A program made the position numbers and the translations under genes. Shown here piece by piece: positions 1 through 64,000 of a stretch of 64,000 bases of DNA. Under the pieces are notes generated by a model that made no database searches, was not told the DNA's origin, and was given only the letters and a program-made list of their open reading frames with translations. Location of the stretch: NCBI RefSeq assembly GCF_021228235.1, contig NZ_JAJQRG010000001.1, positions 248,001 to 312,000 on the forward strand, read 5' to 3'. Positions within the stretch are counted from its first letter, which is position 1, and the number at the start of each line of letters is the position of its first letter. This DNA comes from Pseudophaeobacter flagellatus. GTDB taxonomy: Bacteria; Pseudomonadota; Alphaproteobacteria; Rhodobacterales; Rhodobacteraceae.

Positions 1-725
1 TGTGCGACGATGGCATGATGGAACGCTGGGGCATTCAGGAAGTCTACGGCATGCACAACTGGCCTGGGCAACCGATTGGCAGCTTTGCAATCCGTTCCGG
101 TGCCTTTTTTGCCGCGACCGACCAGTTTGACATTACCTTTGAGGGGCGCGGCGGCCATGCGGCAAAACCGCATGAGACCATCGACACCACCGTGATGTCT
201 GCGCAGGCGGTTCTGGCATTACAGACCATCGCATCGCGCAATGCGGACCCGGTGGACCGGGTTGTTGTGTCGGTGACCTCGTTCGAAACCTCTTCCAAGG
301 CGTTCAACGTGATCCCGCAGCGGGTTCAGATCAAAGGCACCGTGCGTACCATGTCGACAGAAATGCGCGATCTCGCCGAAAAGCGGATCAAGGAAATCTG
401 CGCCGGTGTTGCGGCGACTTTTGGTGGCAGCGCAGAAGTGACCTATCATCGCGGCTACCCGGTGATGGTGAATCACGAAGAGCAGACTGAATTCGCGGCC
501 AAGGTGGCCAGCGGTATTTCCGGAGGCTGCGATGACGCGCCGCTGGTGATGGGCGGCGAAGACTTTGCCTTCCTGTTGGAAGAGCGCCCCGGTGCCTATA
601 TTCTGGTTGGCAATGGCGACAGTGCCGATGTGCACCATCCGGAATATAACTTCAACGACGAGGCCATCCCGGCCGGCTGCAGCTGGTGGGCGGAAATTGT
701 CGAACAGCGCATGCCTGCGGCCTGA
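1..725 (+). CDS. M20 family amidohydrolase (hippurate hydrolase-like), C-terminal part
   Basis: The frame is already open at the left edge (first full codon at base 3), so the N-terminal part with the first metal ligands lies outside the window. The visible ~240 residues match the second half of M20D carboxypeptidases/amidohydrolases, which hydrolyse N-acyl amino acids. HNWPG carries a metal-ligand histidine of this family. The next ~110 residues are the dimerisation or lid domain (GRGGHAAKPHETID). The C-terminal catalytic part has GGEDFAF and HHPEYNFND with the last metal-binding histidine. The real substrate cannot be told from sequence. A rho-independent terminator follows at 759. Confidence 0.88.
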   Translation, partial: CDDGMMERWGIQEVYGMHNWPGQPIGSFAIRSGAFFAATDQFDITFEGRGGHAAKPHETIDTTVMSAQAVLALQTIASRNADPVDRVVVSVTSFETSSKAFNVIPQRVQIKGTVRTMSTEMRDLAEKRIKEICAGVAATFGGSAEVTYHRGYPVMVNHEEQTEFAAKVASGISGGCDDAPLVMGGEDFAFLLEERPGAYILVGNGDSADVHHPEYNFNDEAIPAGCSWWAEIVEQRMPAA

Positions 726-758
726 TCCCGCAGTCAACCCAAGCGGTTACACGTGAGC

Positions 759-788
759 AAAAGGCCTGGCGCGTGCCGGGCCTTTTGT
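759..788. terminator. Bidirectional rho-independent terminator
   Basis: AAAAGGCC, one unpaired base and GGC pair with GCC, one base and GGCCTTTT around a GCGT loop. A-tract and T-tract on opposite sides let it serve both the amidohydrolase gene (plus) and the glycosyltransferase gene ending at 835 (minus). Confidence 0.8.
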
Positions 789-834
789 CTGTCAGGCTGT
801 GCCGCTGGGCGTATATCTCGGCTTGAACAAGGGC

Positions 835-1878
835 TTAGCCCTTGTTCCACAGCTCTTGGTAGACTGTTTCGATGCCTTCGGCCTCGCGGGCGGCGCTAAA
901 GCTCTCGGTCGCAACGTCACGGGCGCGGGCGCACATGGTCTGGTGGCGGTCCGGGTTTGACAACAGCGCCAGGGCGGCCTCTGCGGCGGCGGCGGCGGCC
1001 TCTAGCGGGACAATCTGGCCGGTGGTCCCCTGGGCGGAAAAGGCGCTGTAATAGCCTGCTTGTGAACCGATGAAGGGCACACCACTGGCCATGCCTTCCA
1101 GCGGCACCATGCCATAGCCCTCATAGCGCGGCAGCTGCACCACAAGGGACAGGGCGCGCATGATCTGCGGCAGGTCCTGTGGGGCAACCTCGCCCGGAAA
1201 CAGAATGCGATCGCTTAAGCCAGCTGCCTTGATACGGGCCTGAAGCCCCTGCAAAAATCGCTGATGTTCGGGTGCCGCGCGGCCCAGAACCAGGGCGGTT
1301 GCGCCAGGTAGGTCGGGCAGCAACTGCAGCATCGCCTCGACAAAGAGATCGGTGCCTTTTTCCGGTCGGATTCGGCCAATACTAGCAAGCCCCAGCGTAC
1401 CGCCATAGCCAAGTGCCTGCCAGGCCGTGGCGCGATTTTCGGCGGGGCAGTAGAGATCTGTATCAACCCCGTGCGGTACCACGGCGCGCACATGGGGCAC
1501 AAAATCCGCAGCCTTTTCGGTGGTGGCGACAACTGCATCCATGCGCGAAATCAGCCAGCGCGGCAGCACTGAATGGCGGCGCTGTGCAGCCGAGGTAAAG
1601 ACAATGCGGATTGGCAGCCGCAGGATATCGCGGCTCCAGATGGCGGCGCGCATTTCGGTATTGCGACGTACATGCCAGATGGAAAAGGGGTAGTTCTGCG
1701 GCGGCTTTGCCGCTAGGCGGCGCGCGGTCTGGAGCGACATCGGCGCCGGGCAGGCGGGCAAGGCACGCCCGATGAGCCGCACCTCATGCAACGCCATCTG
1801 CTGGCGCAGAACATTGGCGGCAGTGGCCGAGACCCCGGTGAAGTTCTTGTTGAAGTTGGTGACATAAAGCTCATTCAC
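835..1878 (-). CDS. GT-B glycosyltransferase family 4 (LPS core, LpcC-like)
   Basis: Predicted 347-residue glycosyltransferase. The C-terminal half has the nucleotide-sugar binding GT4 signature: IGRIRPEKGTDLFVEAM, then EGYGMVPLEGMASGVP. I chose the GTG at 1878: it overlaps the waaA stop by four bases (GTGA) and has AGGAG seven bases upstream, whereas the longer frame from 2007 only runs through waaA in another phase. The segment FTSAAQRRHSVLPRWLISRMDAV resembles the LpcC/WaaC-like core mannosyltransferases of rhizobia. Translational coupling to waaA supports a role in adding a sugar to the Kdo region of lipid A at the cytoplasmic face of the inner membrane. Donor sugar unproven. Confidence 0.85.
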   Translation of the reverse strand: MNELYVTNFNKNFTGVSATAANVLRQQMALHEVRLIGRALPACPAPMSLQTARRLAAKPPQNYPFSIWHVRRNTEMRAAIWSRDILRLPIRIVFTSAAQRRHSVLPRWLISRMDAVVATTEKAADFVPHVRAVVPHGVDTDLYCPAENRATAWQALGYGGTLGLASIGRIRPEKGTDLFVEAMLQLLPDLPGATALVLGRAAPEHQRFLQGLQARIKAAGLSDRILFPGEVAPQDLPQIMRALSLVVQLPRYEGYGMVPLEGMASGVPFIGSQAGYYSAFSAQGTTGQIVPLEAAAAAAEAALALLSNPDRHQTMCARARDVATESFSAAREAEGIETVYQELWNKG

Positions 1879-3200
1879 GCCGGGTCTCCTAGGTTGAGGC
1901 CGGCGATCAGCCGGGTGACCACCTGATCCAGTTGGCCGGATTGCGCTGCAAGATAGTCGCCTGCGGCGTCGCGGGCGGCGTGCAGCGCCTCTGGCTGAGT
2001 AAGCCAATGATCCACTGCTATAGCCAAACTGTCGGCATTCGCCACCTCGACTGCGCCGCCGACGGCGATCAGCGGCGGAAAGGTCTCGCTGAAATTGCTA
2101 TAGCCCGGGCCGGTCAGCACCGCGGCTTTGGCCTGGGCCACCTCAAAGGGGTTATGGCCGCCAATCGGCAGCAATGATCCCCCAAGAAAGACAATCTCGC
2201 TCAGCGCGTACCAACTGCCCAGCTCTCCCAATGTGTCGGCCAGATAGACCTGGGTTTCGCGGGCCAGGGGGGCACCGCTGCTGCGTTGTGCAAAGGTCAG
2301 GCCAGCCTTGGTGATCTTGTCGCTGACCTCGGCGGCGCGTGCCGGATGACGCGGTGCCAGAAGCAGGCAAAGATCCGGGTGATCGCGCAGCAGGACACGA
2401 TGGGCGGCCAGGATGATCTCTTCTTCGCCTTTGTGGGTTGAGCTGGCAATCCAGACCGGACGTCCAGCTAGCGCGGCGCGCATTTCGGCCACGAGGGCGG
2501 TGTCTTGCGGCAGCGCAGCAGCAGCGGCTTTGAGATTGCCACTGGGAAATACCCGGTCCGCATTGCCGCCAAGGGAGACCAAATCCTGCGCCACCGCAGG
2601 GTTCTGTGCCAGCAGCAGATCAAACAGCCCGAGGATGAAACGCGCCGTTGGCAGCTTCTTGCGCCAGCCGACAACCGAGCGCGCAGACAGGCGGGCATTG
2701 ACCAGCGCCAGCCGGATACCACGCGCCTTGGCGCTTGCCAGGGTGACTGGCCACAGCTCACTTTCGACAAAGATCCCGGCGTCGGGGCGCCAATGGTCCA
2801 GAAACCGCCGTACTGCCCTGGCGCTGTCCAGCGGTGCAAACTGGTGCTGGCAGCCCTCGGGCAGACGTTTGGCTGCCATCACCGCAGATGTCGCCGTGCC
2901 GGAGGTCAGCAAAAAACGTGCCTCGGGCAGCTGCGGGCGCAGGCGGTTGATGAGGGTCAGCGCCGCCTGGCTTTCGCCAACAGAGGCCCCGTGAAACCAG
3001 ATCAGCGCGGCGCCCGGTGCAAGATCAGGGCGGGGCTGGCTGGCCCGGCCAAGTCGTTCTCGCTGGCGCAGTTTGGGAATGCCTTCGGCGTCCAGTTTTG
3101 CGGCAACTTTGCGATAAACAAAGGGCAAGAGCATCGCGGTCAGGGCACGATAACTGTGAAACAGCAGCGTTGGCGGTGCTGTTTTTGCAGGTTTTGACAT
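1875..3200 (-). CDS. waaA: 3-deoxy-D-manno-octulosonic acid (Kdo) transferase
   Basis: 441 residues. WaaA transfers Kdo from CMP-Kdo to the lipid A precursor at the inner membrane, the first step of LPS inner-core synthesis. An N-terminal hydrophobic stretch (residues ~15-30) fits membrane attachment. The family motif WFHGASVGE (~68-76) includes the catalytic glutamate, and ESELWP follows at ~145. GGHNPFE and a GT-B C-terminal domain complete the family pattern. Nine bases separate it from moaA upstream, and its stop codon overlaps the start of the next glycosyltransferase, so moaA-waaA-glycosyltransferase is probably one transcript. Length is slightly above the usual ~425. Confidence 0.95.
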   Translation of the reverse strand: MSKPAKTAPPTLLFHSYRALTAMLLPFVYRKVAAKLDAEGIPKLRQRERLGRASQPRPDLAPGAALIWFHGASVGESQAALTLINRLRPQLPEARFLLTSGTATSAVMAAKRLPEGCQHQFAPLDSARAVRRFLDHWRPDAGIFVESELWPVTLASAKARGIRLALVNARLSARSVVGWRKKLPTARFILGLFDLLLAQNPAVAQDLVSLGGNADRVFPSGNLKAAAAALPQDTALVAEMRAALAGRPVWIASSTHKGEEEIILAAHRVLLRDHPDLCLLLAPRHPARAAEVSDKITKAGLTFAQRSSGAPLARETQVYLADTLGELGSWYALSEIVFLGGSLLPIGGHNPFEVAQAKAAVLTGPGYSNFSETFPPLIAVGGAVEVANADSLAIAVDHWLTQPEALHAARDAAGDYLAAQSGQLDQVVTRLIAGLNLGDPA

Positions 3201-3209
3201 GGTCTTCGC

Positions 3210-4220
3210 TTAACCGCCGGTATGGCTCATGTGGCGGGACATGGTGCCGCCGACTTCTTGCCGGGAATAGTCAAAATCATGGCCTTTTGGTTTGTCGCCA
3301 ATGGCGGCACGAATGGCATTTTCCAGCAGGTCAGAGCCCTCGGGGCTGGCCCGTAGTGGGCTGCGCAGATCAGCCGATCCTTCCTGGCCGAGGCAGGTAT
3401 AGATTTCGCCAGTGCAGGTGATGCGCACCCGGTTGCAGCTTTCGCAGAAGTTATGGCTGAGCGGGGTGATAAAGCCGATCTTCTGGCCGCTTTCTTCCAG
3501 GCGCACATAGCGCGCCGGGCCGCCAGAGCGTTCCGCCAGATCACTGACGGTATAGTGTTTTTCATATTCCGCGCGCAGCTCTTTCAGGGACCAGAACTGG
3601 CCGATGCGATTGGCATCGCCGATGTCTTCGCCCATGGGCATCACCTCGATCCAGGTCAGGTCGATGTCGCGGCTGGCGCACCAGCGGGTGATGTCCGGCA
3701 GCTCTGCCTCGTTGAACCCCTTTAGGGCGACGGCGTTGATCTTTACCCGCAGCCCCGCCTTTTGCGCCGCATCAATGCCGCGCAGCACCTGGGGCAGGCG
3801 GCCCCAGCGGGTGACGCGGGCGAATTTTTCTTCATCCAGGGTATCAAGCGAGATATTCACCCGGCGCACCCCGGCGGCAAACAGATCTTTGGCGTATTTT
3901 TCCAGCTGCGATCCATTGGTGGTCAGGGTCAGCTCTTGCAGGGCACCGCTGTCCAGATGCCGGGACATGGACTGAAAGAAGGTCATAATGCCGCGCCGCA
4001 CCAGGGGCTCTCCGCCGGTGATGCGCAGTTTTCGCACCCCCAATTTGACAAAGGTGGAGCATAGTCGATCCAGTTCTTCCAGGGTCAGCAGTTCTTTCTT
4101 GGGCAGAAAGGTCATATTTTCCGACATGCAATAGACGCAGCGGAAATCACAACGGTCGGTGACCGAGACGCGCAGATAGGTGATGGTGCGGGCGAAGGGA
4201 TCAATCAATGGAGCATTCAT
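3210..4220 (-). CDS. moaA: GTP 3',8-cyclase, molybdenum cofactor biosynthesis
   Basis: 336-residue radical SAM enzyme that converts GTP to 3',8-cyclo-7,8-dihydro-GTP, the first committed step to molybdopterin. The SAM cluster motif is CDFRCVYC (C24, C28, C31). GGEPLVRRG is the SAM-binding GGEP motif. The C-terminal second cluster has CESC about ten residues before TCLG ([20 protein letters not shown]). The protein ends in the conserved Gly-Gly that the family needs for activity. It is first in a run with waaA. An interrupted inverted repeat lies 16-47 bases before the start codon (4236-4267). Confidence 0.97.
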
Positions 4221-4235
4221 GCCCTATAGCTAAGG

Positions 4236-4267
4236 CGCAGTCTTGCCCAGGGCAAGAAGAGACTGCG
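4236..4267 (-). promoter_or_regulatory. Interrupted inverted repeat in the moaA leader
   Basis: CGCAGTC (4236) pairs with GACTGCG (4261), and inside it TTGCCC (4243) pairs with GGGCAA (4250) around a single base, with a five-base bulge on one side. It lies 16-47 bases upstream of the moaA ATG. It could be an operator or a leader hairpin. It is too short for a canonical Moco riboswitch. Confidence 0.45.
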
Positions 4268-4311
4268 TTTTGGTGCTGGTCATGGCGCTGTGCCAGGGCT
4301 AGGCTAGCGGT

Positions 4312-4803
4312 ATGAAAAAGCTGATCCTTGCCTTTGCGCCCGCCGTTTTGCTGACTGCTTGCAATACCTTGCAGTGGAATTCCGATATTCTTGGTGGGGC
4401 GCGGCCCGACGCAGCCCAGGGGGCTGGCCAAACGGCAGTTGCAGATCCCGGCGCGCCGCTCTCGGCGATTTCAACCGAGGACGCCCTGGCCCCGGCGGAT
4501 CTGACGGATAGCCTGGTTGCTGTGCCCTCAACCGCCCCGGCGGATGCCTTTCAGGGACGCGCCAGCACGGTGGCCTCGCTGGGGGATCCGGCGATCCCTG
4601 GCATGTGGATGCAGACTGACCTGGTGACCACGCCGCAGACCGCGCGTCTGCGCAGTGCCAATGGCAAAGAAGTGGCGGTGACGCTGAAACCTGCAGCGGC
4701 GGGCAGTTCCGGCGGTGGGCGCCTATCAATAGGTGCCATGCGCGCCCTTGGCGCCCCCTTGAGCGAGCTGGTTGAGGTCCAGGTCCTCCCCCCCGCAGGC
4801 TGA
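4312..4803 (+). CDS. Putative lipoprotein with a DPBB-like C-terminus
   Basis: 163 residues with a lipoprotein signal: two lysines, a hydrophobic core and the lipobox LLTAC (Cys17), so it is probably anchored to the outer membrane. A proline/alanine-rich linker follows. The C-terminal ~60 residues (TARLRSANGKEVAVTLKP, then GGRLSIGAMRALGAP, then VEVQVLP) resemble the second half of the double-psi beta-barrel of RlpA-type proteins, which contact peptidoglycan. That likeness is my reading of the pattern and is not certain. It is transcribed alone, divergent from moaA, with a terminator at 4827. Confidence 0.72.
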   Translation: MKKLILAFAPAVLLTACNTLQWNSDILGGARPDAAQGAGQTAVADPGAPLSAISTEDALAPADLTDSLVAVPSTAPADAFQGRASTVASLGDPAIPGMWMQTDLVTTPQTARLRSANGKEVAVTLKPAAAGSSGGGRLSIGAMRALGAPLSELVEVQVLPPAG

Positions 4804-4826
4804 TCTTCTGGCGAAGACCGGCCTGC

Positions 4827-4860
4827 AGGCACGCCCCAAGGCGGGGCTGGCCTAGCTTTT
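4827..4860 (+). terminator. Rho-independent terminator after the lipoprotein gene
   Basis: AGGC, two bases and GCCCC pair with GGGGC, two bases and GCCT around an AAGGC loop; TTTT follows a few bases later. It sits between two convergent genes. Confidence 0.6.
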
Positions 4861-5635
4861 AGCTATCTGCTTTGTCAGCTCTCACTTGATCTGGCGCTTC
4901 CTGATCCACTTGATCCTGTGCAGGCTCGGGTTGGGGCAGGTTGGGATAGATGATTGGTTCTTTCAGGTATTTCGCCGCTTCCTTGCGGGCAAAGGGCTTC
5001 ATAGCTGCGCCATTGGCAATCAGAAACTCCCGGCTGGCGGCAGCGTCATGTTTGCTCAGGTCGCGGACCCACCAGGCGATGGCCTTTTGCAGGAACCAGT
5101 TGCGATCCGGCACATAGGAGGCGGCCCAGCCCAGGATGCGGTCGCGCCGCGCCTGATCTTCGGGTTTGAGGTTGTTCAGCTTGGCCCAGGGCAGACAGGC
5201 AACAAGGGCGGCGCGCCGGGTCCACATATTGTCGCTTGTTGTCCAGGCTTCGACCTCGTCAAGGCGCGTTGGATCGGCGGTAAGCCGTTTCTGCATGGCC
5301 ATGGCGGCGTGATCGGCAATCGCCCAGCTGTCGAAATCCGGCAGCCAGCTTTGCAGCAGATCCCAGACCGCGGCATCGTCTTTGATGCGGGCTTGGGTTA
5401 GCAGTTTCGCTGCGGCCAGGCGGGCCTCAAAGACGTCGCTTTTCCACAGTTCATCCGCCAGGGTGACACGCTCTTGCAGGTTCAAGGCCTGGCGCCAGGC
5501 CTTGGTGATATCGTTGATCGCGGTGTTGGGGATGCCCAGAACGATGCGCTTTTGCTTGTGATAGCTCACCATCTGTTCGGCGCGGCCGGGTTCATTTGCG
5601 GCGTTCAATTCGGCCAGGGCATCTTCAAGGATCAT
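4859..5635 (-). CDS. DNA alkylation repair protein, AlkD-like HEAT-repeat family
   Basis: 258 residues, all-helical with repeated short helix pairs typical of AlkD-type HEAT-repeat glycosylases, which excise cationic N3- and N7-alkylpurines without base flipping. Recognisable stretches are YHKQKRIVLGIPNTAI near the N-terminus, MWTRRAALVA and RNWFLQKAIAWWVRDLSK. AlkD relies on Trp and Asp residues on the inner face, and several W/D pairs are present. The ATG at 5635 is chosen because GGTGGAG lies seven bases upstream inside the end of glmS and the gap to glmS is four bases; the longer frame runs through glmS. The C-terminal ~25 residues are acidic and glutamine-rich. Cotranscribed with glmU-glmS. 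Confidence 0.85.
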   Translation of the reverse strand: MILEDALAELNAANEPGRAEQMVSYHKQKRIVLGIPNTAINDITKAWRQALNLQERVTLADELWKSDVFEARLAAAKLLTQARIKDDAAVWDLLQSWLPDFDSWAIADHAAMAMQKRLTADPTRLDEVEAWTTSDNMWTRRAALVACLPWAKLNNLKPEDQARRDRILGWAASYVPDRNWFLQKAIAWWVRDLSKHDAAASREFLIANGAAMKPFARKEAAKYLKEPIIYPNLPQPEPAQDQVDQEAPDQVRADKADS

Positions 5636-5639
5636 CAGG

Positions 5640-7463
5640 TTACTCCACCGTGACGGATTTTGCGAGATTGCGCGGCTGATCCACATCGGTGCCTTTGGCA
5701 ACCGCGGTGTGATAGGCCAGCATCTGGGCCGGCAGCGCATAGAGAATAGGTGTCAGGCTGTCATGCACCTGTGGCATCTGGATGGTTTGCCAGGTGCCGT
5801 CTCCCCCCTCCTTAAGGCCCGCCGCATCCGAGATCAACAACACCTTGCCCTTGCGTGCCATGACCTCTTGCATATTGGAAACGGATTTATCAAAAAGAGC
5901 GTCCCGTGGGGCCAGCACCACCACGGGCATCTGTTTGTCAATCAGGGCAATGGGGCCGTGCTTCAACTCTCCGGATGCATAGGCTTCGGCGTGTATGTAG
6001 CTGATTTCCTTGAGTTTCAGTGCGCCTTCCAGCGCCAGCGGGAACATCAAGCCACGGCCCAGGAACAACACGTCGCGGGCTTCGCTCAGCTTTTGCGCTG
6101 CTTGGCGGATGGTGTCGTTCTGTTCCAGCCCAGCGGCAAGCACATTGGGCAGACCGCGCAGGGCCGAGATATGCACCTGCAGATCCTCAGCCGAGATTTC
6201 GCCGCGATCCGTTGCCGCCTTGAGTGCCAGCATCAGCAAAACGCTCAGCTGGCAGGTAAAGGCCTTGGTCGATGCTACGCCGATCTCAACACCTGCGTGA
6301 ATGGGCAGGGCCAGGTCGCTTTCGCGCGCGATAGAGCTTTCGGGGACATTGACCACCGACAGGATCTTATCCGCCTTGCCGACGCAGTAGCGCAGGGCCG
6401 CCAGGGTATCAGCGGTTTCGCCGGATTGTGAGACAAACAGCGCCGCTGTCTTGCCGGGGATGGGCGGCTCGCGGTAGCGGAACTCAGAGGCGATATCGAC
6501 TTCCACCGGAATACGGGCGATCTGCTCAAACCAGTATTTGGCGGTCAGGCAGGCATAAAAGGCGGTGCCGCAGGCCACCAGCGTCAACCGTTCGATCTGC
6601 GAGAAATCGATGCCATCACCCGGCAGATGCACCGCATCTTCGCCGACAGGCAGATAGTGGCGGATGGCCTCTGCGATGACGGTGGGCTGTTCGGCGATCT
6701 CTTTCGCCATGAAGTGTTTGTGGCCGGCCTTGTCGACCTGCGCCACATCGATCTGGATGGTCTTCATCGCTCGGTTGGCCAGCGCGCCCTGGGCGTCGCG
6801 GATTTCCAGGCTGGTGCGGGTCAGATAGACCCGGTCGCCTTCCTCCAGATAGGTGACGCGATGGGTGAGCGGCGCCAGAGCGATGGCATCGCTGCCGACG
6901 AACATTTCGCCATCGCCATGCCCCACCGCCAGCGGAGATCCCTTGCGCGCGGCAATCATCAGATCGTCTTCGCCTTCGAAAAGAAAGGCGAGGGCAAAGG
7001 CCCCCTCCAGCCGGTCCAGGGTTTTGTTGGCCGCCGCGATGGGCGACAGCCCCTGGGCCAGGTGGTGCTGGGTCAGCAGGGCAACGGTTTCGGTGTCGGT
7101 TTCGGTCTGAAACTCGATACCGCAGCTGGCCAGTTCGGCGCGCAAATCGCGGTAGTTTTCGATGATGCCATTGTGCACAACAGCAACCGCGCCTGCACGA
7201 TGCGGGTGGGCATTGCCCACCGAAGGCACCCCATGGGTGGCCCAGCGGGTATGGCCGATACCGGATTTTCCGGGCAGCGGTTCATGCACCAGCTGGTCGC
7301 TCAGGTTGACCAGTTTCCCCAGCGCACGCCGTCGCGCCAGAACTCCGTTATTGACGGTTGCAATGCCGGCACTGTCGTAGCCACGATATTCCAGCCGCTT
7401 GAGCGCCTCTACCAGAATGGGCGCGGCTTCATGTTTGCCAAGGACGCCTACGATGCCACACAT
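5640..7463 (-). CDS. glmS: Glutamine-fructose-6-phosphate aminotransferase (isomerizing)
   Basis: 607 residues, full length. It makes glucosamine-6-phosphate from fructose-6-phosphate and glutamine, feeding UDP-GlcNAc for peptidoglycan and LPS. The N-terminal Ntn amidotransferase domain begins MCGIVGVLG with Cys2 as nucleophile after Met removal; GHTRWATHG and HNGIIENY follow. The two SIS sugar-isomerase domains hold SQSGETADT and LGRG, and the protein ends in DQPRNLAKSVTVE as in the family. The start overlaps the glmU stop by one base (TAATG), which suggests translational coupling. No glmS ribozyme is possible between them. Confidence 0.98.
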   Translation of the reverse strand: MCGIVGVLGKHEAAPILVEALKRLEYRGYDSAGIATVNNGVLARRRALGKLVNLSDQLVHEPLPGKSGIGHTRWATHGVPSVGNAHPHRAGAVAVVHNGIIENYRDLRAELASCGIEFQTETDTETVALLTQHHLAQGLSPIAAANKTLDRLEGAFALAFLFEGEDDLMIAARKGSPLAVGHGDGEMFVGSDAIALAPLTHRVTYLEEGDRVYLTRTSLEIRDAQGALANRAMKTIQIDVAQVDKAGHKHFMAKEIAEQPTVIAEAIRHYLPVGEDAVHLPGDGIDFSQIERLTLVACGTAFYACLTAKYWFEQIARIPVEVDIASEFRYREPPIPGKTAALFVSQSGETADTLAALRYCVGKADKILSVVNVPESSIARESDLALPIHAGVEIGVASTKAFTCQLSVLLMLALKAATDRGEISAEDLQVHISALRGLPNVLAAGLEQNDTIRQAAQKLSEARDVLFLGRGLMFPLALEGALKLKEISYIHAEAYASGELKHGPIALIDKQMPVVVLAPRDALFDKSVSNMQEVMARKGKVLLISDAAGLKEGGDGTWQTIQMPQVHDSLTPILYALPAQMLAYHTAVAKGTDVDQPRNLAKSVTVE

Positions 7464-8818
7464 TATTCGGATCCTTTTTTCAGACGGGTCTTTTTGGCGC
7501 GCAGCATGTCCATCAGCTTCTCGGCGTAGCCAGGTTTGTTTTCTTGCCGAGTACGGGAAATGGCCAGCGCGCCGTCTTCGACATCCTTTGTGACCACGGT
7601 GCCCGAGGCCGTCATGGTTTCATGACCCAGTGTCACGGGGGCCACCAGCAAGGTGTTAGAGCCAATGAAGCTGCGCGCGCCAATCTTGGTGCGGTGTTTC
7701 ATCACCCCGTCATAGTTGCAGGTGATGGTGCCGGCCCCAATGTTGGTGTCCTTGCCGATCGAGGCATCGCCGATATAGCTCAAGTGGTTGACCTTGGCAC
7801 CTTCGGCGATTTCAGCGTTCTTGATTTCGACAAAGTTGCCGATATGGGTGTCTTCAGCCAGTTCCGCACCGGGGCGCAGGCGGGCATAGGGGCCGACCTT
7901 GGCGCCGCGGCTGACATGGCAGCCTTCTAGATGGGAAAAGGCACGGATCAGCGCACCGCTTTCGATCGTGACGCCGGGGCCAAAGACCACATTGGGTTCG
8001 ATCACCGTGTCGCGGCCAATCACGGTATCAAAGGCCAGATAGACGGTATCCGGTGCCATCAGGGTGACGCCCAGATCCATCAACTCTGCCCGCGCTTTCG
8101 CCTGAAATACCGCATCGGCAGCAGCCAGATCGCTGCGTGAATTCACGCCAAGGGTTTCGCTTTCATCACAGGCAACAGCAGTGACGCTGCGGCCCGATTT
8201 GCGCGCGCCCTCTACCAGATCGGTGAGGTAGTATTCCCCCGAAGCATTGTCATTGCCGATCTGGGCGATCAGGTCAAACATCAGCCCTGCGTTACAGGTC
8301 ATTAGGCCCGAGTTACAGAAGTTCAAGGCGCGCTCTGCCTCAGAGGCGTCTTTGTATTCGACAATGCGCTCCAGGCTGTCACCCTGCATCACCAATCGGC
8401 CATAGCGGGCTGGGTCCGCAGCCTGAAAGCCCAGCACCACCAGATCGGCGCTGGCGCGGGCGGCAATCATGCGTTCCAGGGTTTCGGGGCTGACAAAGGG
8501 CGTATCGCCGTATAGCACCACAACATCGCCGCTGAACCCCTTTAGGGCGGCGCGGGCCTGATCTACCGCATGGGCGGTGCCAAGCTGTTCCTGCTGCAAG
8601 ACCACCTCGGCGCTTTCATCGATGTCGGCAACGGTGGCCTGCACCGCCTCGGCACCGTGACCAGCGACAACGATCACCCGTTCTGGATCCAGGGCGCGGC
8701 CTGCAGCCAGCGCGTGCTCTAGCATTGACGCCTGAGCAATGGGGTGTAGAACCTTGGGGAGATCCGAATTCATGCGTGTGCCTTTGCCAGCGGCAAGCAC
8801 GACAAGGGCTATGCTCAT
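7463..8818 (-). CDS. glmU: Bifunctional UDP-GlcNAc pyrophosphorylase / glucosamine-1-P acetyltransferase
   Basis: 451 residues from the ATG at 8818 (the longer frame adds 17 basic residues with no support). The N-terminal uridylyltransferase has LAAGKGTRM at residues ~7-15. The C-terminal half is a left-handed beta-helix of hexapeptide repeats (GAKVGPYARLRPGAELAEDTHIGN) ending in the acetyltransferase site (NYDGVMKHRTKIG). It performs the last two steps to UDP-GlcNAc. It is the first gene of glmU-glmS-alkD, divergent from the HAD phosphatase gene across 129 bases that should hold both promoters. Confidence 0.97.
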   Translation of the reverse strand: MSIALVVLAAGKGTRMNSDLPKVLHPIAQASMLEHALAAGRALDPERVIVVAGHGAEAVQATVADIDESAEVVLQQEQLGTAHAVDQARAALKGFSGDVVVLYGDTPFVSPETLERMIAARASADLVVLGFQAADPARYGRLVMQGDSLERIVEYKDASEAERALNFCNSGLMTCNAGLMFDLIAQIGNDNASGEYYLTDLVEGARKSGRSVTAVACDESETLGVNSRSDLAAADAVFQAKARAELMDLGVTLMAPDTVYLAFDTVIGRDTVIEPNVVFGPGVTIESGALIRAFSHLEGCHVSRGAKVGPYARLRPGAELAEDTHIGNFVEIKNAEIAEGAKVNHLSYIGDASIGKDTNIGAGTITCNYDGVMKHRTKIGARSFIGSNTLLVAPVTLGHETMTASGTVVTKDVEDGALAISRTRQENKPGYAEKLMDMLRAKKTRLKKGSE

Positions 8819-8947
8819 AATCAGTTTTCTCTTTGACTTTATTGCCCCCGTTCTATCGGCTAACAGCAAGGGTGCAAGCTAAAGAGCCATCAAAGATGGT
8901 TGCGACTTGCAATAAAGGCCAGCAAAAAAACGCCGAGTGGGGGCAAA

Positions 8948-9610
8948 ATGCGAACAGTTATCTTTGATCTGGATGGAACACTGGCGGATACTTCGGGTGA
9001 TCTTTTGGCGGCGGCAAATTCCTGTTTTCGCCAGATGGGGCTTGGGGATGTGCTGACCCAGCCGCAGGATGCGGCCACGGCCCTGCGCGGTGGCAAGATG
9101 ATGCTGACGGCAGGGATGAAACGGGCAGGCGTCTATGATGCGGCGAAGGTCGAAGATTACTACCCGGTCCTGCTGACGGCCTACCGCGACGCCATAGATC
9201 ACCACACTTTCCTGTATCCCGGCGCGATGGAGGCGGTGGAGGCCCTGAAACTGGCGGGTTATGGCGTTGGCATCTGCACCAACAAGCCAGAGGCCCTGGC
9301 CGAACAGCTGATGCGCTCTTTGGGGGTGCGGGCGGCTTTTGCCTCTTTGGTGGGTGCGGATACCCTGCCGGTACGCAAACCTGACCCCGAGCCCCTGTTC
9401 GAGGCCGCGCGGCGGGCTGGCGGGGATCCGGCTAAAACCATTCTGATCGGCGACAGTGATACTGACCGCAACACGGCGGCCAATGCCGGGGTGCCGTCGG
9501 TGCTGGTAACCTTTGGTCCGGCGGGTGGTGATATGGCGGCGCTCAAGCCTGAGGCCTTGTTGCAGCGCTACGAAGACCTGCCCGAGATGGTCGCCCGGCT
9601 GATTGGCTAG
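8948..9610 (+). CDS. gph: HAD-family hydrolase, phosphoglycolate phosphatase-like
   Basis: 220 residues. Motif I FDLDGTLADT (nucleophile Asp of DxDGT) opens the protein; motif II is CTNK; motif III is the K in VRKPDPEPL; motif IV is GDSDTD. An alpha-helical cap (residues ~17-85) places it in HAD subclass I like Gph, which dephosphorylates 2-phosphoglycolate. Substrate specificity within this subclass is hard to read from sequence. The ATG at 8948 has a GTGGGGG purine run upstream; the earlier in-frame ATG at 8900 would add a lysine-rich tail. Confidence 0.85.
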   Translation: MRTVIFDLDGTLADTSGDLLAAANSCFRQMGLGDVLTQPQDAATALRGGKMMLTAGMKRAGVYDAAKVEDYYPVLLTAYRDAIDHHTFLYPGAMEAVEALKLAGYGVGICTNKPEALAEQLMRSLGVRAAFASLVGADTLPVRKPDPEPLFEAARRAGGDPAKTILIGDSDTDRNTAANAGVPSVLVTFGPAGGDMAALKPEALLQRYEDLPEMVARLIG

Positions 9611-9641
9611 GGGCTGGCGGCTTGGCGGTGGCACGCCAGGG

Positions 9642-9679
9642 GGGGCTTGCCAAGGGTTTGGGGGCTTGCCAGGGGTTTG
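9642..9679. repeat. Tandem direct repeat, two 19-bp units
   Basis: Units 9642-9660 and 9661-9679 (GGGGCTTGCCARGGGTTTG) abut exactly and differ at one base. The second copy also forms one arm of the hairpin at 9671-9720. Confidence 0.8.
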
Positions 9680-9720
9680 TTCCCCCTTGACCGCCGCGAA
9701 AGTGCGGCTCACAAACCCCT
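9671..9720 (+). repeat. Extragenic inverted repeat abutting the DegT start codon
   Basis: AGGGGTTTG (9671-9679) pairs perfectly with CAAACCCCT (9712-9720); inside, CCGC can pair with GCGG. The right arm ends two bases before the ATG at 9722 and leaves no Shine-Dalgarno sequence. It may be a dispersed Roseobacter-type extragenic element or a leader structure. Confidence 0.6.
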
Positions 9721-9721
9721 T

Positions 9722-10942
9722 ATGAGCGAGAAATTTACTGGCAGCTTCACCCAGCAAGAAGCACTCTCTGAGGCGGCGATCGAGGCCGCACTGCAGGTTC
9801 TGCGCCATGGGCGCCTGCATCGCTATAACGTCACCGAGGGGGAACATGGCGAGACGGCCCTGCTGGAGCAGGAGTTCGCGGCCCAGATCGGTGCCAAATA
9901 TTGCCTGGCGGTGGCTTCGGGCGGTTATGCGCTGGCCACCGCGCTGCGCGCCGTCGGGGTGCAGCATGGCGACTGGGTGCTGACCAATGCCTTTACCCTG
10001 GCGCCCGTGCCGGGGGCGATTGCTGCGGTGGGCGCTTCTCCGGTCTTTGTTGGCGTCAGCGAGGATCTGACCATTGATCTGGATGATCTGGCGGCCAAGG
10101 CAGATCAGGCGCGCGTCCTGATGCTGAGCCATATGCGCGGGCATCTGTGTGATATGGATCGCCTGATGCAGATTTGTGATAACGCTGGCATCATCGTGAT
10201 CGAGGACTGCGCCCATACCATGGGGGCGGCCTGGAAGGGGCAGGCCTCGGGCCGACAGGGCGCGGTGGGCTGCTATTCTTGTCAGACCTATAAGCATGTA
10301 AATTCCGGTGAAGGTGGCCTGCTCGTCACCGATGATACCGAAATCGCCGCCCGTGCGATCATGCTGTCGGGGTCCTACATGCTGTATGAACGCCATCTGG
10401 CAGCGCCCCCGCCCGAGGCATTTGAACAGGTGAAATACGAGACCCCGAATATTTCCGGCCGCATGGATAATCTGCGGGCCGCTATTTTACGCCCCCAACT
10501 GTACGATCTTGACGCGCAGGTGGCACGTTGGAATGAACGCTACCGTGTTATTGAATCCGGGCTGCGCGAGACCCCCGGCCTGACCATTGTCGAACGCCCC
10601 GAGGCCGAAAGCTATGTCGGGTCGTCGATCCAGTTCCTTCTGCTTGATTGGCGCGATGAAGCGCTGCAAGAGGTGATCGCCCGTTGTGGCGCGCGGGGGG
10701 TGGAGCTGAAGTGGTTTGGCACCCCGGAACCAGTGGCCTTTACCTCGCGCTATGACAGCTGGCGCTATGTTGAGGCGCAGAGCCTGCCTAAAAGCGACCG
10801 CATCCTGGCCGGGATTGTCGATATGCGGGTGCCCCTGACCTTTAGCTTGGAAGACTGCGCCCAAATTGCGCGGATCATTCGGGAAGAAGTGGGAACAGTC
10901 TTCCAGTCTGAGGCGCAGCTCTGCGGGCGCCAGGGCGGCTAG
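9722..10942 (+). CDS. DegT/DnrJ/EryC1/StrS family PLP-dependent aminotransferase
   Basis: 406 residues of the sugar-aminotransferase fold. The N-terminal GSFTQQEALSEAAIEAALQVLRHGRLHRY leads into the cofactor-binding region: EDCAHTMGAAW carries the Asp that contacts the PLP ring nitrogen and YKHVNSGEGG the Schiff-base lysine. The family aminates nucleotide-linked keto sugars or cyclitols (AHBA-like). No other sugar-nucleotide genes sit next to it, so substrate is unknown. The ATG at 9722 is the natural start by homology pattern, but it lacks any Shine-Dalgarno sequence and is pressed against a hairpin. A TTG at 9647 in frame would translate the tandem repeat and seems less likely. Confidence 0.85.
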   Translation: MSEKFTGSFTQQEALSEAAIEAALQVLRHGRLHRYNVTEGEHGETALLEQEFAAQIGAKYCLAVASGGYALATALRAVGVQHGDWVLTNAFTLAPVPGAIAAVGASPVFVGVSEDLTIDLDDLAAKADQARVLMLSHMRGHLCDMDRLMQICDNAGIIVIEDCAHTMGAAWKGQASGRQGAVGCYSCQTYKHVNSGEGGLLVTDDTEIAARAIMLSGSYMLYERHLAAPPPEAFEQVKYETPNISGRMDNLRAAILRPQLYDLDAQVARWNERYRVIESGLRETPGLTIVERPEAESYVGSSIQFLLLDWRDEALQEVIARCGARGVELKWFGTPEPVAFTSRYDSWRYVEAQSLPKSDRILAGIVDMRVPLTFSLEDCAQIARIIREEVGTVFQSEAQLCGRQGG

Positions 10943-10981
10943 GACGGCAGCAGTTTTGCCAGAGTGAAACAGTATTGCAGC

Positions 10982-11013
10982 GGGGGGGGGGCCAGTTTGG
11001 CGTCCCCTTTTTT
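10982..11013 (+). terminator. Rho-independent terminator with a G10 tract
   Basis: A run of ten G (10982-10991) followed by CC pairs with GGC, two bases and CCCC, then six T at 11008-11013. It probably ends the DegT transcript. Confidence 0.6.
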
Positions 11014-11113
11014 GTACCCCCGTGCTTTTTTGACTTTCCGATCTAATCCTTGGTTTTACTTGATAATCCCAGTTTCGACGATTTGGCGGGCAGTCGCTAT
11101 CACAGGGCAGGGA

Positions 11114-11142
11114 TTGACCCGAATCAAGGTTGCACTCTATGA
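11114..11142 (+). promoter_or_regulatory. Candidate promoter of ivd
   Basis: TTGACC (11114-11119) and CTATGA (11137-11142) are 17 bases apart, about 55 bases upstream of the ivd ATG. The -10 is only a moderate match. The spacer holds ACC and GGT eight bases apart, weakly like a MerR-type site. Confidence 0.4.
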
Positions 11143-11144
11143 AA

Positions 11145-11158
11145 TGAACAAGTGTTCA
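11145..11158. promoter_or_regulatory. Palindromic operator candidate upstream of ivd
   Basis: TGAACA and TGTTCA are perfect inverted arms separated by AG, immediately downstream of the predicted -10, where a bound repressor would block transcription of the leucine pathway gene. Symmetry is typical of TetR-family sites; the regulator is not in the window. Confidence 0.5.
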
Positions 11159-11195
11159 GATAAGTTGGCTATGACTGTGGGAAAGGGAGCGGGAA

Positions 11196-12356
11196 ATGTT
11201 CAATGCGAGCATGCAATTCGATCTTGGAGATGAGGTAAATGCGCTGCGCGACATGGTGCATCGTTGGGCGCAGGATCGCGTCAAACCCATGGCGCAAGAC
11301 ATCGACCAGAAAAATGAATTCCCAGCCGAACTCTGGGGGGAGATGGGCGAGCTTGGCCTGCTGGGCATCACTGTGCCGGAAGAGTTCGGCGGTGCGGGCA
11401 TGTCGTATCTGGCCCACACGGTCGCGGTTGAGGAAGTGGCGCGGGCCAGCGCCTCGGTCTCGTTGTCTTATGGCGCGCATTCAAATCTTTGCGTCAATCA
11501 GATCAAGCTGAACGGCAGCGATGAGCAAAAGAAAAAATATCTGCCCGGTCTGGTGTCCGGTCAACATGTCGGGGCCCTTGCCATGTCCGAAGCGGGCGCC
11601 GGGTCGGATGTGGTGTCGATGTCGCTGCGGGCGGAAAAGCGGAACGATCACTACCGCCTGAACGGCAATAAATACTGGATCACCAATGGCCCGGATGCCG
11701 ATACACTGGTGGTCTATGCCAAGACCGATCCTGATGCTGGCTCCAAGGGCATCACCGCCTTTATCGTCGAGAAGAGCATGACAGGTTTTTCGACCTCGCC
11801 GCATTTCGACAAGCTGGGTATGCGCGGATCCAACACGGCCGAGCTGATCTTTGATGATTGCGAAGTGCCGTTTGAAAACGTGCTGGGCGAAGAGGGCAAG
11901 GGCGTCAAGGTCTTGATGTCCGGGCTGGATTACGAACGCGTTGTGCTGGCCGGCATCGGCACCGGGATCATGGCCGCCTGTATGGACGAGATGATGCCCT
12001 ACCTGAAAGAGCGCAAGCAGTTTGGCCAACCGATCGGGAACTTCCAGCTGATGCAGGGCAAGATTGCCGATATGTATACGGCAATGAACGCAGCACGCTC
12101 ATATGTTTATGAGGTGGCAAAGGCCTGCGACAAGGGCACCGTGACCCGCCAGGATGCGGCTGCCTGCTGCCTGTTTGCCTCTGAACAGGCAATGACCCAA
12201 GCGCACCAAGCGGTGCAGGCGCTGGGCGGGGCAGGCTATCTGTCCGATAACCCCGTAGGTCGGATCTTCCGCGATGCAAAACTGATGGAAATTGGCGCGG
12301 GCACCTCGGAGATCCGCCGGATGCTGATCGGCCGTGAGCTGATGAGCACCATGTAA
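11196..12356 (+). CDS. ivd: Isovaleryl-CoA dehydrogenase
   Basis: 386-residue acyl-CoA dehydrogenase that oxidises isovaleryl-CoA to 3-methylcrotonyl-CoA with FAD, handing electrons to ETF. Family signatures are [10 protein letters not shown], the FAD site KYWITNG, and [19 protein letters not shown]. The catalytic base position distinguishes IVD: the Glu is in [10 protein letters not shown], as in known isovaleryl-CoA dehydrogenases, and the usual C-terminal Glu site of other family members is not a Glu here. It is the first gene of the leucine-degradation cluster but is followed by its own terminator, so it is probably a separate transcript. Confidence 0.95.
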
Positions 12357-12365
12357 ACCAACAAA

Positions 12366-12398
12366 CCCCCAGCTGTCCGAGGGAGGCCAGCCGGGGGG
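12366..12398 (+). terminator. Rho-independent-like terminator after ivd
   Basis: CCCCC, one base and GCTG pair with CAGC, one base and GGGGG. There is no strong T-tract, so it may act only partly. Confidence 0.5.
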
Positions 12399-12410
12399 AT
12401 TGCGGCGTTT

Positions 12411-12433
12411 GGCAGGCCCCTGCGGGCCCGCCA
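12411..12433 (-). terminator. Hairpin downstream of ompW
   Basis: GGC-a-GGCCC pairs with GGGCC-c-GCC around CTGC. It lies 21 bases past the ompW stop on the minus strand. No T-tract. Confidence 0.45.
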
Positions 12434-12453
12434 GTTGATGTTAGATCAAGGGA

Positions 12454-13056
12454 TCAGAACCTGTGAACGTAGCTGACACCAATGGTGACCGGGTCAATTT
12501 CGGCTGTGCCGATAGAGGCGCCGTTCAGGTAGGCGTCGGATTCGATGTCCATGTAGCGTACATTCAGACGCAGCGCGCCCTTGTCCGAAACCTGCCAGTC
12601 AGCCCCTGCCTGGATCGCAAAGCCCCAGCTGTCTTCAAGTTCCAGCACACCAAGGGAAGACTGTTCTTCAAAGAAGGTGGTGTAGTTGATCCCGGCCCCG
12701 ATGAAGGGTTTGATTTTGCCATTGGTGGGGAAGTGGTAGTTGATCGACAGGGTGGGTGGAAGCTGCTTGGATGTCCCTGCAAGGGCACCACCGATATTGA
12801 TGTCGTGCTCAAAGGGGCTTGCCGCCAGCAACTCGATGCCAAGGTTGTCGCGGATGAAGTACTCTGCGGTCAAAGAGAGCTGGGTGTCGTCGGACATTGT
12901 GGTCGCACCACCGGCCAGGGTGCCGTTATCCGACTTGGGGTTGACGTTGATGACACCGACACCAAAGGTCCAGTCGCCTTGAGACTGGGCAAAAGCCGGG
13001 GCAGCCACAACAGTGCAGGCGGTTGCCAGGGCGAGAATGGAAGCAGAGCGTTTCAT
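12454..13056 (-). CDS. ompW: OmpW-family outer-membrane protein
   Basis: 200 residues starting MKRSASILALATACTVVAA with a signal peptide cut near AFAQ. The mature part is an eight-stranded beta-barrel pattern typical of OmpW: GDWTFGVGVINVNPKSDN, then NLGIELLAASPFEHDI, then INYHFPTNGKIKPFIGAGINY and a C-terminal VSYVHRF ending in Phe for BAM recognition. OmpW forms a narrow hydrophobic channel. It is divergent from the acyl-CoA synthetase gene, and an FNR-like box lies 62 bases upstream of its start. It interrupts the liu cluster. Confidence 0.93.
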   Translation of the reverse strand: MKRSASILALATACTVVAAPAFAQSQGDWTFGVGVINVNPKSDNGTLAGGATTMSDDTQLSLTAEYFIRDNLGIELLAASPFEHDINIGGALAGTSKQLPPTLSINYHFPTNGKIKPFIGAGINYTTFFEEQSSLGVLELEDSWGFAIQAGADWQVSDKGALRLNVRYMDIESDAYLNGASIGTAEIDPVTIGVSYVHRF

Positions 13057-13117
13057 GGGGGGAATCCCTTTTCTTGTATTTGCGCCTCCTCTTTGCGCCC
13101 TTGCCCAGATGAATACT

Positions 13118-13131
13118 CTGATCTGGATCAA
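13118..13131 (-). promoter_or_regulatory. FNR/FnrL-type box upstream of ompW
   Basis: Read on the minus strand: TTGAT, four bases, ATCAG, matching nine of the ten FNR consensus positions (TTGAT-N4-ATCAA). It lies 62 bases before the ompW ATG and 75 bases before the acyl-CoA synthetase ATG. E. coli ompW is FNR-activated, which fits. Confidence 0.55.
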
Positions 13132-13157
13132 GGGAGAGCTCGCTTTCCCCTTGGGTT

Positions 13158-13187
13158 TGCAGGAAAATCCTGCATACCTGCTATGCA
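13158..13187. promoter_or_regulatory. Two overlapping inverted repeats upstream of the acyl-CoA synthetase gene
   Basis: First: TGCAGGA and TCCTGCA with three bases between (13158-13174). Second: TGCATA and TATGCA with five bases between (13171-13187). Both are perfect and share four bases. They end 18 bases before the ATG at 13206, so a bound protein would occlude initiation. Confidence 0.55.
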
Positions 13188-13205
13188 ATTTGAGAGTGGC
13201 TGCTG

Positions 13206-14726
13206 ATGAGAAAATATCCGGGTTTAACCTCAGACGGGTCTTGGTCTCTGCCTGCAGAGCTGAATATGGCGGCCCAGGCCATGGCGCATGCGCCAGCGGC
13301 GCTGGCGATCATTGATCTGACAGGGCCAGAGCGCCGGGACATCAGCCATGGGCAATTGGCCGAAATGGTTGACGGCTTGGCGCGTTATATGCAGCCGCGC
13401 ATCCAGGCGGGTGACCGGGTTGGCGTCTTGCTTAGCCAGTCGCCTTGGTGTGCCGCCGCGCATCTGGCAATCTGGAAGCTGGGGGCGGTTTCAGTCCCAT
13501 TGTTCAAGCTGTTCAAACGCGATGCGCTGGCGTCGCGTTCCGGGGACGCTGGCGTCGCCTTTGTCCTGACCGATGCCGACGGGGCAGAACTCTTGGGGGA
13601 TCTGGCCGAGGCGGTGCTGGTGGACCAGGCCGGGCGATCCGGTGACCCGGTTGCCTTTGCCGCGACGAGGCCAGAAACGCCAGCGGTGCTGATCTATACC
13701 TCGGGTACCACGGGAAGCCCCAAGGGGGCGCTGCATGGTCATCGGGTGCTGACCGGCCATTTGCCCGGTGTGTCTGTCAGCCATGATCATCTGGGCCATC
13801 CCGGAGACTGCCTGTGGACCCCGGCAGATTGGGCCTGGATTGGCGGCCTGTTTGATGTCTTGATGCCGGGGCTGGCGCTGGGCGTGCCGGTGGTGGCGGC
13901 GCGGCTGGATAAGTTCAGCCCCGAGGCCTGCGCTGATCTGGTGCGGCGCGGCGATATACGCAATGTTTTCTTTCCCCCCACAGCGTTGCGCATGCTGAAA
14001 GCGGCGGGGCAGGGGCTCGACGGTCTGCGCTCTGTTGCCAGTGGTGGAGAGCCCCTGGGCGCAGAGATGCTCGCCTGGGGCCAGGCGCATTTCGGTCTGA
14101 CCATCAATGAATTCTACGGTCAGACCGAATGCAATATGGTGGCCTCATCCTGCGGTGTGGACTATGCGCCGCGCCCCGGTTGCATTGGCAAGCCAGTGCC
14201 GGGCCATGAACTGGCCGTTCTCGACGGCGATGGCCATCCCACCTCCGAAGAGGGAGATGTCGCGGTACGGCGCGGGTCTGCTTCGATGATGCTGGAATAC
14301 TGGAACCGCCCCGCCGAAACCGCCGCCAAATTCTGCGGTGACTGGCTGGTCACCGGCGACCGCGGCATTTGGGAAGACGACTTCCTGCGCTTTGTTGGTC
14401 GTGAGGACGACGTGATCACCTCCTCTGGTTATCGCATCGGCCCGGCCGAGATCGAAGACTGCCTGATGACCCACCCCAGCGTCGCTACCGTGGGCGTCGT
14501 CGGCAAGCCTGACCCGATGCGCACAGAGATCGTCAAGGCCTATGTGGTGTTGAAAGACGGCGCTGAAGCCACCGAAAAAGAGCTGCAGGACTACGTCAAG
14601 GCGCGCCTTGCCCAGTATTCCTACCCCCGCGAAATCGCCTTTCTGGACGCCCTGCCGATGACCGTGACCGGTAAGGTGATCCGCAAGGAACTCAAAGCAA
14701 GGGCTGCTGGCGAGGTAAGGGCATGA
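13206..14726 (+). CDS. AMP-forming acyl-CoA synthetase
   Basis: 506 residues of the ANL superfamily. It activates a carboxylic acid as acyl-AMP and then as the CoA thioester. The P-loop-like motif is YTSGTTGSPKG (~residues 164-174), followed by EFYGQTECN, the ATP-ribose binding D in TGDRG, the hinge GYRIGPAEIED and the catalytic lysine in VTGKVIRKELK. Position inside the leucine/isovalerate cluster suggests isovalerate or a similar branched or short acid as substrate, letting external isovalerate enter the pathway. That is inference. Its stop codon overlaps the next ATG (ATGA). Confidence 0.88.
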   Translation: MRKYPGLTSDGSWSLPAELNMAAQAMAHAPAALAIIDLTGPERRDISHGQLAEMVDGLARYMQPRIQAGDRVGVLLSQSPWCAAAHLAIWKLGAVSVPLFKLFKRDALASRSGDAGVAFVLTDADGAELLGDLAEAVLVDQAGRSGDPVAFAATRPETPAVLIYTSGTTGSPKGALHGHRVLTGHLPGVSVSHDHLGHPGDCLWTPADWAWIGGLFDVLMPGLALGVPVVAARLDKFSPEACADLVRRGDIRNVFFPPTALRMLKAAGQGLDGLRSVASGGEPLGAEMLAWGQAHFGLTINEFYGQTECNMVASSCGVDYAPRPGCIGKPVPGHELAVLDGDGHPTSEEGDVAVRRGSASMMLEYWNRPAETAAKFCGDWLVTGDRGIWEDDFLRFVGREDDVITSSGYRIGPAEIEDCLMTHPSVATVGVVGKPDPMRTEIVKAYVVLKDGAEATEKELQDYVKARLAQYSYPREIAFLDALPMTVTGKVIRKELKARAAGEVRA

Positions 14727-15202
14727 GAAACAATCAATCCTGTGTTGCCACCCTAGCACTGGTTTTGGCCCCCATCTTGGCTGCGGCGGACAGGCACCCA
14801 AGCCCGGGTTTTGATACTCAGGGGTATCTCGTGGCCTGCAGCAGTCGTATCCTCGATGTTCCTCTGCAACCTCCAATGCTCCAGCTTTGTGTCTCTACAG
14901 CGAGAGAACTTTGCAACATGAGTCGGGAGATGCAGTCTCAGGGAGATTGTCTCGCTGAGGTGACCTCCTGGCTGGAACAGGACAGCGCTCGTATTGGAAG
15001 GACCTATCCTGAGGCCTCCGAGCAGGCTGAAGCCCCTTCTGCGTTTGCCGATCTGTTGCCACAGGCGACACCGCAGGCGGATTGCTCCACGACCCAGGTT
15101 GCAGACCTGAACGCCACCGAACTCTGCGCTTATCAAACGGCGCTTTTGAAATGGTTCAAACTCCGCGTGGTTGAACGCCACCAATCAAACCGTAACAGGT
15201 GA
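14723..15202 (+). CDS. Secreted cysteine-rich protein of unknown function
   Basis: 159 residues. The N-terminus has a signal peptide (hydrophobic [14 protein letters not shown]), so export to the periplasm is expected. The mature part has six cysteines spread as single residues (VAC, QLC, ELC, GDC, ADC, ELC), compatible with three disulfides. The C-terminus is basic (RQ/RNR-rich). I recognise no family. It overlaps the acyl-CoA synthetase stop by four bases and ends 13 bases before mccB, so it is translated within the liu operon, although a periplasmic protein has no obvious part in a cytosolic CoA pathway. Confidence 0.7.
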
Positions 15203-15215
15203 GAAGGACGCACAC

Positions 15216-16820
15216 ATGAAACTCAAATCCAAGGCGATGCCTTCCTCCGAAGGTTTCAAGGCAAACCAGGCCGCGCATCTCGATGCGCTGGCGCAGATTT
15301 CTGCAGTGGCCGAGGCCGCGCGCCTGGGGGGGGGCGAAAAATCTCGCGCCCGCCATGAAAGCCGGGGCAAGATGCTGCCGCGCCGCCGGGTGGCAAATCT
15401 GCTGGATCCCGGTTCGCCATTTCTGGAAATTGGTGCCACTGCCGCCCACAATATGTATGACGGTGCCGCCCCCGCAGCCGGGGTAATCGCCGGTATTGGC
15501 CGGGTCCACGGACAAGAGGTCATGGTGGTCTGCAATGATGCCACGGTAAAGGGCGGTACCTACTACCCGATGACGGTGAAAAAACACCTGCGCGCGCAAG
15601 AGATCGCAGAAGAGAACCGCCTCCCCTGCATCTATCTGGTGGATAGTGGCGGTGCCAATCTGCCGCAACAGGACGAGGTCTTTCCAGATCGCGACCACTT
15701 TGGCCGGATCTTTTACAACCAAGCGCGCATGTCCTCCAAGGGCATCCCGCAGATTGCCGTTGTCATGGGCTCTTGCACGGCCGGGGGCGCCTATGTACCT
15801 GCGATGTCCGATGTCACCATCATCGTCAAGGAACAGGGCACGATTTTCCTGGCTGGTCCGCCCCTGGTCAAAGCCGCCACGGGCGAGGTTGTCTCGGCCG
15901 AAGATCTGGGGGGGGGCGATGTGCACACCCGCCTGTCTGGTGTGGCCGATTATCTGGCAGAAGATGATGCCCACGCCCTGGCTCTGGCGCGCCGTGCGGT
16001 GCAGTCGCTCAACATCATCAAACCGCAGACGGTGAACTGGGCCTCTCCCGAAGAGCCCGCCTATGATCCCGAAGAAATCCTCGGAGTGGTGCCCGGTGAT
16101 CTGCGTACCCCCTATGATATCCGCGAAGTGATTGCGCGTCTGGTGGACGGCTCGCGCTTTGATGAATTCAAGCCGCGCTACGGCGAAACCCTGGTCACCG
16201 GCTTTGCCCATGTCAAAGGCTGCCCTGTGGGGATCATCGCGAACAACGGCGTATTGTTCTCCGAAGCCGCCCAAAAAGGCGCGCATTTTGTAGAACTTTG
16301 CTCACAGCGCAAAATCCCACTGGTCTTTTTACAAAACATCACCGGCTTCATGGTGGGCCGCAAATATGAAAACGAAGGCATCGCTCGCCACGGTGCCAAG
16401 ATGGTGACGGCAGTGGCTTCAACCAATGTCCCCAAGATCACCATGCTGGTCGGCGGCTCCTTTGGCGCGGGCAACTACGGCATGGCGGGGCGGGCCTATC
16501 AGCCGCGTTTCCTCTGGACCTGGCCCAACTCGCGCATCTCGGTCATGGGCGGTGAACAGGCGGCAGGCGTGCTGGCCACGGTGAAACGTGACGCGATCGA
16601 GCGCCAGGGAGGCAGCTGGTCAGCATCAGACGAAGCCGAGTTCAAGCAGCCCACCATTGATATGTTCGAAGAACAAAGCCACCCGCTCTATGCCGCAGCA
16701 CGGCTCTGGGACGATGGTATCATCGACCCCCGCAAGAGCCGGGAGGTGCTGGCCCTGTCGCTGCAGGCCGCGCTCAATGCAGAAATCGATGAAACCCGCT
16801 TTGGCGTCTTCCGCATGTAA
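15216..16820 (+). CDS. mccB: 3-methylcrotonyl-CoA carboxylase, carboxyltransferase (beta) subunit
   Basis: 534 residues from the ATG at 15216, chosen because AGAAGGA lies seven bases upstream; the in-frame ATG at 15171 sits inside the preceding gene. It transfers CO2 from carboxybiotin to 3-methylcrotonyl-CoA, giving 3-methylglutaconyl-CoA. Two crotonase-like carboxyltransferase domains are visible: N-terminal acyl-CoA part with [16 protein letters not shown] and [15 protein letters not shown], and C-terminal biotin part with [19 protein letters not shown] and [16 protein letters not shown]. The [17 protein letters not shown] pattern is specific for MCC rather than propionyl-CoA carboxylase. 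Works with MccA encoded downstream. Confidence 0.96.
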
Positions 16821-16830
16821 ATGCCTGTCA

Positions 16831-16850
16831 TTCATCTTGCCAAAAATACC
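16831..16850. repeat. Extragenic repeat unit, left copy
   Basis: Bases 16831-16850 match, in inverted orientation, 15 of 20 bases of 18902-18921 (shared ends GGTATTT and AAGATGAA). Together with the CGGGGG-rich sequence beside it, it resembles the intergenic repeats common in Roseobacter genomes. Confidence 0.5.
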
Positions 16851-16906
16851 TCGGGGGTCCGGGGGCAGAGCCCTCGGTCCGACGTTGCAGACAAAGGACC
16901 ATCCCC

Positions 16907-18853
16907 ATGTTCGATAAAATTCTGATTGCCAATCGCGGTGAAATTGCCTGCCGTGTGATAGAAACCGCCCGCGCGCTGGGTGTCAAAACCATTGCGCTCT
17001 ATTCCGATGCCGACCGCGCCGCCAAACATGTGGCGCTTGCGGATGAGGCATTGCATATTGGCCATGGCTCTGCTCCGGCGGACAGTTACCTGCTGGGCGA
17101 CGAGATCATTGCCCTGGCAAAACAATCCGGGGCAAAGGCCATTCATCCTGGCTATGGCTTTCTCTCTGAGAACCCCGATTTTGTCGAGGCGGTTGAGGCG
17201 GCTGGCCTTACCTTTATTGGCCCCTCGGCGGATGCGATCCGCAAAATGGGGCTGAAAGACGCCGCAAAGGTCCTGATGGAGGCGGCCGGTGTGCCCGTGG
17301 TCCCTGGCTATCACGGCGCCAATCAGCAGGCTGACTTCCTGAAAGCCGAGGCCGATAAAATTGGCTACCCGGTATTGATCAAGGCCGTAGCCGGTGGCGG
17401 TGGCAAGGGCATGCGCCTGGTTGAGGCTGGCAGTGAATTTGCCGAAGCGCTTGCCAGCGCCCGGGGCGAGGCGACAACCGCCTTTGGCAATGCGGATGTC
17501 CTGATCGAAAAATACATCCAGCAGCCCCGACATATCGAAATCCAGGTCTTTGGCGATGGCACCCACGCGGTACATCTGTTTGAGCGAGACTGCTCGTTGC
17601 AGCGTCGCCACCAAAAGGTGATCGAAGAGGCTCCGGCTCCGGGCATGAGCGACGAGATGCGCGCCGCCATGGGCGCGGCCGGCGTGCGCGCCGCCGAGGC
17701 CATTGGCTACAAGGGGGCTGGCACGGTGGAATTCATCGTTGATGGCTCCGATGGTCTGCGCGCCGATGGCTTCTGGTTCATGGAGATGAACACCCGACTG
17801 CAGGTGGAGCATCCGGTATCAGAGTTGATCACCGGTGTGGATCTGGTTGAATGGCAGCTGCGCGTCGCTGCAGGCGAAAGCCTGCCAGCCCAGCAAGAGG
17901 ATCTGGCGATTTCGGGCCACGCCTTTGAGGCGCGGCTTTATGCTGAAGATGTGCCAAAGGGGTTTTTGCCAGCCACCGGCACCCTGACACATCTGCAATT
18001 TCCCGCAGGCTGTCGCGCCGACAGCGGGGTACGCGCAGGCGATACCATCAGCCCTTGGTATGATCCGATGATTGCCAAGGTCATCGTGCATGGCCCCACC
18101 CGCGCCATTGCCCTGTCGCGCCTGTCGCAGGCCCTGGCCGAAACCGAGGTGGGCGGCACCGTGACCAACCTGGCCTTTCTGGGGGGGCTGGCCGGCCACG
18201 CCGGATTTTCGAGAGGCGAGGTCGATACCGGGTTGATCGCGCGCGATCTGGAGAGCCTGGTTGCGGCGCCCGAGATGCAGCCTCATCATCAGGTTGCCGC
18301 TGCCATGCAGGCGCTGGGGCTGATCAACACCTCCTGGGACAGCGGCTTTTCGCTTTGGGCTGATCTGCACCGCTCGGTGCACTTGTCGCAGGATGGCGCG
18401 CTGATTGAGGCCATGGTCGAGGTTGCCGGTCCGGACCGGCAGGTTTGGACCCTGCAAAGTGACAGCGGCAGCGTTGAGCTGGTGGCCAACCGCCGCGGCG
18501 GTATCTGGGATCTGGGGGGGCATAGCCTGCCGAACCTGTCGCAGGCGGGGCCGGTCATCACCGTCTATGCCGATTATGGGCTCCGCTTTGAGGTCATCGA
18601 CCCGCTGGAGCGCGACGCCACGGCGGGCGGCGATCTCAATGTGGTGGAAGCGCCGATGCCGGGCTTGGTCAAGGCGGTATTCGCCAAGGCGGGGGCTGAG
18701 GTCAAAGAGGGCGACCGACTGGCCATCCTGGAAGCGATGAAAATGGAACATTCCCTGTTGGCCGCCCGCGACGGCACGGTAGCCGAGGTTCTGGCTGCCG
18801 AGGGCGATCAGGTTGAGGCTGGTGCTGCGCTGGTGCGCCTGGAAGAGAGCTAG
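16907..18853 (+). CDS. mccA: 3-methylcrotonyl-CoA carboxylase, biotin-containing (alpha) subunit
   Basis: 648 residues. Domains in order: biotin carboxylase N-terminal domain (ILIANRGEIACRVI), ATP-grasp domain with the glycine-rich loop AGGGGKGMR (~160-170), EKYIQQPRHIEIQVFGD, MEMNTRLQVEHPV and the carboxylase C-domain (FEARLYAEDVPKGFLPATG), a spacer domain, and a C-terminal biotinyl domain with EAMKMEH, biotin on Lys612. It carboxylates its biotin using ATP and bicarbonate for MccB. The gene has 86 bases of repeat-like sequence before it. The product must be biotinylated by a ligase such as BirA encoded at 38796. Confidence 0.96.
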   Translation: MFDKILIANRGEIACRVIETARALGVKTIALYSDADRAAKHVALADEALHIGHGSAPADSYLLGDEIIALAKQSGAKAIHPGYGFLSENPDFVEAVEAAGLTFIGPSADAIRKMGLKDAAKVLMEAAGVPVVPGYHGANQQADFLKAEADKIGYPVLIKAVAGGGGKGMRLVEAGSEFAEALASARGEATTAFGNADVLIEKYIQQPRHIEIQVFGDGTHAVHLFERDCSLQRRHQKVIEEAPAPGMSDEMRAAMGAAGVRAAEAIGYKGAGTVEFIVDGSDGLRADGFWFMEMNTRLQVEHPVSELITGVDLVEWQLRVAAGESLPAQQEDLAISGHAFEARLYAEDVPKGFLPATGTLTHLQFPAGCRADSGVRAGDTISPWYDPMIAKVIVHGPTRAIALSRLSQALAETEVGGTVTNLAFLGGLAGHAGFSRGEVDTGLIARDLESLVAAPEMQPHHQVAAAMQALGLINTSWDSGFSLWADLHRSVHLSQDGALIEAMVEVAGPDRQVWTLQSDSGSVELVANRRGGIWDLGGHSLPNLSQAGPVITVYADYGLRFEVIDPLERDATAGGDLNVVEAPMPGLVKAVFAKAGAEVKEGDRLAILEAMKMEHSLLAARDGTVAEVLAAEGDQVEAGAALVRLEES

Positions 18854-18901
18854 GCCGCGTCAGGTGCGAGCCGCGCGCTCTGGGGCGCGGTCCGGAGTTT
18901 A

Positions 18902-18921
18902 GGTATTTAGAGTAAGATGAA
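18902..18921. repeat. Extragenic repeat unit, right copy (inverted)
   Basis: Inverted partner of 16831-16850; the two flank mccA. Its last bases overlap the Shine-Dalgarno region of the HMG-CoA lyase gene. Confidence 0.5.
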
Positions 18922-18934
18922 GGAGGGGCGGAGC

Positions 18935-19792
18935 GTGCAACGGACTGTCGAGATCTTTGAGATGGGGCCGCGCGACGGGCTGCAGAACGAAACGCGGGCC
19001 ATTCCGGTGGCGGAAAAGATTGCCTTGGTCGACTGCCTGTCGCGGGCCGGGTTTCGCCGTATCGAGGTGGCGAGTTTTGTCTCGCCTAAATGGGTGCCGC
19101 AGATGGCGGGCAGCGCCGAGGTCCTCGCCGGAATTGGCCGGATCGCCGGGGTTTCTTATGCAGCTTTGACCCCGAATATGCGCGGCTACCGGGATGCGGT
19201 GGCGGCAGGGGCAGATGAGATAGCAGTCTTTGCCTCTGCCTCTGAAGGGTTTTCGCGGGCAAATATCAATGCGACCATTGCTGAAAGCCTGGAGCGGTTT
19301 GAGCCGATCATGGCAGCGGCAGCGGCGATCAATCTGCCAGTACGGGGCTATGTGTCCTGTGTGACGGATTGCCCCTTTGATGGCGCGACGGCCCCAAAGC
19401 AGGTGGCGCGGGTGGCGCAGCAGCTACATGAGATGGGCTGTTATGAGGTCTCGCTGGGCGATACCATCGGCCAGGCAACGCCAGAGGCCATCAGCAAGAT
19501 GCTGGAGGCGGTGAAGGCGCGGGTGCCGGTGTCGCAACTGGCGGGCCATTATCATGACACGGCGGGGCGCGCCTTGGTCAATGTCGAGGCTTCGCTGGCG
19601 CTGGGGGTGCGGGTGTTCGATGCCGCAGTTGGCGGTCTGGGTGGTTGTCCTTATGCGCCGGGCGCCGCTGGCAATGTTGCCACCGAAGCGCTGCAGGATC
19701 ATCTGGTGGCGTTGGGATATGAAACCGGGCTGGATCGTGGGATTTTGGCCGAAGCTGCCACTTTGGCGCGCAGGATGCGCGGAACTGACTGA
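18935..19792 (+). CDS. mvaB: Hydroxymethylglutaryl-CoA lyase
   Basis: 285 residues. It cleaves HMG-CoA to acetyl-CoA and acetoacetate, the last step of leucine degradation. DRE-TIM metallolyase fold: GPRDGLQNE holds the catalytic Arg-Asp pair, SFVSPKWVPQM follows, HYHDTAGRAL supplies metal-ligand histidines, and the family signature GGLGGCPYAPGAAGN contains the active-site cysteine. I chose the GTG at 18935 because AGGAGG lies eight bases upstream. The in-frame ATG at 18917 would place that sequence inside the gene and leaves no ribosome site. Confidence 0.95.
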   Translation: MQRTVEIFEMGPRDGLQNETRAIPVAEKIALVDCLSRAGFRRIEVASFVSPKWVPQMAGSAEVLAGIGRIAGVSYAALTPNMRGYRDAVAAGADEIAVFASASEGFSRANINATIAESLERFEPIMAAAAAINLPVRGYVSCVTDCPFDGATAPKQVARVAQQLHEMGCYEVSLGDTIGQATPEAISKMLEAVKARVPVSQLAGHYHDTAGRALVNVEASLALGVRVFDAAVGGLGGCPYAPGAAGNVATEALQDHLVALGYETGLDRGILAEAATLARRMRGTD

Positions 19793-19850
19793 ACAGGGCT
19801 GGCTGCCCGGGCAGGCCCCGGCGCGGGGCCAGCGAGGAAGAGGGAAAGTG

Positions 19851-20633
19851 ATGTACAAGACGGTATTGTTGGAGACGGATGCGCGCGGGGTTGCAAAGCT
19901 GACCCTGAACCGGCCGGAAAAGCATAATGCGATGTCTGGCGAGATGCTGCTGGAGATCAAGACGGCCGCTGCCGAGTTGGCGGCGGATGACCGGGTGCGT
20001 GTTGTGGTCTTGACCGGTGCGGGCAAGAGTTTTTGCGCAGGCGGTGATCTGGGCTGGATGCAGCAGCAGATGCAAGCCGATGCGGCAACGCGCGCCGCCG
20101 AAGCGCGCATTCTGGCCGAGGCCCTGATGCTGCTGAATACTCTGCCGAAGCCGCTCATCGGGGCGATTCAGGGCAATGCCTTTGGTGGCGGCGTCGGCAT
20201 GGCATCAGTCTGTGATGTGGCCATTGGAGTGGATCATCTGAAAATGGGGCTGACGGAAACCCGGCTGGGCCTGATCCCCGCCACCATCGGCCCCTATGTG
20301 GTTGCGCGTATGGGCGAGGCGCGGGCGCGGCGGGTCTTTATGTCGGCACGTCTGTTTGGCGCTGCGGAAGCTGTCGATCTGGGGCTGTTGGCCAAAGCGG
20401 TCCCTGCGGCTGATCTGGCGGCTGCGGTGGAGTTTGAGGTAGAGCCCTATCTGTCCTGCGCGCCAGGGGCGGTTGCTGCGGCGAAAAAACTGGCGCGAGA
20501 TCTGGGACCGCGCCTGGATGATACGGTGATCGATATGACCATTTCTGCCCTGGTGGAGCGTTGGGAGGGCGATGAAGCCCCTGAAGGCATCGGCGCCTTC
20601 TTTGACAAGCGCAAGCCGCGTTGGCAAAGCTGA
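19851..20633 (+). CDS. liuC: Enoyl-CoA hydratase/isomerase, probable methylglutaconyl-CoA hydratase
   Basis: 260 residues of the crotonase fold. The oxyanion-hole segments are GAGKSFCAGGDLGWM and GNAFGGGVGMASVCD, and the catalytic region follows in GLTETRLGLIPATIGPYV with a Glu at the usual site. Context makes it the hydratase converting 3-methylglutaconyl-CoA to HMG-CoA, the only step otherwise missing in the cluster. The ATG at 19851 follows GAGGAAGAGGGA and a 58-base gap from the HMG-CoA lyase gene. A strong terminator at 20678 ends the operon. Confidence 0.92.
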   Translation: MYKTVLLETDARGVAKLTLNRPEKHNAMSGEMLLEIKTAAAELAADDRVRVVVLTGAGKSFCAGGDLGWMQQQMQADAATRAAEARILAEALMLLNTLPKPLIGAIQGNAFGGGVGMASVCDVAIGVDHLKMGLTETRLGLIPATIGPYVVARMGEARARRVFMSARLFGAAEAVDLGLLAKAVPAADLAAAVEFEVEPYLSCAPGAVAAAKKLARDLGPRLDDTVIDMTISALVERWEGDEAPEGIGAFFDKRKPRWQS

Positions 20634-20677
20634 TATCAGCACCAGCTTAACCTGCATTTTGAATGTGTGATTTGTCG

Positions 20678-20710
20678 GGTGCCGCGAAACCTCGCGGCAC
20701 CTTTCCTTAT
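20678..20710 (+). terminator. Strong terminator of the liu operon
   Basis: GGTGCCGCGA and TCGCGGCACC form a perfect 10-bp stem with an AACC loop, followed by TTTCCTTA. It separates the liu and nuo operons. Confidence 0.88.
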
Positions 20711-20811
20711 GGAAATAATAAGAAATCAACCTGGAGCGGCCCAAATAGCGTCAAGTGATGCTGCAGGGGCTCGGCGCATGTAGAAAGCCCGATTCATCCG
20801 CATTGGTTCGG

Positions 20812-20840
20812 TTGACGATAGGGGGGGCGGCGAGTAGACA
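20812..20840 (+). promoter_or_regulatory. Candidate sigma-70 promoter of the nuo operon
   Basis: TTGACG (20812-20817) and TAGACA (20835-20840) are 17 bases apart, ~65 bases upstream of the nuoA GTG. The spacer contains a seven-G run. Confidence 0.5.
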
Positions 20841-20905
20841 CATGCGCAAGTCAACATGCCAATTGACGGCGCGCGAGAATCCGCGCGCTCGGAAAGGAGC
20901 CACTC

Positions 20906-21271
20906 GTGGAAGAGATGTTGCGGGAATATCTCCCGATCTTGGTGTTTCTAGTCGTCGCGGTCGGCCTAGGAATTGTTCTTATTCTGGCAGCAGTTGTGCT
21001 TGCCGTGCGCAATCCTGACCCCGAAAAAGTAAGTGCCTATGAATGCGGTTTCAACGCCTTCGATGACGCGCGCATGAAATTTGACGTTCGGTTTTACCTA
21101 GTGTCGATTCTTTTCATTATTTTTGATCTGGAAATCGCTTTTCTGTTTCCCTGGGCCGTTGGTTTCAAGGATATGAGCGATACCGGTTTCTGGTCGATGA
21201 TGGTGTTTCTGGGGGTTCTGACCATCGGCTTTGCCTATGAGTGGAAAAAGGGAGCTCTGGAATGGGAGTGA
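20906..21271 (+). CDS. nuoA: NADH-quinone oxidoreductase subunit A
   Basis: 121 residues, three transmembrane helices (~8-32, ~63-85, ~92-112). The conserved loop between helices 1 and 2, [21 protein letters not shown], holds the Cys that lies near the quinone site in complex I. The start is a GTG: AAAGGAG lies six bases upstream and the next ATG would cut conserved residues. First gene of the nuo operon. Its 3' end overlaps the start of nuoB by ten bases. Confidence 0.96.
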
Positions 21272-21795
21272 TGACCGGGGGCAATACCGCTGGCGTTGAC
21301 AAGGAAGTTGTGACGCAGGCGCTGAATGCAGAGTTGCAGGACAAGGGGTTTTTGCTGACCTCTGCCGAAGATATCATCAACTGGGCCCGCACCGGTAGTT
21401 TGCACTGGATGACCTTTGGTCTGGCCTGCTGCGCGGTTGAGATGATGCATACGTCGATGCCGCGCTATGATGCCGAACGTTTTGGCATTGCGCCGCGTGC
21501 CTCGCCGCGCCAATCGGATGTTATGATTGTGGCCGGGACCCTGACCAACAAGATGGCGCCCGCCCTGCGCAAGGTCTACGACCAAATGCCGGAGCCGCGC
21601 TACGTGATCTCCATGGGGTCCTGCGCCAATGGCGGCGGCTATTATCACTATAGCTATTCGGTGGTGCGCGGCTGTGATCGTATCGTTCCGGTGGATATCT
21701 ACGTGCCAGGCTGTCCGCCCACGGCGGAGGCCCTGCTTTATGGGCTGATGCAGCTGCAGCGTAAAATCCGCCGTACCGGCACCCTGGTGCGCTAA
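21262..21795 (+). CDS. nuoB: NADH-quinone oxidoreductase subunit B
   Basis: 177 residues. It carries cluster N2, the last iron-sulfur centre before quinone: adjacent cysteines in [11 protein letters not shown], a third in [11 protein letters not shown] and a fourth in [12 protein letters not shown]. The ATG at 21262 has AAGGGAG seven bases upstream; a GTG at 21241 and an ATG at 21271 are in frame but worse placed. It overlaps the end of nuoA, so the two are probably translationally coupled. Confidence 0.97.
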
Positions 21796-21818
21796 GCGAT
21801 CTGGCTGGAGAGAAATAA

Positions 21819-22421
21819 ATGACTGAAGCACTGCAAGAACTCGGGACCCAGATCGCCGCCAAGCGCCCGGACTGCGTTTTGTCCTGGGATGTGGCTTACG
21901 ACGAGCTGAACGTTGATGTGGCCCCGGCCAATATCGCCGGTCTGGTTGAATTTCTGAAAACCGACAGTAACTGCAGGTTTTCATCCTTGGTGGATATTAC
22001 GGCGGTGGATTACCCCGAACGCGGCAAGCGGTTCGAAGTGGTTTATCACTTCCTGTCGATGTACCGGAACCAGCGTATCCGCCTGCGGGTCTCCATTCGC
22101 GAAGATGACATGGTGCCGTCGATTGTTGCTGTGCACCCTTCGGCCAACTGGTTTGAACGCGAAGTTTTCGACATGTTCGGCATCCTGTTTTCGGGCCATC
22201 CCGATTTGCGCCGCATCCTTACCGACTATGGCTTTCGCGGCTATCCGCTACGCAAGGATTTCCCCACCACGGGCTATACTGAAGTACGGTACGACGAGGC
22301 TGAAAAACGCGTTGTCTATGAGCCGGTGAATCTGGTGCAGGAATATCGCCAGTTTGATTTCATGTCCCCCTGGGAGGGTGCGGAATACATCCTGCCGGGC
22401 GATGAAAAGCAAGAGGGCTGA
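21819..22421 (+). CDS. nuoC: NADH-quinone oxidoreductase subunit C
   Basis: 200 residues, the 30-kDa subunit of the peripheral arm. The signature [36 protein letters not shown] (start ~residue 108) is complete, and the C-terminus [22 protein letters not shown] is typical of alphaproteobacteria and mitochondria. nuoC and nuoD are separate here, not fused as in enterobacteria. A sulfotransferase gene begins three bases after its stop and separates it from nuoD. Confidence 0.97.
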
Positions 22422-22424
22422 GGC

Positions 22425-23348
22425 ATGAGCGCGGCACAGATAGATCACCGGTTCTCGGAACCCACGACCCTGTTTTTTGGTGTCGGAGCCCAGAAGGCAG
22501 GGACAAGCTGGTTGCATGCCTACCTGAACCAGCACCCGGAGGCCTGCGTGCCGCCCGGCAAGGAGATGCATTACTGGAGCTATTGGCAAACCGGTTTGTC
22601 GTTCCACCATGATGTGCAGAAGAAAAGACTGGCGGGGCTTCGCGAGGCTGGCGAACAGCCTCCGGAGTTTCTGCAACGAAGTATCACCATGCGTGAAACC
22701 CGGGATCCGATGCATGGGCTTTATGCTGATATCGTATTCGAGCGCTTTAAAGGCCAGAAACTGGTGGGTGAAATCACGCCGGACTATTCAAATTTGAGCG
22801 TTGACACATTTGCGCAGATGGCGGCTTTGAACGCTGACACAAGGTTCGTGTTTTTGATGCGCGATCCTATCGAACGTCTGCATTCAGCCATGCGCAAGCA
22901 GTTGCGGGCGCGCGATAATGGCGACCGCTCGCGCAAAATCGGCAATGAGGAAATCCTGAACGAGCTGAAGACAATGCTTGGGCGCAAGAATTCTACGGCC
23001 CTGCGCCGCTCGCGCTACAATCTGACAATTGCCAATCTGGAAGCGGCTGTGGCACCAGAGAAAATCGGATATTTCTTTTACGAAGATATGTTCGAAAAGC
23101 GCAATGTTGACGATATCTGCGACTTTCTGGGGATTGCCCGCAAGCCGGGCGATTTTGATACCAAGGTGAACGTCGGTAACCCGCGCGAAAGAGAATTTGA
23201 TCCGGCATTCCGGGCGTTGGCCTTGGAGCATGTCGGAGATGTCTACGACCTGATGAAGGCAAGGTTTGGCGATCATTTGCCACAGGCGTGGAAAATGCAC
23301 ATTGATGGCGATGTTGACCTGTCAAAGGTTGCGGAGAATGTGAAATGA
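22425..23348 (+). CDS. Sulfotransferase domain protein inserted between nuoC and nuoD
   Basis: 307 residues. The 5'-phosphosulfate-binding loop of PAPS-dependent sulfotransferases is visible as GVGAQKAGTSWLHAYL near the N-terminus, and the 3'-phosphate-binding motif as VFLMRDPIERLHSAM (~residues 145-160). GEITPDYS and FYEDMF also fit Sulfotransfer_1/3 proteins. It would move sulfate from PAPS to an unknown hydroxyl or amine. No signal peptide or membrane helix is seen, so it should be cytosolic. It starts three bases after nuoC and its stop overlaps a small ORF. Hand counts of single lines suggest lower GC (29 of 60 at 22801) than nuoD (45 of 60 at 23521), which fits later insertion. Confidence 0.85.
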   Translation: MSAAQIDHRFSEPTTLFFGVGAQKAGTSWLHAYLNQHPEACVPPGKEMHYWSYWQTGLSFHHDVQKKRLAGLREAGEQPPEFLQRSITMRETRDPMHGLYADIVFERFKGQKLVGEITPDYSNLSVDTFAQMAALNADTRFVFLMRDPIERLHSAMRKQLRARDNGDRSRKIGNEEILNELKTMLGRKNSTALRRSRYNLTIANLEAAVAPEKIGYFFYEDMFEKRNVDDICDFLGIARKPGDFDTKVNVGNPREREFDPAFRALALEHVGDVYDLMKARFGDHLPQAWKMHIDGDVDLSKVAENVK

Positions 23349-23443
23349 GAGTGATCTGCAAGGATATGTACAGGGTAGACGCGGTGGGGTCGGCCAAGGA
23401 TCCGACCACGACGACCGCCCTGTGCATGAATGAAAAGGGATAA
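23345..23443 (+). CDS. Possible 32-residue ORF between the sulfotransferase gene and nuoD
   Basis: An ATG overlapping the sulfotransferase stop (ATGA) opens a 32-codon frame ending five bases before nuoD. The peptide has two cysteines and a TTTA stretch and no recognisable motif. It may be a real coupled leader-like ORF that keeps ribosomes moving into nuoD, or chance. The 100-base gap is otherwise unusual in this tightly packed operon. Confidence 0.3.
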
Positions 23444-23448
23444 TCGCT

Positions 23449-24663
23449 ATGATGGACGGCTCCAAATTCGATGACGCCCAGACCGGCGAGCAGAAGATCC
23501 GCAATTTTAACATCAACTTTGGCCCGCAGCACCCTGCGGCCCACGGGGTGTTGCGTCTGGTGCTGGAGCTGGACGGCGAGATTGTAGAGCGCTGCGACCC
23601 ACACATCGGCCTGCTGCACCGTGGCACCGAAAAGCTGATGGAAAGCCGCACCTACCTGCAGAACCTGCCGTATTTTGACCGGCTGGACTATGTGGCACCG
23701 ATGAACCAAGAGCATGCCTGGTGCTTGGCGATCGAAAAGCTGACTGGCGTTGAAGTGCCGCGCCGTGGCTCGCTTATCCGGGTTTTGTACTCTGAGATCG
23801 GCCGTATTTTGAACCACCTGCTGAACGTGACTACGCAGGCGATGGACGTTGGCGCGCTGACGCCGCCGCTCTGGGGGTTTGAGGAACGCGAAAAGCTGAT
23901 GGTGTTCTATGAGCGCGCCTGTGGTGCGCGTCTGCATGCCGCCTATTTCCGTCCCGGTGGCGTGCATCAGGACATCCCCGATGATCTTCTTGACGATATC
24001 GACCTCTGGGCGATGGAATTCCCCAAGGTCCTGGCTGATATCGACGGGTTGTTGACCGAAAACCGTATCTTCAAGCAGCGCAATTGCGATATTGGCGTGG
24101 TGACTGAGCAAGAGATCCTGGAATACGGCTTTTCCGGCGTGATGGTGCGTGGATCGGGCATGGCCTGGGATCTGCGCCGTGCGCAGCCCTACGAATGCTA
24201 TGATGAGTTCGACTTCCAAATCCCTGTGGGCAAGAACGGTGACTGCTATGATCGCTATCTGGTGCGCATGGAAGAGATGCGCCAGTCGCTGTCGATCATC
24301 CGTCAGGCCATTGTCAAACTGCGCGAGGCCACCGGCGATGTGATTGCGCGCGGCAAGCTGAGCCCGCCAAAACGCGGTGACATGAAGACCTCGATGGAGA
24401 GCCTCATTCACCACTTCAAACTCTACACCGAAGGCTTTCACGTGCCCGCCGGTGAGGTCTATGCCGCCGTTGAGGCCCCCAAGGGCGAATTTGGCGTCTA
24501 TCTGGTGGCAGATGGGTCGAACAAACCCTACCGCAGTAAAATCCGCGCGCCGGGCTTTTTGCACCTGCAAGCCATGGACCACGTTGCAAAAGGCCACCAG
24601 CTGGCCGACGTCGCTGCCATCATCGGCACCATGGACGTCGTATTTGGAGAGATTGACCGCTAA
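23449..24663 (+). CDS. nuoD: NADH-quinone oxidoreductase subunit D
   Basis: 404 residues, the 49-kDa quinone-site subunit related to hydrogenase large subunits. [21 protein letters not shown] at the N-terminus holds the His that lines the quinone pocket. [23 protein letters not shown] and the C-terminal [13 protein letters not shown] are all intact. AAGGGA lies ten bases upstream of the start. Its stop overlaps the nuoE ATG by one base (TAATG). Confidence 0.98.
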
Positions 24664-25829
24664 TGCTTCGTCGCCTTCATTCCGAACAGCCCGAAAGCTT
24701 TGCTTTCACGCCTGCCAACCAGAAATGGGCCGAGGCGCAACTGACCAAATTCCCCGAAGGCCGTCAGGCCTCGGCTGTGATCCCGCTGTTGTGGCGGGCA
24801 CAAGAGCAGGAAGGCTGGGTCTCCAAGCCGGCGATTGAATATGTCGCCGATATGTTGGGCATGGCCTATATTCGTGTGCTCGAGGTCACCTCCTTTTACT
24901 TCATGTTCCAGATGCAGCCCACCGGATCGGTGGCGCATGTGCAGGTCTGTGGCACCCTGTCCTGCATGATCTGTGGCGCCGAAGATCTGATCGCGGTCTG
25001 CAAGGACAAGATTGCCGAGAAGCCGCATACCCTGTCCGCAGATGGCAAATTCAGCTGGGAAGAGGTCGAGTGCCTGGGCGCCTGCGCCAATGCGCCGATG
25101 GCCCAGATCGGCAAGGACTATTTTGAAGATCTCACCGCCGCAGGATTTGGTCAGATGCTGGATGATCTGGCGGCAGGTAAACCTGTTGTGCCCGGACCGC
25201 AGAATGGCCGCTATGCGGCAGAGCCAAAGTCGGGCCTGACCTCGCTGCAGGATTTTGAGAGCGGCAAGGCGCCGTATAACGCATCGGCACAGCTGGCGAC
25301 TGATATTGGCGACAGTATCAAGCGGATTCAGGGCGATGAAGTTCCGCTGCTAACCCCCTGGATTGGCAAGGATGGTGTGGTCGCAGGCCGCGCCGCAGCC
25401 GATCAGCCCCCCAAGGCACCCGAGGCCGCGAAACCAGCCGCCAAGCAGGCCAAAGAGGCCGCAAAGGCACCGGTGAAAAAATCCGCAGCGCTAGAGCCTG
25501 CTTCACCTGAAGGGGCGGCGGCCATGGTCACCGTGGAACAGGAACCCAAGACGCTGAAAGAAGCGCGCGGCGGACTGCCGGATGATCTGAAACTGCTGAA
25601 GGGCGTTGGTCCAAAGCTGGAGGCAACCCTGAACGATCTGGGCTTTTTTCACTTTGACCAGATTGCCGAGTGGGGCGAGGCCGAAGTGGCCTGGGTCGAC
25701 AACCGCTTGAAATTCAAGGGTCGTATCGAACGTGACGGCTGGATCGCACAGGCTGCCAAGCTGGCGGTGGGCGATGAGACTGAATTTGCCACGAAGGCCA
25801 AAAAAGACGGCCGCTACGACGACGAATAA
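24663..25829 (+). CDS. nuoE: NADH-quinone oxidoreductase subunit E with C-terminal extension
   Basis: 388 residues, over twice the ~165 of E. coli NuoE. Residues 1-~185 are the 24-kDa thioredoxin-like subunit with cluster N1a: CGTLSC (Cx4C) and [10 protein letters not shown] (Cx3C). Next comes an alanine/lysine/proline-rich linker (~240-290), then ~80 residues (from ~307) with a helix-hairpin-helix-like segment [20 protein letters not shown]. This tail is seen in Rhodobacterales NuoE; what it does is not known. The helix-hairpin-helix resembles nucleic-acid-binding modules, but protein contacts are equally possible. Coupled to nuoD by a one-base overlap. Confidence 0.95.
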
Positions 25830-25882
25830 TAGTACTGACCGCCCTATTCCGGGGCGGGCAGGGAACAGACATGAGGACCTGA

Positions 25883-26122
25883 ATGAGCGCAGATCTGGAT
25901 AGGGCGATCGCAGCAAAGGGGCGGCACATCTCATTGGTGATTGCCGGAACCATGCTGGCCTGGTTGGCCTTGAATCTGATCATTGGCCCGGCAGTTGGAT
26001 TGCCTGGCCGCTTTGCGCTCTTGTTTGATTTCGCCGCTTTGGCCGCGATGGTCTATGCAGGGGTCAATATAGTGCAACTCTGGCGCATGCGTCAGGCCAG
26101 TAAAAACGACAACCAAGGGTAG
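25883..26122 (+). CDS. DUF5337-type small membrane protein in the nuo operon
   Basis: 79 residues with two predicted transmembrane helices (LVIAGTMLAWLALNLIIGP and FALLFDFAALAAMVYAGVNIV) and charged ends, so the termini probably share the cytoplasmic side. The pattern and position between nuoE and nuoF match the DUF5337 family of Rhodobacterales. It is six bases ahead of nuoF. A role in complex I assembly or membrane-arm stability is inferred from position only. Confidence 0.82.
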   Translation: MSADLDRAIAAKGRHISLVIAGTMLAWLALNLIIGPAVGLPGRFALLFDFAALAAMVYAGVNIVQLWRMRQASKNDNQG

Positions 26123-26128
26123 GCAGAC

Positions 26129-27427
26129 ATGCTGAAGGACCAGGACCGGATCTTTACCAACCTATACGGTATGCATGAGCGCAGCCTGAAAGGTGCCCAG
26201 GCGCGCGGCCATTGGGATGGGACATCGGGGATCATCGACAAGGGTCGGGACTGGATCGTCCAGACGATGAAGGATTCCGGCCTGCGTGGCCGTGGCGGTG
26301 CGGGTTTCCCCACCGGGCTGAAATGGTCTTTCATGCCGAAAGAGAGCGACGGGCGTCCATCCTATCTGGTTATCAACGCCGATGAATCCGAACCTGGCAC
26401 CTGCAAAGACCGCGAAATCATGCGCCATGATCCGCATACGCTGATCGAGGGCGCGCTGATTGCCAGCTTCGCGATGAACGCGCATACCTGCTACATCTAC
26501 CTGCGCGGCGAATATATCCGCGAGCGCGAGGCGCTGCAGGCGGCCATCGACGAATGCTACGACAAGGGGCTGCTGGGCAAGAACGCCGCTGGCTCCGGCT
26601 GGGATTTCGACGTCTTCCTGCACCATGGGGCTGGGGCCTATATCTGCGGCGAGGAAACCGCCCTGATCGAAAGCCTGGAAGGCAAAAAAGGCATGCCCCG
26701 GATGAAGCCGCCTTTCCCGGCGGGGGCGGGTCTCTATGGCTGCCCCACCACGGTTAATAACGTGGAGTCGATTGCCGTTGTGCCCACCATCCTGCGCCGC
26801 GGTGCGGATTGGTTTGCAGGCTTTGGCCGCCCCAATAATGCCGGCACCAAACTCTTTGCCATTTCGGGGCACGTCAACAACCCTTGTGTGGTGGAAGAGG
26901 CGATGAGCATCTCTTTTGAGGAGCTGATCGAAAAGCACTGCGGTGGTATTCGCGGCGGCTGGGACAATCTGCTGGCAGTGATCCCCGGTGGCTCCTCTGT
27001 GCCTTGTGTTCGCGGTGAAAACATGCGCGATGCAATCATGGATTTTGATTACCTGCGCGGCGAACTTGGTTCGGGCCTTGGTACCGCTGCGGTCATCGTG
27101 ATGGACAAGCAGACCGATATCATCAAGGCGATCTGGCGTCTGGCGAAATTCTACAAACACGAAAGCTGCGGCCAGTGTACGCCTTGCCGCGAAGGCACCG
27201 GCTGGATGATGCGGGTTATGGAACGTCTGGTCAAAGGCGAGGCGGATCTAGAAGAAATCGACATGCTGTGGGATGTGACCAAGCAGGTCGAAGGCCACAC
27301 CATCTGCGCCTTGGGCGATGCGGCGGCCTGGCCCATTCAGGGGTTGATCCGCAACTTCCGCGATGAAATCGAAGACCGCATCAAAGCGCAGAAAACTGGC
27401 CGCAAAAGCGCCATCGCTGCCGAATGA
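26129..27427 (+). CDS. nuoF: NADH-quinone oxidoreductase subunit F
   Basis: 432 residues, the 51-kDa subunit that binds NADH and FMN. The NADH/FMN glycine-rich loop is [18 protein letters not shown] (~residues 52-70); [15 protein letters not shown] is the FMN-binding part; cluster N3 cysteines are in [13 protein letters not shown] with the fourth in [13 protein letters not shown]. Full length. Its TGA overlaps a possible ATG of the next gene. Confidence 0.98.
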
Positions 27428-27450
27428 TGGGGCGTAAGGGACCAATGTTG

Positions 27451-27792
27451 ATGGGACATGTCAAATTGATGACGGCGACGCTTGTCGCAACCGCGCTTTT
27501 GGCGGCGTGCAGCGATAAGGACATGCGGCCTGTGTTTGATGGTGTGCCGTTCCGCACCAAGGCCTCTGTTGTCGATAAGAAAGTCACGCGGGCGCGATTC
27601 GAGGCGGAGGTCTACGACGTTGCGGCCTCGCCTCTGGGCGCGCGCGAGGCGATGCGCTATGCGGGCACCACCTATTGCATCCAGAACTACGGCACCTCCC
27701 GTATCGACTGGCCGCTGGATCTGGACGACCCAGAGGTGCCACTGCCGCGTGATGGCGACAATGCCGTGCTGCAGGGGGTCTGCAAGTCGTGA
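27451..27792 (+). CDS. Putative lipoprotein in the nuo operon (nuoF-nuoG)
   Basis: 113 residues from the ATG at 27451, which has AAGGGA nine bases upstream; the frame can also start at 27424, overlapping the nuoF stop. A lipoprotein signal ends in the lipobox LLAAC, followed by SDK. The mature part is ~95 residues with FDGVPFRTKA, two later cysteines (YCIQNYG and VCKS) and no known domain. It should be anchored in an envelope membrane facing the periplasm. Cotranscription with nuo is clear from spacing; function is unknown. Confidence 0.75.
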   Translation: MGHVKLMTATLVATALLAACSDKDMRPVFDGVPFRTKASVVDKKVTRARFEAEVYDVAASPLGAREAMRYAGTTYCIQNYGTSRIDWPLDLDDPEVPLPRDGDNAVLQGVCKS

Positions 27793-27889
27793 GCATGACC
27801 CGGGCATATTCTGGCCAATTGGCGGCGGCGTTATTGCATAACGCAGCCGTTTTTGGGCCTTCTGCCTCTCCATACTTCAGGAGAGACCG

Positions 27890-28315
27890 ATGAAATATGC
27901 TCAGATGAAACTGGCCTGGATTGCACCATTGATGGCGGCAGCGGCGTTTGCCGGTCCTTTGACTGCGGCGGCAAAACCGTCCCTGCGGGATGTGCCGGAA
28001 ATCGAAAACCCGCTGTTTGCCGTTGCGATGGCAAAAGAGGTGGCGGATCATTGTGACAGCCTCGGCGCGCGCTTCTTTAAAGGCGTGGGCGAATTGCGTC
28101 GATTGCGGGCGCGGGCCAATAACCTTGGCTACGCTGATGGCGAAATCCGCGCCTATATCGAATCCGACGTTGAAAAGGCCCGGATGCGGGCCAAGGGCGA
28201 AAGACTGCTGGCGGCGCGCGGCGTCTCTTATGGCAATCCAGAAACATTCTGTGCGTTCGGTCGTGCGGAAATCAAGAAAAACAGCGCGATCGGCGCGTTA
28301 CTGAGGGCGAAATAG
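27890..28315 (+). CDS. DUF5333-type secreted protein in the nuo operon
   Basis: 141 residues with a signal peptide (LAWIAPLMAAAAFAGPLTAAA), so likely periplasmic. The mature chain is helical and rich in Arg and Ala (ELRRLRARANNLGYADGEIRAYIESD), with two cysteines (DHCDSLG and TFCAFG) placed to form one disulfide. The pattern and position just before nuoG match DUF5333 proteins of Rhodobacterales. AGGAGAG lies upstream of the start and nuoG begins three bases after the stop. Role unknown. Confidence 0.8.
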   Translation: MKYAQMKLAWIAPLMAAAAFAGPLTAAAKPSLRDVPEIENPLFAVAMAKEVADHCDSLGARFFKGVGELRRLRARANNLGYADGEIRAYIESDVEKARMRAKGERLLAARGVSYGNPETFCAFGRAEIKKNSAIGALLRAK

Positions 28316-28318
28316 ACC

Positions 28319-30337
28319 ATGGCAGACCTCCGCAAGATCAACATTGACGGAACCGAGGTTGAGGTGGACGGGGCGATGACCCTGATCCAGGCCTGTGAAG
28401 AGGCGGGGGTGGAAATCCCGCGCTTCTGCTATCATGAGCGTCTGTCGATCGCCGGCAACTGCCGGATGTGTCTGGTAGAAGTCGTGGGCGGCCCGCCCAA
28501 ACCTGCCGCTTCCTGCGCGATGCAGGTGCGTGACTTGCGTCCTGGGCCGGAAGGTCAGGCACCACAGGTGAAGACCAATTCGCCGATGGTGAAAAAGGCG
28601 CGCGAAGGGGTGATGGAGTTCCTCCTGATCAACCACCCGCTGGATTGCCCGATCTGCGATCAGGGCGGCGAATGTGATCTGCAGGATCAGGCTATGGCCT
28701 ATGGCGTTGATTTTTCGCGCTTTCGCGAACCCAAGCGCGCGGTGGACGATCTGGACCTTGGCCCGCTTGTCGGCACCGCGATGACCCGCTGCATTTCTTG
28801 CACCCGCTGCGTACGCTTCACCACCGAGGTGGCCGGCATCACCCAGATGGGCCAGACCGGACGCGGCGAGGATGCAGAGATCACCTCCTATCTGAACGAA
28901 ACCTTGGACAGCAACCTGCAGGGCAACATCATTGATCTGTGCCCGGTTGGCGCGCTGACCTCGAAGCCTTATGCGTTTACCGCCCGCCCTTGGGAGCTCA
29001 CCAAGACCGAAACCATCGACGTAATGGACGCGCTTGGCTCCAACATCCGGGTTGACACCAAGGGCCGCGAAGTGATGCGCATCCTGCCGCGCAACCATGA
29101 TGGCGTGAACGAGGAGTGGATCTCCGACAAGACTCGCTTTGTCTGGGATGGCCTGCGTCGTCAGCGTCTGGACACGCCTTATGTGCGTGAGAACGGCAAA
29201 CTGCGCAAAGCCAGCTGGCCCGAGGCGCTTGATGTGGCTGCCGAGGCGATGAAGGGCAAGAAGATTGCTGGTTTGATCGGTGATCTGGTCCCGGTTGAAG
29301 CGGCTTTTGCACTGAAGCAGCTGGTTGAAGCCCAGGGCGGCCAGGTCGAATGCCGGACCGATAATGCGCGCCTGCCGATCGGAGACCGGGCTGGCTATGT
29401 CGGCACCGCAGCCATTGAGGATATCGACAACGCCAAGGCAATCATGTTGATCGGCACCGATCCGCGCAATGAATCGCCGGTGCTGAACGCGCGCCTGCGC
29501 CGGGCCTGGATCAATGGGGCCACTATCGGCCTGATCGGCCAGCCTGTCGATCTGACCTATGACTATACCCATCTGGGCACTGATCGCGCCGCGCTGGAAG
29601 CGCTGCAGTCTGGCGATCACTCTGGCGCTGAGGGCAAGGAAACCCTGGTGATTGTGGGGCAGGGCGCCCTGCGTGAGGCCGATGGTCTTGCAGTCCTGGC
29701 CCATGCCCAGAAATTTGCCGCTGATACCGGATCAAAACTCTTGGTGCTGCATACTGCGGCGGCACGGGTTGGCGCGATGGATATCGGCGCGGTGACCGAA
29801 GGCGGCATGGCCGCCGCCATCGAGGGGGCCGAGGTGATCTACAACCTGGGCGCGGACGAGGTGGAAATCGACGCCGGTGCCTTTGTGATCTATCAGGGCA
29901 GCCATGGTGATCGCGGCGCACATCGTGCTGACGTGATCCTGCCAGGCGCTGCCTATACCGAAGAAAACGGCCTTTTTGTCAATACCGAAGGACGGCCCCA
30001 GCTGGCGATGCGCGCGGGCTTTGCCCCCGGTGAAGCCAAGGAAAACTGGGCCATTTTGCGCGCGCTTAGCGCCGAGGTGGACGCAACTTTGCAGTATGAC
30101 TCGCTGGCGCAGCTGCGTCAGGCCCTGGTCAAGCAGGTGCCGCATCTGGCACAGGTCGATCAGGTGATCGAGAATGAGGGCACGCCGCTGGAACTGGGTC
30201 CGCTGGGCAAGGCGGCATTCCTGCCTGCGGTCAAGGATTTCTACCTGAGCAACCCGATTGCCCGAGCTTCCAAACTGATGGCAGAACTCTCGGCCAGTGC
30301 AAAGGCCCGCCGGGCCGAAAAGATGGCGGCCGAGTGA
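28319..30337 (+). CDS. nuoG: NADH-quinone oxidoreductase subunit G
   Basis: 672 residues, the 75-kDa subunit, of the shorter mitochondrial-like length. The N-terminal ferredoxin domain binds N1b: [19 protein letters not shown] and a further Cys. The His-ligated cluster N5 region is [20 protein letters not shown], and N4 is [10 protein letters not shown] with a later Cys in DLCPVGAL. The rest is an inactive molybdopterin-oxidoreductase-like domain. There is no extra N7 cluster motif. A GTG start of the next gene overlaps its stop (GTGA). Confidence 0.97.
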
Positions 30338-30720
30338 TCCGCGCTGCACTCATATCGTTTCTGACGCTGGCGGCCTGTGCGCCGATCCCCGGCGGTTCAG
30401 TGGATGGCGTTGCCCCCCAGTACAACGGGGTCGGCACCAGCCTGCTGGACGGCGATCTGGTGCAATTTCACGTCTCTATGTCTGGTGTCGCCGCAGGTGC
30501 GGATCTGGACAACTATGCCGAATGTGCCGCAGCACAATATGCGCTGATCCGCGGTTATGGGTTTGCGCGCCACGTGCGCACAAAAATGAAACAAGAGGGT
30601 GGCAATCAGATGGCCGATGCTGTCTACACGATCTCGCCCTCCCTTCCGCGCGGTTTGCGCACCATCGATGCAGAAGTCGTGGTCGCCAATTGCGAGGCTA
30701 ACGGAATACCTACGGTGTGA
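30334..30720 (+). CDS. Putative lipoprotein in the nuo operon (nuoG-nuoH)
   Basis: 128 residues starting at a GTG that overlaps the nuoG stop. The N-terminal [14 protein letters not shown] is a lipoprotein signal with lipobox LAAC, so the protein should be lipid-anchored and periplasm-facing. The mature part has [16 protein letters not shown] and two cysteines (ECAAAQYA and NCEANG), with [14 protein letters not shown]. No known family is recognised. It ends six bases before nuoH. Together with the lipoprotein at 27451 it gives two periplasmic lipoproteins in a complex I operon. Confidence 0.78.
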
Positions 30721-30726
30721 GGACCT

Positions 30727-32688
<1,962 letters not shown>

Positions 32689-32692
<4 letters not shown>

Positions 32693-33291
32693 GCGTTTTT
32701 GCCTTCTACCTCTTCGCCATCAGCGCCATCACCGGCGGGCTGTTCACTGTGATCAGCCGCCAGCCGGTGCATTCGGTGCTGTGGCTGATCCTGGCCTTTA
32801 TCTCTTCGGCCGGGTTGTTTGTGCTGCTGGGGGCGGAATTCGTCGCCATGCTGCTGGTCATCGTCTACGTGGGGGCGGTTGCGGTACTCTTCCTCTTTGT
32901 GGTGATGATGCTGGATGTGGATTTTGCCGCCCTCAAGGCCGAGATGGCGCAGTATATGCCGCTGGCCCTGCTGATCGGCCTGGTCATTCTGATGCAGTTT
33001 GTCATGGCCTATGGCAGCTGGGAAAGTGCGCATGGCGCCGCCGAACAACTGGCGCAGCCAATTCCGACAGACCGGCACAACACCGAGGCCCTGGGCCTTA
33101 TCATTTATGATCAATATTTCCTTCTGTTCCAGCTTTCGGGTTTGATCCTGCTGGTTGCCATGATTGGCGCCATCACCCTGACCCTGCGCCATCGCAAAGA
33201 TGTCAAACGCCAGGACGTGATGCTGCAAATGTCGCGTGATCCGGCCAAGGCCATGGAACTGAAAGACATCAAACCGGGGCAGGGGCTTTAA
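32689..33291 (+). CDS. nuoJ: NADH-quinone oxidoreductase subunit J
   Basis: 200 residues with five predicted transmembrane helices (ND6 homologue). The third helix holds the conserved [22 protein letters not shown] with the glutamate and the pi-bulge region that links quinone chemistry to the proton channels. The C-terminal ~35 residues are polar and cytosolic. It starts within the last codon of the preceding gene. Confidence 0.96.
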
Positions 33292-33293
33292 TA

Positions 33294-33599
33294 ATGATTG
33301 GTATCGAGCATTACCTCACCGTTGCGGCGACATTGTTCGTCATTGGCATTTTCGGGCTGTTCCTGAACCGCAAGAACGTGATCATCCTGCTGATGAGCAT
33401 CGAGTTGATGCTGCTGGCGGTGAATATCAACCTTGTGGCCTTCTCCAGCTTCCTTGGGGATCTGGTGGGGCAGGTCTTTACCCTGTTCGTGCTGACCGTC
33501 GCCGCCGCCGAGGCCGCCATTGGTTTGGCGATCCTGGTCTGCTTCTTCCGAAACCGCGGCTCCATCGCCGTGGAAGACATCAATATGATGAAGGGCTAA
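33294..33599 (+). CDS. nuoK: NADH-quinone oxidoreductase subunit K
   Basis: 101 residues, three transmembrane helices (ND4L homologue). The conserved glutamates of the E-channel are in [15 protein letters not shown] and [14 protein letters not shown]. Full length and separated from nuoJ by two bases. Downstream, nuoL follows after six bases. Confidence 0.97.
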
Positions 33600-33605
33600 A
33601 GCATC

Positions 33606-35723
33606 ATGGAAACCATCCTTCTCTTTGCCCCTCTGATGGGCGCGCTGATTTGTGGCTTTGGCCATAAATATATCGGCGAGAAAGCCGCCATGGTGACGGC
33701 GACGGGCCTGTTGTTCCTCTCGGCGCTCTTGTCCTGGATTACCTTTCTTGGATTTGACGGGGTTACCCGCCAGATCGAGGTCATGACCTGGATTGAAAGT
33801 GGTTCACTGTCTACGTCTTGGGGGATCCGGCTGGACCGGCTGACCGCCCTGATGCTGATTGTTGTCACCTCGGTGTCCAGCCTGGTTCACCTCTACAGCT
33901 TTGGCTACATGGCGGATGACCCGCAGTGGAAAGAGGGCGAGAGCTACAAGCCGCGCTTCTTTGCCTATCTGTCCTTCTTTACCTTTGCCATGCTGATGCT
34001 GGTGACCTCGGATAACCTGGTGCAGATGTTCTTCGGCTGGGAAGGTGTTGGCGTAGCCTCTTACCTGTTGATCGGCTTCTACTACCGCAAGCCAAGCGCA
34101 AATGCCGCTGCGATGAAGGCCTTTATCGTCAACCGGGTTGGGGACTTTGGCTTTGCGCTGGGGATCTTTGGTCTGTTCCTGATGACCGACAGCATCAACT
34201 TCTCTGATATTTTTGCTGCCATTCCCACCGAGGTTTCCGGGCAGCAGATTTCCTTCCTTTGGGGCGAATGGGACGCGGCGAACCTGTTGGCGGTTCTGCT
34301 GTTTATCGGCGCGATGGGGAAATCGGCGCAGCTGTTCCTGCACACCTGGCTACCAGATGCGATGGAAGGCCCGACACCTGTTTCGGCGTTGATCCATGCG
34401 GCGACCATGGTTACCGCCGGCGTCTTTCTGGTCTGCCGCATGTCGCCGCTGATGGAGTTTGCGCCGCAGGCAACCATGTTCATCACGGTGATTGGTGCCT
34501 CTACGGCTTTCTTTGCCGCAACGGTGGGCCTGGTTCAGACCGACATCAAACGCGTCATCGCCTATTCCACCTGTTCGCAGCTGGGCTACATGTTCGTGGC
34601 TGCTGGCGTCGGCATGTATTCGGCGGCGATGTTCCACCTGTTCACGCATGCCTTTTTCAAGGCGATGCTGTTCCTGGGCGCCGGTTCGGTCATCCACGCC
34701 ATGCACCATGAGCAGGACATGATGAACTACGGCGGGCTGCGCAAAAAGATCCCCTATACCTATTGGGCGATGATGATCGGCACCCTGGCCATCACCGGTG
34801 TTGGCATCCCGCTGACACAGATCGGTTTTGCCGGCTTCCTGTCCAAGGATGCCATCATCGAGAGCGCCTTTGCCGGTGGATCCAACTATGGGTTCTGGCT
34901 GCTGGTGATTGCTGCATTCATGACCTCCTTCTACAGCTGGCGCCTGATGTTCCTGACCTTCTTTGGCAAGCCACGTGGCGACAAACATACCCATGATCAC
35001 GCACATGAGAGCCCGATGACCATGCTGATCCCGCTTGGAGTGCTGGCGCTGGGTGCGGTCTTCTCTGGCATGATCTGGTACGGCAGCTTCTTTGGGCATG
35101 CCGACAAGGTTGGAAAATTCTACGGCATCCCCGTGGCCGAAGCCTCGGCTGATGCCCATGGCGAAGCTGCAGAGGTCCACGGCGAGGCAGCAGAGGGTCA
35201 TGGCGAAAGCGATACGCATGGCACCTCCGCCGAGGCAGGCGAGCATCACTATGTCTTTGACGGCCAACCAGGAGAGGGCGCGCTGTACTTTGCCGCCGAC
35301 AACCATGTGTTGGACGATGCCCATGCCGCGCCAAAATGGGTCAAGGTCTCGCCCTTTATCGCGATGTCCCTGGGGCTGCTGCTGGCTGTTTGGTTCTACA
35401 TCGTGAACCCCAGCCTGCCGGGGCGCTTGGCCAACAACTTCCAGCCGCTCTACCTGTTCCTCAAGAACAAGTGGTACTTTGACGAGCTGTATGACGCGAT
35501 CTTTGTCAAACCAGCCTTGGCCATTGGCCGCTTCTTCTGGAAGCGTGGCGACGGCAATGTAATTGATGGCTTCCTGAATGGGGTTGCCATGGGGATTGTT
35601 CCCTTCTTCACCAAACTTGCCGGCCGCGCGCAGTCCGGTTTCATCTTTACCTATGCCTTCTGGATGGTGCTGGGCATTGCAGCCCTGATCACCTGGATGT
35701 CGATCGGCGGAGGAGCCCACTGA
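33606..35723 (+). CDS. nuoL: NADH-quinone oxidoreductase subunit L
   Basis: 705 residues, the distal antiporter-like proton-pumping subunit, longer than the ~613 of E. coli NuoL. Antiporter core motifs include [19 protein letters not shown] with the key Glu, [30 protein letters not shown] and [24 protein letters not shown]. Between late helices there is a His/Ala/Glu-rich insert (~residues 511-552) with repeated HGEAAE-like units. The lateral helix HL and C-terminal transmembrane helix are present. Its stop overlaps the nuoM start (TGATG). Confidence 0.97.
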
Positions 35724-37270
35724 TGGACAACCTTCTATCAATTGTCACTTTCATCCCTGCTGTAGCGGCTGCTGTTATGGCACTGCTGATGCGCGGCGAG
35801 GATGAAGCGGCGCAGCGCAATGCCAAGCGGCTTGCGCTGATTACCACCAGCCTTACCTTTTTGGTCAGCCTGGGGATCTACACCCAGTTTGACCCTACCA
35901 ATACCGGCTTTCAGTTCGTCGAAGAGCACGACTGGGTCTTTGGCTTGAAGTACAAGATGGGTGTCGACGGCATTTCGGTGCTGTTTGTCCTGCTGACCAC
36001 CTTTGTGATGCCGCTGACCATTCTGGCCAGCTGGAAGGTGACGACCCGCGTCAAGGAATACATGATTGCCTTCCTGCTGCTGGAAACCCTGATGTTGGGT
36101 GTTTTCATGGCGCTGGATCTGGTGCTGTTTTACATGTTCTTTGAGGCAGGCCTCATTCCGATGTTCCTGATCATCGGCATCTGGGGCGGCAAGGAACGCA
36201 TCTACGCCTCCTTCAAGTTCTTTCTCTATACCTTCCTCGGCTCTGTCTTGATGCTGGTGGCCATGGTGGCAATGTATGCCGATGCGGGCACCACCGATAT
36301 CGAAACCCTGCTGACGCATAGTTTCTCAGCCAGCAGCTTTGACGTGTTTGGCATTCATGTGGTTGGCGGTATGCAGACGCTGATGTTCCTCGCCTTCTTT
36401 GCCAGCTTTGCGGTGAAGATGCCGATGTGGCCGGTGCACACCTGGCTGCCAGATGCCCACGTGCAGGCGCCAACGGCTGGGTCTGTCGTGCTGGCGGCAA
36501 TTCTGCTCAAGATGGGCGGCTATGGCTTCCTGCGGTTCTCGCTGCCGATGTTCCCAGTGGGTGCGGATGTGATGACTGATGTGATCCTGTGGATGTCGGC
36601 TATTGCGGTGGTCTATACCTCGCTGGTTGCAATGGTGCAGGAAGACATGAAAAAGCTGATCGCCTATTCATCCGTCGCGCATATGGGCTTTGTCACCATG
36701 GGGATCTTTGCGGCCAACCAGCAGGGGGTTGATGGGGCCATCTTCCAGATGCTTAGCCACGGCTTTATCTCGGCGGCGCTGTTCCTCTGTGTGGGCGTGA
36801 TCTACGACCGGATGCATACCCGCGACATCAGTGCCTATGGCGGTCTGGTGGTGCGTATGCCCGCCTACGCGCTAGTCTTCATGTTCTTCACCATGGGCAA
36901 CGTTGGCTTGCCGGGCACCTCTGGCTTTGTTGGTGAATTCCTGACCCTGATGGGCACCTTCCAGAAAAACACCTGGGTGGCAGCGGTTGCGGCCTCCGGC
37001 GTGATTTTCTCGGCGGCCTATGCGCTCTGGCTCTATCGTCGGGTGGTCTTTGGCGATCTGATCAAGGGCAGTCTGAAAACCATTCAGGACATGGACGCGC
37101 GTGAACGCTTTATCTTTGCGCCACTGGTTGTGATGACCATCCTTCTGGGCGTCTATCCGTCGCTGGTCACCGATATCATCAGTCCATCGACTGAAGCGCT
37201 GATCGCAAACTTTAACCAGTCTCTGGCTGCGGCGGATACCTCCGCTGTAATCCAGACTGCGTCGCACTAA
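35723..37270 (+). CDS. nuoM: NADH-quinone oxidoreductase subunit M
   Basis: 515 residues, second antiporter-like proton pump (ND4 homologue), ~14 transmembrane helices. Conserved sites are [20 protein letters not shown] with the essential Glu, [34 protein letters not shown] with the lysine, and [19 protein letters not shown]. Full length, coupled to nuoL by a one-base overlap. Confidence 0.98.
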
Positions 37271-37284
37271 GGGAGCATGGGCAG

Positions 37285-38724
37285 ATGATCCAAGCTGATC
37301 TCTCCGTAATTCTGCCAGAGATTATCCTGGCACTTTACGCAATGGCGGCGCTTTTGGGCGCAGTCTACACTGGCAAAGACAAGCTGGCCTCGGCGATCAC
37401 CTGGGCGACATCGGGCCTGATGGTGGTGCTGGCCTTGTGGATTGGCACCAGCGGCAGCGGCAGCACCACGGCTTTTGGCGGTATGTTTGTCGATGACGGC
37501 TTTGCCCGTTTTGCCAAGGTGACAATCCTGCTGGCGGCAGCCGCTGTTCTGGTGATGGGGCAGGAGTATATGTCGCGCCGTGGCATGCTGCGCTTTGAAT
37601 ACCCGATCCTGGTCGCGCTGAGCGCGGTCGGCATGATGGTCATGGTTTCCGCCGGTGATCTGATGTCACTGTACATGGGGTTGGAGCTGCAGTCGCTGGC
37701 GCTCTACGTTGTGGCCTCGATGCGCCGCGACAGTGTCAAATCGACGGAGGCAGGCCTGAAGTACTTTGTTCTGGGCGCGTTGTCCTCGGGGCTGCTGCTA
37801 TACGGTGCCTCGCTTGTCTACGGCTTTGCCGGTACCACTAAATTCTCGGGCATCATTGAGGTTGCCCAGCATGGCGAGGTCTCTGTGGGCTTGCTCTTTG
37901 GTCTGGTGATGCTGATTTCGGGCCTTGGCTTCAAGGTCTCTGCCGTGCCCTTCCACATGTGGACACCGGATGTCTATGAAGGCGCGCCAACACCGGTGAC
38001 GGCTTTCTTTGCCTCGGCCCCCAAAGTCGCCGCGATGGGCCTGTTTGCCCGGGTGATGCATGATGCCTTTGGCCATGCGATCAGCGATTGGAGCCAGGTT
38101 GTCGCGCTGCTGTCCGTTTTGTCGATGTTTCTTGGTGCGGTGGCGGCGATTGGCCAGCGCAATATCAAACGTCTGATGGCCTATTCCTCAATTGCCCATA
38201 TGGGCTATGCGCTGATGGGGCTGGCCGCGGGCACTCAGCTTGGTATCGAGGCGATGCTGGTCTATATGGCGATCTATGTTTCCATGAACATCGGCACCTT
38301 TGCCTTTATCCTGATGCTGCAAAAGGATGGCCAGCCTGTCACCGATATTCAGGCGCTGAACCAATATGCCCGCCGTGAACCCGGCAAGGCGCTGGCGGTT
38401 CTGATGCTGCTATTCTCGCTTGCGGGTGTACCGCCGATGCTGGGCTTCTTTGGCAAGTTCTACGTGCTGCGCGCCGCCTATGAGGCCGATCTGGCCTGGC
38501 TGGCGATTGCTGGTGTGGTTGCCTCGGTGATCGGTGCCTTCTATTATCTGCGTATCGTCTACTACATGTATTTCGGCGAAGAAGGCGAAGAGCTGGATCG
38601 CACGGGTTCGCCTGTGCTCTGGGTCTTCCTTATGGGGTCGGCTGCAGTGATGGTTCTGGGGATTATCAATATGTTTGGTGTCGATGGCGCAGCGGCTGCT
38701 GCGGCTGCGGCTCTGGTCCACTGA
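37285..38724 (+). CDS. nuoN: NADH-quinone oxidoreductase subunit N
   Basis: 479 residues, third antiporter-like subunit (ND2 homologue). Key motifs: [20 protein letters not shown] with the functional Glu, [29 protein letters not shown] with the lysine, and [16 protein letters not shown]. The C-terminus ends in an alanine run. It is the last nuo gene and is followed 19 bases later by a strong terminator. Confidence 0.98.
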
Positions 38725-38743
38725 ACGGTTTAACATCTCTGAC

Positions 38744-38775
38744 AAAGGGCCTGGTCCAGCGGACCGGGCCTTTTT
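38744..38775 (+). terminator. Terminator of the nuo operon
   Basis: GGCC-t-GGTCC and GGACC-g-GGCC pair around an AGC loop, with AAA before and TTTTT after. Read-through into birA, 20 bases on, remains possible. Confidence 0.88.
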
Positions 38776-38795
38776 GCCTTTCAAGGAATGAGACA

Positions 38796-39545
38796 ATGAC
38801 GGATTGGCCTGACGGTTACGGAAAGCGGATCTTGCAAGAGGTGGACAGCACCCTGGACGAGGCCAGGCGGATCGCGGCCGAACTGACGGGGCCGGAATGG
38901 ATCCTGGCCAAGCGCCAGACCAAAGGGCGTGGCCGTCGGGGCCGTGACTGGAAGGAACCGCAGGGTAATTTTGCCGCCACACTGGTAATGCGCCCAAGCG
39001 AGCCACCACAGCAGGTGGCGCTGCGTAGTTTTGTCGCCGCGCTAGCGGTCTATGACGCCTGCGAATCCCTGACCGGGCGCACCGTTGGTCTGGCGCTGAA
39101 ATGGCCCAATGACGTCTTGTTCAACGGCGGCAAGCTGTCTGGTATTTTGCTGGAAAGCTCGGGGGCGGGGCAGGGGCTGAACTACCTGGCCATTGGCATT
39201 GGCGTCAATTTGGTGGAAACACCGATGAAAGAATGGCTTGAGCCGGGGGCGGTCTGGCCGGTATCACTGCTGTCTGAAACCGGGGTGCAGGTCACACCCG
39301 AGGTCTTTTTAACCGCGCTGGCGGCGGCCTATGCCCGCTATGAACTGCAGTTCACCACCTATGGGTTTGACCCGATCCGCACCGCCTGGTTGGCACGCGC
39401 CGCCAAGCTTGGCGAGGTGATAATTGCAAGAACCAGTCATTCCGAGGTAGAAGGCACCTTCGAGACGGTAGACGCGGAGGGCAACCTTGTCCTAAACAGC
39501 GCCAACGGTCGGGTATCGATCCCCGCCGCCGACATCTTTTTCTGA
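38796..39545 (+). CDS. birA: Biotin-[acetyl-CoA-carboxylase] ligase
   Basis: 249 residues, a group I biotin protein ligase without the N-terminal DNA-binding domain of E. coli BirA, so it should not repress biotin genes. Catalytic motifs are KGRGRRGRDW (adenylate binding), GLALKWPNDVLFNGGKLSGIL and the C-terminal SH3-like cap. It biotinylates carrier lysines such as AccB and the MccA protein encoded at 16907. Starts 20 bases after the nuo terminator and 17 bases before coaX. Confidence 0.95.
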   Translation: MTDWPDGYGKRILQEVDSTLDEARRIAAELTGPEWILAKRQTKGRGRRGRDWKEPQGNFAATLVMRPSEPPQQVALRSFVAALAVYDACESLTGRTVGLALKWPNDVLFNGGKLSGILLESSGAGQGLNYLAIGIGVNLVETPMKEWLEPGAVWPVSLLSETGVQVTPEVFLTALAAAYARYELQFTTYGFDPIRTAWLARAAKLGEVIIARTSHSEVEGTFETVDAEGNLVLNSANGRVSIPAADIFF

Positions 39546-39562
39546 GCGCAAAAGGGCATTCC

Positions 39563-40345
39563 ATGCTTCTGGCTGTTGATTGTGGCAATACCAATACCGT
39601 CTTCTCTATCTGGGATGGCGAAAAATTTGTTGGCACCTGGCGCACGGCAACCGATTGGCGGCGTACGGCGGATCAGTATTTTGTCTGGCTCAACACATTG
39701 ATTCAGGCGCAGGGCATTGAGACGGATATCACCGATGTGATCATCTCTTCCACCGTGCCGCGCGTTGTGTTCAATCTGCGGGTTCTGGCTGATCGCTATT
39801 ACAACACCCGCCCATTGGTAGTGGGCAAACCGGATTGCCTGTTGCCGGTGGATGTCCGGGTGGACGAGGGCACCGCAGTGGGGCCGGATCGGCTGGTCAA
39901 CACGGTGGCGGGGTTCGATCACTATGGCGGTGATCTGGTGATGGTTGATTTTGGCACTGCCACGACCTTTGATGTGGTGGCCGCAGATGGTGCCTATCTG
40001 GGTGGCGTGATTGCGCCTGGGGTGAACCTCAGCCTGGAGGCGCTGCATCAGGCAGCGGCGGCGCTGCCACATGTGGATATTTCCAAACCCGAGCATGTGA
40101 TCGGCACCAATACGGTGGCTTGCATGCAATCGGGAGTGTTTTGGGGCTACGTCGGCCTGGTGCGCGAGATCTGCGCCCAGATCAAAGCCGAGCGCAATGT
40201 CCCGATGAAGATTATCTCAACAGGCGGGCTGGCGCCTCTTTTCCAGCAAGCTGCTGATCTGTTTGACGCATATGAGGATGATCTCACGATGCATGGACTG
40301 CAGATCATCCATAAATATAATAAGGATAACGGTACTCCTATATGA
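39563..40345 (+). CDS. coaX: Type III pantothenate kinase
   Basis: 260 residues. It phosphorylates pantothenate, the first step to coenzyme A, and is the CoaX type that is not inhibited by acetyl-CoA and needs a monovalent cation. ASKHA-fold motifs: LAVDCGNTNTVFSIWDG (phosphate-1), GPDRLVNTVAGFDHY and MVDFGTATTFDVV (phosphate-2), then ISTGGLAPLF. Its stop overlaps the RNase J ATG by four bases. The birA-coaX-rnj order after nuo is usual in alphaproteobacteria. Confidence 0.96.
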   Translation: MLLAVDCGNTNTVFSIWDGEKFVGTWRTATDWRRTADQYFVWLNTLIQAQGIETDITDVIISSTVPRVVFNLRVLADRYYNTRPLVVGKPDCLLPVDVRVDEGTAVGPDRLVNTVAGFDHYGGDLVMVDFGTATTFDVVAADGAYLGGVIAPGVNLSLEALHQAAAALPHVDISKPEHVIGTNTVACMQSGVFWGYVGLVREICAQIKAERNVPMKIISTGGLAPLFQQAADLFDAYEDDLTMHGLQIIHKYNKDNGTPI

Positions 40346-42012
40346 GCACTGATGAACGTTTGATCTATCTGCCCCTTGGTGGTGCAGGCGAAATTGGCAT
40401 GAATGCCTATGTTTACGGCTATGGCCGCCCCGGCAAGGAACGGCTGATCCTGGTGGATCTGGGCGTTGCCTTCCCCGATATGGACAGCACCCCCGGTGTT
40501 GACTTGATCATGCCTGATATCACCTGGCTGCGTGACCGCGTTGACCAGCTGGAGGCGATCTTTATCACCCATGGCCATGAGGACCACATCGGCGCGGTCT
40601 CGCATCTGTATCGTCAACTGAACGTGCCGATCTATGCCCGTGCCTTTACCGCCAATCTGGCCCGCCGCAAGATGGAAGAGCACGGCCATGATCCGCTGGT
40701 GGTGAAAACCGTTGGCGCCTGGCCCGAAGTGACCAAGCTGGGCCCCTTCACCGTGGGCTTTGCCCCTATGGCGCATTCGATCCCCGAAAGCGCTGGCCTG
40801 GTGATCGACAGCCCCGGTGGCCGCGTGGTGCACACTGGCGACTTCAAACTGGACCGCACACCGCTGGTGGGCGAAGCCTTTGACCCTGAGATGTGGGCCG
40901 AGATCGCCAAGCCGAGCATCAAGGCCCTGGTCTGCGATTCCACCAATGTGTTTTCCAAAACACCTGGCCGTTCTGAATCGGATCTGCCCGAGGAAATTAC
41001 CCGCCTGATCGGCGAGGCCAGTGGTATGGTGGCGGCAACCACCTTTGCCTCGAACGTAGCACGGGTAAAGACCCTAGCGGATGCGGGCACGCGGGCGGGG
41101 CGTTCGGTTGTCTTGTTGGGCCGCGCAATGCTGCGCATGGTCGAGGCCGCCAAGGAAACCGGCGTGCTGACGAATTTCCCCCAAGTTTATACGCCAGAAG
41201 AGGCCCGCGACCTGCCGCGCAATAGCTTGATGCTGATTACCACTGGTAGCCAAGGCGAACGGCGGGCCGCCTCGGCGCAGATGGCGCGCGGCAAATACCG
41301 TGGGCTAGAGCTGAAAGAGGGCGATCTGTTCCTGTTTTCATCTAAGACGATTCCGGGCAATGAACGCGGTGTGATCCGCATCATCAACCAGTTCTCGGAA
41401 CGGGGTGTTGATGTGGTGGATGACAGCTCTGGTCTGTATCACGTTTCTGGCCATGCCAATGGGCCGGATCTTGAGGCGCTCCATGCGCTGCTGCAACCTG
41501 CGATGCTGGTGCCAATGCATGGTGAACATCGCCACCTGCGCCTGCATGCCCGTCTGGGCGAGGCCAGGGGTATTCCCAGCATTGTGGCGGTGAATGGCAT
41601 GATGCTGAACCTGTCGGGCAACCGTCCTTCGGTGCTGGAATATATCGACACGGGCCGCACCTATCTGGATGGCACCACCAAGATTGGCGCGATGGATGGC
41701 GTGGTGCGCGACCGGATCCGCATGGCGCTGAATGGCCATCTGGTCGTCACCCTTATTCTGGACGAGGAAGATGAGCCCCTGGGTGAGCCCTGGTGTGATA
41801 TCAAGGGGCTGACAGATAACGGCAGCTCTAACGCGGCGCTGACAGAGGTTTTGGAAGAAGACCTGAATCAGTTTTTGATGCGGGCTGGGGCCAAGACGCT
41901 GAAGGATGACGACAAGCTGGAAGGCGAGCTGCGCCGGATTGCGCGTCAGACCTGCAACAACGAAATTGGCAAAAAGCCCGAGGTCACAGTAGTGATCAGC
42001 CGTATGCGATAA
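40342..42012 (+). CDS. rnj: Ribonuclease J
   Basis: 556 residues. A metallo-beta-lactamase/beta-CASP nuclease with 5'-to-3' exo- and possibly endoribonuclease activity, used in rRNA and mRNA maturation. The zinc motif is THGHEDHIGAV; later motifs are the His in PMAHSIPES, the Asp in HTGDFKLD, the beta-CASP parts ATTFASNVAR and ITTGSQGE, and HVSGHANG with MHGEHRHLRLHA. The C-terminal domain is complete. A strong terminator follows at 42037. Confidence 0.96.
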   Translation: MSTDERLIYLPLGGAGEIGMNAYVYGYGRPGKERLILVDLGVAFPDMDSTPGVDLIMPDITWLRDRVDQLEAIFITHGHEDHIGAVSHLYRQLNVPIYARAFTANLARRKMEEHGHDPLVVKTVGAWPEVTKLGPFTVGFAPMAHSIPESAGLVIDSPGGRVVHTGDFKLDRTPLVGEAFDPEMWAEIAKPSIKALVCDSTNVFSKTPGRSESDLPEEITRLIGEASGMVAATTFASNVARVKTLADAGTRAGRSVVLLGRAMLRMVEAAKETGVLTNFPQVYTPEEARDLPRNSLMLITTGSQGERRAASAQMARGKYRGLELKEGDLFLFSSKTIPGNERGVIRIINQFSERGVDVVDDSSGLYHVSGHANGPDLEALHALLQPAMLVPMHGEHRHLRLHARLGEARGIPSIVAVNGMMLNLSGNRPSVLEYIDTGRTYLDGTTKIGAMDGVVRDRIRMALNGHLVVTLILDEEDEPLGEPWCDIKGLTDNGSSNAALTEVLEEDLNQFLMRAGAKTLKDDDKLEGELRRIARQTCNNEIGKKPEVTVVISRMR

Positions 42013-42036
42013 GCACTGCGCTGATATCCTGAACAG

Positions 42037-42070
42037 AAAAAGCCTCGGCAGATCTTGCCGAGGCTTTTTT
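42037..42070. terminator. Terminator after rnj
   Basis: AAAAAGCCTCGGCA and TGCCGAGGCTTTTT form a perfect 14-bp stem with a five-base loop. A-tract and T-tract flank it, so it can also end the minus-strand small gene at 42123. Confidence 0.95.
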
Positions 42071-42122
42071 GTGGGCGCTGACAGGGAAAACCGTCACTGC
42101 GCAAAACAGAGGCGGGCTGCCC

Positions 42123-42296
42123 TTACGCGGTGCGGGGGCGTTGTAGCAGAGCGACGATTTTGTGGGGTAGGGCGCGCAGGCCACGGCCAAGGGCGCTCAT
42201 CCCGTCAGCCAAAGCCCGGGCGCGCAGGGCTTCTGCACGGCGCTGGATGGCATGGATTTCATCAGCGGTGAGGATAACAGGCTGGTGCTCGGTCAT
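42123..42296 (-). CDS. Small basic protein, 57 residues, unknown function
   Basis: A 58-codon minus-strand frame starting at ATG 42296, too short for usual length cut-offs. The predicted protein begins MTEHQPVILTADEIHAIQRR and is strongly basic and helical (AEALRARALADGM, then LRALPHKIVALLQRPRTA). The N-terminal helix followed by an Arg-rich amphipathic tail recalls small alphaproteobacterial proteins of the DUF1127/RSP_7527 kind; I cannot assign a family. It fills most of a 540-base gap and ends 53 bases from the bidirectional terminator at 42037. The Shine-Dalgarno sequence is weak (CGAGAA). Confidence 0.6.
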   Translation of the reverse strand: MTEHQPVILTADEIHAIQRRAEALRARALADGMSALGRGLRALPHKIVALLQRPRTA

Positions 42297-42502
42297 AACG
42301 TTCTCGGTCTATTGCGTTTTCGGATGAGCTACATGTAGCGAGCTTTGGGTGCGGTGACATTGGCCAATCCGTCAATTCCGCCATGCTGCAAGTGCAAGGG
42401 TCGCTACCTGGGAATTCGGCAATACCGCGTGACGCGCCGGGCTGGGCAGACCGGCCGGCTGTCAATTCAAGACCTGTCTCAGAATCTCTATAGCGTAAAA
42501 TG

Positions 42503-42529
42503 CAAAACGGCCGCCAAAGAGGCGACCGT
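42503..42529 (-). terminator. Terminator of the DEAD-box helicase gene
   Basis: On the minus strand ACGGTCGCC pairs with GGCGGCCGT (one G-U pair) around five bases, followed by TTTTGC. Apart from this and the small gene, 42297-42553 shows nothing I can identify. Confidence 0.75.
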
Positions 42530-42553
42530 AATGATGTTGATTTTATTGGTAAA

Positions 42554-44221
42554 TTACCCGGCTCGACGCTCTGCAAAAGAGAGCGCGATAAAGCTTGGCA
42601 TGTGATCGCCCATGCCAACAACCGTACGATCGTCACGACGCCCGCCCTGTTTGCCACCACGGCCCCGGTTGTTCTTGGGGGCGGATTGTTGCTGCGCTGC
42701 AGCGTTTTCCTCGACGGCTGGCTTATCGTCTGCCTTGGCCGGTGCCTTGCGCGTCCGTACGCGACCTTCGGATTGGGCGCTGTCTGCCTTGCGGGGGGCA
42801 GATCTGTTTGCTTCGGGTTTGCCCGTTTCAGTCGGTGCCTGAGCTTGCAGATCCTCAGATGTCTGGTTGGCGCCAGTCTGATCATCATTTGCCTGAGTTG
42901 CGGTGCCCTGCTCCTGTGGAGTAGCCGCATCCAGAGGCGCGGCGGCGTCCGCCGACTTGCGCGATGTAGCCCCCCGGCGGCTGCGTGTGGGCTTGCCACC
43001 GGCATTTTCGGTGTTCTGATCCGGTGTGTCAGTGGGTTTCTTGGCAGCGCTGCGCTTGACGGGCTCTGCTTTTTTGACGGGGTTGTCCATCCGGCTGATT
43101 TCTTTTTGCAGCAGGTTTTCAACAGCGGCCAGAGCCTTTTCATCGCGGACAGAGCAAATGGTGATTGCCTTGCCTTCACGGCCCGCGCGGCCGGTGCGGC
43201 CAATCCGGTGGACATAGTCTTCGGGGTGGCCGGGCACATCATAGTTGAACACATGGCTGACGCTGGGCACATCCAGGCCGCGCGCCGCTACATCAGAGGC
43301 CACGAGAATACGGAGCTGTCCGTCGCGGAACCCGTCTAGGGTCTTGGTGCGTTGGCTCTGGTCTAGATCGCCATGAATTGGCGCGGCATCATAGCCGTAC
43401 TTTTTCAGTGACTTGGACACGATATCCACATCCGTCTTGCGGTTGCAGAAGATGATCGCGTTGGTCAGCTTGTCGCCTTCGCCGTCGATCAGGGCACGCA
43501 GGGCAGTGCGTTTTTCGCTAGCTTCGCGATCTTTGCGCGAGGCTTTGAACTGCACCACTTGTTGCTCGATGGTTTCAGAGGCGCTGGCCTGGCGGGCAAC
43601 TTCGATTCGCTCAGGCGCAGAAAGGAAGGTATTGGTGATCCGCTCGATTTCGGGGGCCATGGTGGCCGAGAAGAACAGCGTCTGGCGGGTAAAGGGCGTG
43701 AGCGAGAAGATCCGCTCGATATCCGGAATAAACCCCATGTCGAGCATCCGGTCTGCCTCATCGACAACCATGATCTGCACGCCGGTCAGCAATAGTTTGC
43801 CGCGCTCGAAATGATCCAGCAGGCGACCTGGCGTGGCAATCAGAACATCCACCCCTTTGTCGATCAGCTGATCCTGCTCCTTAAAGCTGACACCGCCAAT
43901 CAATAGGGCCTTTGTAAGCTTTAAGTGTTTGGTATAAGTGTCAAAATTCTCTGCAACTTGGGCTGCCAATTCGCGGGTGGGGCACAGGACCAGGCTGCGC
44001 GGCATGCGGGCGCGGGCGCGGCCACGGGCCAGCATGGTGATCATTGGCAGGGTGAAAGAGGCAGTTTTGCCGGTGCCGGTTTGGGCGATGCCCAGCACAT
44101 CACGACCTTCAAGCGCGGGTGGGATGGCACCAGCCTGGATCGGCGTTGGTGTCTCGTAACCCGCTTCTTCAATCGCTTTGAGGACCTTGGGGTTCAGGTT
44201 CAGATCGGTAAATTTTGTCAT
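42554..44221 (-). CDS. rhlE: DEAD-box ATP-dependent RNA helicase, RhlE-like
   Basis: 555 residues. Helicase motifs in order: Q motif YETPTPIQ, I AQTGTGKT, Ia PTRELA, II DEAD, III SAT, then IIFCNRKTDV, V VASDVAARGLDV and VI HRIGRTGR. Residues ~390-555 are a low-complexity tail rich in Lys, Ala, Pro, Gln and Thr, ending with an Arg/Gly-rich stretch (NNRGRGGKQGGRR), typical for RNA-tethering in this family. It unwinds RNA during ribosome assembly or mRNA decay. A promoter at 44320-44348 gives a ~92-base leader with a hairpin just before the start codon, which suggests post-transcriptional control such as cold induction. Confidence 0.93.
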   Translation of the reverse strand: MTKFTDLNLNPKVLKAIEEAGYETPTPIQAGAIPPALEGRDVLGIAQTGTGKTASFTLPMITMLARGRARARMPRSLVLCPTRELAAQVAENFDTYTKHLKLTKALLIGGVSFKEQDQLIDKGVDVLIATPGRLLDHFERGKLLLTGVQIMVVDEADRMLDMGFIPDIERIFSLTPFTRQTLFFSATMAPEIERITNTFLSAPERIEVARQASASETIEQQVVQFKASRKDREASEKRTALRALIDGEGDKLTNAIIFCNRKTDVDIVSKSLKKYGYDAAPIHGDLDQSQRTKTLDGFRDGQLRILVASDVAARGLDVPSVSHVFNYDVPGHPEDYVHRIGRTGRAGREGKAITICSVRDEKALAAVENLLQKEISRMDNPVKKAEPVKRSAAKKPTDTPDQNTENAGGKPTRSRRGATSRKSADAAAPLDAATPQEQGTATQANDDQTGANQTSEDLQAQAPTETGKPEANRSAPRKADSAQSEGRVRTRKAPAKADDKPAVEENAAAQQQSAPKNNRGRGGKQGGRRDDRTVVGMGDHMPSFIALSFAERRAG

Positions 44222-44225
44222 ATGC

Positions 44226-44241
44226 GTCCGTTTTTGCGGAC
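44226..44241 (-). promoter_or_regulatory. Leader hairpin at the start codon of the DEAD-box gene
   Basis: On the minus strand GTCCG and CGGAC pair around CAAAAA. The only Shine-Dalgarno-like bases (GGA) lie in the 3' arm, five or six bases before the ATG, so folding would hide them. Confidence 0.5.
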
Positions 44242-44319
44242 ACTAATTTGGCCCGCGCGTGTTTTGACAAAGCCGGGTCCGCGAGAACAAGCGGTGTGAC
44301 AACGTCCAGCTTTTGGCGG

Positions 44320-44348
44320 GACATAGCAAAATCTAGTCCTGCGGTCAA
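44320..44348 (-). promoter_or_regulatory. Promoter of the DEAD-box helicase gene
   Basis: Minus strand: TTGACC at 44348-44343, 17-base spacer, TATGTC at 44325-44320. Predicted start of transcription is near 44313, leaving a leader of about 92 bases. Confidence 0.6.
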
Positions 44349-44442
44349 TTATTGGCTGGGCTTACCTGGCTGCTATCCGCCCCTGCTGGCGTGTCAAAAT
44401 ACCGGTCCCCCCCTTCAGAGGTGCCGAATCGTCGCGCGGGGA

Positions 44443-45423
44443 TCACCCCTCCGTGCTGTCAAAGCCGGGGAAGTGCTTTTGCCGGGTCGCGGCACGGTTG
44501 AGCATGCGAATCCGCAACAGCCCTTCCCGCTCCAGCCGCTGGCGCAGGGCCGGACTGTCGCCGCAGACTTCATCATAAAAGGCGCGCAGGCCTGTTTCGC
44601 CCTCTTCGGCCTCTATTGCCGAGAGGAGTTCATGCAGGTTGATGCCGCCCTTATCCCTAGGTCGTGCAGGCGAAAGGTCGGCGCGGTAAGAGCCGCGCTC
44701 TAGGCGAAACCGGTAGTGCGCCAGCCAGTGGGACCAATCCCGCGCATGCAGGTGGCACAGATCAAGCGCAGGCAGCTCTGTCGTGGCGGGGTTTTCCCGA
44801 CGGTCCTCTGGGCTTTCGCCGATGTCTTGGAAAAAGTTATGTATGCGAAAGCTGATGTCGGGCAGTCCGGTGCGTACGAAGATCTTGCCCTGCACATGGC
44901 TGAGAAAGCCGCCATGCATATGTTCGCCGTAGTGCGGATACAGGCGGCCGACGATTGCGCCGCGTTCAGGCCCTTTGGGGATATGACCCTTGAAGGCGGT
45001 CGCATCGCCTGCAAGCGCCTCGATGGGGCGGGCACGGGCTGCCAGGGTGGTTTGCGGCAGGGCAGCAAGCAGCGCGCCAATCGAGCAGTCTGCCCAGAGG
45101 AATTCATCCACGTCAATATGGGCCAGCCAGTCCAGATCAGCAGCTTGGCGACGATAGGCGCGGGTGGCATTCAGGCTTTGGCGAACCTGATGCTTGGCGG
45201 GCTTGCCGCCTTTGCGCCGCTTTTGCCAGGAGGCATCGTCGCAATCAAAGACGCGGATCTTTGGATGCGCCTTTAGCAGGGGGCGGGCGCTGGGGCAGGG
45301 GGTGTCGAGATATAGAAACAGACGATGGGCACCTGCCTCCAGATGGTAGGCGGCAAAGTCGAGGATGTCTTGGGCCGGGGCCTTGATGGTGGCAACAATG
45401 CCCCATTTTGCGTTTGTGTCCAT
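44443..45423 (-). CDS. Glycosyltransferase family 2-like protein (GT-A, DxD)
   Basis: 326 residues from the ATG at 45423; the longer frame to 45567 adds 48 residues without family character. The start WGIVATIKAPAQDILDFAAYHLEAGAHRLFLYLD and the metal-binding motif LDWLAHIDVDEFLW (~residues 108-121) are typical of the Glyco_tranf_2_4/GT92-like enzymes. VRQSLNATRAYRRQ precedes the DxD. The C-terminal half has histidine-rich CHLHARDWSHWLAHYRFR. No signal peptide or transmembrane helix. Acceptor unknown; proteins of this kind modify surface polysaccharide. It stands alone between two unrelated genes. Confidence 0.82.
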   Translation of the reverse strand: MDTNAKWGIVATIKAPAQDILDFAAYHLEAGAHRLFLYLDTPCPSARPLLKAHPKIRVFDCDDASWQKRRKGGKPAKHQVRQSLNATRAYRRQAADLDWLAHIDVDEFLWADCSIGALLAALPQTTLAARARPIEALAGDATAFKGHIPKGPERGAIVGRLYPHYGEHMHGGFLSHVQGKIFVRTGLPDISFRIHNFFQDIGESPEDRRENPATTELPALDLCHLHARDWSHWLAHYRFRLERGSYRADLSPARPRDKGGINLHELLSAIEAEEGETGLRAFYDEVCGDSPALRQRLEREGLLRIRMLNRAATRQKHFPGFDSTEG

Positions 45424-45629
45424 TGATGCGCTGCTCTCTGTATCCTTGCTCTGCCCCGGTTGCGGGGCAGGGGTATCTCTGTAGTGGTGCGTGCGCGGTG
45501 TCACGTGGCGGGATACTGCACAGGGATCCCCCCATTGGTCCAGAGCGCAGCGGACAGAAGAGTGCAAAAGCTCAAAATGTGGATCAGACTGCGGCCAAGC
45601 GGCGGGCCGTGACGCCGACGAAGAAACGC

Positions 45630-45657
45630 AAAAGGGCGCGCCGATGATGGCGCGCCC
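45630..45657 (-). terminator. Terminator of prfC
   Basis: GGGCGCGCC and GGCGCGCCC form a perfect 9-bp stem with a six-base loop. On the minus strand TTTTGC follows. 45424-45629 beyond it shows no gene. Confidence 0.85.
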
Positions 45658-45706
45658 AGATTATTTGCACTTGTCTATAAGGCGTCGAGGGCCGTAGCGC
45701 CGTGGC

Positions 45707-47314
45707 TCAGACCATCATTTCCTTGGTCGCGGTCAGTTGCAGGTCGGGGTAATCCCGCTCGACCCGGTCGATATCCCACTGCAGGCGGGTCAGATAGACG
45801 ACGTCGCCATCATGGTCATAGGCGATGTGCTGTTTGTTGGCGTTTACAAACTTGTCCATCGCCGATTTGTCACCATTGACCCAACGGGCCGAGGTGAATT
45901 GAGAGCTGTCAAACCGTACCGGCAGGCCGTATTCCAGCTCGATCCGGCTGGCCAAAACCTCAAACTGCAGCGCACCGACAACCCCAACAATAAAGCCGGA
46001 CCCAATTGAGGGTTTGAACACCTTGGCAGCGCCTTCTTCTGCAAACTGCATCAGCGCCTTTTCCAGATGCTTGGCCTTCATCGGATCGCCTGCGCGCACA
46101 CCCTGCAGCAGTTCCGGCGCAAAGGAGGGAATGCCGGCAACGCGCAGGGCTTCGCCTTCGGTCAAGGTGTCACCGATGCGCAGCTGGCCGTGGTTCGGGA
46201 TACCAATGATATCGCCGGCCCAGGCCTCTTCGGCCAATTCGCGGTCAGAGGCGAGGAACAGCACCGGGTTGGAAACGGCCATCGGTTTCTTGGTGCGCAC
46301 ATGGGTCAGCTTCATACCGCGTTTAAAGTGGCCGCTTGCCATCCGCACAAAGGCCACCCGGTCGCGGTGCTTGGGGTCCATATTGGCCTGCACCTTGAAG
46401 ACAAAGCCGGCGACCTTTTTCTCCTCGGGGGCAATATTTCGCGGCAGCGCCTTTTGTATCTGCGGTTCTGGGCCGTAGTGGCCAATGCCGTCCATCAGCT
46501 CTTTGACGCCAAAGGAGTTGATGGCTGAGCCAAACCAGATCGGGGTCATATGGCCTTCCAGCACCGCCTGTGGGTCCAGCTTGGGCAGCAGTTCGCGGGC
46601 CATCTCGACCTCTTCCAGCAGCTTTTCCAGCAGATGTGCGGGCACATGTTCGGCCAGCTTGGGGTCATCCAGGCCCTCAATCGCGATGCTTTCGGCCACC
46701 TTGTTGCGGTCGGCGCGATCCATCAGTTCCAGCCGGTCGCGCAGCATGTCATAGCAGCCGATGAAATCGCGTCCCACCCCGATGGGCCAGGCGGCTGGCG
46801 TCACGTCAATGGCCAGGTTCTCCTGGATCTCATCAATAATATCAAAGGTATCGCGGCTTTCGCGGTCCATCTTGTTACAGAAGGTCAGGATCGGCAGATC
46901 GCGCAGGCGGCAGACCTCGAACAGCTTCTGCGTCTGGCTTTCCACGCCCTTGGCGCCGTCGATCACCATTACCGCCGCATCCACCGCCGTGAGGGTGCGA
47001 TAGGTATCTTCGGAAAAGTCCGAGTGGCCGGGCGTATCCACCAGATTGAAGCGGAAGCCGTCAAAATCAAAGGACATTGCCGAGGCCGAGACCGAAATAC
47101 CGCGGTCCTTTTCCATCTGCATGAAATCGGATCTGGTGCGCCGTGCTTCGCCTTTTGCGCGCACCTGCCCAGCCATCTGAATCGCGCCGCCATAAAGCAG
47201 GAACTTTTCAGTCAGCGTGGTTTTGCCCGCATCCGGGTGCGAAATGATCGCAAAGGTGCGGCGCCGCGCGATTTCGGGCGGCAGGTCTGGGCGGTTTGCA
47301 GCGGTATCCAACAT
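45707..47314 (-). CDS. prfC: Peptide chain release factor 3
   Basis: 535 residues from the ATG at 47314, which gives the N-terminus MLDTAANRPDLPPEIARRR usual in relatives; the frame could begin at 47350. RF3 is a GTPase that removes RF1/RF2 from the ribosome after termination. G motifs: G1 SHPDAGKTTLTEK, G2 region RGISVSASAM, G3 DTPGHSDF, G4 CNKMDRES. The elongation-factor-like domains II and III follow (QANMDPKHRDRVAFVRMASG). No good Shine-Dalgarno sequence is seen at either start. Confidence 0.95.
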   Translation of the reverse strand: MLDTAANRPDLPPEIARRRTFAIISHPDAGKTTLTEKFLLYGGAIQMAGQVRAKGEARRTRSDFMQMEKDRGISVSASAMSFDFDGFRFNLVDTPGHSDFSEDTYRTLTAVDAAVMVIDGAKGVESQTQKLFEVCRLRDLPILTFCNKMDRESRDTFDIIDEIQENLAIDVTPAAWPIGVGRDFIGCYDMLRDRLELMDRADRNKVAESIAIEGLDDPKLAEHVPAHLLEKLLEEVEMARELLPKLDPQAVLEGHMTPIWFGSAINSFGVKELMDGIGHYGPEPQIQKALPRNIAPEEKKVAGFVFKVQANMDPKHRDRVAFVRMASGHFKRGMKLTHVRTKKPMAVSNPVLFLASDRELAEEAWAGDIIGIPNHGQLRIGDTLTEGEALRVAGIPSFAPELLQGVRAGDPMKAKHLEKALMQFAEEGAAKVFKPSIGSGFIVGVVGALQFEVLASRIELEYGLPVRFDSSQFTSARWVNGDKSAMDKFVNANKQHIAYDHDGDVVYLTRLQWDIDRVERDYPDLQLTATKEMMV

Positions 47315-47351
47315 GAGCGCGCGTATAGGTTGGATTGCAGAGACTGGCAAG

Positions 47352-47402
47352 AAAAAGCCCCCCTGCCTCGCAGAAAGCTGCGGAACAGAGCGGCCAGGGG
47401 CC
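47352..47402 (-). terminator. Terminator after the Hint-domain gene
   Basis: Minus strand: GGCCCCTGGCCGC pairs imperfectly with GCGAGGCAGGGGGGC, then CTTTTTC. It lies between the Hint-domain gene and prfC. Confidence 0.55.
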
Positions 47403-47458
47403 TGCGCAGGTATCGCCCCGATTATGTGCCACGGACGATTGGTCCGGCCTGGCGTCGG

Positions 47459-48481
47459 TTAGCGCAGCGAAGAGCGGCGTAGCATTTCAACTGCATCGGG
47501 ATGATTCAGCAGGTTTTTCTGTACCTCCAACCCGTGGCTGTCGCGGCGCTGACCTGTTGCAAGGCCAGGGCCGATGCGGCGCAGCAGGTCATCGGGCAGT
47601 GCAGGCTGGGTAAGGGGATCCAGAAACAGGCTCTCTGCGGCGATGCCTTCAGCATAGATGATGTGATGCCGGTCAAACAGAAGCTGGAAGTAGTCGACAA
47701 AGCCGCCATCCTGCACCACAACCGTTGTGCCATTGACTAGGTCACGCGCCCGCACCAGAAGTTCCGGGCAGCCGGTGCCCAGCTCATCGCGGCGTTGATA
47801 GACCATCAGGCGGTGATCGGGGCTGACCAGAAGATCAGCGGCATTGTTCAAGACGCCGGCCCGGATCAGTACCGGGGCCATGCGCCCCACCGCGCGCGAG
47901 GTGGTCTGGCCTATCCAGCGCAGGTCCTGCACCCCTTCGTCGCGGGTCAGAACCCGGTCGCCGGGCACGAGGTCTTCGATAGGTTTCTGGGCACCGGTGG
48001 CCAGAGTAATCCGGGTGCCACGGGTGAATGAAACACAGGCCATCTGCGCCAGTTTGCGGCGCGCACCGTCCTGTTCGGCTCGCACCAGCGTATAGCTGTG
48101 TTGCAGGTTTAGTGGTGCCATGGGCAATAGATAGATTGCGGCGATCAGCCCGTCCTCGTCGACTTCGACCATCACCAGGGCTTCGACGTTATCGCCTGCC
48201 TGCGGCATCAGGGTCAGGGCGCAGTCCAGATGCAGCCGAGCACCGGGGGTGCCAAGCGCTGTGCCTTCAGCGATGCAGAACTGTCCCTCTGCTGTGCTGG
48301 CCAGGGCCAGCCGTTGTGGGTGCGCCGGTGGGCTAAGCTGGTAGATGTCATCCAGCATCATATCCTGGAACAGGCCAATCGGATCACCCATATTGGCGCC
48401 AATTTCCACCAGGAACTGTTCGGCCGGGTAGGCCGGGATGGACTGAATGGCGTGTTCTACTGTTGGCACTGAAGCCCCCAT
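47459..48481 (-). CDS. Hint (hedgehog/intein-type) domain protein
   Basis: 340 residues. The C-terminal half is a Hint_2 domain beginning at CVSFTRGTRITLATG (Cys ~149), then IEDLVPGDRVLTRDEGVQDLRWIG, the HRLMVYQ block and DGGFVDYFQLLFDRHHIIYAEGIAAESL. The first Cys and the HH pair of the splicing/cleavage fold are retained, so self-cleavage is possible. The N-terminal ~145 residues have no recognised domain and no signal peptide. Such proteins are frequent in Rhodobacterales and often carry secretion signals at the C-terminus; function is unclear. A hairpin lies 19 bases upstream of its start. Confidence 0.88.
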   Translation of the reverse strand: MGASVPTVEHAIQSIPAYPAEQFLVEIGANMGDPIGLFQDMMLDDIYQLSPPAHPQRLALASTAEGQFCIAEGTALGTPGARLHLDCALTLMPQAGDNVEALVMVEVDEDGLIAAIYLLPMAPLNLQHSYTLVRAEQDGARRKLAQMACVSFTRGTRITLATGAQKPIEDLVPGDRVLTRDEGVQDLRWIGQTTSRAVGRMAPVLIRAGVLNNAADLLVSPDHRLMVYQRRDELGTGCPELLVRARDLVNGTTVVVQDGGFVDYFQLLFDRHHIIYAEGIAAESLFLDPLTQPALPDDLLRRIGPGLATGQRRDSHGLEVQKNLLNHPDAVEMLRRSSLR

Positions 48482-48809
48482 TCTGATTTAGCTGTTGCGA
48501 GGCAGGGAACAGTCCCCTGCCTGGGCGCGCCGCAAGCGCAATGGCATGCCCCTGGCACAGGGATATAGCCGCGAATTATGGCACGATACCGACAAATACG
48601 GGCAGAAATCCTGACAAGCCATTAATTTTACCTATCCTGTTGTGGTGGCGTAGGCCATCGACCCATCCAGCCGGGGCGAACCAGATGGCAGCAGCGGCCA
48701 AATGTATCGGCAAAATCCGGCAGGCCACCCCTACGTTTCTGGGCTGGCCATTGCCGCCCATGCGGTGCAGTCTTGGGAAAATTTCAAGCACGACGCAGGG
48801 AGCAAAGCT
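48482..48809. other. Divergent intergenic region between Hint and SDR genes
   Basis: 328 bases without a gene. It must hold the promoters of both divergent genes. The clear structure is a hairpin at 48500-48522 (AGGCAGGG and CCCTGCCT, seven-base loop) close to the Hint-gene start. AGGGAG at ~48797 serves the SDR start at 48810. I could not assign -35/-10 boxes with confidence. Confidence 0.4.
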
Positions 48810-49589
48810 ATGGATCTCGGGATTACTGGAAAACGCGCATTGGTATGCGCCAGCAGCAAGGGACTGGGTCTGGGTTGCGCGGAAGCATTGGCCGAAGCAG
48901 GGGTTAACCTGGTGATGAACGCGCGCGGCGAAGAGCCCCTCTTGCAGGCCGCGCAGGCCATCCGCGACCGCTACGGCGTTGAGGTCGAAACCGTGGCGGT
49001 TGATGTCACCACGCAAGACGGACAGGCAAAGCTGATCGCCGCTGCGGCAGGCGCTGATATCCTGGTCAATAACGCTGGTGGCCCGCCTCCGGGGCTGTGG
49101 TCCGACTGGGAGCGTGAGGATTTCATCAAGGCGCTGGATGCCAATATGCTGGCGCCGATTGCCCTGATGAAGGCGCTGCTGCCGGGCATGATGGAGCGCG
49201 GCTGGGGCCGGGTGGTCAATATCACCTCGCAATCCGTCAAGGCTCCAATTGCGGTGCTGGGCCTGTCAAACTCTGCCCGCGCCGGGTTGACCGGTTATGT
49301 GGCCGGTACCTCGCGGCAGGTGGCAGGCAGCGGTGTTGCCATCAATAACCTGCTGCCCGGTATCCATGCCACAGACCGCGCGGTTTCACTGGACAGCGGC
49401 GTCAGCAGCCAGCAGGGCATCTCTATGGAAGAGGCCAAGGCACAGCGCGCGGCCACCATTCCCGCAGGGCGCTACGGCACCCGGCAGGAGTTTGGCGCCG
49501 CCTGTGCGTTTTTGTGCTCGCAACATGCGGGATTCATTGTCGGGCAGAACATTCTGTTGGATGGTGGGGCCACCAATATGACACTGTAA
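48810..49589 (+). CDS. SDR-fold protein lacking the catalytic tyrosine
   Basis: 259 residues. The Rossmann nucleotide-binding motif is degenerate but readable (ALVCASSKGLGLGCAEALAEAG), and NNAGGPPPG matches the NNAG motif. At the active site the usual Tyr-x-x-x-Lys is replaced: the helix reads LSNSARAGLTGYVAG, with Ser/Asn at the Tyr position and Arg instead of Lys. The Ser in VNITSQSV remains. This belongs to a known SDR branch with the SNxxRAG pattern whose catalysis is unclear. AGGGAG lies nine bases before the ATG at 48810. The C-terminus FIVGQNILLDGGATNM is classical. Next gene: AlkC-like. Confidence 0.87.
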   Translation: MDLGITGKRALVCASSKGLGLGCAEALAEAGVNLVMNARGEEPLLQAAQAIRDRYGVEVETVAVDVTTQDGQAKLIAAAAGADILVNNAGGPPPGLWSDWEREDFIKALDANMLAPIALMKALLPGMMERGWGRVVNITSQSVKAPIAVLGLSNSARAGLTGYVAGTSRQVAGSGVAINNLLPGIHATDRAVSLDSGVSSQQGISMEEAKAQRAATIPAGRYGTRQEFGAACAFLCSQHAGFIVGQNILLDGGATNMTL

Positions 49590-49621
49590 GCAGTGTCCTG
49601 ACGCAAGACACGGAGCATTGA

Positions 49622-50740
49622 ATGGCCAGCGGGTTTTCCCTTAAGGACCAATTGTTCAATCAGCAAAAGACCCGCTATCTGGCGGGTCTTTTTGCCCCTG
49701 CCGTGCCGGGGTTTCAGGCTGACCAATTTGAAGCGGATGTGATGGCGGGCCTGCTACCGCTGGAACTGAAGGCGCGTATCAGCTGGATCGCCGAGGTTCT
49801 CGGCCAGCATCTGCCCGGAGCGCTACCCGAGGTAGCACCACTGCTCTTGCAGGCGCTGCCGCCACCGCTGGACCCGGGGAAGACGGACGATGATTTCGGC
49901 GATTTCATCTTTGCGCCGGTGGGCGAATTCGTCTTGGCACGGGGGGTGCACAGCGACCCCGAGCTGGCGCTGGATCTCTTGGCGGAGCTGACCCAGCGGT
50001 TTTCCATGGAGTGGGCCATTCGTCCGTTCTTGAATACGCATCAGGATCTGACGCTGGCGCGGATGCAGCAGTGGATACAACATCCCAGCTATCATGTGCG
50101 TCGCCTGGTCAGCGAAGGCACCAGGCCGCGCCTGCCCTGGGGGCAGGGGGTTGCTTTGGCGCTGGCTGATCCGCTGCCATTTCTGGACCATCTGCATCAG
50201 GATCCCACCCGCTATGTGACGCGATCGGTTGCCAATCACCTGAATGACATCAGCAAGAAAGACCCGGATCTGGTCCTGGACCGGCTAGAGGCCTGGCGCG
50301 CAAATGGGGCACAGCAGGAAAAAGAATTGACCTGGCTGATCAGCCATGCCTGTCGCGGCCTGGTGAAATCCGGCTATCCGCGGGCACTGCGCCTGCTTGG
50401 CTATGACCCAGAGGCCGAGGTCTCGGTTGATTTGCAGCTGGGGGCGTCGGCCGCACGCATTGGCGGGGCGCTTAATTTTGAGGTTACGCTTGCCGCCCCG
50501 GCGGATTTGCCGGTGATTGTCGACTACCGTGTCAGTTTTGCGCGGGCTGGTGGCAAGACCGCGCAAAAGGTGTTCAAGCTGAAGCAAACGAAACTGCGCG
50601 GAGCGGCGCTGACCCTGGCCAAACTGCATCGGTTCAAAGGCGATGCCACCACCTTCAAACTGTACCCTGGCCGACACCAGATTGAAATTCTGGTCAATGG
50701 CCGCGTTGGTGCGCAGGCGGGGTTTGATCTGATCGCCTGA
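49622..50740 (+). CDS. DNA alkylation repair protein, AlkC-like
   Basis: 372 residues. The helical HEAT-like domain (~1-255) has the family blocks HLPGALPEVAPLLLQALPPPL, HPSYHVRRLVSEGTRPRLPW and PTRYVTRSVANHLNDISKKDP, as in AlkC glycosylases that remove N3-alkyladenine from DNA. The C-terminal ~100 residues (SAARIGGALNFEVTLAAPADLPVIVDYRV) look like the Ig-like beta domain that some AlkC proteins use to wrap DNA. It is the second alkylation-repair family in the window; the AlkD-like gene at 4859 is unrelated in sequence order and location. Starts 32 bases after the SDR gene. Confidence 0.88.
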   Translation: MASGFSLKDQLFNQQKTRYLAGLFAPAVPGFQADQFEADVMAGLLPLELKARISWIAEVLGQHLPGALPEVAPLLLQALPPPLDPGKTDDDFGDFIFAPVGEFVLARGVHSDPELALDLLAELTQRFSMEWAIRPFLNTHQDLTLARMQQWIQHPSYHVRRLVSEGTRPRLPWGQGVALALADPLPFLDHLHQDPTRYVTRSVANHLNDISKKDPDLVLDRLEAWRANGAQQEKELTWLISHACRGLVKSGYPRALRLLGYDPEAEVSVDLQLGASAARIGGALNFEVTLAAPADLPVIVDYRVSFARAGGKTAQKVFKLKQTKLRGAALTLAKLHRFKGDATTFKLYPGRHQIEILVNGRVGAQAGFDLIA

Positions 50741-50876
50741 TCAAAGGCTGCTTTGGGGGTATTATAGAGAAAATGACGGGTTTTGGCGGGCCGGGGCTGA
50801 GGACTTGCACGGCGCCCGCCGGGTTGGTATTTGCCGCAAGGACCGATTGCACAATCGGCAAAGCTTGTGAGGCAGA

Positions 50877-51989
50877 ATGAGCACAACATCCCCCAGCGCG
50901 CCCCAGTCTGAGGCCGCGCAGCATCCGCGGCTCGAGATCCGTAATCTCCATCGCTATTTTGATGGCCGTGCGGTGGTGGATGATGTTTCGCTGCAAATTC
51001 AGGCCGGGCAGGTGACCTGCCTGCTTGGGCCCTCTGGCTGCGGTAAATCCACCACGCTGCGGATGATCGCCGGGGTGGAAATGCAGGACAGTGGCGAAAT
51101 CTATGTCGATGGCAAGCTGGTCTGCGACACGGTATTCCGGGTGCCGCCAGAACGGCGCGAGATCGGGCTGATGTTTCAGGATTTTGCCCTGTTCCCGCAT
51201 CTTAACGTGGCGGATAACGTTGCCTTTGGCCTGAAGGGCAGCAAAGAGGCCAAACGCGCCCGCGTTGAAGAATTGCTGCAAAAGGTTTCCTTGTCGCGGT
51301 TTATTGATGAATTTCCCCACCAGCTGTCAGGTGGAGAGCAGCAGCGCGTCGCCCTTGCCCGTGCCCTGGCACCGCGTCCGCGCATCATGCTGATGGATGA
51401 ACCCTTTTCCGGGCTCGATAACCGGCTGCGCGATGGGATTCGCGACGAAACACTGACCCTGCTGAAAGAAGAAGATGCGGCGGTTTTACTGGTCACCCAT
51501 GAGCCGGAAGAAGCTATGCGGATGGCCGATGAAATTGCCCTGATGCGCGGCGGCAAAATCGTCCAGCAAGGCGCGCCCTATAACGTCTACACCCGCCCGT
51601 CCGACAAGGCTGCCGTTGCCTTTTTCAGTGATATCAACGTGTTGCATTCGCAAGTGAATGGCGCGCTGGCGGAAACACCCTTTGGCCAGTTTCTGGCGCC
51701 GGGCATTGCCGATCGCACCGATGTCGACATCGTTTTTCGCCCGCAGCATGTGCGGATCGATTTTGACCGTGGGGGCAGGGGGCCGCTGCCAACCGCCACG
51801 GATGGCGTGCCAGCCCGCGCAGTGGTGAAACGGGCGCGCTATCTCGGCCATGAGAGCCTGGTAGAGTTCCAGATGGATTATGACGGCTCTGTTCTCAAGG
51901 TTACGGTGCCACGCGTTTTCCTACCAGAGGTGGGCCGGGTGATGTGGCTAACGGTGCCGCGCAACCGTTGTTTCGTCTTTCCCGCCTGA
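50877..51989 (+). CDS. ABC transporter ATP-binding protein, FbpC/PotA-like
   Basis: 370 residues. Walker A GPSGCGKST, Q-loop MFQDFALFPHL, signature LSGGEQQRVALARAL, Walker B IMLMDEP, D-loop SGLDN and H-loop VTHEPEEA are all intact. A C-terminal TOBE-like regulatory domain (~residues 285-370, VDIVFRPQHVRIDFD) places it with iron(III), spermidine or sugar importer ATPases. No permease or binding-protein gene is adjacent, so it must pair with a distant transporter. Ile-Arg-Asn-Leu at the start of the domain and FDGRAVVDDVSLQIQ are typical. Confidence 0.9.
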   Translation: MSTTSPSAPQSEAAQHPRLEIRNLHRYFDGRAVVDDVSLQIQAGQVTCLLGPSGCGKSTTLRMIAGVEMQDSGEIYVDGKLVCDTVFRVPPERREIGLMFQDFALFPHLNVADNVAFGLKGSKEAKRARVEELLQKVSLSRFIDEFPHQLSGGEQQRVALARALAPRPRIMLMDEPFSGLDNRLRDGIRDETLTLLKEEDAAVLLVTHEPEEAMRMADEIALMRGGKIVQQGAPYNVYTRPSDKAAVAFFSDINVLHSQVNGALAETPFGQFLAPGIADRTDVDIVFRPQHVRIDFDRGGRGPLPTATDGVPARAVVKRARYLGHESLVEFQMDYDGSVLKVTVPRVFLPEVGRVMWLTVPRNRCFVFPA

Positions 51990-52068
51990 CGGCAAGCTAT
52001 CAGACTGCGGCCTGCCTGGCCCAGCCGGGCTGATGCGGGGGACGTGTTCCAAGGTGGCATAGGTGCTG

Positions 52069-52749
52069 CTAACGCGTGTCGCGATGCGGGTCATAATCCG
52101 CCAGGGTCTTGCCGGGTTCATCCAGGAACAACTCGGGCAGGGCGCGCACCTCTTTGATCAGATCGACACGAAAGACCCGGAAATCCGCCCTGGTTTCGCA
52201 CCAAGCGGTCAGGGTCCAGACGCGGCCCCAATATTCCATATGCAAGGGCCGGATGGTGCGCTCTGTCAGGGTGCCATCTATGCGCCGGTACTGCAGCCCC
52301 AGCTTTTGGCGCGATTTGATGGCCGCGCGCAGGGTGGGCATATGGGCAAAGCCACGCGCCACATCGGCAAAGGGGTAGACGGCAAATTTCCAGGCGTCCG
52401 CTGCGGCGATGGTCTCGGTCGGCAAGACCGCATCCACCTTGGCAGCCAGCGACTGAGCGGCGGCCTTCAGATCGGCATCTGCGGCCTCGGCGACGATCGC
52501 CATGCCAAGGTTCAATGCCTCCAGCTCTTCTGCGGTGAGCGTCAACGGCGGCAGGGTGATTTGTTCACGCACCATATAGCCAAGACCGCGTTCGCCTTCC
52601 ACCGGCACACCCGAGGCAACCAATGTATCCATGTCGCGGTAGATGGTGCGGGTAGAAACCTCGAGCCGGGCCGCAATGTCCTGTGCCCGATGGAGTTTCC
52701 CATCACGCAGGATCTGGATGATCTCAAAAAGGCGGTCGGTGCGGCGCAT
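52069..52749 (-). CDS. HTH-WYL domain transcriptional regulator (YafY-like)
   Basis: 226 residues. An N-terminal winged helix-turn-helix (RRTDRLFEIIQILRDGKLHRAQDIAARLEVSTRTIYRDM, HTH_11 type) is followed by a WYL domain (~130-210: YRRIDGTLTERTIRPLHMEYWGRVWTLTAWC), which binds ligands or nucleic acid. It lies downstream of the ABM-like gene on the same strand (109-base gap), a common pairing where the regulator controls the small enzyme gene. A perfect 24-bp inverted repeat before that gene (53213) is a good candidate for its operator. Confidence 0.9.
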   Translation of the reverse strand: MRRTDRLFEIIQILRDGKLHRAQDIAARLEVSTRTIYRDMDTLVASGVPVEGERGLGYMVREQITLPPLTLTAEELEALNLGMAIVAEAADADLKAAAQSLAAKVDAVLPTETIAAADAWKFAVYPFADVARGFAHMPTLRAAIKSRQKLGLQYRRIDGTLTERTIRPLHMEYWGRVWTLTAWCETRADFRVFRVDLIKEVRALPELFLDEPGKTLADYDPHRDTR

Positions 52750-52858
52750 GGGGCTACCCTTGGCGCAGAGACAGGGGGGGCGTCAAGCCAGGGCACGCAA
52801 GTGCGGTGCCCCGGCCGTCTTTATTGGCGGCTTGATATTGCGCCGCATCGTCGGGCGG

Positions 52859-53170
52859 TTAGTTGGGTGCAACGGTCCAGTGAATGGTTTCATGGCGCAG
52901 GGTGACCGTTTCTGGCGCAATGGCCGCCATCAGCGCCGGGGCGAAATCCTGTTTGCCAAAGCTCTCGGCCACCTGCTGCGCGGTTTCCATATCTTTCCAG
53001 ATCACGGTATCTGTCCACCTTCCATCCGCGCCACAGCTGAGGCGGCGAAAGATAAAGCCGGGGTTGGCGCGCACAAAAGCTTCGCTGGTTTGGCTGATCT
53101 TGACAAACTCTTCGGGGGTGACACCTGGGTTCAGCTTGAAGGTCACGGTCTCAGCGACGTTTTTGGTCAT
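52859..53170 (-). CDS. ABM/Dabb-like small protein
   Basis: 103 residues from the ATG at 53170, chosen because AGGAGA lies six bases upstream. The ferredoxin-like alpha/beta barrel pattern (ETVTFKLNPGVTPEEFVKI, VRANPGFIFRRLSCGADGRW, DTVIWKDMETAQQVAESF) fits the antibiotic biosynthesis monooxygenase/dimeric barrel family, which includes cofactor-free monooxygenases and quinone-related enzymes. Single cysteine, no signal peptide. Its promoter region faces tatA. Confidence 0.8.
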   Translation of the reverse strand: MTKNVAETVTFKLNPGVTPEEFVKISQTSEAFVRANPGFIFRRLSCGADGRWTDTVIWKDMETAQQVAESFGKQDFAPALMAAIAPETVTLRHETIHWTVAPN

Positions 53171-53212
53171 ATCAATCTCCTGTTGTGTTGATGTGGTAGC
53201 TCTAGCAGAGGG

Positions 53213-53236
53213 CAACTGACATAAACCTGTCAGTTG
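53213..53236. promoter_or_regulatory. Perfect 24-bp inverted repeat, candidate WYL-regulator operator
   Basis: CAACTGACA (53213-53221) and TGTCAGTTG (53228-53236) are perfect nine-base inverted arms with a six-base spacer. It sits 43-66 bases upstream of the ABM-gene ATG and ~160 bases upstream of tatA. Related CTGTCAG motifs recur at 55154 and 55194. Confidence 0.7.
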
Positions 53237-53393
53237 GGTGCTTGAGTGAGCGAAAAAAAGCGTTTTTGCGGCTGTCTCTCGTCCCAAGACTGCTGCCGCC
53301 TCTTTGCTCGGGCGCGGGAGGAGCCTAAAACCTGTGGTCAGAGAATAGTCAGCCGATGCAGCGCGCATTGGCAAAAGTGAAGGAGAGATTCAC

Positions 53394-53621
53394 ATGCTTA
53401 ATAATATCGGCCTTCCCGGCCTGCTGCTCATCGCTGTTGTGGTTCTGGTGCTGTTTGGACGCGGCAAGATCAGCTCGCTTATGGGTGAAGTTGGCAAAGG
53501 CATTACCTCGTTCAAGAAGGGCGTGAATGAAGGCACCGCAGAGCTGGAAGAAGAAAAAACTGTCGAGGCCAAAGACGTCACCCCTGCCGCCGGGTCTGCC
53601 TCTGAAACAGACAAGGCGTAA
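53394..53621 (+). CDS. tatA: Sec-independent (Tat) translocase subunit TatA
   Basis: 75 residues. One N-terminal transmembrane helix ([14 protein letters not shown]), the FGRGKI hinge and an amphipathic helix ([18 protein letters not shown]) define TatA, which forms the variable-size pore for folded proteins. A short acidic tail ends the protein. AGGAGA lies eight bases upstream. tatB begins six bases after the stop. Confidence 0.95.
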
Positions 53622-53627
53622 CGGGGC

Positions 53628-54143
53628 ATGTTTGATCTTGGGCTAACCGAACTTCTGGTGGTTGGCGTCGTGGCGCTGATTGTTGTCGGGCCCAAAGACC
53701 TGCCCGTGATGTTTCGCAACGTGGGGCGTTTCGTAGGTAAGGCCAAGGGAATGGCGCGCGAATTCAGTAGCGCCATGAACGAGGCTGCTGATGAAAGCGG
53801 CGTTCGGGATGTGGCCAAGGGGCTGAAGGCTGCGACCAATCCGGTCAGCACCGCGATGGACGGGGTGAAAGAGGCGGCGCAGGATATGGCCAAATCTATT
53901 GATCCGACCAAATCCATCGACCCGACCGCCTTTAAGCCCGGCACTGAAACCGGGAAAATGGCGGTGGAACGCGCGCTAGAGGCCAAGAAGATCCAGGCGG
54001 CCACCGCGCGCAGCGCCGCAGAACGCAAAGCCCGCGAGGCAAAAGACGCCCTGGCCCATGCCGAGGCCGCAGAAGCGGCAATTGAGGCAGGATCAGAACA
54101 GGCAGACAGCGCGCCCTCCGAAGGAAGTGAGGCCAAGACATGA
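53628..54143 (+). CDS. tatB: Tat translocase subunit TatB
   Basis: 171 residues. The transmembrane helix with the Glu-containing start ([22 protein letters not shown]) and the PKDLP hinge identify TatB. A long amphipathic and low-complexity tail follows, rich in Ala, Lys and Glu ([12 protein letters not shown]); [11 protein letters not shown] is a short internal duplication. With TatC it forms the receptor for twin-arginine signal peptides. Overlaps tatC by four bases (ATGA). Confidence 0.95.
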
Positions 54144-55081
54144 GCCAGAGCGAAGAGGTTGAGGATTCAACCGCCCCCCTGATCGAACATCTGGCAGAGC
54201 TGCGCACCCGATTGATCCGGGCGGTTCTGGCCTTTGCGGTGGGGGTCATTCTGGCCTTTGTCGTGGCCGAGCCTATTTTGCAGTTCCTGGTAAAGCCTAT
54301 CGAGGAAACGCTGCGGGCGCTGGGGGATCCTTCCCCGACGCTGCAATATACCTCGCCGCAGGAATATCTGTTCACGCTGTTCCGCATCTCGATGGTCTTT
54401 GGTTTTGCCCTGTCCTTTCCGATGATTGGCTATCAGCTTTGGCGATTTGTGGCACCGGGGCTGTATAAAACGGAAAAAGGCGCCTTTTTGCCGTTCCTGA
54501 TTGCCTCGCCCTTCATGTTTCTGCTGGGGGCGACCTTTGCGCAACTGGTGGTGACACCGCTGGCGATGCAGTTCTTTCTGGGCTTTGCCGATGTCAGCTC
54601 TATCTTTGCCAACCTGCTGTCGCAGGCGGCGAACGATGTGCCGAATGGGGTGATGGTAGATACTGCGATTGTGCCGGAAACCGCGAATGGGGTGAAAATC
54701 ACCTTCTTTGGTAAGGTGAATGAAAGCCTTGATATCACGCTGAAATTTATCATGGCCTTTGGCTTGTGCTTTCAGCTGCCGGTTCTTTTGACCCTGATGG
54801 GCAAGGCTGGGCTGGTCAGTGCCGATGGGCTGGGTGCCATGCGCAAATATGCGGTTGTCGCCATTCTGGTTCTGGCCGCGTTGGTAACGCCGCCGGATGT
54901 GATTACCCAGATGATCCTGTTTGTGGTGGTCTATGGGCTTTATGAGATGTCGATCTTCCTGGTGCGCCGGGTCGAGGCCAAGCGCGAAGAAAAGTTGCGC
55001 GCCGAAGGGTACTACGACGACGAGGATGAAGACCCGCTGATGGCAGAATTCGAAGCCGATGAGGGTGAAGACGACAGATAA
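54140..55081 (+). CDS. tatC: Tat translocase subunit TatC
   Basis: 313 residues with six predicted transmembrane helices. Signature parts are the cytoplasmic N-terminal [13 protein letters not shown], the SPxE-like [41 protein letters not shown], and [19 protein letters not shown]. The loop before helix 5 is longer than in E. coli ([20 protein letters not shown]). An acidic C-terminal tail (~280-313) is typical of alphaproteobacteria. Terminator at 55104. Confidence 0.97.
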
Positions 55082-55103
55082 CCCTGTCTGCAAAACAGAA
55101 CCG

Positions 55104-55135
55104 GGGGCGTGTCCAGCAGGGCGCGCCCCTTTTTG
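55104..55135 (+). terminator. Terminator of tatABC
   Basis: An 11-bp stem (GGGGCGTGTCC with GGGCGCGCCCC, two G-U pairs) with loop AGCA, followed by TTTTT. Confidence 0.85.
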
Positions 55136-55149
55136 ATGTGTTGATTTCC

Positions 55150-55202
55150 CCTGACCTGTCAGGACTTGTCCGCCCCAGCGGAACGTGGTTGAAACCTGTC
55201 AG
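55150..55202 (+). promoter_or_regulatory. CTGTCAG motifs upstream of the DUF815 gene
   Basis: CCTGAC and GTCAGG are inverted arms two bases apart at 55150-55163. The nonamer ACCTGTCAG occurs at 55154-55162 and again at 55194-55202, and also inside the repeat at 53213. Distance to the ATG is 24-76 bases. Confidence 0.45.
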
Positions 55203-55225
55203 CCCTAAAAGACCGGAGATCCCCA

Positions 55226-56068
55226 ATGGACCAGATCCTATTGACCCGCATTGCCGAGGCACTGGAACGGATGTCGCCCGCGCCGCTGGCAGCGCCCGAT
55301 TTTGATGCTGCTGCCGCTTTTGTCTGGCATGTGGCGCCAGATCGGCTGGAGCCGGTGGCACAGGTCAACCGGATTGATCTGGATCTGCTGGTGGGGATTG
55401 GGCGGTCGCGCGATACCCTGTTGGAAAACACGCGCCGCTTTGCCCGTGGTGAGGCCGCGAACAACGCTCTCCTGTGGGGGGCGCGGGGCATGGGAAAATC
55501 CAGCCTGGTAAAGGCCATTCATGGCGGGCTCTTGGTGGATCATCCCGATTTGAAACTGATAGAATTGCAGCGCGAGGATCTTCCCTCGGTGGCGCGTCTG
55601 CTGAACCATCTGCGCCAGGCACCGCATCGCTTTATCCTGTTTTGCGATGACCTGTCCTTCAGTCATGACGACCAGCACTACAAAAGCCTGAAGGCGGTGC
55701 TGGATGGCGGTATCGAGGGGCGGCCCGAGAATGTGGTGTTCTTTGCCACCTCTAACCGGCGGCATCTGATGCCGCGCGAGATGATCGAGAATGAGCGCTC
55801 AAGCGCTATCAACCCCTCTGAGGCGGTTGAGGAAAAGGTCTCTCTCTCGGATCGTTTTGGCCTGTGGCTGGGCTTTCATCCCTGTGATCAGGATGAGTAC
55901 CTCGAAATGATTTCAGGCTATTGCAAGGCCTATGGTGTCAATGTCGACGCAGATGTCATGCGGGCAGAGGCGATTGAATGGCAGGCCACACGCGGGGCGC
56001 GTTCTGGTCGGGTGGCCTGGCAGTTCTTTACCGATCTGGCTGGGCGGCATGGGGTCTCGCTGACCTAG
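55226..56068 (+). CDS. DUF815-family AAA-like ATPase
   Basis: 280 residues. Walker A is GARGMGKSSLVKAIH (~residues 86-100), Walker B-like FILFCDDLSFSHDD, sensor-1 region FFATSNRRHLMPREM with the arginine-rich ENERSSAINPSEA, and a C-terminal lid. This matches DUF815 proteins, ATPases of unknown role found across proteobacteria. No membrane segment. It is separated from tatC by a terminator, so it probably has its own promoter near the CTGTCAG motifs. Ends 32 bases before a strong bidirectional terminator. Confidence 0.9.
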   Translation: MDQILLTRIAEALERMSPAPLAAPDFDAAAAFVWHVAPDRLEPVAQVNRIDLDLLVGIGRSRDTLLENTRRFARGEAANNALLWGARGMGKSSLVKAIHGGLLVDHPDLKLIELQREDLPSVARLLNHLRQAPHRFILFCDDLSFSHDDQHYKSLKAVLDGGIEGRPENVVFFATSNRRHLMPREMIENERSSAINPSEAVEEKVSLSDRFGLWLGFHPCDQDEYLEMISGYCKAYGVNVDADVMRAEAIEWQATRGARSGRVAWQFFTDLAGRHGVSLT

Positions 56069-56100
56069 GGCGGCGAGACAGGATACCGGCCAAATGAACA

Positions 56101-56134
56101 GGGGCGGGATGTGATTTCAACCACATCCCGCCCC
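56101..56134. terminator. Bidirectional hairpin between DUF815 and LysM genes
   Basis: GGGGCGGGATGTG and CACATCCCGCCCC form a perfect 13-bp stem with an eight-base loop. It lies between convergent genes. There is no long T-tract. Confidence 0.8.
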
Positions 56135-56197
56135 TGCTGTATGTTCTGGCCTGCTGCTACTGCTGCGGCGGCCGCGCTGGTTTCAGCCAGTATATGT

Positions 56198-57439
56198 CTA
56201 GTTCAGATAGGACAGCGGATCGAGGCTGTCATAGCCGTTGCGCACCTCAAAATGCAGCGTCGCGCCCGGGACCTCTTGCAGATTGCCAATGGCCTGGCCC
56301 CGGCTGACCTGATCGCCCTTGCTCACCAAAATTTTGTCAACATTGGCATAGATGGTCAGCAGTTTTGGATCGTGGCGGATCACAATGATCGGGATGTTTT
56401 TTGAATCCTTGGTGATGGCGGCAACTGTGCCGGCCTCAGCCGCCGTGACCTGGGCGCCTGCCGCGGCAGAGATATCAATGCCATCGTTGCGCCCCTTGGC
56501 GTATGTTTTGACGATCTTGCCCCGTACCGGATAGGCCATGGCGGCCTGGTTGGGCCGTGTGGGGGTGGGCACATCGACCGAAGGCAGGTTTTCCGCAGCA
56601 ACGCTGGCCGGGGCCAGATTTTCTGTGGGCAGAGGTTTGGTCGCACTGGGCGGCGTTGGCGTGGCCGAGCCCTGGCCGGGGGCGGTGGTGACTACCGCTG
56701 CTGGTGTGTGCGAGGGGCGGCTTTGGTCCTTGAGGGGGATCAACAGTTGCTGGCCTTCACGGATTGCAAAGTCGCTGCCCAATCCGTTCCAGTCTGCCAG
56801 GGATTTCACGGGCACCTGATAAAGCCGGGAAATGGTATAGGCGGTCTCGCCGCGCACTACCTTGTGGCGTACTGGCTCTGGCCCGTCCTGTACCGCGATC
56901 GGCTTGGTCTGCGGCGTCGGCTGGATCTCGGTTGTGGTCACAGAGCCGGCGTTGGGCGAGGTGGTCGGCGCGGTATCAATGGCATTGCCTGCCAGCGACG
57001 CGATGTCGACGCCACCAGCACTGGCAGTGCCGCCAGTGGCAGGCAGGCTGTCAGGGGCACGGCGGGGCAGAACAAGCACCTCGCCTTTGCGCAGGCTGTC
57101 ATTGGTCTGCATGCCGTTGAAGCGGGCGATTTCAACTGCGGGTAATCCGATGCGTGCAGCAACATCCGCAACCTTGTCGCCGCGTTCGGCGACAGCCACC
57201 TGATAAGAGGGGTAGGTGATCAAGCCCCGGCTATCGGGGGCGGGGCGGTTCGCGGTTGCTGTCTGGGCGGCCTGGGTGGTGTTGAAACCGCCAATCTGCC
57301 CGCGCAGATCATAATCCAACGGCCCCTCGCAGGCCGCAAGAAACAGAGGAACCGCAACCAGGGAGAGGCGTGCGGCGATTGGGGCGGATTTCGGGTTTGG
57401 GCGGCGCGTGGGGCGGGTACTTGGGCGACCAGTCAGCAT
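56198..57439 (-). CDS. LysM-LytM lipoprotein, NlpD/EnvC-like (degenerate M23)
   Basis: 413 residues from the ATG at 57439; the longer frame overlaps pcm. A positively charged start and signal end in lipobox LFLAAC, so it should be a membrane-anchored lipoprotein in the periplasm. Two LysM repeats bind peptidoglycan: VAVAERGDKVADVAARIGL and HKVVRGETAYTISRLYQV. The C-terminal M23/LytM domain lacks full zinc ligands: NDGIDIS replaces the usual first His by Asn, and YANVDKIL lacks the central His, while LHFEVR retains one His. Like NlpD and EnvC it probably activates amidases rather than cutting glycan itself. Downstream of pcm and surE. Confidence 0.9.
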   Translation of the reverse strand: MLTGRPSTRPTRRPNPKSAPIAARLSLVAVPLFLAACEGPLDYDLRGQIGGFNTTQAAQTATANRPAPDSRGLITYPSYQVAVAERGDKVADVAARIGLPAVEIARFNGMQTNDSLRKGEVLVLPRRAPDSLPATGGTASAGGVDIASLAGNAIDTAPTTSPNAGSVTTTEIQPTPQTKPIAVQDGPEPVRHKVVRGETAYTISRLYQVPVKSLADWNGLGSDFAIREGQQLLIPLKDQSRPSHTPAAVVTTAPGQGSATPTPPSATKPLPTENLAPASVAAENLPSVDVPTPTRPNQAAMAYPVRGKIVKTYAKGRNDGIDISAAAGAQVTAAEAGTVAAITKDSKNIPIIVIRHDPKLLTIYANVDKILVSKGDQVSRGQAIGNLQEVPGATLHFEVRNGYDSLDPLSYLN

Positions 57440-57572
57440 GCTGTCCTCGTTTTTGTCGTTTTTTGACGCGCCGAACGGAGCGCCGGGCTTTGCGCCTGTT
57501 GTGCTGGGACCTGCGCCTGGGTCAATGGTTATTTGCACGTCCTGTCCTAATCGGCGCAGCTTTGCCTGTTTT

Positions 57573-58220
57573 TCAGGTGTCTTTGCCCAAACCTTCGAGC
57601 AGCGGCACAAAACGTACCGGGCGCAATTCGTCATAGTCAAGCCCATCATCGGTTTTGCGTACCCGGATCAGGGTTTGCACCGTATCGGACTGTCCCACCG
57701 GCACCACCATTATGCCACCAGGTTTGAGCTGCGCCAACAGCGGGCCGGGGGGGTCTTCGGCAGCGGCGGTGACAATGATGCGATCAAAGGGGGCCTGATC
57801 CGGCAGGCCAAAGCTGCCATCGCCAACCAGCGAGGTGATATTGGGCAGTTGCAGCGCCTCAAAGATCATCCGGGCCTCGCGCACCAGGCGGGTATGACGA
57901 TCGATGGTATAGACCCGGCGCGCCAGCTTGGCGAGGATGGCCGCCTGATAGCCGGAGCCGGTGCCAACCTCTAGCACGGTGTCGCGCGGCGAAATCTGCA
58001 GCGCCTGCGTCATCAACCCCACCACCGAGGGCTGCGAGATGGTCTGGCCACAGGCAATCGGCAGCGGGGTGTCCTCATAGGCACGATCTGCGAAGATCCC
58101 ACGCACAAAGGGGCCGCGATCAATTTGCTCCATCGCCTCAAGCACTTTGGTATCGGTCACGCCGCGCGAGCGCAGGGCAAAGAGAAACTGCATTTTAGTT
58201 TCCGGGTCAGGGCTGTTCAT
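57573..58220 (-). CDS. pcm: Protein-L-isoaspartate O-methyltransferase
   Basis: 215 residues from the ATG at 58220, which overlaps the surE stop by four bases. It methylates isoaspartyl residues for repair of aged proteins using S-adenosylmethionine. The SAM-binding motif I is [37 protein letters not shown] upstream is family-specific and [21 protein letters not shown] is motif II region. The order surE-pcm-nlpD-like is a known conserved set. Confidence 0.95.
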
Positions 58221-58999
58221 TCGATCACTTTGAACCCGTCGAGCATCTCGTGGGCGGTTAGATCGGCGCGCATCGGGGTGACCGAGACATAGCCTTCCAG
58301 GTTGACGCTGGCATCGCTGTCGGGGGCGGTCTGGATATGCTGGTCGCCCCCCTTGATCCAAAGATAGCGCCGCCCATTCGGCGAGAGTTGTTCCTGTGCC
58401 GAGAAATGGCTGCCCCGGCGAAAGCCCTGGCGCACCACGCGGGTGCCCTTGACCGATGCGGCGGGGACGGGCGGGAAGTTGATGTTGTAAAACAGTCGGT
58501 AATCCTGCTGGTCCTGCGGCTCTGCTGACAGGATCTTGCGGACGACCTCGGCACCATGATGGGCTGCGGCCTCGAATGGGTTGTCGATATCTTTGTTCAG
58601 CGGGCCATAATACTGCGACAGCCCCATAGCGGGAATGCCCTGCAAAGCGGCCTCCATCGCGCCGCCAAGGGTGCCAGAGTAGAGCGCATTTTCCGCCGAG
58701 TTATTGCCTCGGTTGACCCCGGACAAGACCAGATCGGGGCGGCGATCCTGCATGGCAACATGGATGCCGGCCAGAATGCAATCCGCCGGGGAGCCTTCGG
58801 CCGCAAAGCGCCTTGGCCCCAACTGGCTGAGCATGGAAGGACGGGTGTAGCTGATGCAATGGCCAACGCCGGATTGCTCAAACGCGGGGGCGACGGTCCA
58901 GACTTCGCCTGAGGGGCCGGCCAGTGTCTGGGCAATCTGTTCCAGCACCGCAAGGCCGGGGGCGCTGATACCGTCGTCATTGGTGATGAGAATGCGCAT
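58217..58999 (-). CDS. surE: 5'-nucleotidase SurE
   Basis: 260 residues. A stationary-phase survival nucleotidase that removes 5'- and 3'-phosphates from nucleotides. The metal-binding start [16 protein letters not shown] has the Asp-Asp pair and [25 protein letters not shown] contains the further Asn ligand. Full length for the family. Its end overlaps pcm. Upstream lie 378 bases without a gene. Confidence 0.96.
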
Positions 59000-59377
59000 T
59001 TTGTCCCCTGGTCGCTGTTTTGATCTGAATAGGCATTGGCATCAAAGGGGGCAAGCGTTTCGATCCAATCGGAGAAAGGATCTGGTGCCAGCTTGGGTAG
59101 CTGTGCCACAGGTCGGGGCCAATCGACCCTCTACTGGGGGCGTTGGGCCGAGATCAAGGTCGCCTATGCTTGGCGGTTACGGTGCGCTTTGGAGGGGGAA
59201 GCCAAGGCATGTCAGCATAAAAAGGGGGGCTCCCGCGCGGATCAGGGCTTTTGACAAAGCCCCTCTCCCCTTGGGCCCGGCAGGCTGACGCCTGCGGTTG
59301 CGTGATCTGGCATGCCGCGTGGCAAAGGCGCTGACCAGTGCCTAGCCTGTGACTGGCCAGCCTCTGAGGTTGCTGGC
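59000..59377. other. Intergenic region with two TGAC-loop hairpins
   Basis: 378 bases without a recognisable gene between surE and the SDR gene. Two perfect hairpins with the same TGAC loop lie 17 bases apart: GGGCTTT/AAAGCCC (59245-59262) and GCAGGC/GCCTGC (59280-59295). One may terminate the SDR transcript, but no T-tract follows. A short frame reaching from surE up to 59109 has no support as a gene. Confidence 0.4.
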
Positions 59378-60022
59378 CTAGGCCAGAATCTGCGGCAGCA
59401 GGCGGGCGGCTTCGGCCTGGCAGTCGTTCAAGGGGGCGCGGTCCTCTCCGGGGAAGAAGCGGGCGCGCAGGGCAGTGGGCATGGGCTGCGGCGTCAGGAT
59501 CTTGACCTGGGGTCCGGTTTTGATCGTTTCCGCCTGCCAGCTGCGGGCCAGAGCCATCTGGGCGGCTTTGCTGGCACCATAAGTGCCAAAGAATTTTTCG
59601 CCCGCCTGTGGGTCATCAAAGAAGACGGCACGGCCGCTCTGGCCGAGCAGTGGCGCCACATAGGGGATCAGCACCGAGGGGGCCGTGGCGTTGATGGCAA
59701 TGGATTTGGTCCAGTCCTTAACTGCCACCGATGATGCGGGGCTAAGCGTCGCAGCATGGATGGCGCTGTGCAGCCAGAGGTCAAGCTGGCCCCAGCGATC
59801 ATGGATACCGCGGCACAGGGTGGCCATGGCCTCGGGCTGGGTGATGTCCATTGGCGCCAGGGTGGCAGAACCGCCCGCCGCCTGAATTCGATCATCCAGC
59901 TCTTCGAGCGCGCCAGTGGTACGGGCGACAGCCAGGATGTGATGCGTGGGGGCCAGGGCTTCGGCCAGGGCAGCCCCGAGTCCGCGGGAGGCGCCGGTGA
60001 TAAGAGCGATTTTCTGTGTCAT
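59378..60022 (-). CDS. Short-chain dehydrogenase/reductase
   Basis: 214 residues from the ATG at 60022; the upstream 32 residues of the longer frame are not family-like. The NAD(P)-binding motif is LITGASRGLGAALAEAL with the usual TGxxxGxG, and the catalytic helix reads YGASKAAQMALARSW (Tyr-x-x-x-Lys intact), in contrast to the SDR at 48810. The NNAG position is LHSAIH, degenerate. Substrate cannot be predicted. It follows the PilP-like gene on the same strand after 120 bases. Confidence 0.86.
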   Translation of the reverse strand: MTQKIALITGASRGLGAALAEALAPTHHILAVARTTGALEELDDRIQAAGGSATLAPMDITQPEAMATLCRGIHDRWGQLDLWLHSAIHAATLSPASSVAVKDWTKSIAINATAPSVLIPYVAPLLGQSGRAVFFDDPQAGEKFFGTYGASKAAQMALARSWQAETIKTGPQVKILTPQPMPTALRARFFPGEDRAPLNDCQAEAARLLPQILA

Positions 60023-60142
60023 GGACAGCCTTGTGATCCGCTTGGCGCAGAGGGTCAAGTCTCCATTCTGGCGCAGGGGGCAGAGCGCGCCGCTTTCAGC
60101 AAGCAGAGCTGCCGCCAAAGGCCGGGACGGTCGGACCGGAGC

Positions 60143-60415
60143 TTAGCTGCCGGGCATTTCAATGCGCTGGGTGCGGCCCGATTTTTCCAACACGATTCCT
60201 TGGGCATCTATGCCCAGAACACGGCTAGACGATACGCGTTCACCGGCAGAGACCGTTTTGATCCGGCCACTGGGCAGACGTACCATGGCTTGCAGGTTGT
60301 CCTTCGCGCCGAACAGGCCCAGCAGGCTGAGGCCATGGTGCGGGAGGGCCGAATTCTGAGTGGCGGTCTGGGCGACACGCGCAGGAGTTTTGGAAGAGGT
60401 GAGGGAATTTGTCAT
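60143..60415 (-). CDS. Small PilP/GspC-like domain protein
   Basis: 90 residues from the ATG at 60415. After a Thr/Ser/Ala-rich start the core GLSLLGLFGAKDNLQAMVRLPSGRIKTVSAGERVSSSRV then LGIDAQGIVLEKSGRTQRIEMPG has the beta pattern of the PilP or GspC homology-region domain found in secretion and pilus proteins. No signal peptide is evident in this short form. No other type II secretion or pilus gene is nearby. The assignment is pattern-based and moderate. The start is uncertain because the frame is open to 60595. Confidence 0.6.
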   Translation of the reverse strand: MTNSLTSSKTPARVAQTATQNSALPHHGLSLLGLFGAKDNLQAMVRLPSGRIKTVSAGERVSSSRVLGIDAQGIVLEKSGRTQRIEMPGS

Positions 60416-60791
60416 GGTCAACTTTGATTTGGGGCGGTGGCAAAAAACGGTTTCAAGCCCGCCGTGCCATGCCTGGTAGCCATGCGACTTGAGACAGGCG
60501 ACTTGTTTAGACAGGCAATTCGGGATCAGCCCGCCAGACCCGGTGAGGCCTGCGCAGGCGGCGAGGAGAGAGAACTGCGGTGGTCGTTCAGGCATCGCCC
60601 CATGGTCTGGGCACCTGCCGAGGTGGGCATAGGCCGGGTGGGCGCAAAGTGCGAGGCAAAAGTGCGGGCATCGCGCTCACCGGGCCGTAGATAGGCGGAG
60701 CCTTGCGGATCGGCATGGCACAGTGGCAAGCTTTCGCCTGTCTGGGCTGTCCTAGCGGCAGGCTGGCGGTGTTCGGGCAGCATCAGGCTGG
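60416..60791. other. Intergenic region, no convincing gene
   Basis: 376 bases. The only sizeable frame on the coding side runs on the minus strand from an ATG at 60783 to 60526 (85 codons). It has no ribosome site and no known motif, and is not annotated. An AGACAGGC octamer occurs twice near 60490-60520. Confidence 0.35.
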
Positions 60792-61355
60792 TCAGGAATC
60801 ATAGACCAGCGAAGCCAAATCATGCCCATAGGTATGCAGGAGCTCAAACAGCTCTTCCAACTGGGCTCCGGTGTGCTGCAGCGTCGAGAGCGGATGCTTC
60901 GCTTCGGAAATCTGCAGCTCTGGGTATTGGCCTTCGGGACGCATATGCAGCATGCAGGCAACGGGGGTGGTATTGTCCGGCGGGATCGCATTTGCCAGCC
61001 AGGCCGGGCGGCTGCCCAGGCTTTCGGTGTCTTGCATATCCAACAGATCAAGATAGGCGTCAAAGTCATCCACCCCAAGATTGGCCCAGGTACCCAGGAT
61101 AAATTCCTGCCCGTCACTATCGGCCAGCGGCACTGCCAGCACCGCGCGCACAAAACGCAGATCTCCAAGGCGGCAGAAATCATCGGTCAGCACGTCGCCT
61201 GTCTGGGCCAGAATGGCAGCGTTATCCTGTACCACAAGATCATCGGGGCACAGATCTGGGCGGTCGCAGCTGAGGCTGAGCAATTGCGCAAAGGTCGCCC
61301 CGCAACAACGGCAACGGCGCGAGGAGGTCAGCATACGGGCGAGATGGGCATCCAA
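60792..61355 (-). CDS. DUF2199 domain protein
   Basis: 187 residues if the TTG at 61355 is used, 180 from the ATG at 61334; the true start is unclear. The N-terminal CRCCGATFAQLLSLSCDRPDLC carries four cysteines in a zinc-ribbon-like layout. The rest (LGDLRFVRAVLAVPLADSDGQEFILGTWANL, DTESLGSRPAWLANAIPP) matches DUF2199, whose function is unknown. It lies downstream of purF but is cut off from it by a strong terminator, so it should have its own promoter. Confidence 0.85.
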   Translation of the reverse strand: MDAHLARMLTSSRRCRCCGATFAQLLSLSCDRPDLCPDDLVVQDNAAILAQTGDVLTDDFCRLGDLRFVRAVLAVPLADSDGQEFILGTWANLGVDDFDAYLDLLDMQDTESLGSRPAWLANAIPPDNTTPVACMLHMRPEGQYPELQISEAKHPLSTLQHTGAQLEELFELLHTYGHDLASLVYDS

Positions 61356-61402
61356 AGGGCGGATCTTTCATATGGCCCGGTCAGGGGCGGGAGAGCAGAA
61401 CA

Positions 61403-61435
61403 AAGGAAAGGCGCCGATCTGCGTGATCAGCGCCT
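61403..61435 (-). terminator. Terminator of purF
   Basis: Minus strand: AGGCGCTGATC pairs with GATCGGCGCCT (one G-U pair) around ACGCA, then TTTCCTTT. 61436-61581 shows no gene. Confidence 0.85.
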
Positions 61436-61581
61436 CTCCCCTATGACGTTGGGGCCCTCTTATCCTGCTTGCGGCGCGAATTCAAACCCTCGTATGTCGA
61501 CCCGCTGGTGGTGGATCAGCAGGCACTGCACTGGGATAGTTCCGGGCGGGGCGGCGGTCCAAACAGGCGGCCTGAGCGGAA

Positions 61582-63102
61582 TCAGTCGGCCAGTTTCATG
61601 CTGTTCCAGGATTCCCCGGGGGCTGGCATGTCCTTGATTTTCTGGCTGACCCGGCCGCTGCTCTCCAGTCCTTCCAGGTAGTCTTGGCTGACGCTGCCAG
61701 TGACATATTTGCCGTCAAAGCAGGAACAATCAAAGTCAGTGATATCCTTGTTGCCCTCTTTCGCGGCCCAGACCAGATCTTCAAGACGTTGATAAATAAG
61801 CGCATCGGCGCCCAGCTCTTGGCGGATCTCTTCTGTGGTGCGACCATCGGCGATCAGTTCATGCTTGGTGGGCATGTCGATGCCATAGACATTGGGGTAT
61901 TTCACTGGCGGCGAGGCGCTGGCGATATAGACTTTTTTGGCCCCTGCATCGCGGCACATCTGAACGATTTTCTGAATGGTATTGCCGCGCACGATGGAAT
62001 CATCAATCAGCAAGAGATTGAGCCCCTTCATCTCAAGCGGGATGGCGTTCAGCTTGCGGCGCACCGATTTTTGCCGCTCGGCTTGGCCGGGCATAATAAA
62101 GGTACGGCCGATGTAGCGATTCTTGACCAGGCCTTCGCGGTAGCGAATGCCCATGGAATTGGCCACTTCCAGTGCCACGGGACGGGCAGAATCAGGCACT
62201 GGAATGATGCAGTCGATATCCAGATCGGCCTCGATGATCTGCTTGGCAAGGGTTTGGCCCATGCGCAGCTGGGTTTTGTAGACCGAAATACCATCCAGCA
62301 TCGAGTCGGGGCGTGCCAGATAGACATATTCAAAGATGCAGGGAGTCAGGCTGCCTTCGACGGCTTGGAAGCTGTGCATATTGCCGTCAAGATCGATGAG
62401 AATCGCCTCTCCGGGGTTTACGTCGCGCAGTTTTTCAAAGCCATTGATGCCAAAGGCCACATCTTCAGAGGCAAAGGCATAGTCGTCGCCATCGCCTTTG
62501 GCGTCGCGGCGGGCAACAGAGAGCGGGCGGATGCCATGCGGGTCGCGAAAGGCCAGCATGCCAACCCCGGCCACCATGCAGATCACCGAATAGGCGCCCT
62601 GAATACGCTCCATCGTCATCTTCACCCCGGCAAAGAGGTTGCGAATCGGATCGACTGTGCCGTTGACCTTGATGCTGTCAGAAATTTTGTCGGCCAGCAC
62701 GTTCAGCAGGATTTCCGAATCCGAAGTGGTGCGCAGATGGCGGCTGTATTTGGCGGTAACCTTGGCACGCTGTTCTGCAGTGTTTGTAATATTCCCGTTG
62801 TGTACCAGATAGATACCATAGGGTGCATTGACAAAGAATGGCTGCGCTTCTGCGGCACTCAGCGATCCGGCAGTGGGATAACGGACATGGCCGATTCCAA
62901 CTTTGCCACGCAGAGTTTCTGCATCTGCTGCGTTAAACACGTCTTTGACCAGACCATTGGCTTTACGCTCGCGAAAGAATTCGCCGTTGTAGGTCACAAT
63001 GCCAGAGGCGTCCTGCCCACGGTGTTGCAGCATAAGCAACCCGTCATATAGTTCGGCAAAAACCTCGTCCTGTCGGCTCGCGATCCCCAAAATCCCGCAC
63101 AT
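61582..63102 (-). CDS. purF: Amidophosphoribosyltransferase
   Basis: 506 residues. First enzyme of purine synthesis, making phosphoribosylamine from PRPP and glutamine. The Ntn glutaminase starts MCGILGIASRQ, with Cys2 directly after Met and no long propeptide. The PRPP-binding motif LLLIDDSIVRGNT is intact. Cys residues in TPCIFEY, QMCRDAG and CSCFDGKYV are placed like the [4Fe-4S] ligands of the Bacillus-type enzyme, so an iron-sulfur form is likely. It ends at a strong terminator. Confidence 0.96.
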   Translation of the reverse strand: MCGILGIASRQDEVFAELYDGLLMLQHRGQDASGIVTYNGEFFRERKANGLVKDVFNAADAETLRGKVGIGHVRYPTAGSLSAAEAQPFFVNAPYGIYLVHNGNITNTAEQRAKVTAKYSRHLRTTSDSEILLNVLADKISDSIKVNGTVDPIRNLFAGVKMTMERIQGAYSVICMVAGVGMLAFRDPHGIRPLSVARRDAKGDGDDYAFASEDVAFGINGFEKLRDVNPGEAILIDLDGNMHSFQAVEGSLTPCIFEYVYLARPDSMLDGISVYKTQLRMGQTLAKQIIEADLDIDCIIPVPDSARPVALEVANSMGIRYREGLVKNRYIGRTFIMPGQAERQKSVRRKLNAIPLEMKGLNLLLIDDSIVRGNTIQKIVQMCRDAGAKKVYIASASPPVKYPNVYGIDMPTKHELIADGRTTEEIRQELGADALIYQRLEDLVWAAKEGNKDITDFDCSCFDGKYVTGSVSQDYLEGLESSGRVSQKIKDMPAPGESWNSMKLAD

Positions 63103-63346
63103 TGAATAGCTCCAATTTCACTGTAGCGTTGCTGTTCGGTTGCTGCAGGGCCGGGACGCTGCCTGGACACTGCTGAGGCTTCCTAGCTTGGATGGCCGGT
63201 AGAATACAGAAGAAAGCAGGGTTTTGCTGTGTCATTTTCTGTTCCGGTCACAATGGCAGGAATATCGCTGCAACCACAGGTACAGATGGGTCACGGCAGA
63301 TCAGTGAAACCGGGTGCGGATGGCCACAGGGGTGGGGGGGCTGTCT

Positions 63347-64000
63347 TTATGCCGCTTTGGCGGCGGCGAGCAGATCGTTCAGCAGATCTGGGAAGGGCGC
63401 GTCGGCCAGTTCGTCTTCCTGCTCGACCGCCTCGGTCAGGGGGCGGGTCTCTTCGCTGGCCAGAACCTGGCGGGTTTCCGCCAGCGACAGTTCTTTGAAG
63501 GCGCCATCAGGGCCACCGGTACCAGCTTGCATCAGCATGCCGCTTTCGGCCCAAATCAGCTCTTCCTCGGCGCATTCAATGTGAATACGGCCCAGACGTT
63601 CGGGGCATTCGGGCTTGATCCCCTTGTATCCAGCCAGCGAGATTAGCTTTACCAAGGCCAGAGGCAGGCCGAACAGGCGTTCAACCGCGTCGAGTTCAAG
63701 GGCAACCATCTGATCGGCCGGCAGGCGCAGGTCGCAGTCATTGCCAAGGGCCCCGGCAGGCACATGCATCAAAGTGGTGAGGCGTGGAACCGCGTGGCGC
63801 AGAGAGACAACTTCTTGGCTGCCGCCATCAAAGGTGTAGACCATATCTCCGGGCTTGAGATCGCGGGCCTGAAGAAAGCCACGATCGGTCTCAACCAGAG
63901 TGTCTGGCAGAAAGCCGCCGGTTTTTCTGCGCGGTGCGGCTGGGGCTTCCGCTTCTCGGCACACCATGGGAGAATCCAACAGAAGTCCAACAGGTTGGAA
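63347..64000 (-). CDS. Hint-domain protein with altered first residue (5' end at window edge)
   Basis: The minus-strand frame is open to the window edge, so the 5' end may be cut; possible starts inside are TTG 63979 and ATG 63967, neither with a ribosome site. The Hint-like part reads TGGFLPDTLVETDRGFLQARDLKPGDMVYTFDGG, then LRHAVPRLTTLMHVPAGAL. Compared with the usual Cys-Phe-x-x-Gly-Thr start, the first Cys is Gly here, so classical self-cleavage should be lost. ALGNDCDLRLPADQMVALE corresponds to the His block with Asp-Gln replacing it. The C-terminus is acidic and alanine-rich. Role unknown. Confidence 0.78.
   Translation of the reverse strand, partial: FQPVGLLLDSPMVCREAEAPAAPRRKTGGFLPDTLVETDRGFLQARDLKPGDMVYTFDGGSQEVVSLRHAVPRLTTLMHVPAGALGNDCDLRLPADQMVALELDAVERLFGLPLALVKLISLAGYKGIKPECPERLGRIHIECAEEELIWAESGMLMQAGTGGPDGAFKELSLAETRQVLASEETRPLTEAVEQEDELADAPFPDLLNDLLAAAKAA

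Follow-up and report, generated by a model that had tools for sequence, protein, structure and literature searches.

The window, the whole 64,000-nucleotide stretch of DNA that was analysed, contains a nuoA–N operon with a sulfotransferase gene (ST) inside it, between nuoC and nuoD (Table 1). The gene begins three bases after the nuoC stop and is followed, after 100 bases, by the nuoD start. Both gaps are exactly those of the original prediction, as are the coordinates of the intact reading frame, and Pfam confirms the sulfotransferase and both flanking subunits. ST matches Sulfotransfer_3 (PF13469; E 1e-11, 45.9 bits against a gathering cut-off of 27) and, also above the cut-off, Sulfotransfer_1 (E 8.5e-8); no match was found in NCBIfam. 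Using simple consensus patterns, we found no sigma-70-like promoter and no terminator-like site between positions 20700 and 23700, and co-transcription of ST with the nuo genes is therefore likely.

Table 1. Features at the nuoC–nuoD junction and accessory reading frames between other nuo genes of the window
Feature	Coordinates	Strand	Details
nuoC (left flank)	21819..22421	+	PF00329 Complex1_30kDa, E 7.4e-48
PAPS-dependent sulfotransferase (ST), type B	22425..23348	+	Intact ORF, 307 aa
32-aa ORF overlapping the ST stop	23345..23443	+	Probably non-coding spacer
nuoD (right flank)	23449..24663	+	PF00346 Complex1_49kDa, E 3e-118
Further accessory ORF	25883..26119
Further accessory ORF	27424..27792
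Further accessory ORF	27890..28315
Further accessory ORF	30334..30720
Further accessory ORF	32261..32692

A spacer of about 100 bases precedes nuoD in the window and in three genomes of its genus (G003, G011 and G007). The short reading frame within it is unsupported as a gene: it has no match in PHROG, and a comparison of the equivalent stretch in G003 and G011 gives 6/3/2 differences at the three codon positions, a pattern that looks non-coding, compared with 17/18/61 in ST. Of 90 loci, some of them from the same genome, 73 have an ST stop at −5 to +4 bases relative to the start of nuoD.

PAPS-dependent sulfotransferases are recognised by a 5' phosphosulfate loop with a lysine and a 3' phosphate motif running from an arginine to a serine. 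Both motifs claimed by the original prediction are present in ST, the 5' loop as GAQKAGTSWL (G21–L30) and the 3' motif as RDPIERLHS (R146–S154), and their key residues are conserved. G21, K24, R146, P148 and R151 are invariant in two alignments of 35 and 77 sequences, and E47 and S154 are conserved at 90% or more in both. K46 and E47 lie between the two motifs; E47 is the likely catalytic base, a role that we assume from 3-OST and NDST. Judged by its sequence, ST thus has the hallmarks of a PAPS-dependent enzyme. Its predicted structure has a pLDDT of 92.4 (prediction without an alignment was poor, at 41.4). In VIA-align comparisons the model scores Z 20.5 to 3rnl, 19.2 to NDST1 and 19.1 to 3-OST-3, the 3-OST/NDST range being 17.9–19.2, compared with about 13 for tyrosyl-protein sulfotransferases (TPST) and about 10 for cytosolic ones. 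Foldseek ranks TPST above 3-OST by E-value, but with lower TM-scores. A profile search also returned 3-OSTs and aligned E47 (KE-hYF) with the glutamate of the 3-OST motif E-HFF. By VIA-align, the predicted fold is nearest the heparan-sulfate-type glycan sulfotransferases, with E47 aligned to their likely catalytic glutamate, a similarity that concerns the kind of fold and not the substrate.

The GC counts from which the original prediction argued, 29/60 at 22801 and 45/60 at 23521, are exact, but they represent two picked lines. Low-GC blocks of 60 bases (at most 29 GC) make up 4/15 of ST and 15/273 of the rest of the operon. Over the whole gene, GC is 0.535 and GC3 is 0.630, compared with a GC of 0.583 in nuoD; nuoA is the one nuo gene, out of 14, with lower values than ST (GC 0.486, GC3 0.557). 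Across the 90 loci, GC of ST minus that of nuoD has a median of +0.035, and the difference is negative in the window. The window ST is somewhat GC-poor for its own operon, but low GC is not a trait of the family, and we rejected GC as a sign of foreign origin.

Within the genus, five of 12 genomes match ST at E ≤0.001, and four (G000, G003, G011 and G007) carry it between nuoC and nuoD; in G007 it is split over contig ends into two pieces that overlap. Six other genomes have an empty junction, with the nuoC stop overlapping the nuoD start; the junction of G002 seems empty as well, judged from alignment positions, and that of G004 holds a different short ORF. The fifth match, in G001 (28% identity), lies elsewhere. 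The genus carriers are 63–69% identical to the window ST, whereas their nuoD proteins are 98–99% identical to one another, and on the nuoD tree the carriers do not form one clade (three changes). G007 (L015) and G011 (L012) each have an extra stretch of their own between nuoD and nuoE, with a 111-aa ORF in G007, that the window lacks.

The gene is found at the same place well beyond the genus. In a search of 394 family genomes, about one per genus and including the window's own, 69 match ST at E ≤1e-30. Of the 29 listed matches with a known nuoD position, again counting the own genome, 27 are adjacent to nuoD, and among 29 further family loci that were fetched, ST lies between nuoC and nuoD, with both flanks identified, in 27. 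To these we can add the best 80 relatives from named genomes, kept from a longer list: 58 lie at nuoC–nuoD (56 with both flanks, one with nuoD only and one with nuoC only), two are on the opposite strand beside nuoA–D, and 20 lie elsewhere. Among the matches listed, junction carriers include Yoonia, Rhodovulum, Nioella, Roseicyclus, Actibacterium, Shimia, Marimonas, Halocynthiibacter and Palleronia, and of the nearest relatives outside the genus, L199 (44% identity), L200, L202 and L203 are at nuoC–nuoD and L201 is not. A class-wide sample of 289 genomes gave seven matches at 1e-30; four of them are outside the family, and in none of these four is ST on the nuoD contig. A phage origin was considered and rejected: in 31 related loci from viral_contigs, nuo genes adjoin in none and the best-segment identity is at most 31%, and the PHROG match of ST reaches just E 0.033.

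Occupancy of the junction was measured in 120 family operons of up to 20 kb. Eighty are a random draw from about 147 of 150 listed nuoD positions, themselves the more similar share of 380; the other 40 were obtained from 60 drawn among 80 further genomes searched. ST sequence is present at nuoC–nuoD in 34 operons (21/80 and 13/40), two of them with broken copies (L184 and L130); clustering of ORFs alone finds 33. The original prediction had reasoned that a recent insertion would be refuted if most Rhodobacterales had a conserved sulfotransferase here with the GC of the nuo genes. The place is indeed the same, but the share is about 28% of the sampled genera, not most. Among the other junctions covered, with L–M measured in 83 and M–N in 47 of the 120 operons, ST occurs once, at nuoB–nuoC (L136, oriented positions 2533–3408). 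A further premise of the original prediction, that nuoC and nuoD are normally adjacent, fails in this family, where 27/120 operons have the two genes separated by at most 30 bases. Other occupants of the gap include a small hydrophobic protein (27 loci without ST and five beside it), an ORF that we take to be SnoaL-like by resemblance and an ORF of the GFA family.

On the nuo tree of 121 operons, the presence of ST changes 21 times, compared with a mean of 30.5 and a minimum of 27 in 60 shuffles. Presence is thus clumped, with many gains or losses; the count does not separate one from the other, and some gains may have come by transfer. Loss does occur, as indicated by the two broken copies and by one remnant (L151, 54 aa, E 5e-5) among 53 ST-less nuoC–nuoD gaps longer than 60 bases, a search in which a reversed-protein control gave none.

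The ST tree separates two groups. In the 122-row tree, a quick tree with long branches, the nuo label changes four times, compared with 30.6 when shuffled, and a type A clade of 65 rows, all from nuo operons, has an SH-aLRT of 96. This first tree was built without L110 (start unsure), L184 (broken), L206 and L216 (internal stop codon), two duplicates and the viral rows after L284; L110 and L184 are also absent from A1. The window ST falls outside type A and groups with other nuo rows and an off-operon branch; type B here means not A. In the second tree, four distinct loci (L200, L202, L207 and L226, the last the same as L040) have a tandem arrangement nuoC–B–A–nuoD, so both types can share the slot. 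L239 has two type B genes, and L266 two type A genes, one of which is outside both groups on the first tree; the tandem pairs of L021, L025, L054 and L209 are untyped. The window ST may descend from a B–A pair that lost A. Separately, L246 and L275 carry related STs on the opposite strand beside nuoA–D, which form a well-supported pair of their own on the ST tree.

To estimate the age of ST relative to its neighbors, we compared synonymous divergence in pairs of genus carriers. The dS values of ST, nuoC and nuoD are 0.36, 0.36 and 0.25 for G003–G011, 1.31, 1.21 and 0.59 for G000–G011, and 1.43, 1.24 and 0.58 for G000–G003. For G000–G007, ST gives two values, 1.23 and 1.09, about twice that of nuoC (0.62), with nuoD at 0.53. 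ST dS is near that of nuoC in three of the four pairs and above that of nuoD in all four; by this measure the age of the gene seems similar to that of nuoC in three pairs and greater in G000–G007. Its dN/dS in these pairs is 0.13–0.21, compared with 0.01–0.04 for nuoC and nuoD. For other genera we chose 15 close pairs by hand from the ST tree, a choice that leans towards vertical cases; here ST dS is 0.56–2.3 times that of nuoC (median 1.27, above nuoC in 11/15), and dN/dS is 0.11–0.51, exceeding that of nuoC in 13/15. These values indicate inheritance with the operon over short times, under purifying selection, and they disfavour the earlier suggestion of a passenger, if that is taken to mean DNA free of constraint.

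The deep vertical signal is weak. Protein distances of ST are 8.4–9.0 times those of five core subunits. In Mantel comparisons with the nuo tree, type A gives a rho of 0.31 (permutation maximum 0.29) and all sequences together 0.30 (maximum 0.32); against nuoC and nuoD, the 77 type A rows give 0.26 (maximum 0.22) and the 26 non-A rows, including the window, 0.07 (maximum 0.40). ST shares this behavior with the other accessory genes of the operon, which have distances 3.6–8.2 times those of the core subunits over all carriers and rho between −0.03 and 0.37; since weak congruence is common to them, saturation may explain that of ST.

Each of the five further accessory families (Table 1) is confined to one junction, those at E–F, G–H and I–J being present in 101, 96 and 90 of the 121 operons. 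The I–J ORF matches CMD and the second F–G ORF DUF5333 in Pfam, where the G–H and first F–G ORFs have no match. In other operons, an ORF with a methyltransferase domain above the Pfam cut-off lies at F–G (L148, 5952–6731), and a possible one, below the cut-offs, at H–I (L116, 5874–6635).

What ST acts on is suggested by its relatives as well as by its fold. Near 12 relatives that lie outside the operon on other contigs, we scanned 51 of 57 neighboring ORFs; they include sugar-nucleotide, glycosyltransferase and polysaccharide-export families, together with RTX repeats and unrelated enzymes. From 18 records that matched, we also looked at three relatives on plasmids of the Roseobacter group: Leisingera pBMJM1_7, Thalassococcus pS3B and Sulfitobacter pSD118. 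Their STs are 31–32% identical to that of the window but, unlike it, lie among glycosyltransferase or nucleotide-sugar genes of polysaccharide clusters and not in nuo operons. The pSD118 match covers one portion of a gene annotated as longer and belongs to the off-operon branch within the window's larger group; the two plasmid STs whose surroundings point most clearly to glycans (L308 and L309) group with outer rows of the ST tree, not beside the window ST. No recognised glycan gene was found at the nuo loci. APS kinase makes PAPS, and its gene is present in 33/33 ST-bearing genomes tested and also in 43/46 ST-less genomes; being nearly universal, it does not discriminate the carriers. By analogy with these relatives and from the modelled fold, a glycan is the most likely substrate. 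A small molecule or lipid is an unlikely one: sulfotransferase domains of the curacin pathway and of olefin synthase match the fold (Z 13.6 and 14.2), but 3-OST and NDST score clearly higher.

How did ST come to lie in this operon? The original prediction favoured a foreign or recent insertion, in which a horizontally acquired sulfotransferase landed between nuoC and nuoD and the operon kept working. The patchiness within the genus, the overlapping nuoC and nuoD of the empty sister junctions and the GC deficit relative to nuoD, with the excess of low-GC blocks over the rest of the operon, would all fit such an event. Nevertheless, we consider it very improbable: an insert of this kind should diverge unlike its flanks at a site without relatives, and neither was found. 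The same site is occupied across the family and in four of the five nearest extra-generic relatives among the matches listed, ST dS is near that of nuoC in three of four genus pairs and 0.56–2.3 times it in the close pairs, nuoA is lower still in GC, and over the 90 loci ST mostly has a higher GC than nuoD. An old resident whose alleles were repeatedly replaced is fairly unlikely, though less so. By this account the slot is a cassette in which lineages exchange alleles by recombination in the conserved flanking genes, nuoC and nuoD, possibly driven by phages or grazers that act on a surface glycan. Highly conserved flanks around variable contents, the limited agreement with nuo trees (absent in the group of the window ST), the number of presence changes and the ST dS above that of nuoC in most close pairs and in G000–G007 are all consistent with it. 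The dS excess over the 15 pairs is modest, however, and may reflect a codon-use constraint on the nuo genes, and the other accessory genes are comparably weak in congruence.

The fixed place and the closeness to nuoD could also mean that ST acts on or binds complex I, as an assembly factor or supernumerary subunit. There is a precedent in CI-PIMT, a PIMT-fold protein bound to complex I of Paracoccus denitrificans, although it has lost its catalytic residues, whereas ST keeps its own; the accessible part of that account names no sulfotransferase (PMC11522691). ST is absent from 86/120 operons and from 8/12 genus genomes, and its divergence next to a nearly invariant nuoD in the same species is unexpected for a binder of conserved subunits. 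Moreover, junction-specific accessory genes are general in the nuo operon. We regard a role as complex I partner as quite unlikely.

Based on these observations, we think it probable, without being confident, that ST belongs to the nuo operon of Rhodobacteraceae sensu lato as a resident accessory gene, encoding an active PAPS-dependent glycan sulfotransferase of the 3-OST/NDST-like kind that is co-expressed with complex I. The gene would be transcribed along with the nuo genes, and, with its stop touching or overlapping the start of nuoD in most relatives, its dose would follow that of complex I. The enzyme would add sulfate to a sugar of a surface or exported glycan, such as capsule, exopolysaccharide, LPS or a glycolipid precursor. 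Lineages A and B would be old, fast-changing holders of the nuoC–nuoD slot within the family, and loss in many lineages, rather than gain, would be the main cause of the patchy distribution. It is a tentative idea, and a rather doubtful one, that the slot is long-lived and keeps a surface-glycan sulfotransferase under the control of complex I, so that the charge of the coat follows respiratory growth, with fast divergence driven by phage or grazer pressure on glycans. Other nuo junctions also keep their own accessory genes, and history alone may explain the fixed place of ST.

What looked like one odd insertion is thus part of a family-wide pattern, in which a constrained, fast-changing and apparently active sulfotransferase occupies one site of a core respiratory operon. 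More generally, several junctions of the family's nuo operon are slots for accessory genes of their own, many of which lack a Pfam match. We found no paper on the nuoC–nuoD sulfotransferase slot or its lineages in a literature search that mostly left out subscription papers and so does not prove their absence; for a sulfotransferase in the Rhodobacter nuo operon, the search returned only PMC6731281, unrelated in its accessible part.

Among known enzymes, 3-OSTs and the sulfotransferase domain of NDST (6xkg, 1t8t and 8ccy) resemble the window ST in predicted fold (Z 18–19), PAPS motifs and the aligned, likely catalytic glutamate, whereas ST is only 15–20% identical to them, bacterial and located in a respiratory operon. 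Its best match in both fold and sequence is 3rnl from Alicyclobacillus (25% identity, profile E 1.3e-25), for which we know of no function. Among known operons, the nuo/nqo operons of Rhodobacter and Paracoccus contain unidentified reading frames and, like the operon described here, carry extra genes between the nuo genes; the nuoC–nuoD slot, the sulfotransferases that it holds and their two lineages are results of the present analysis.
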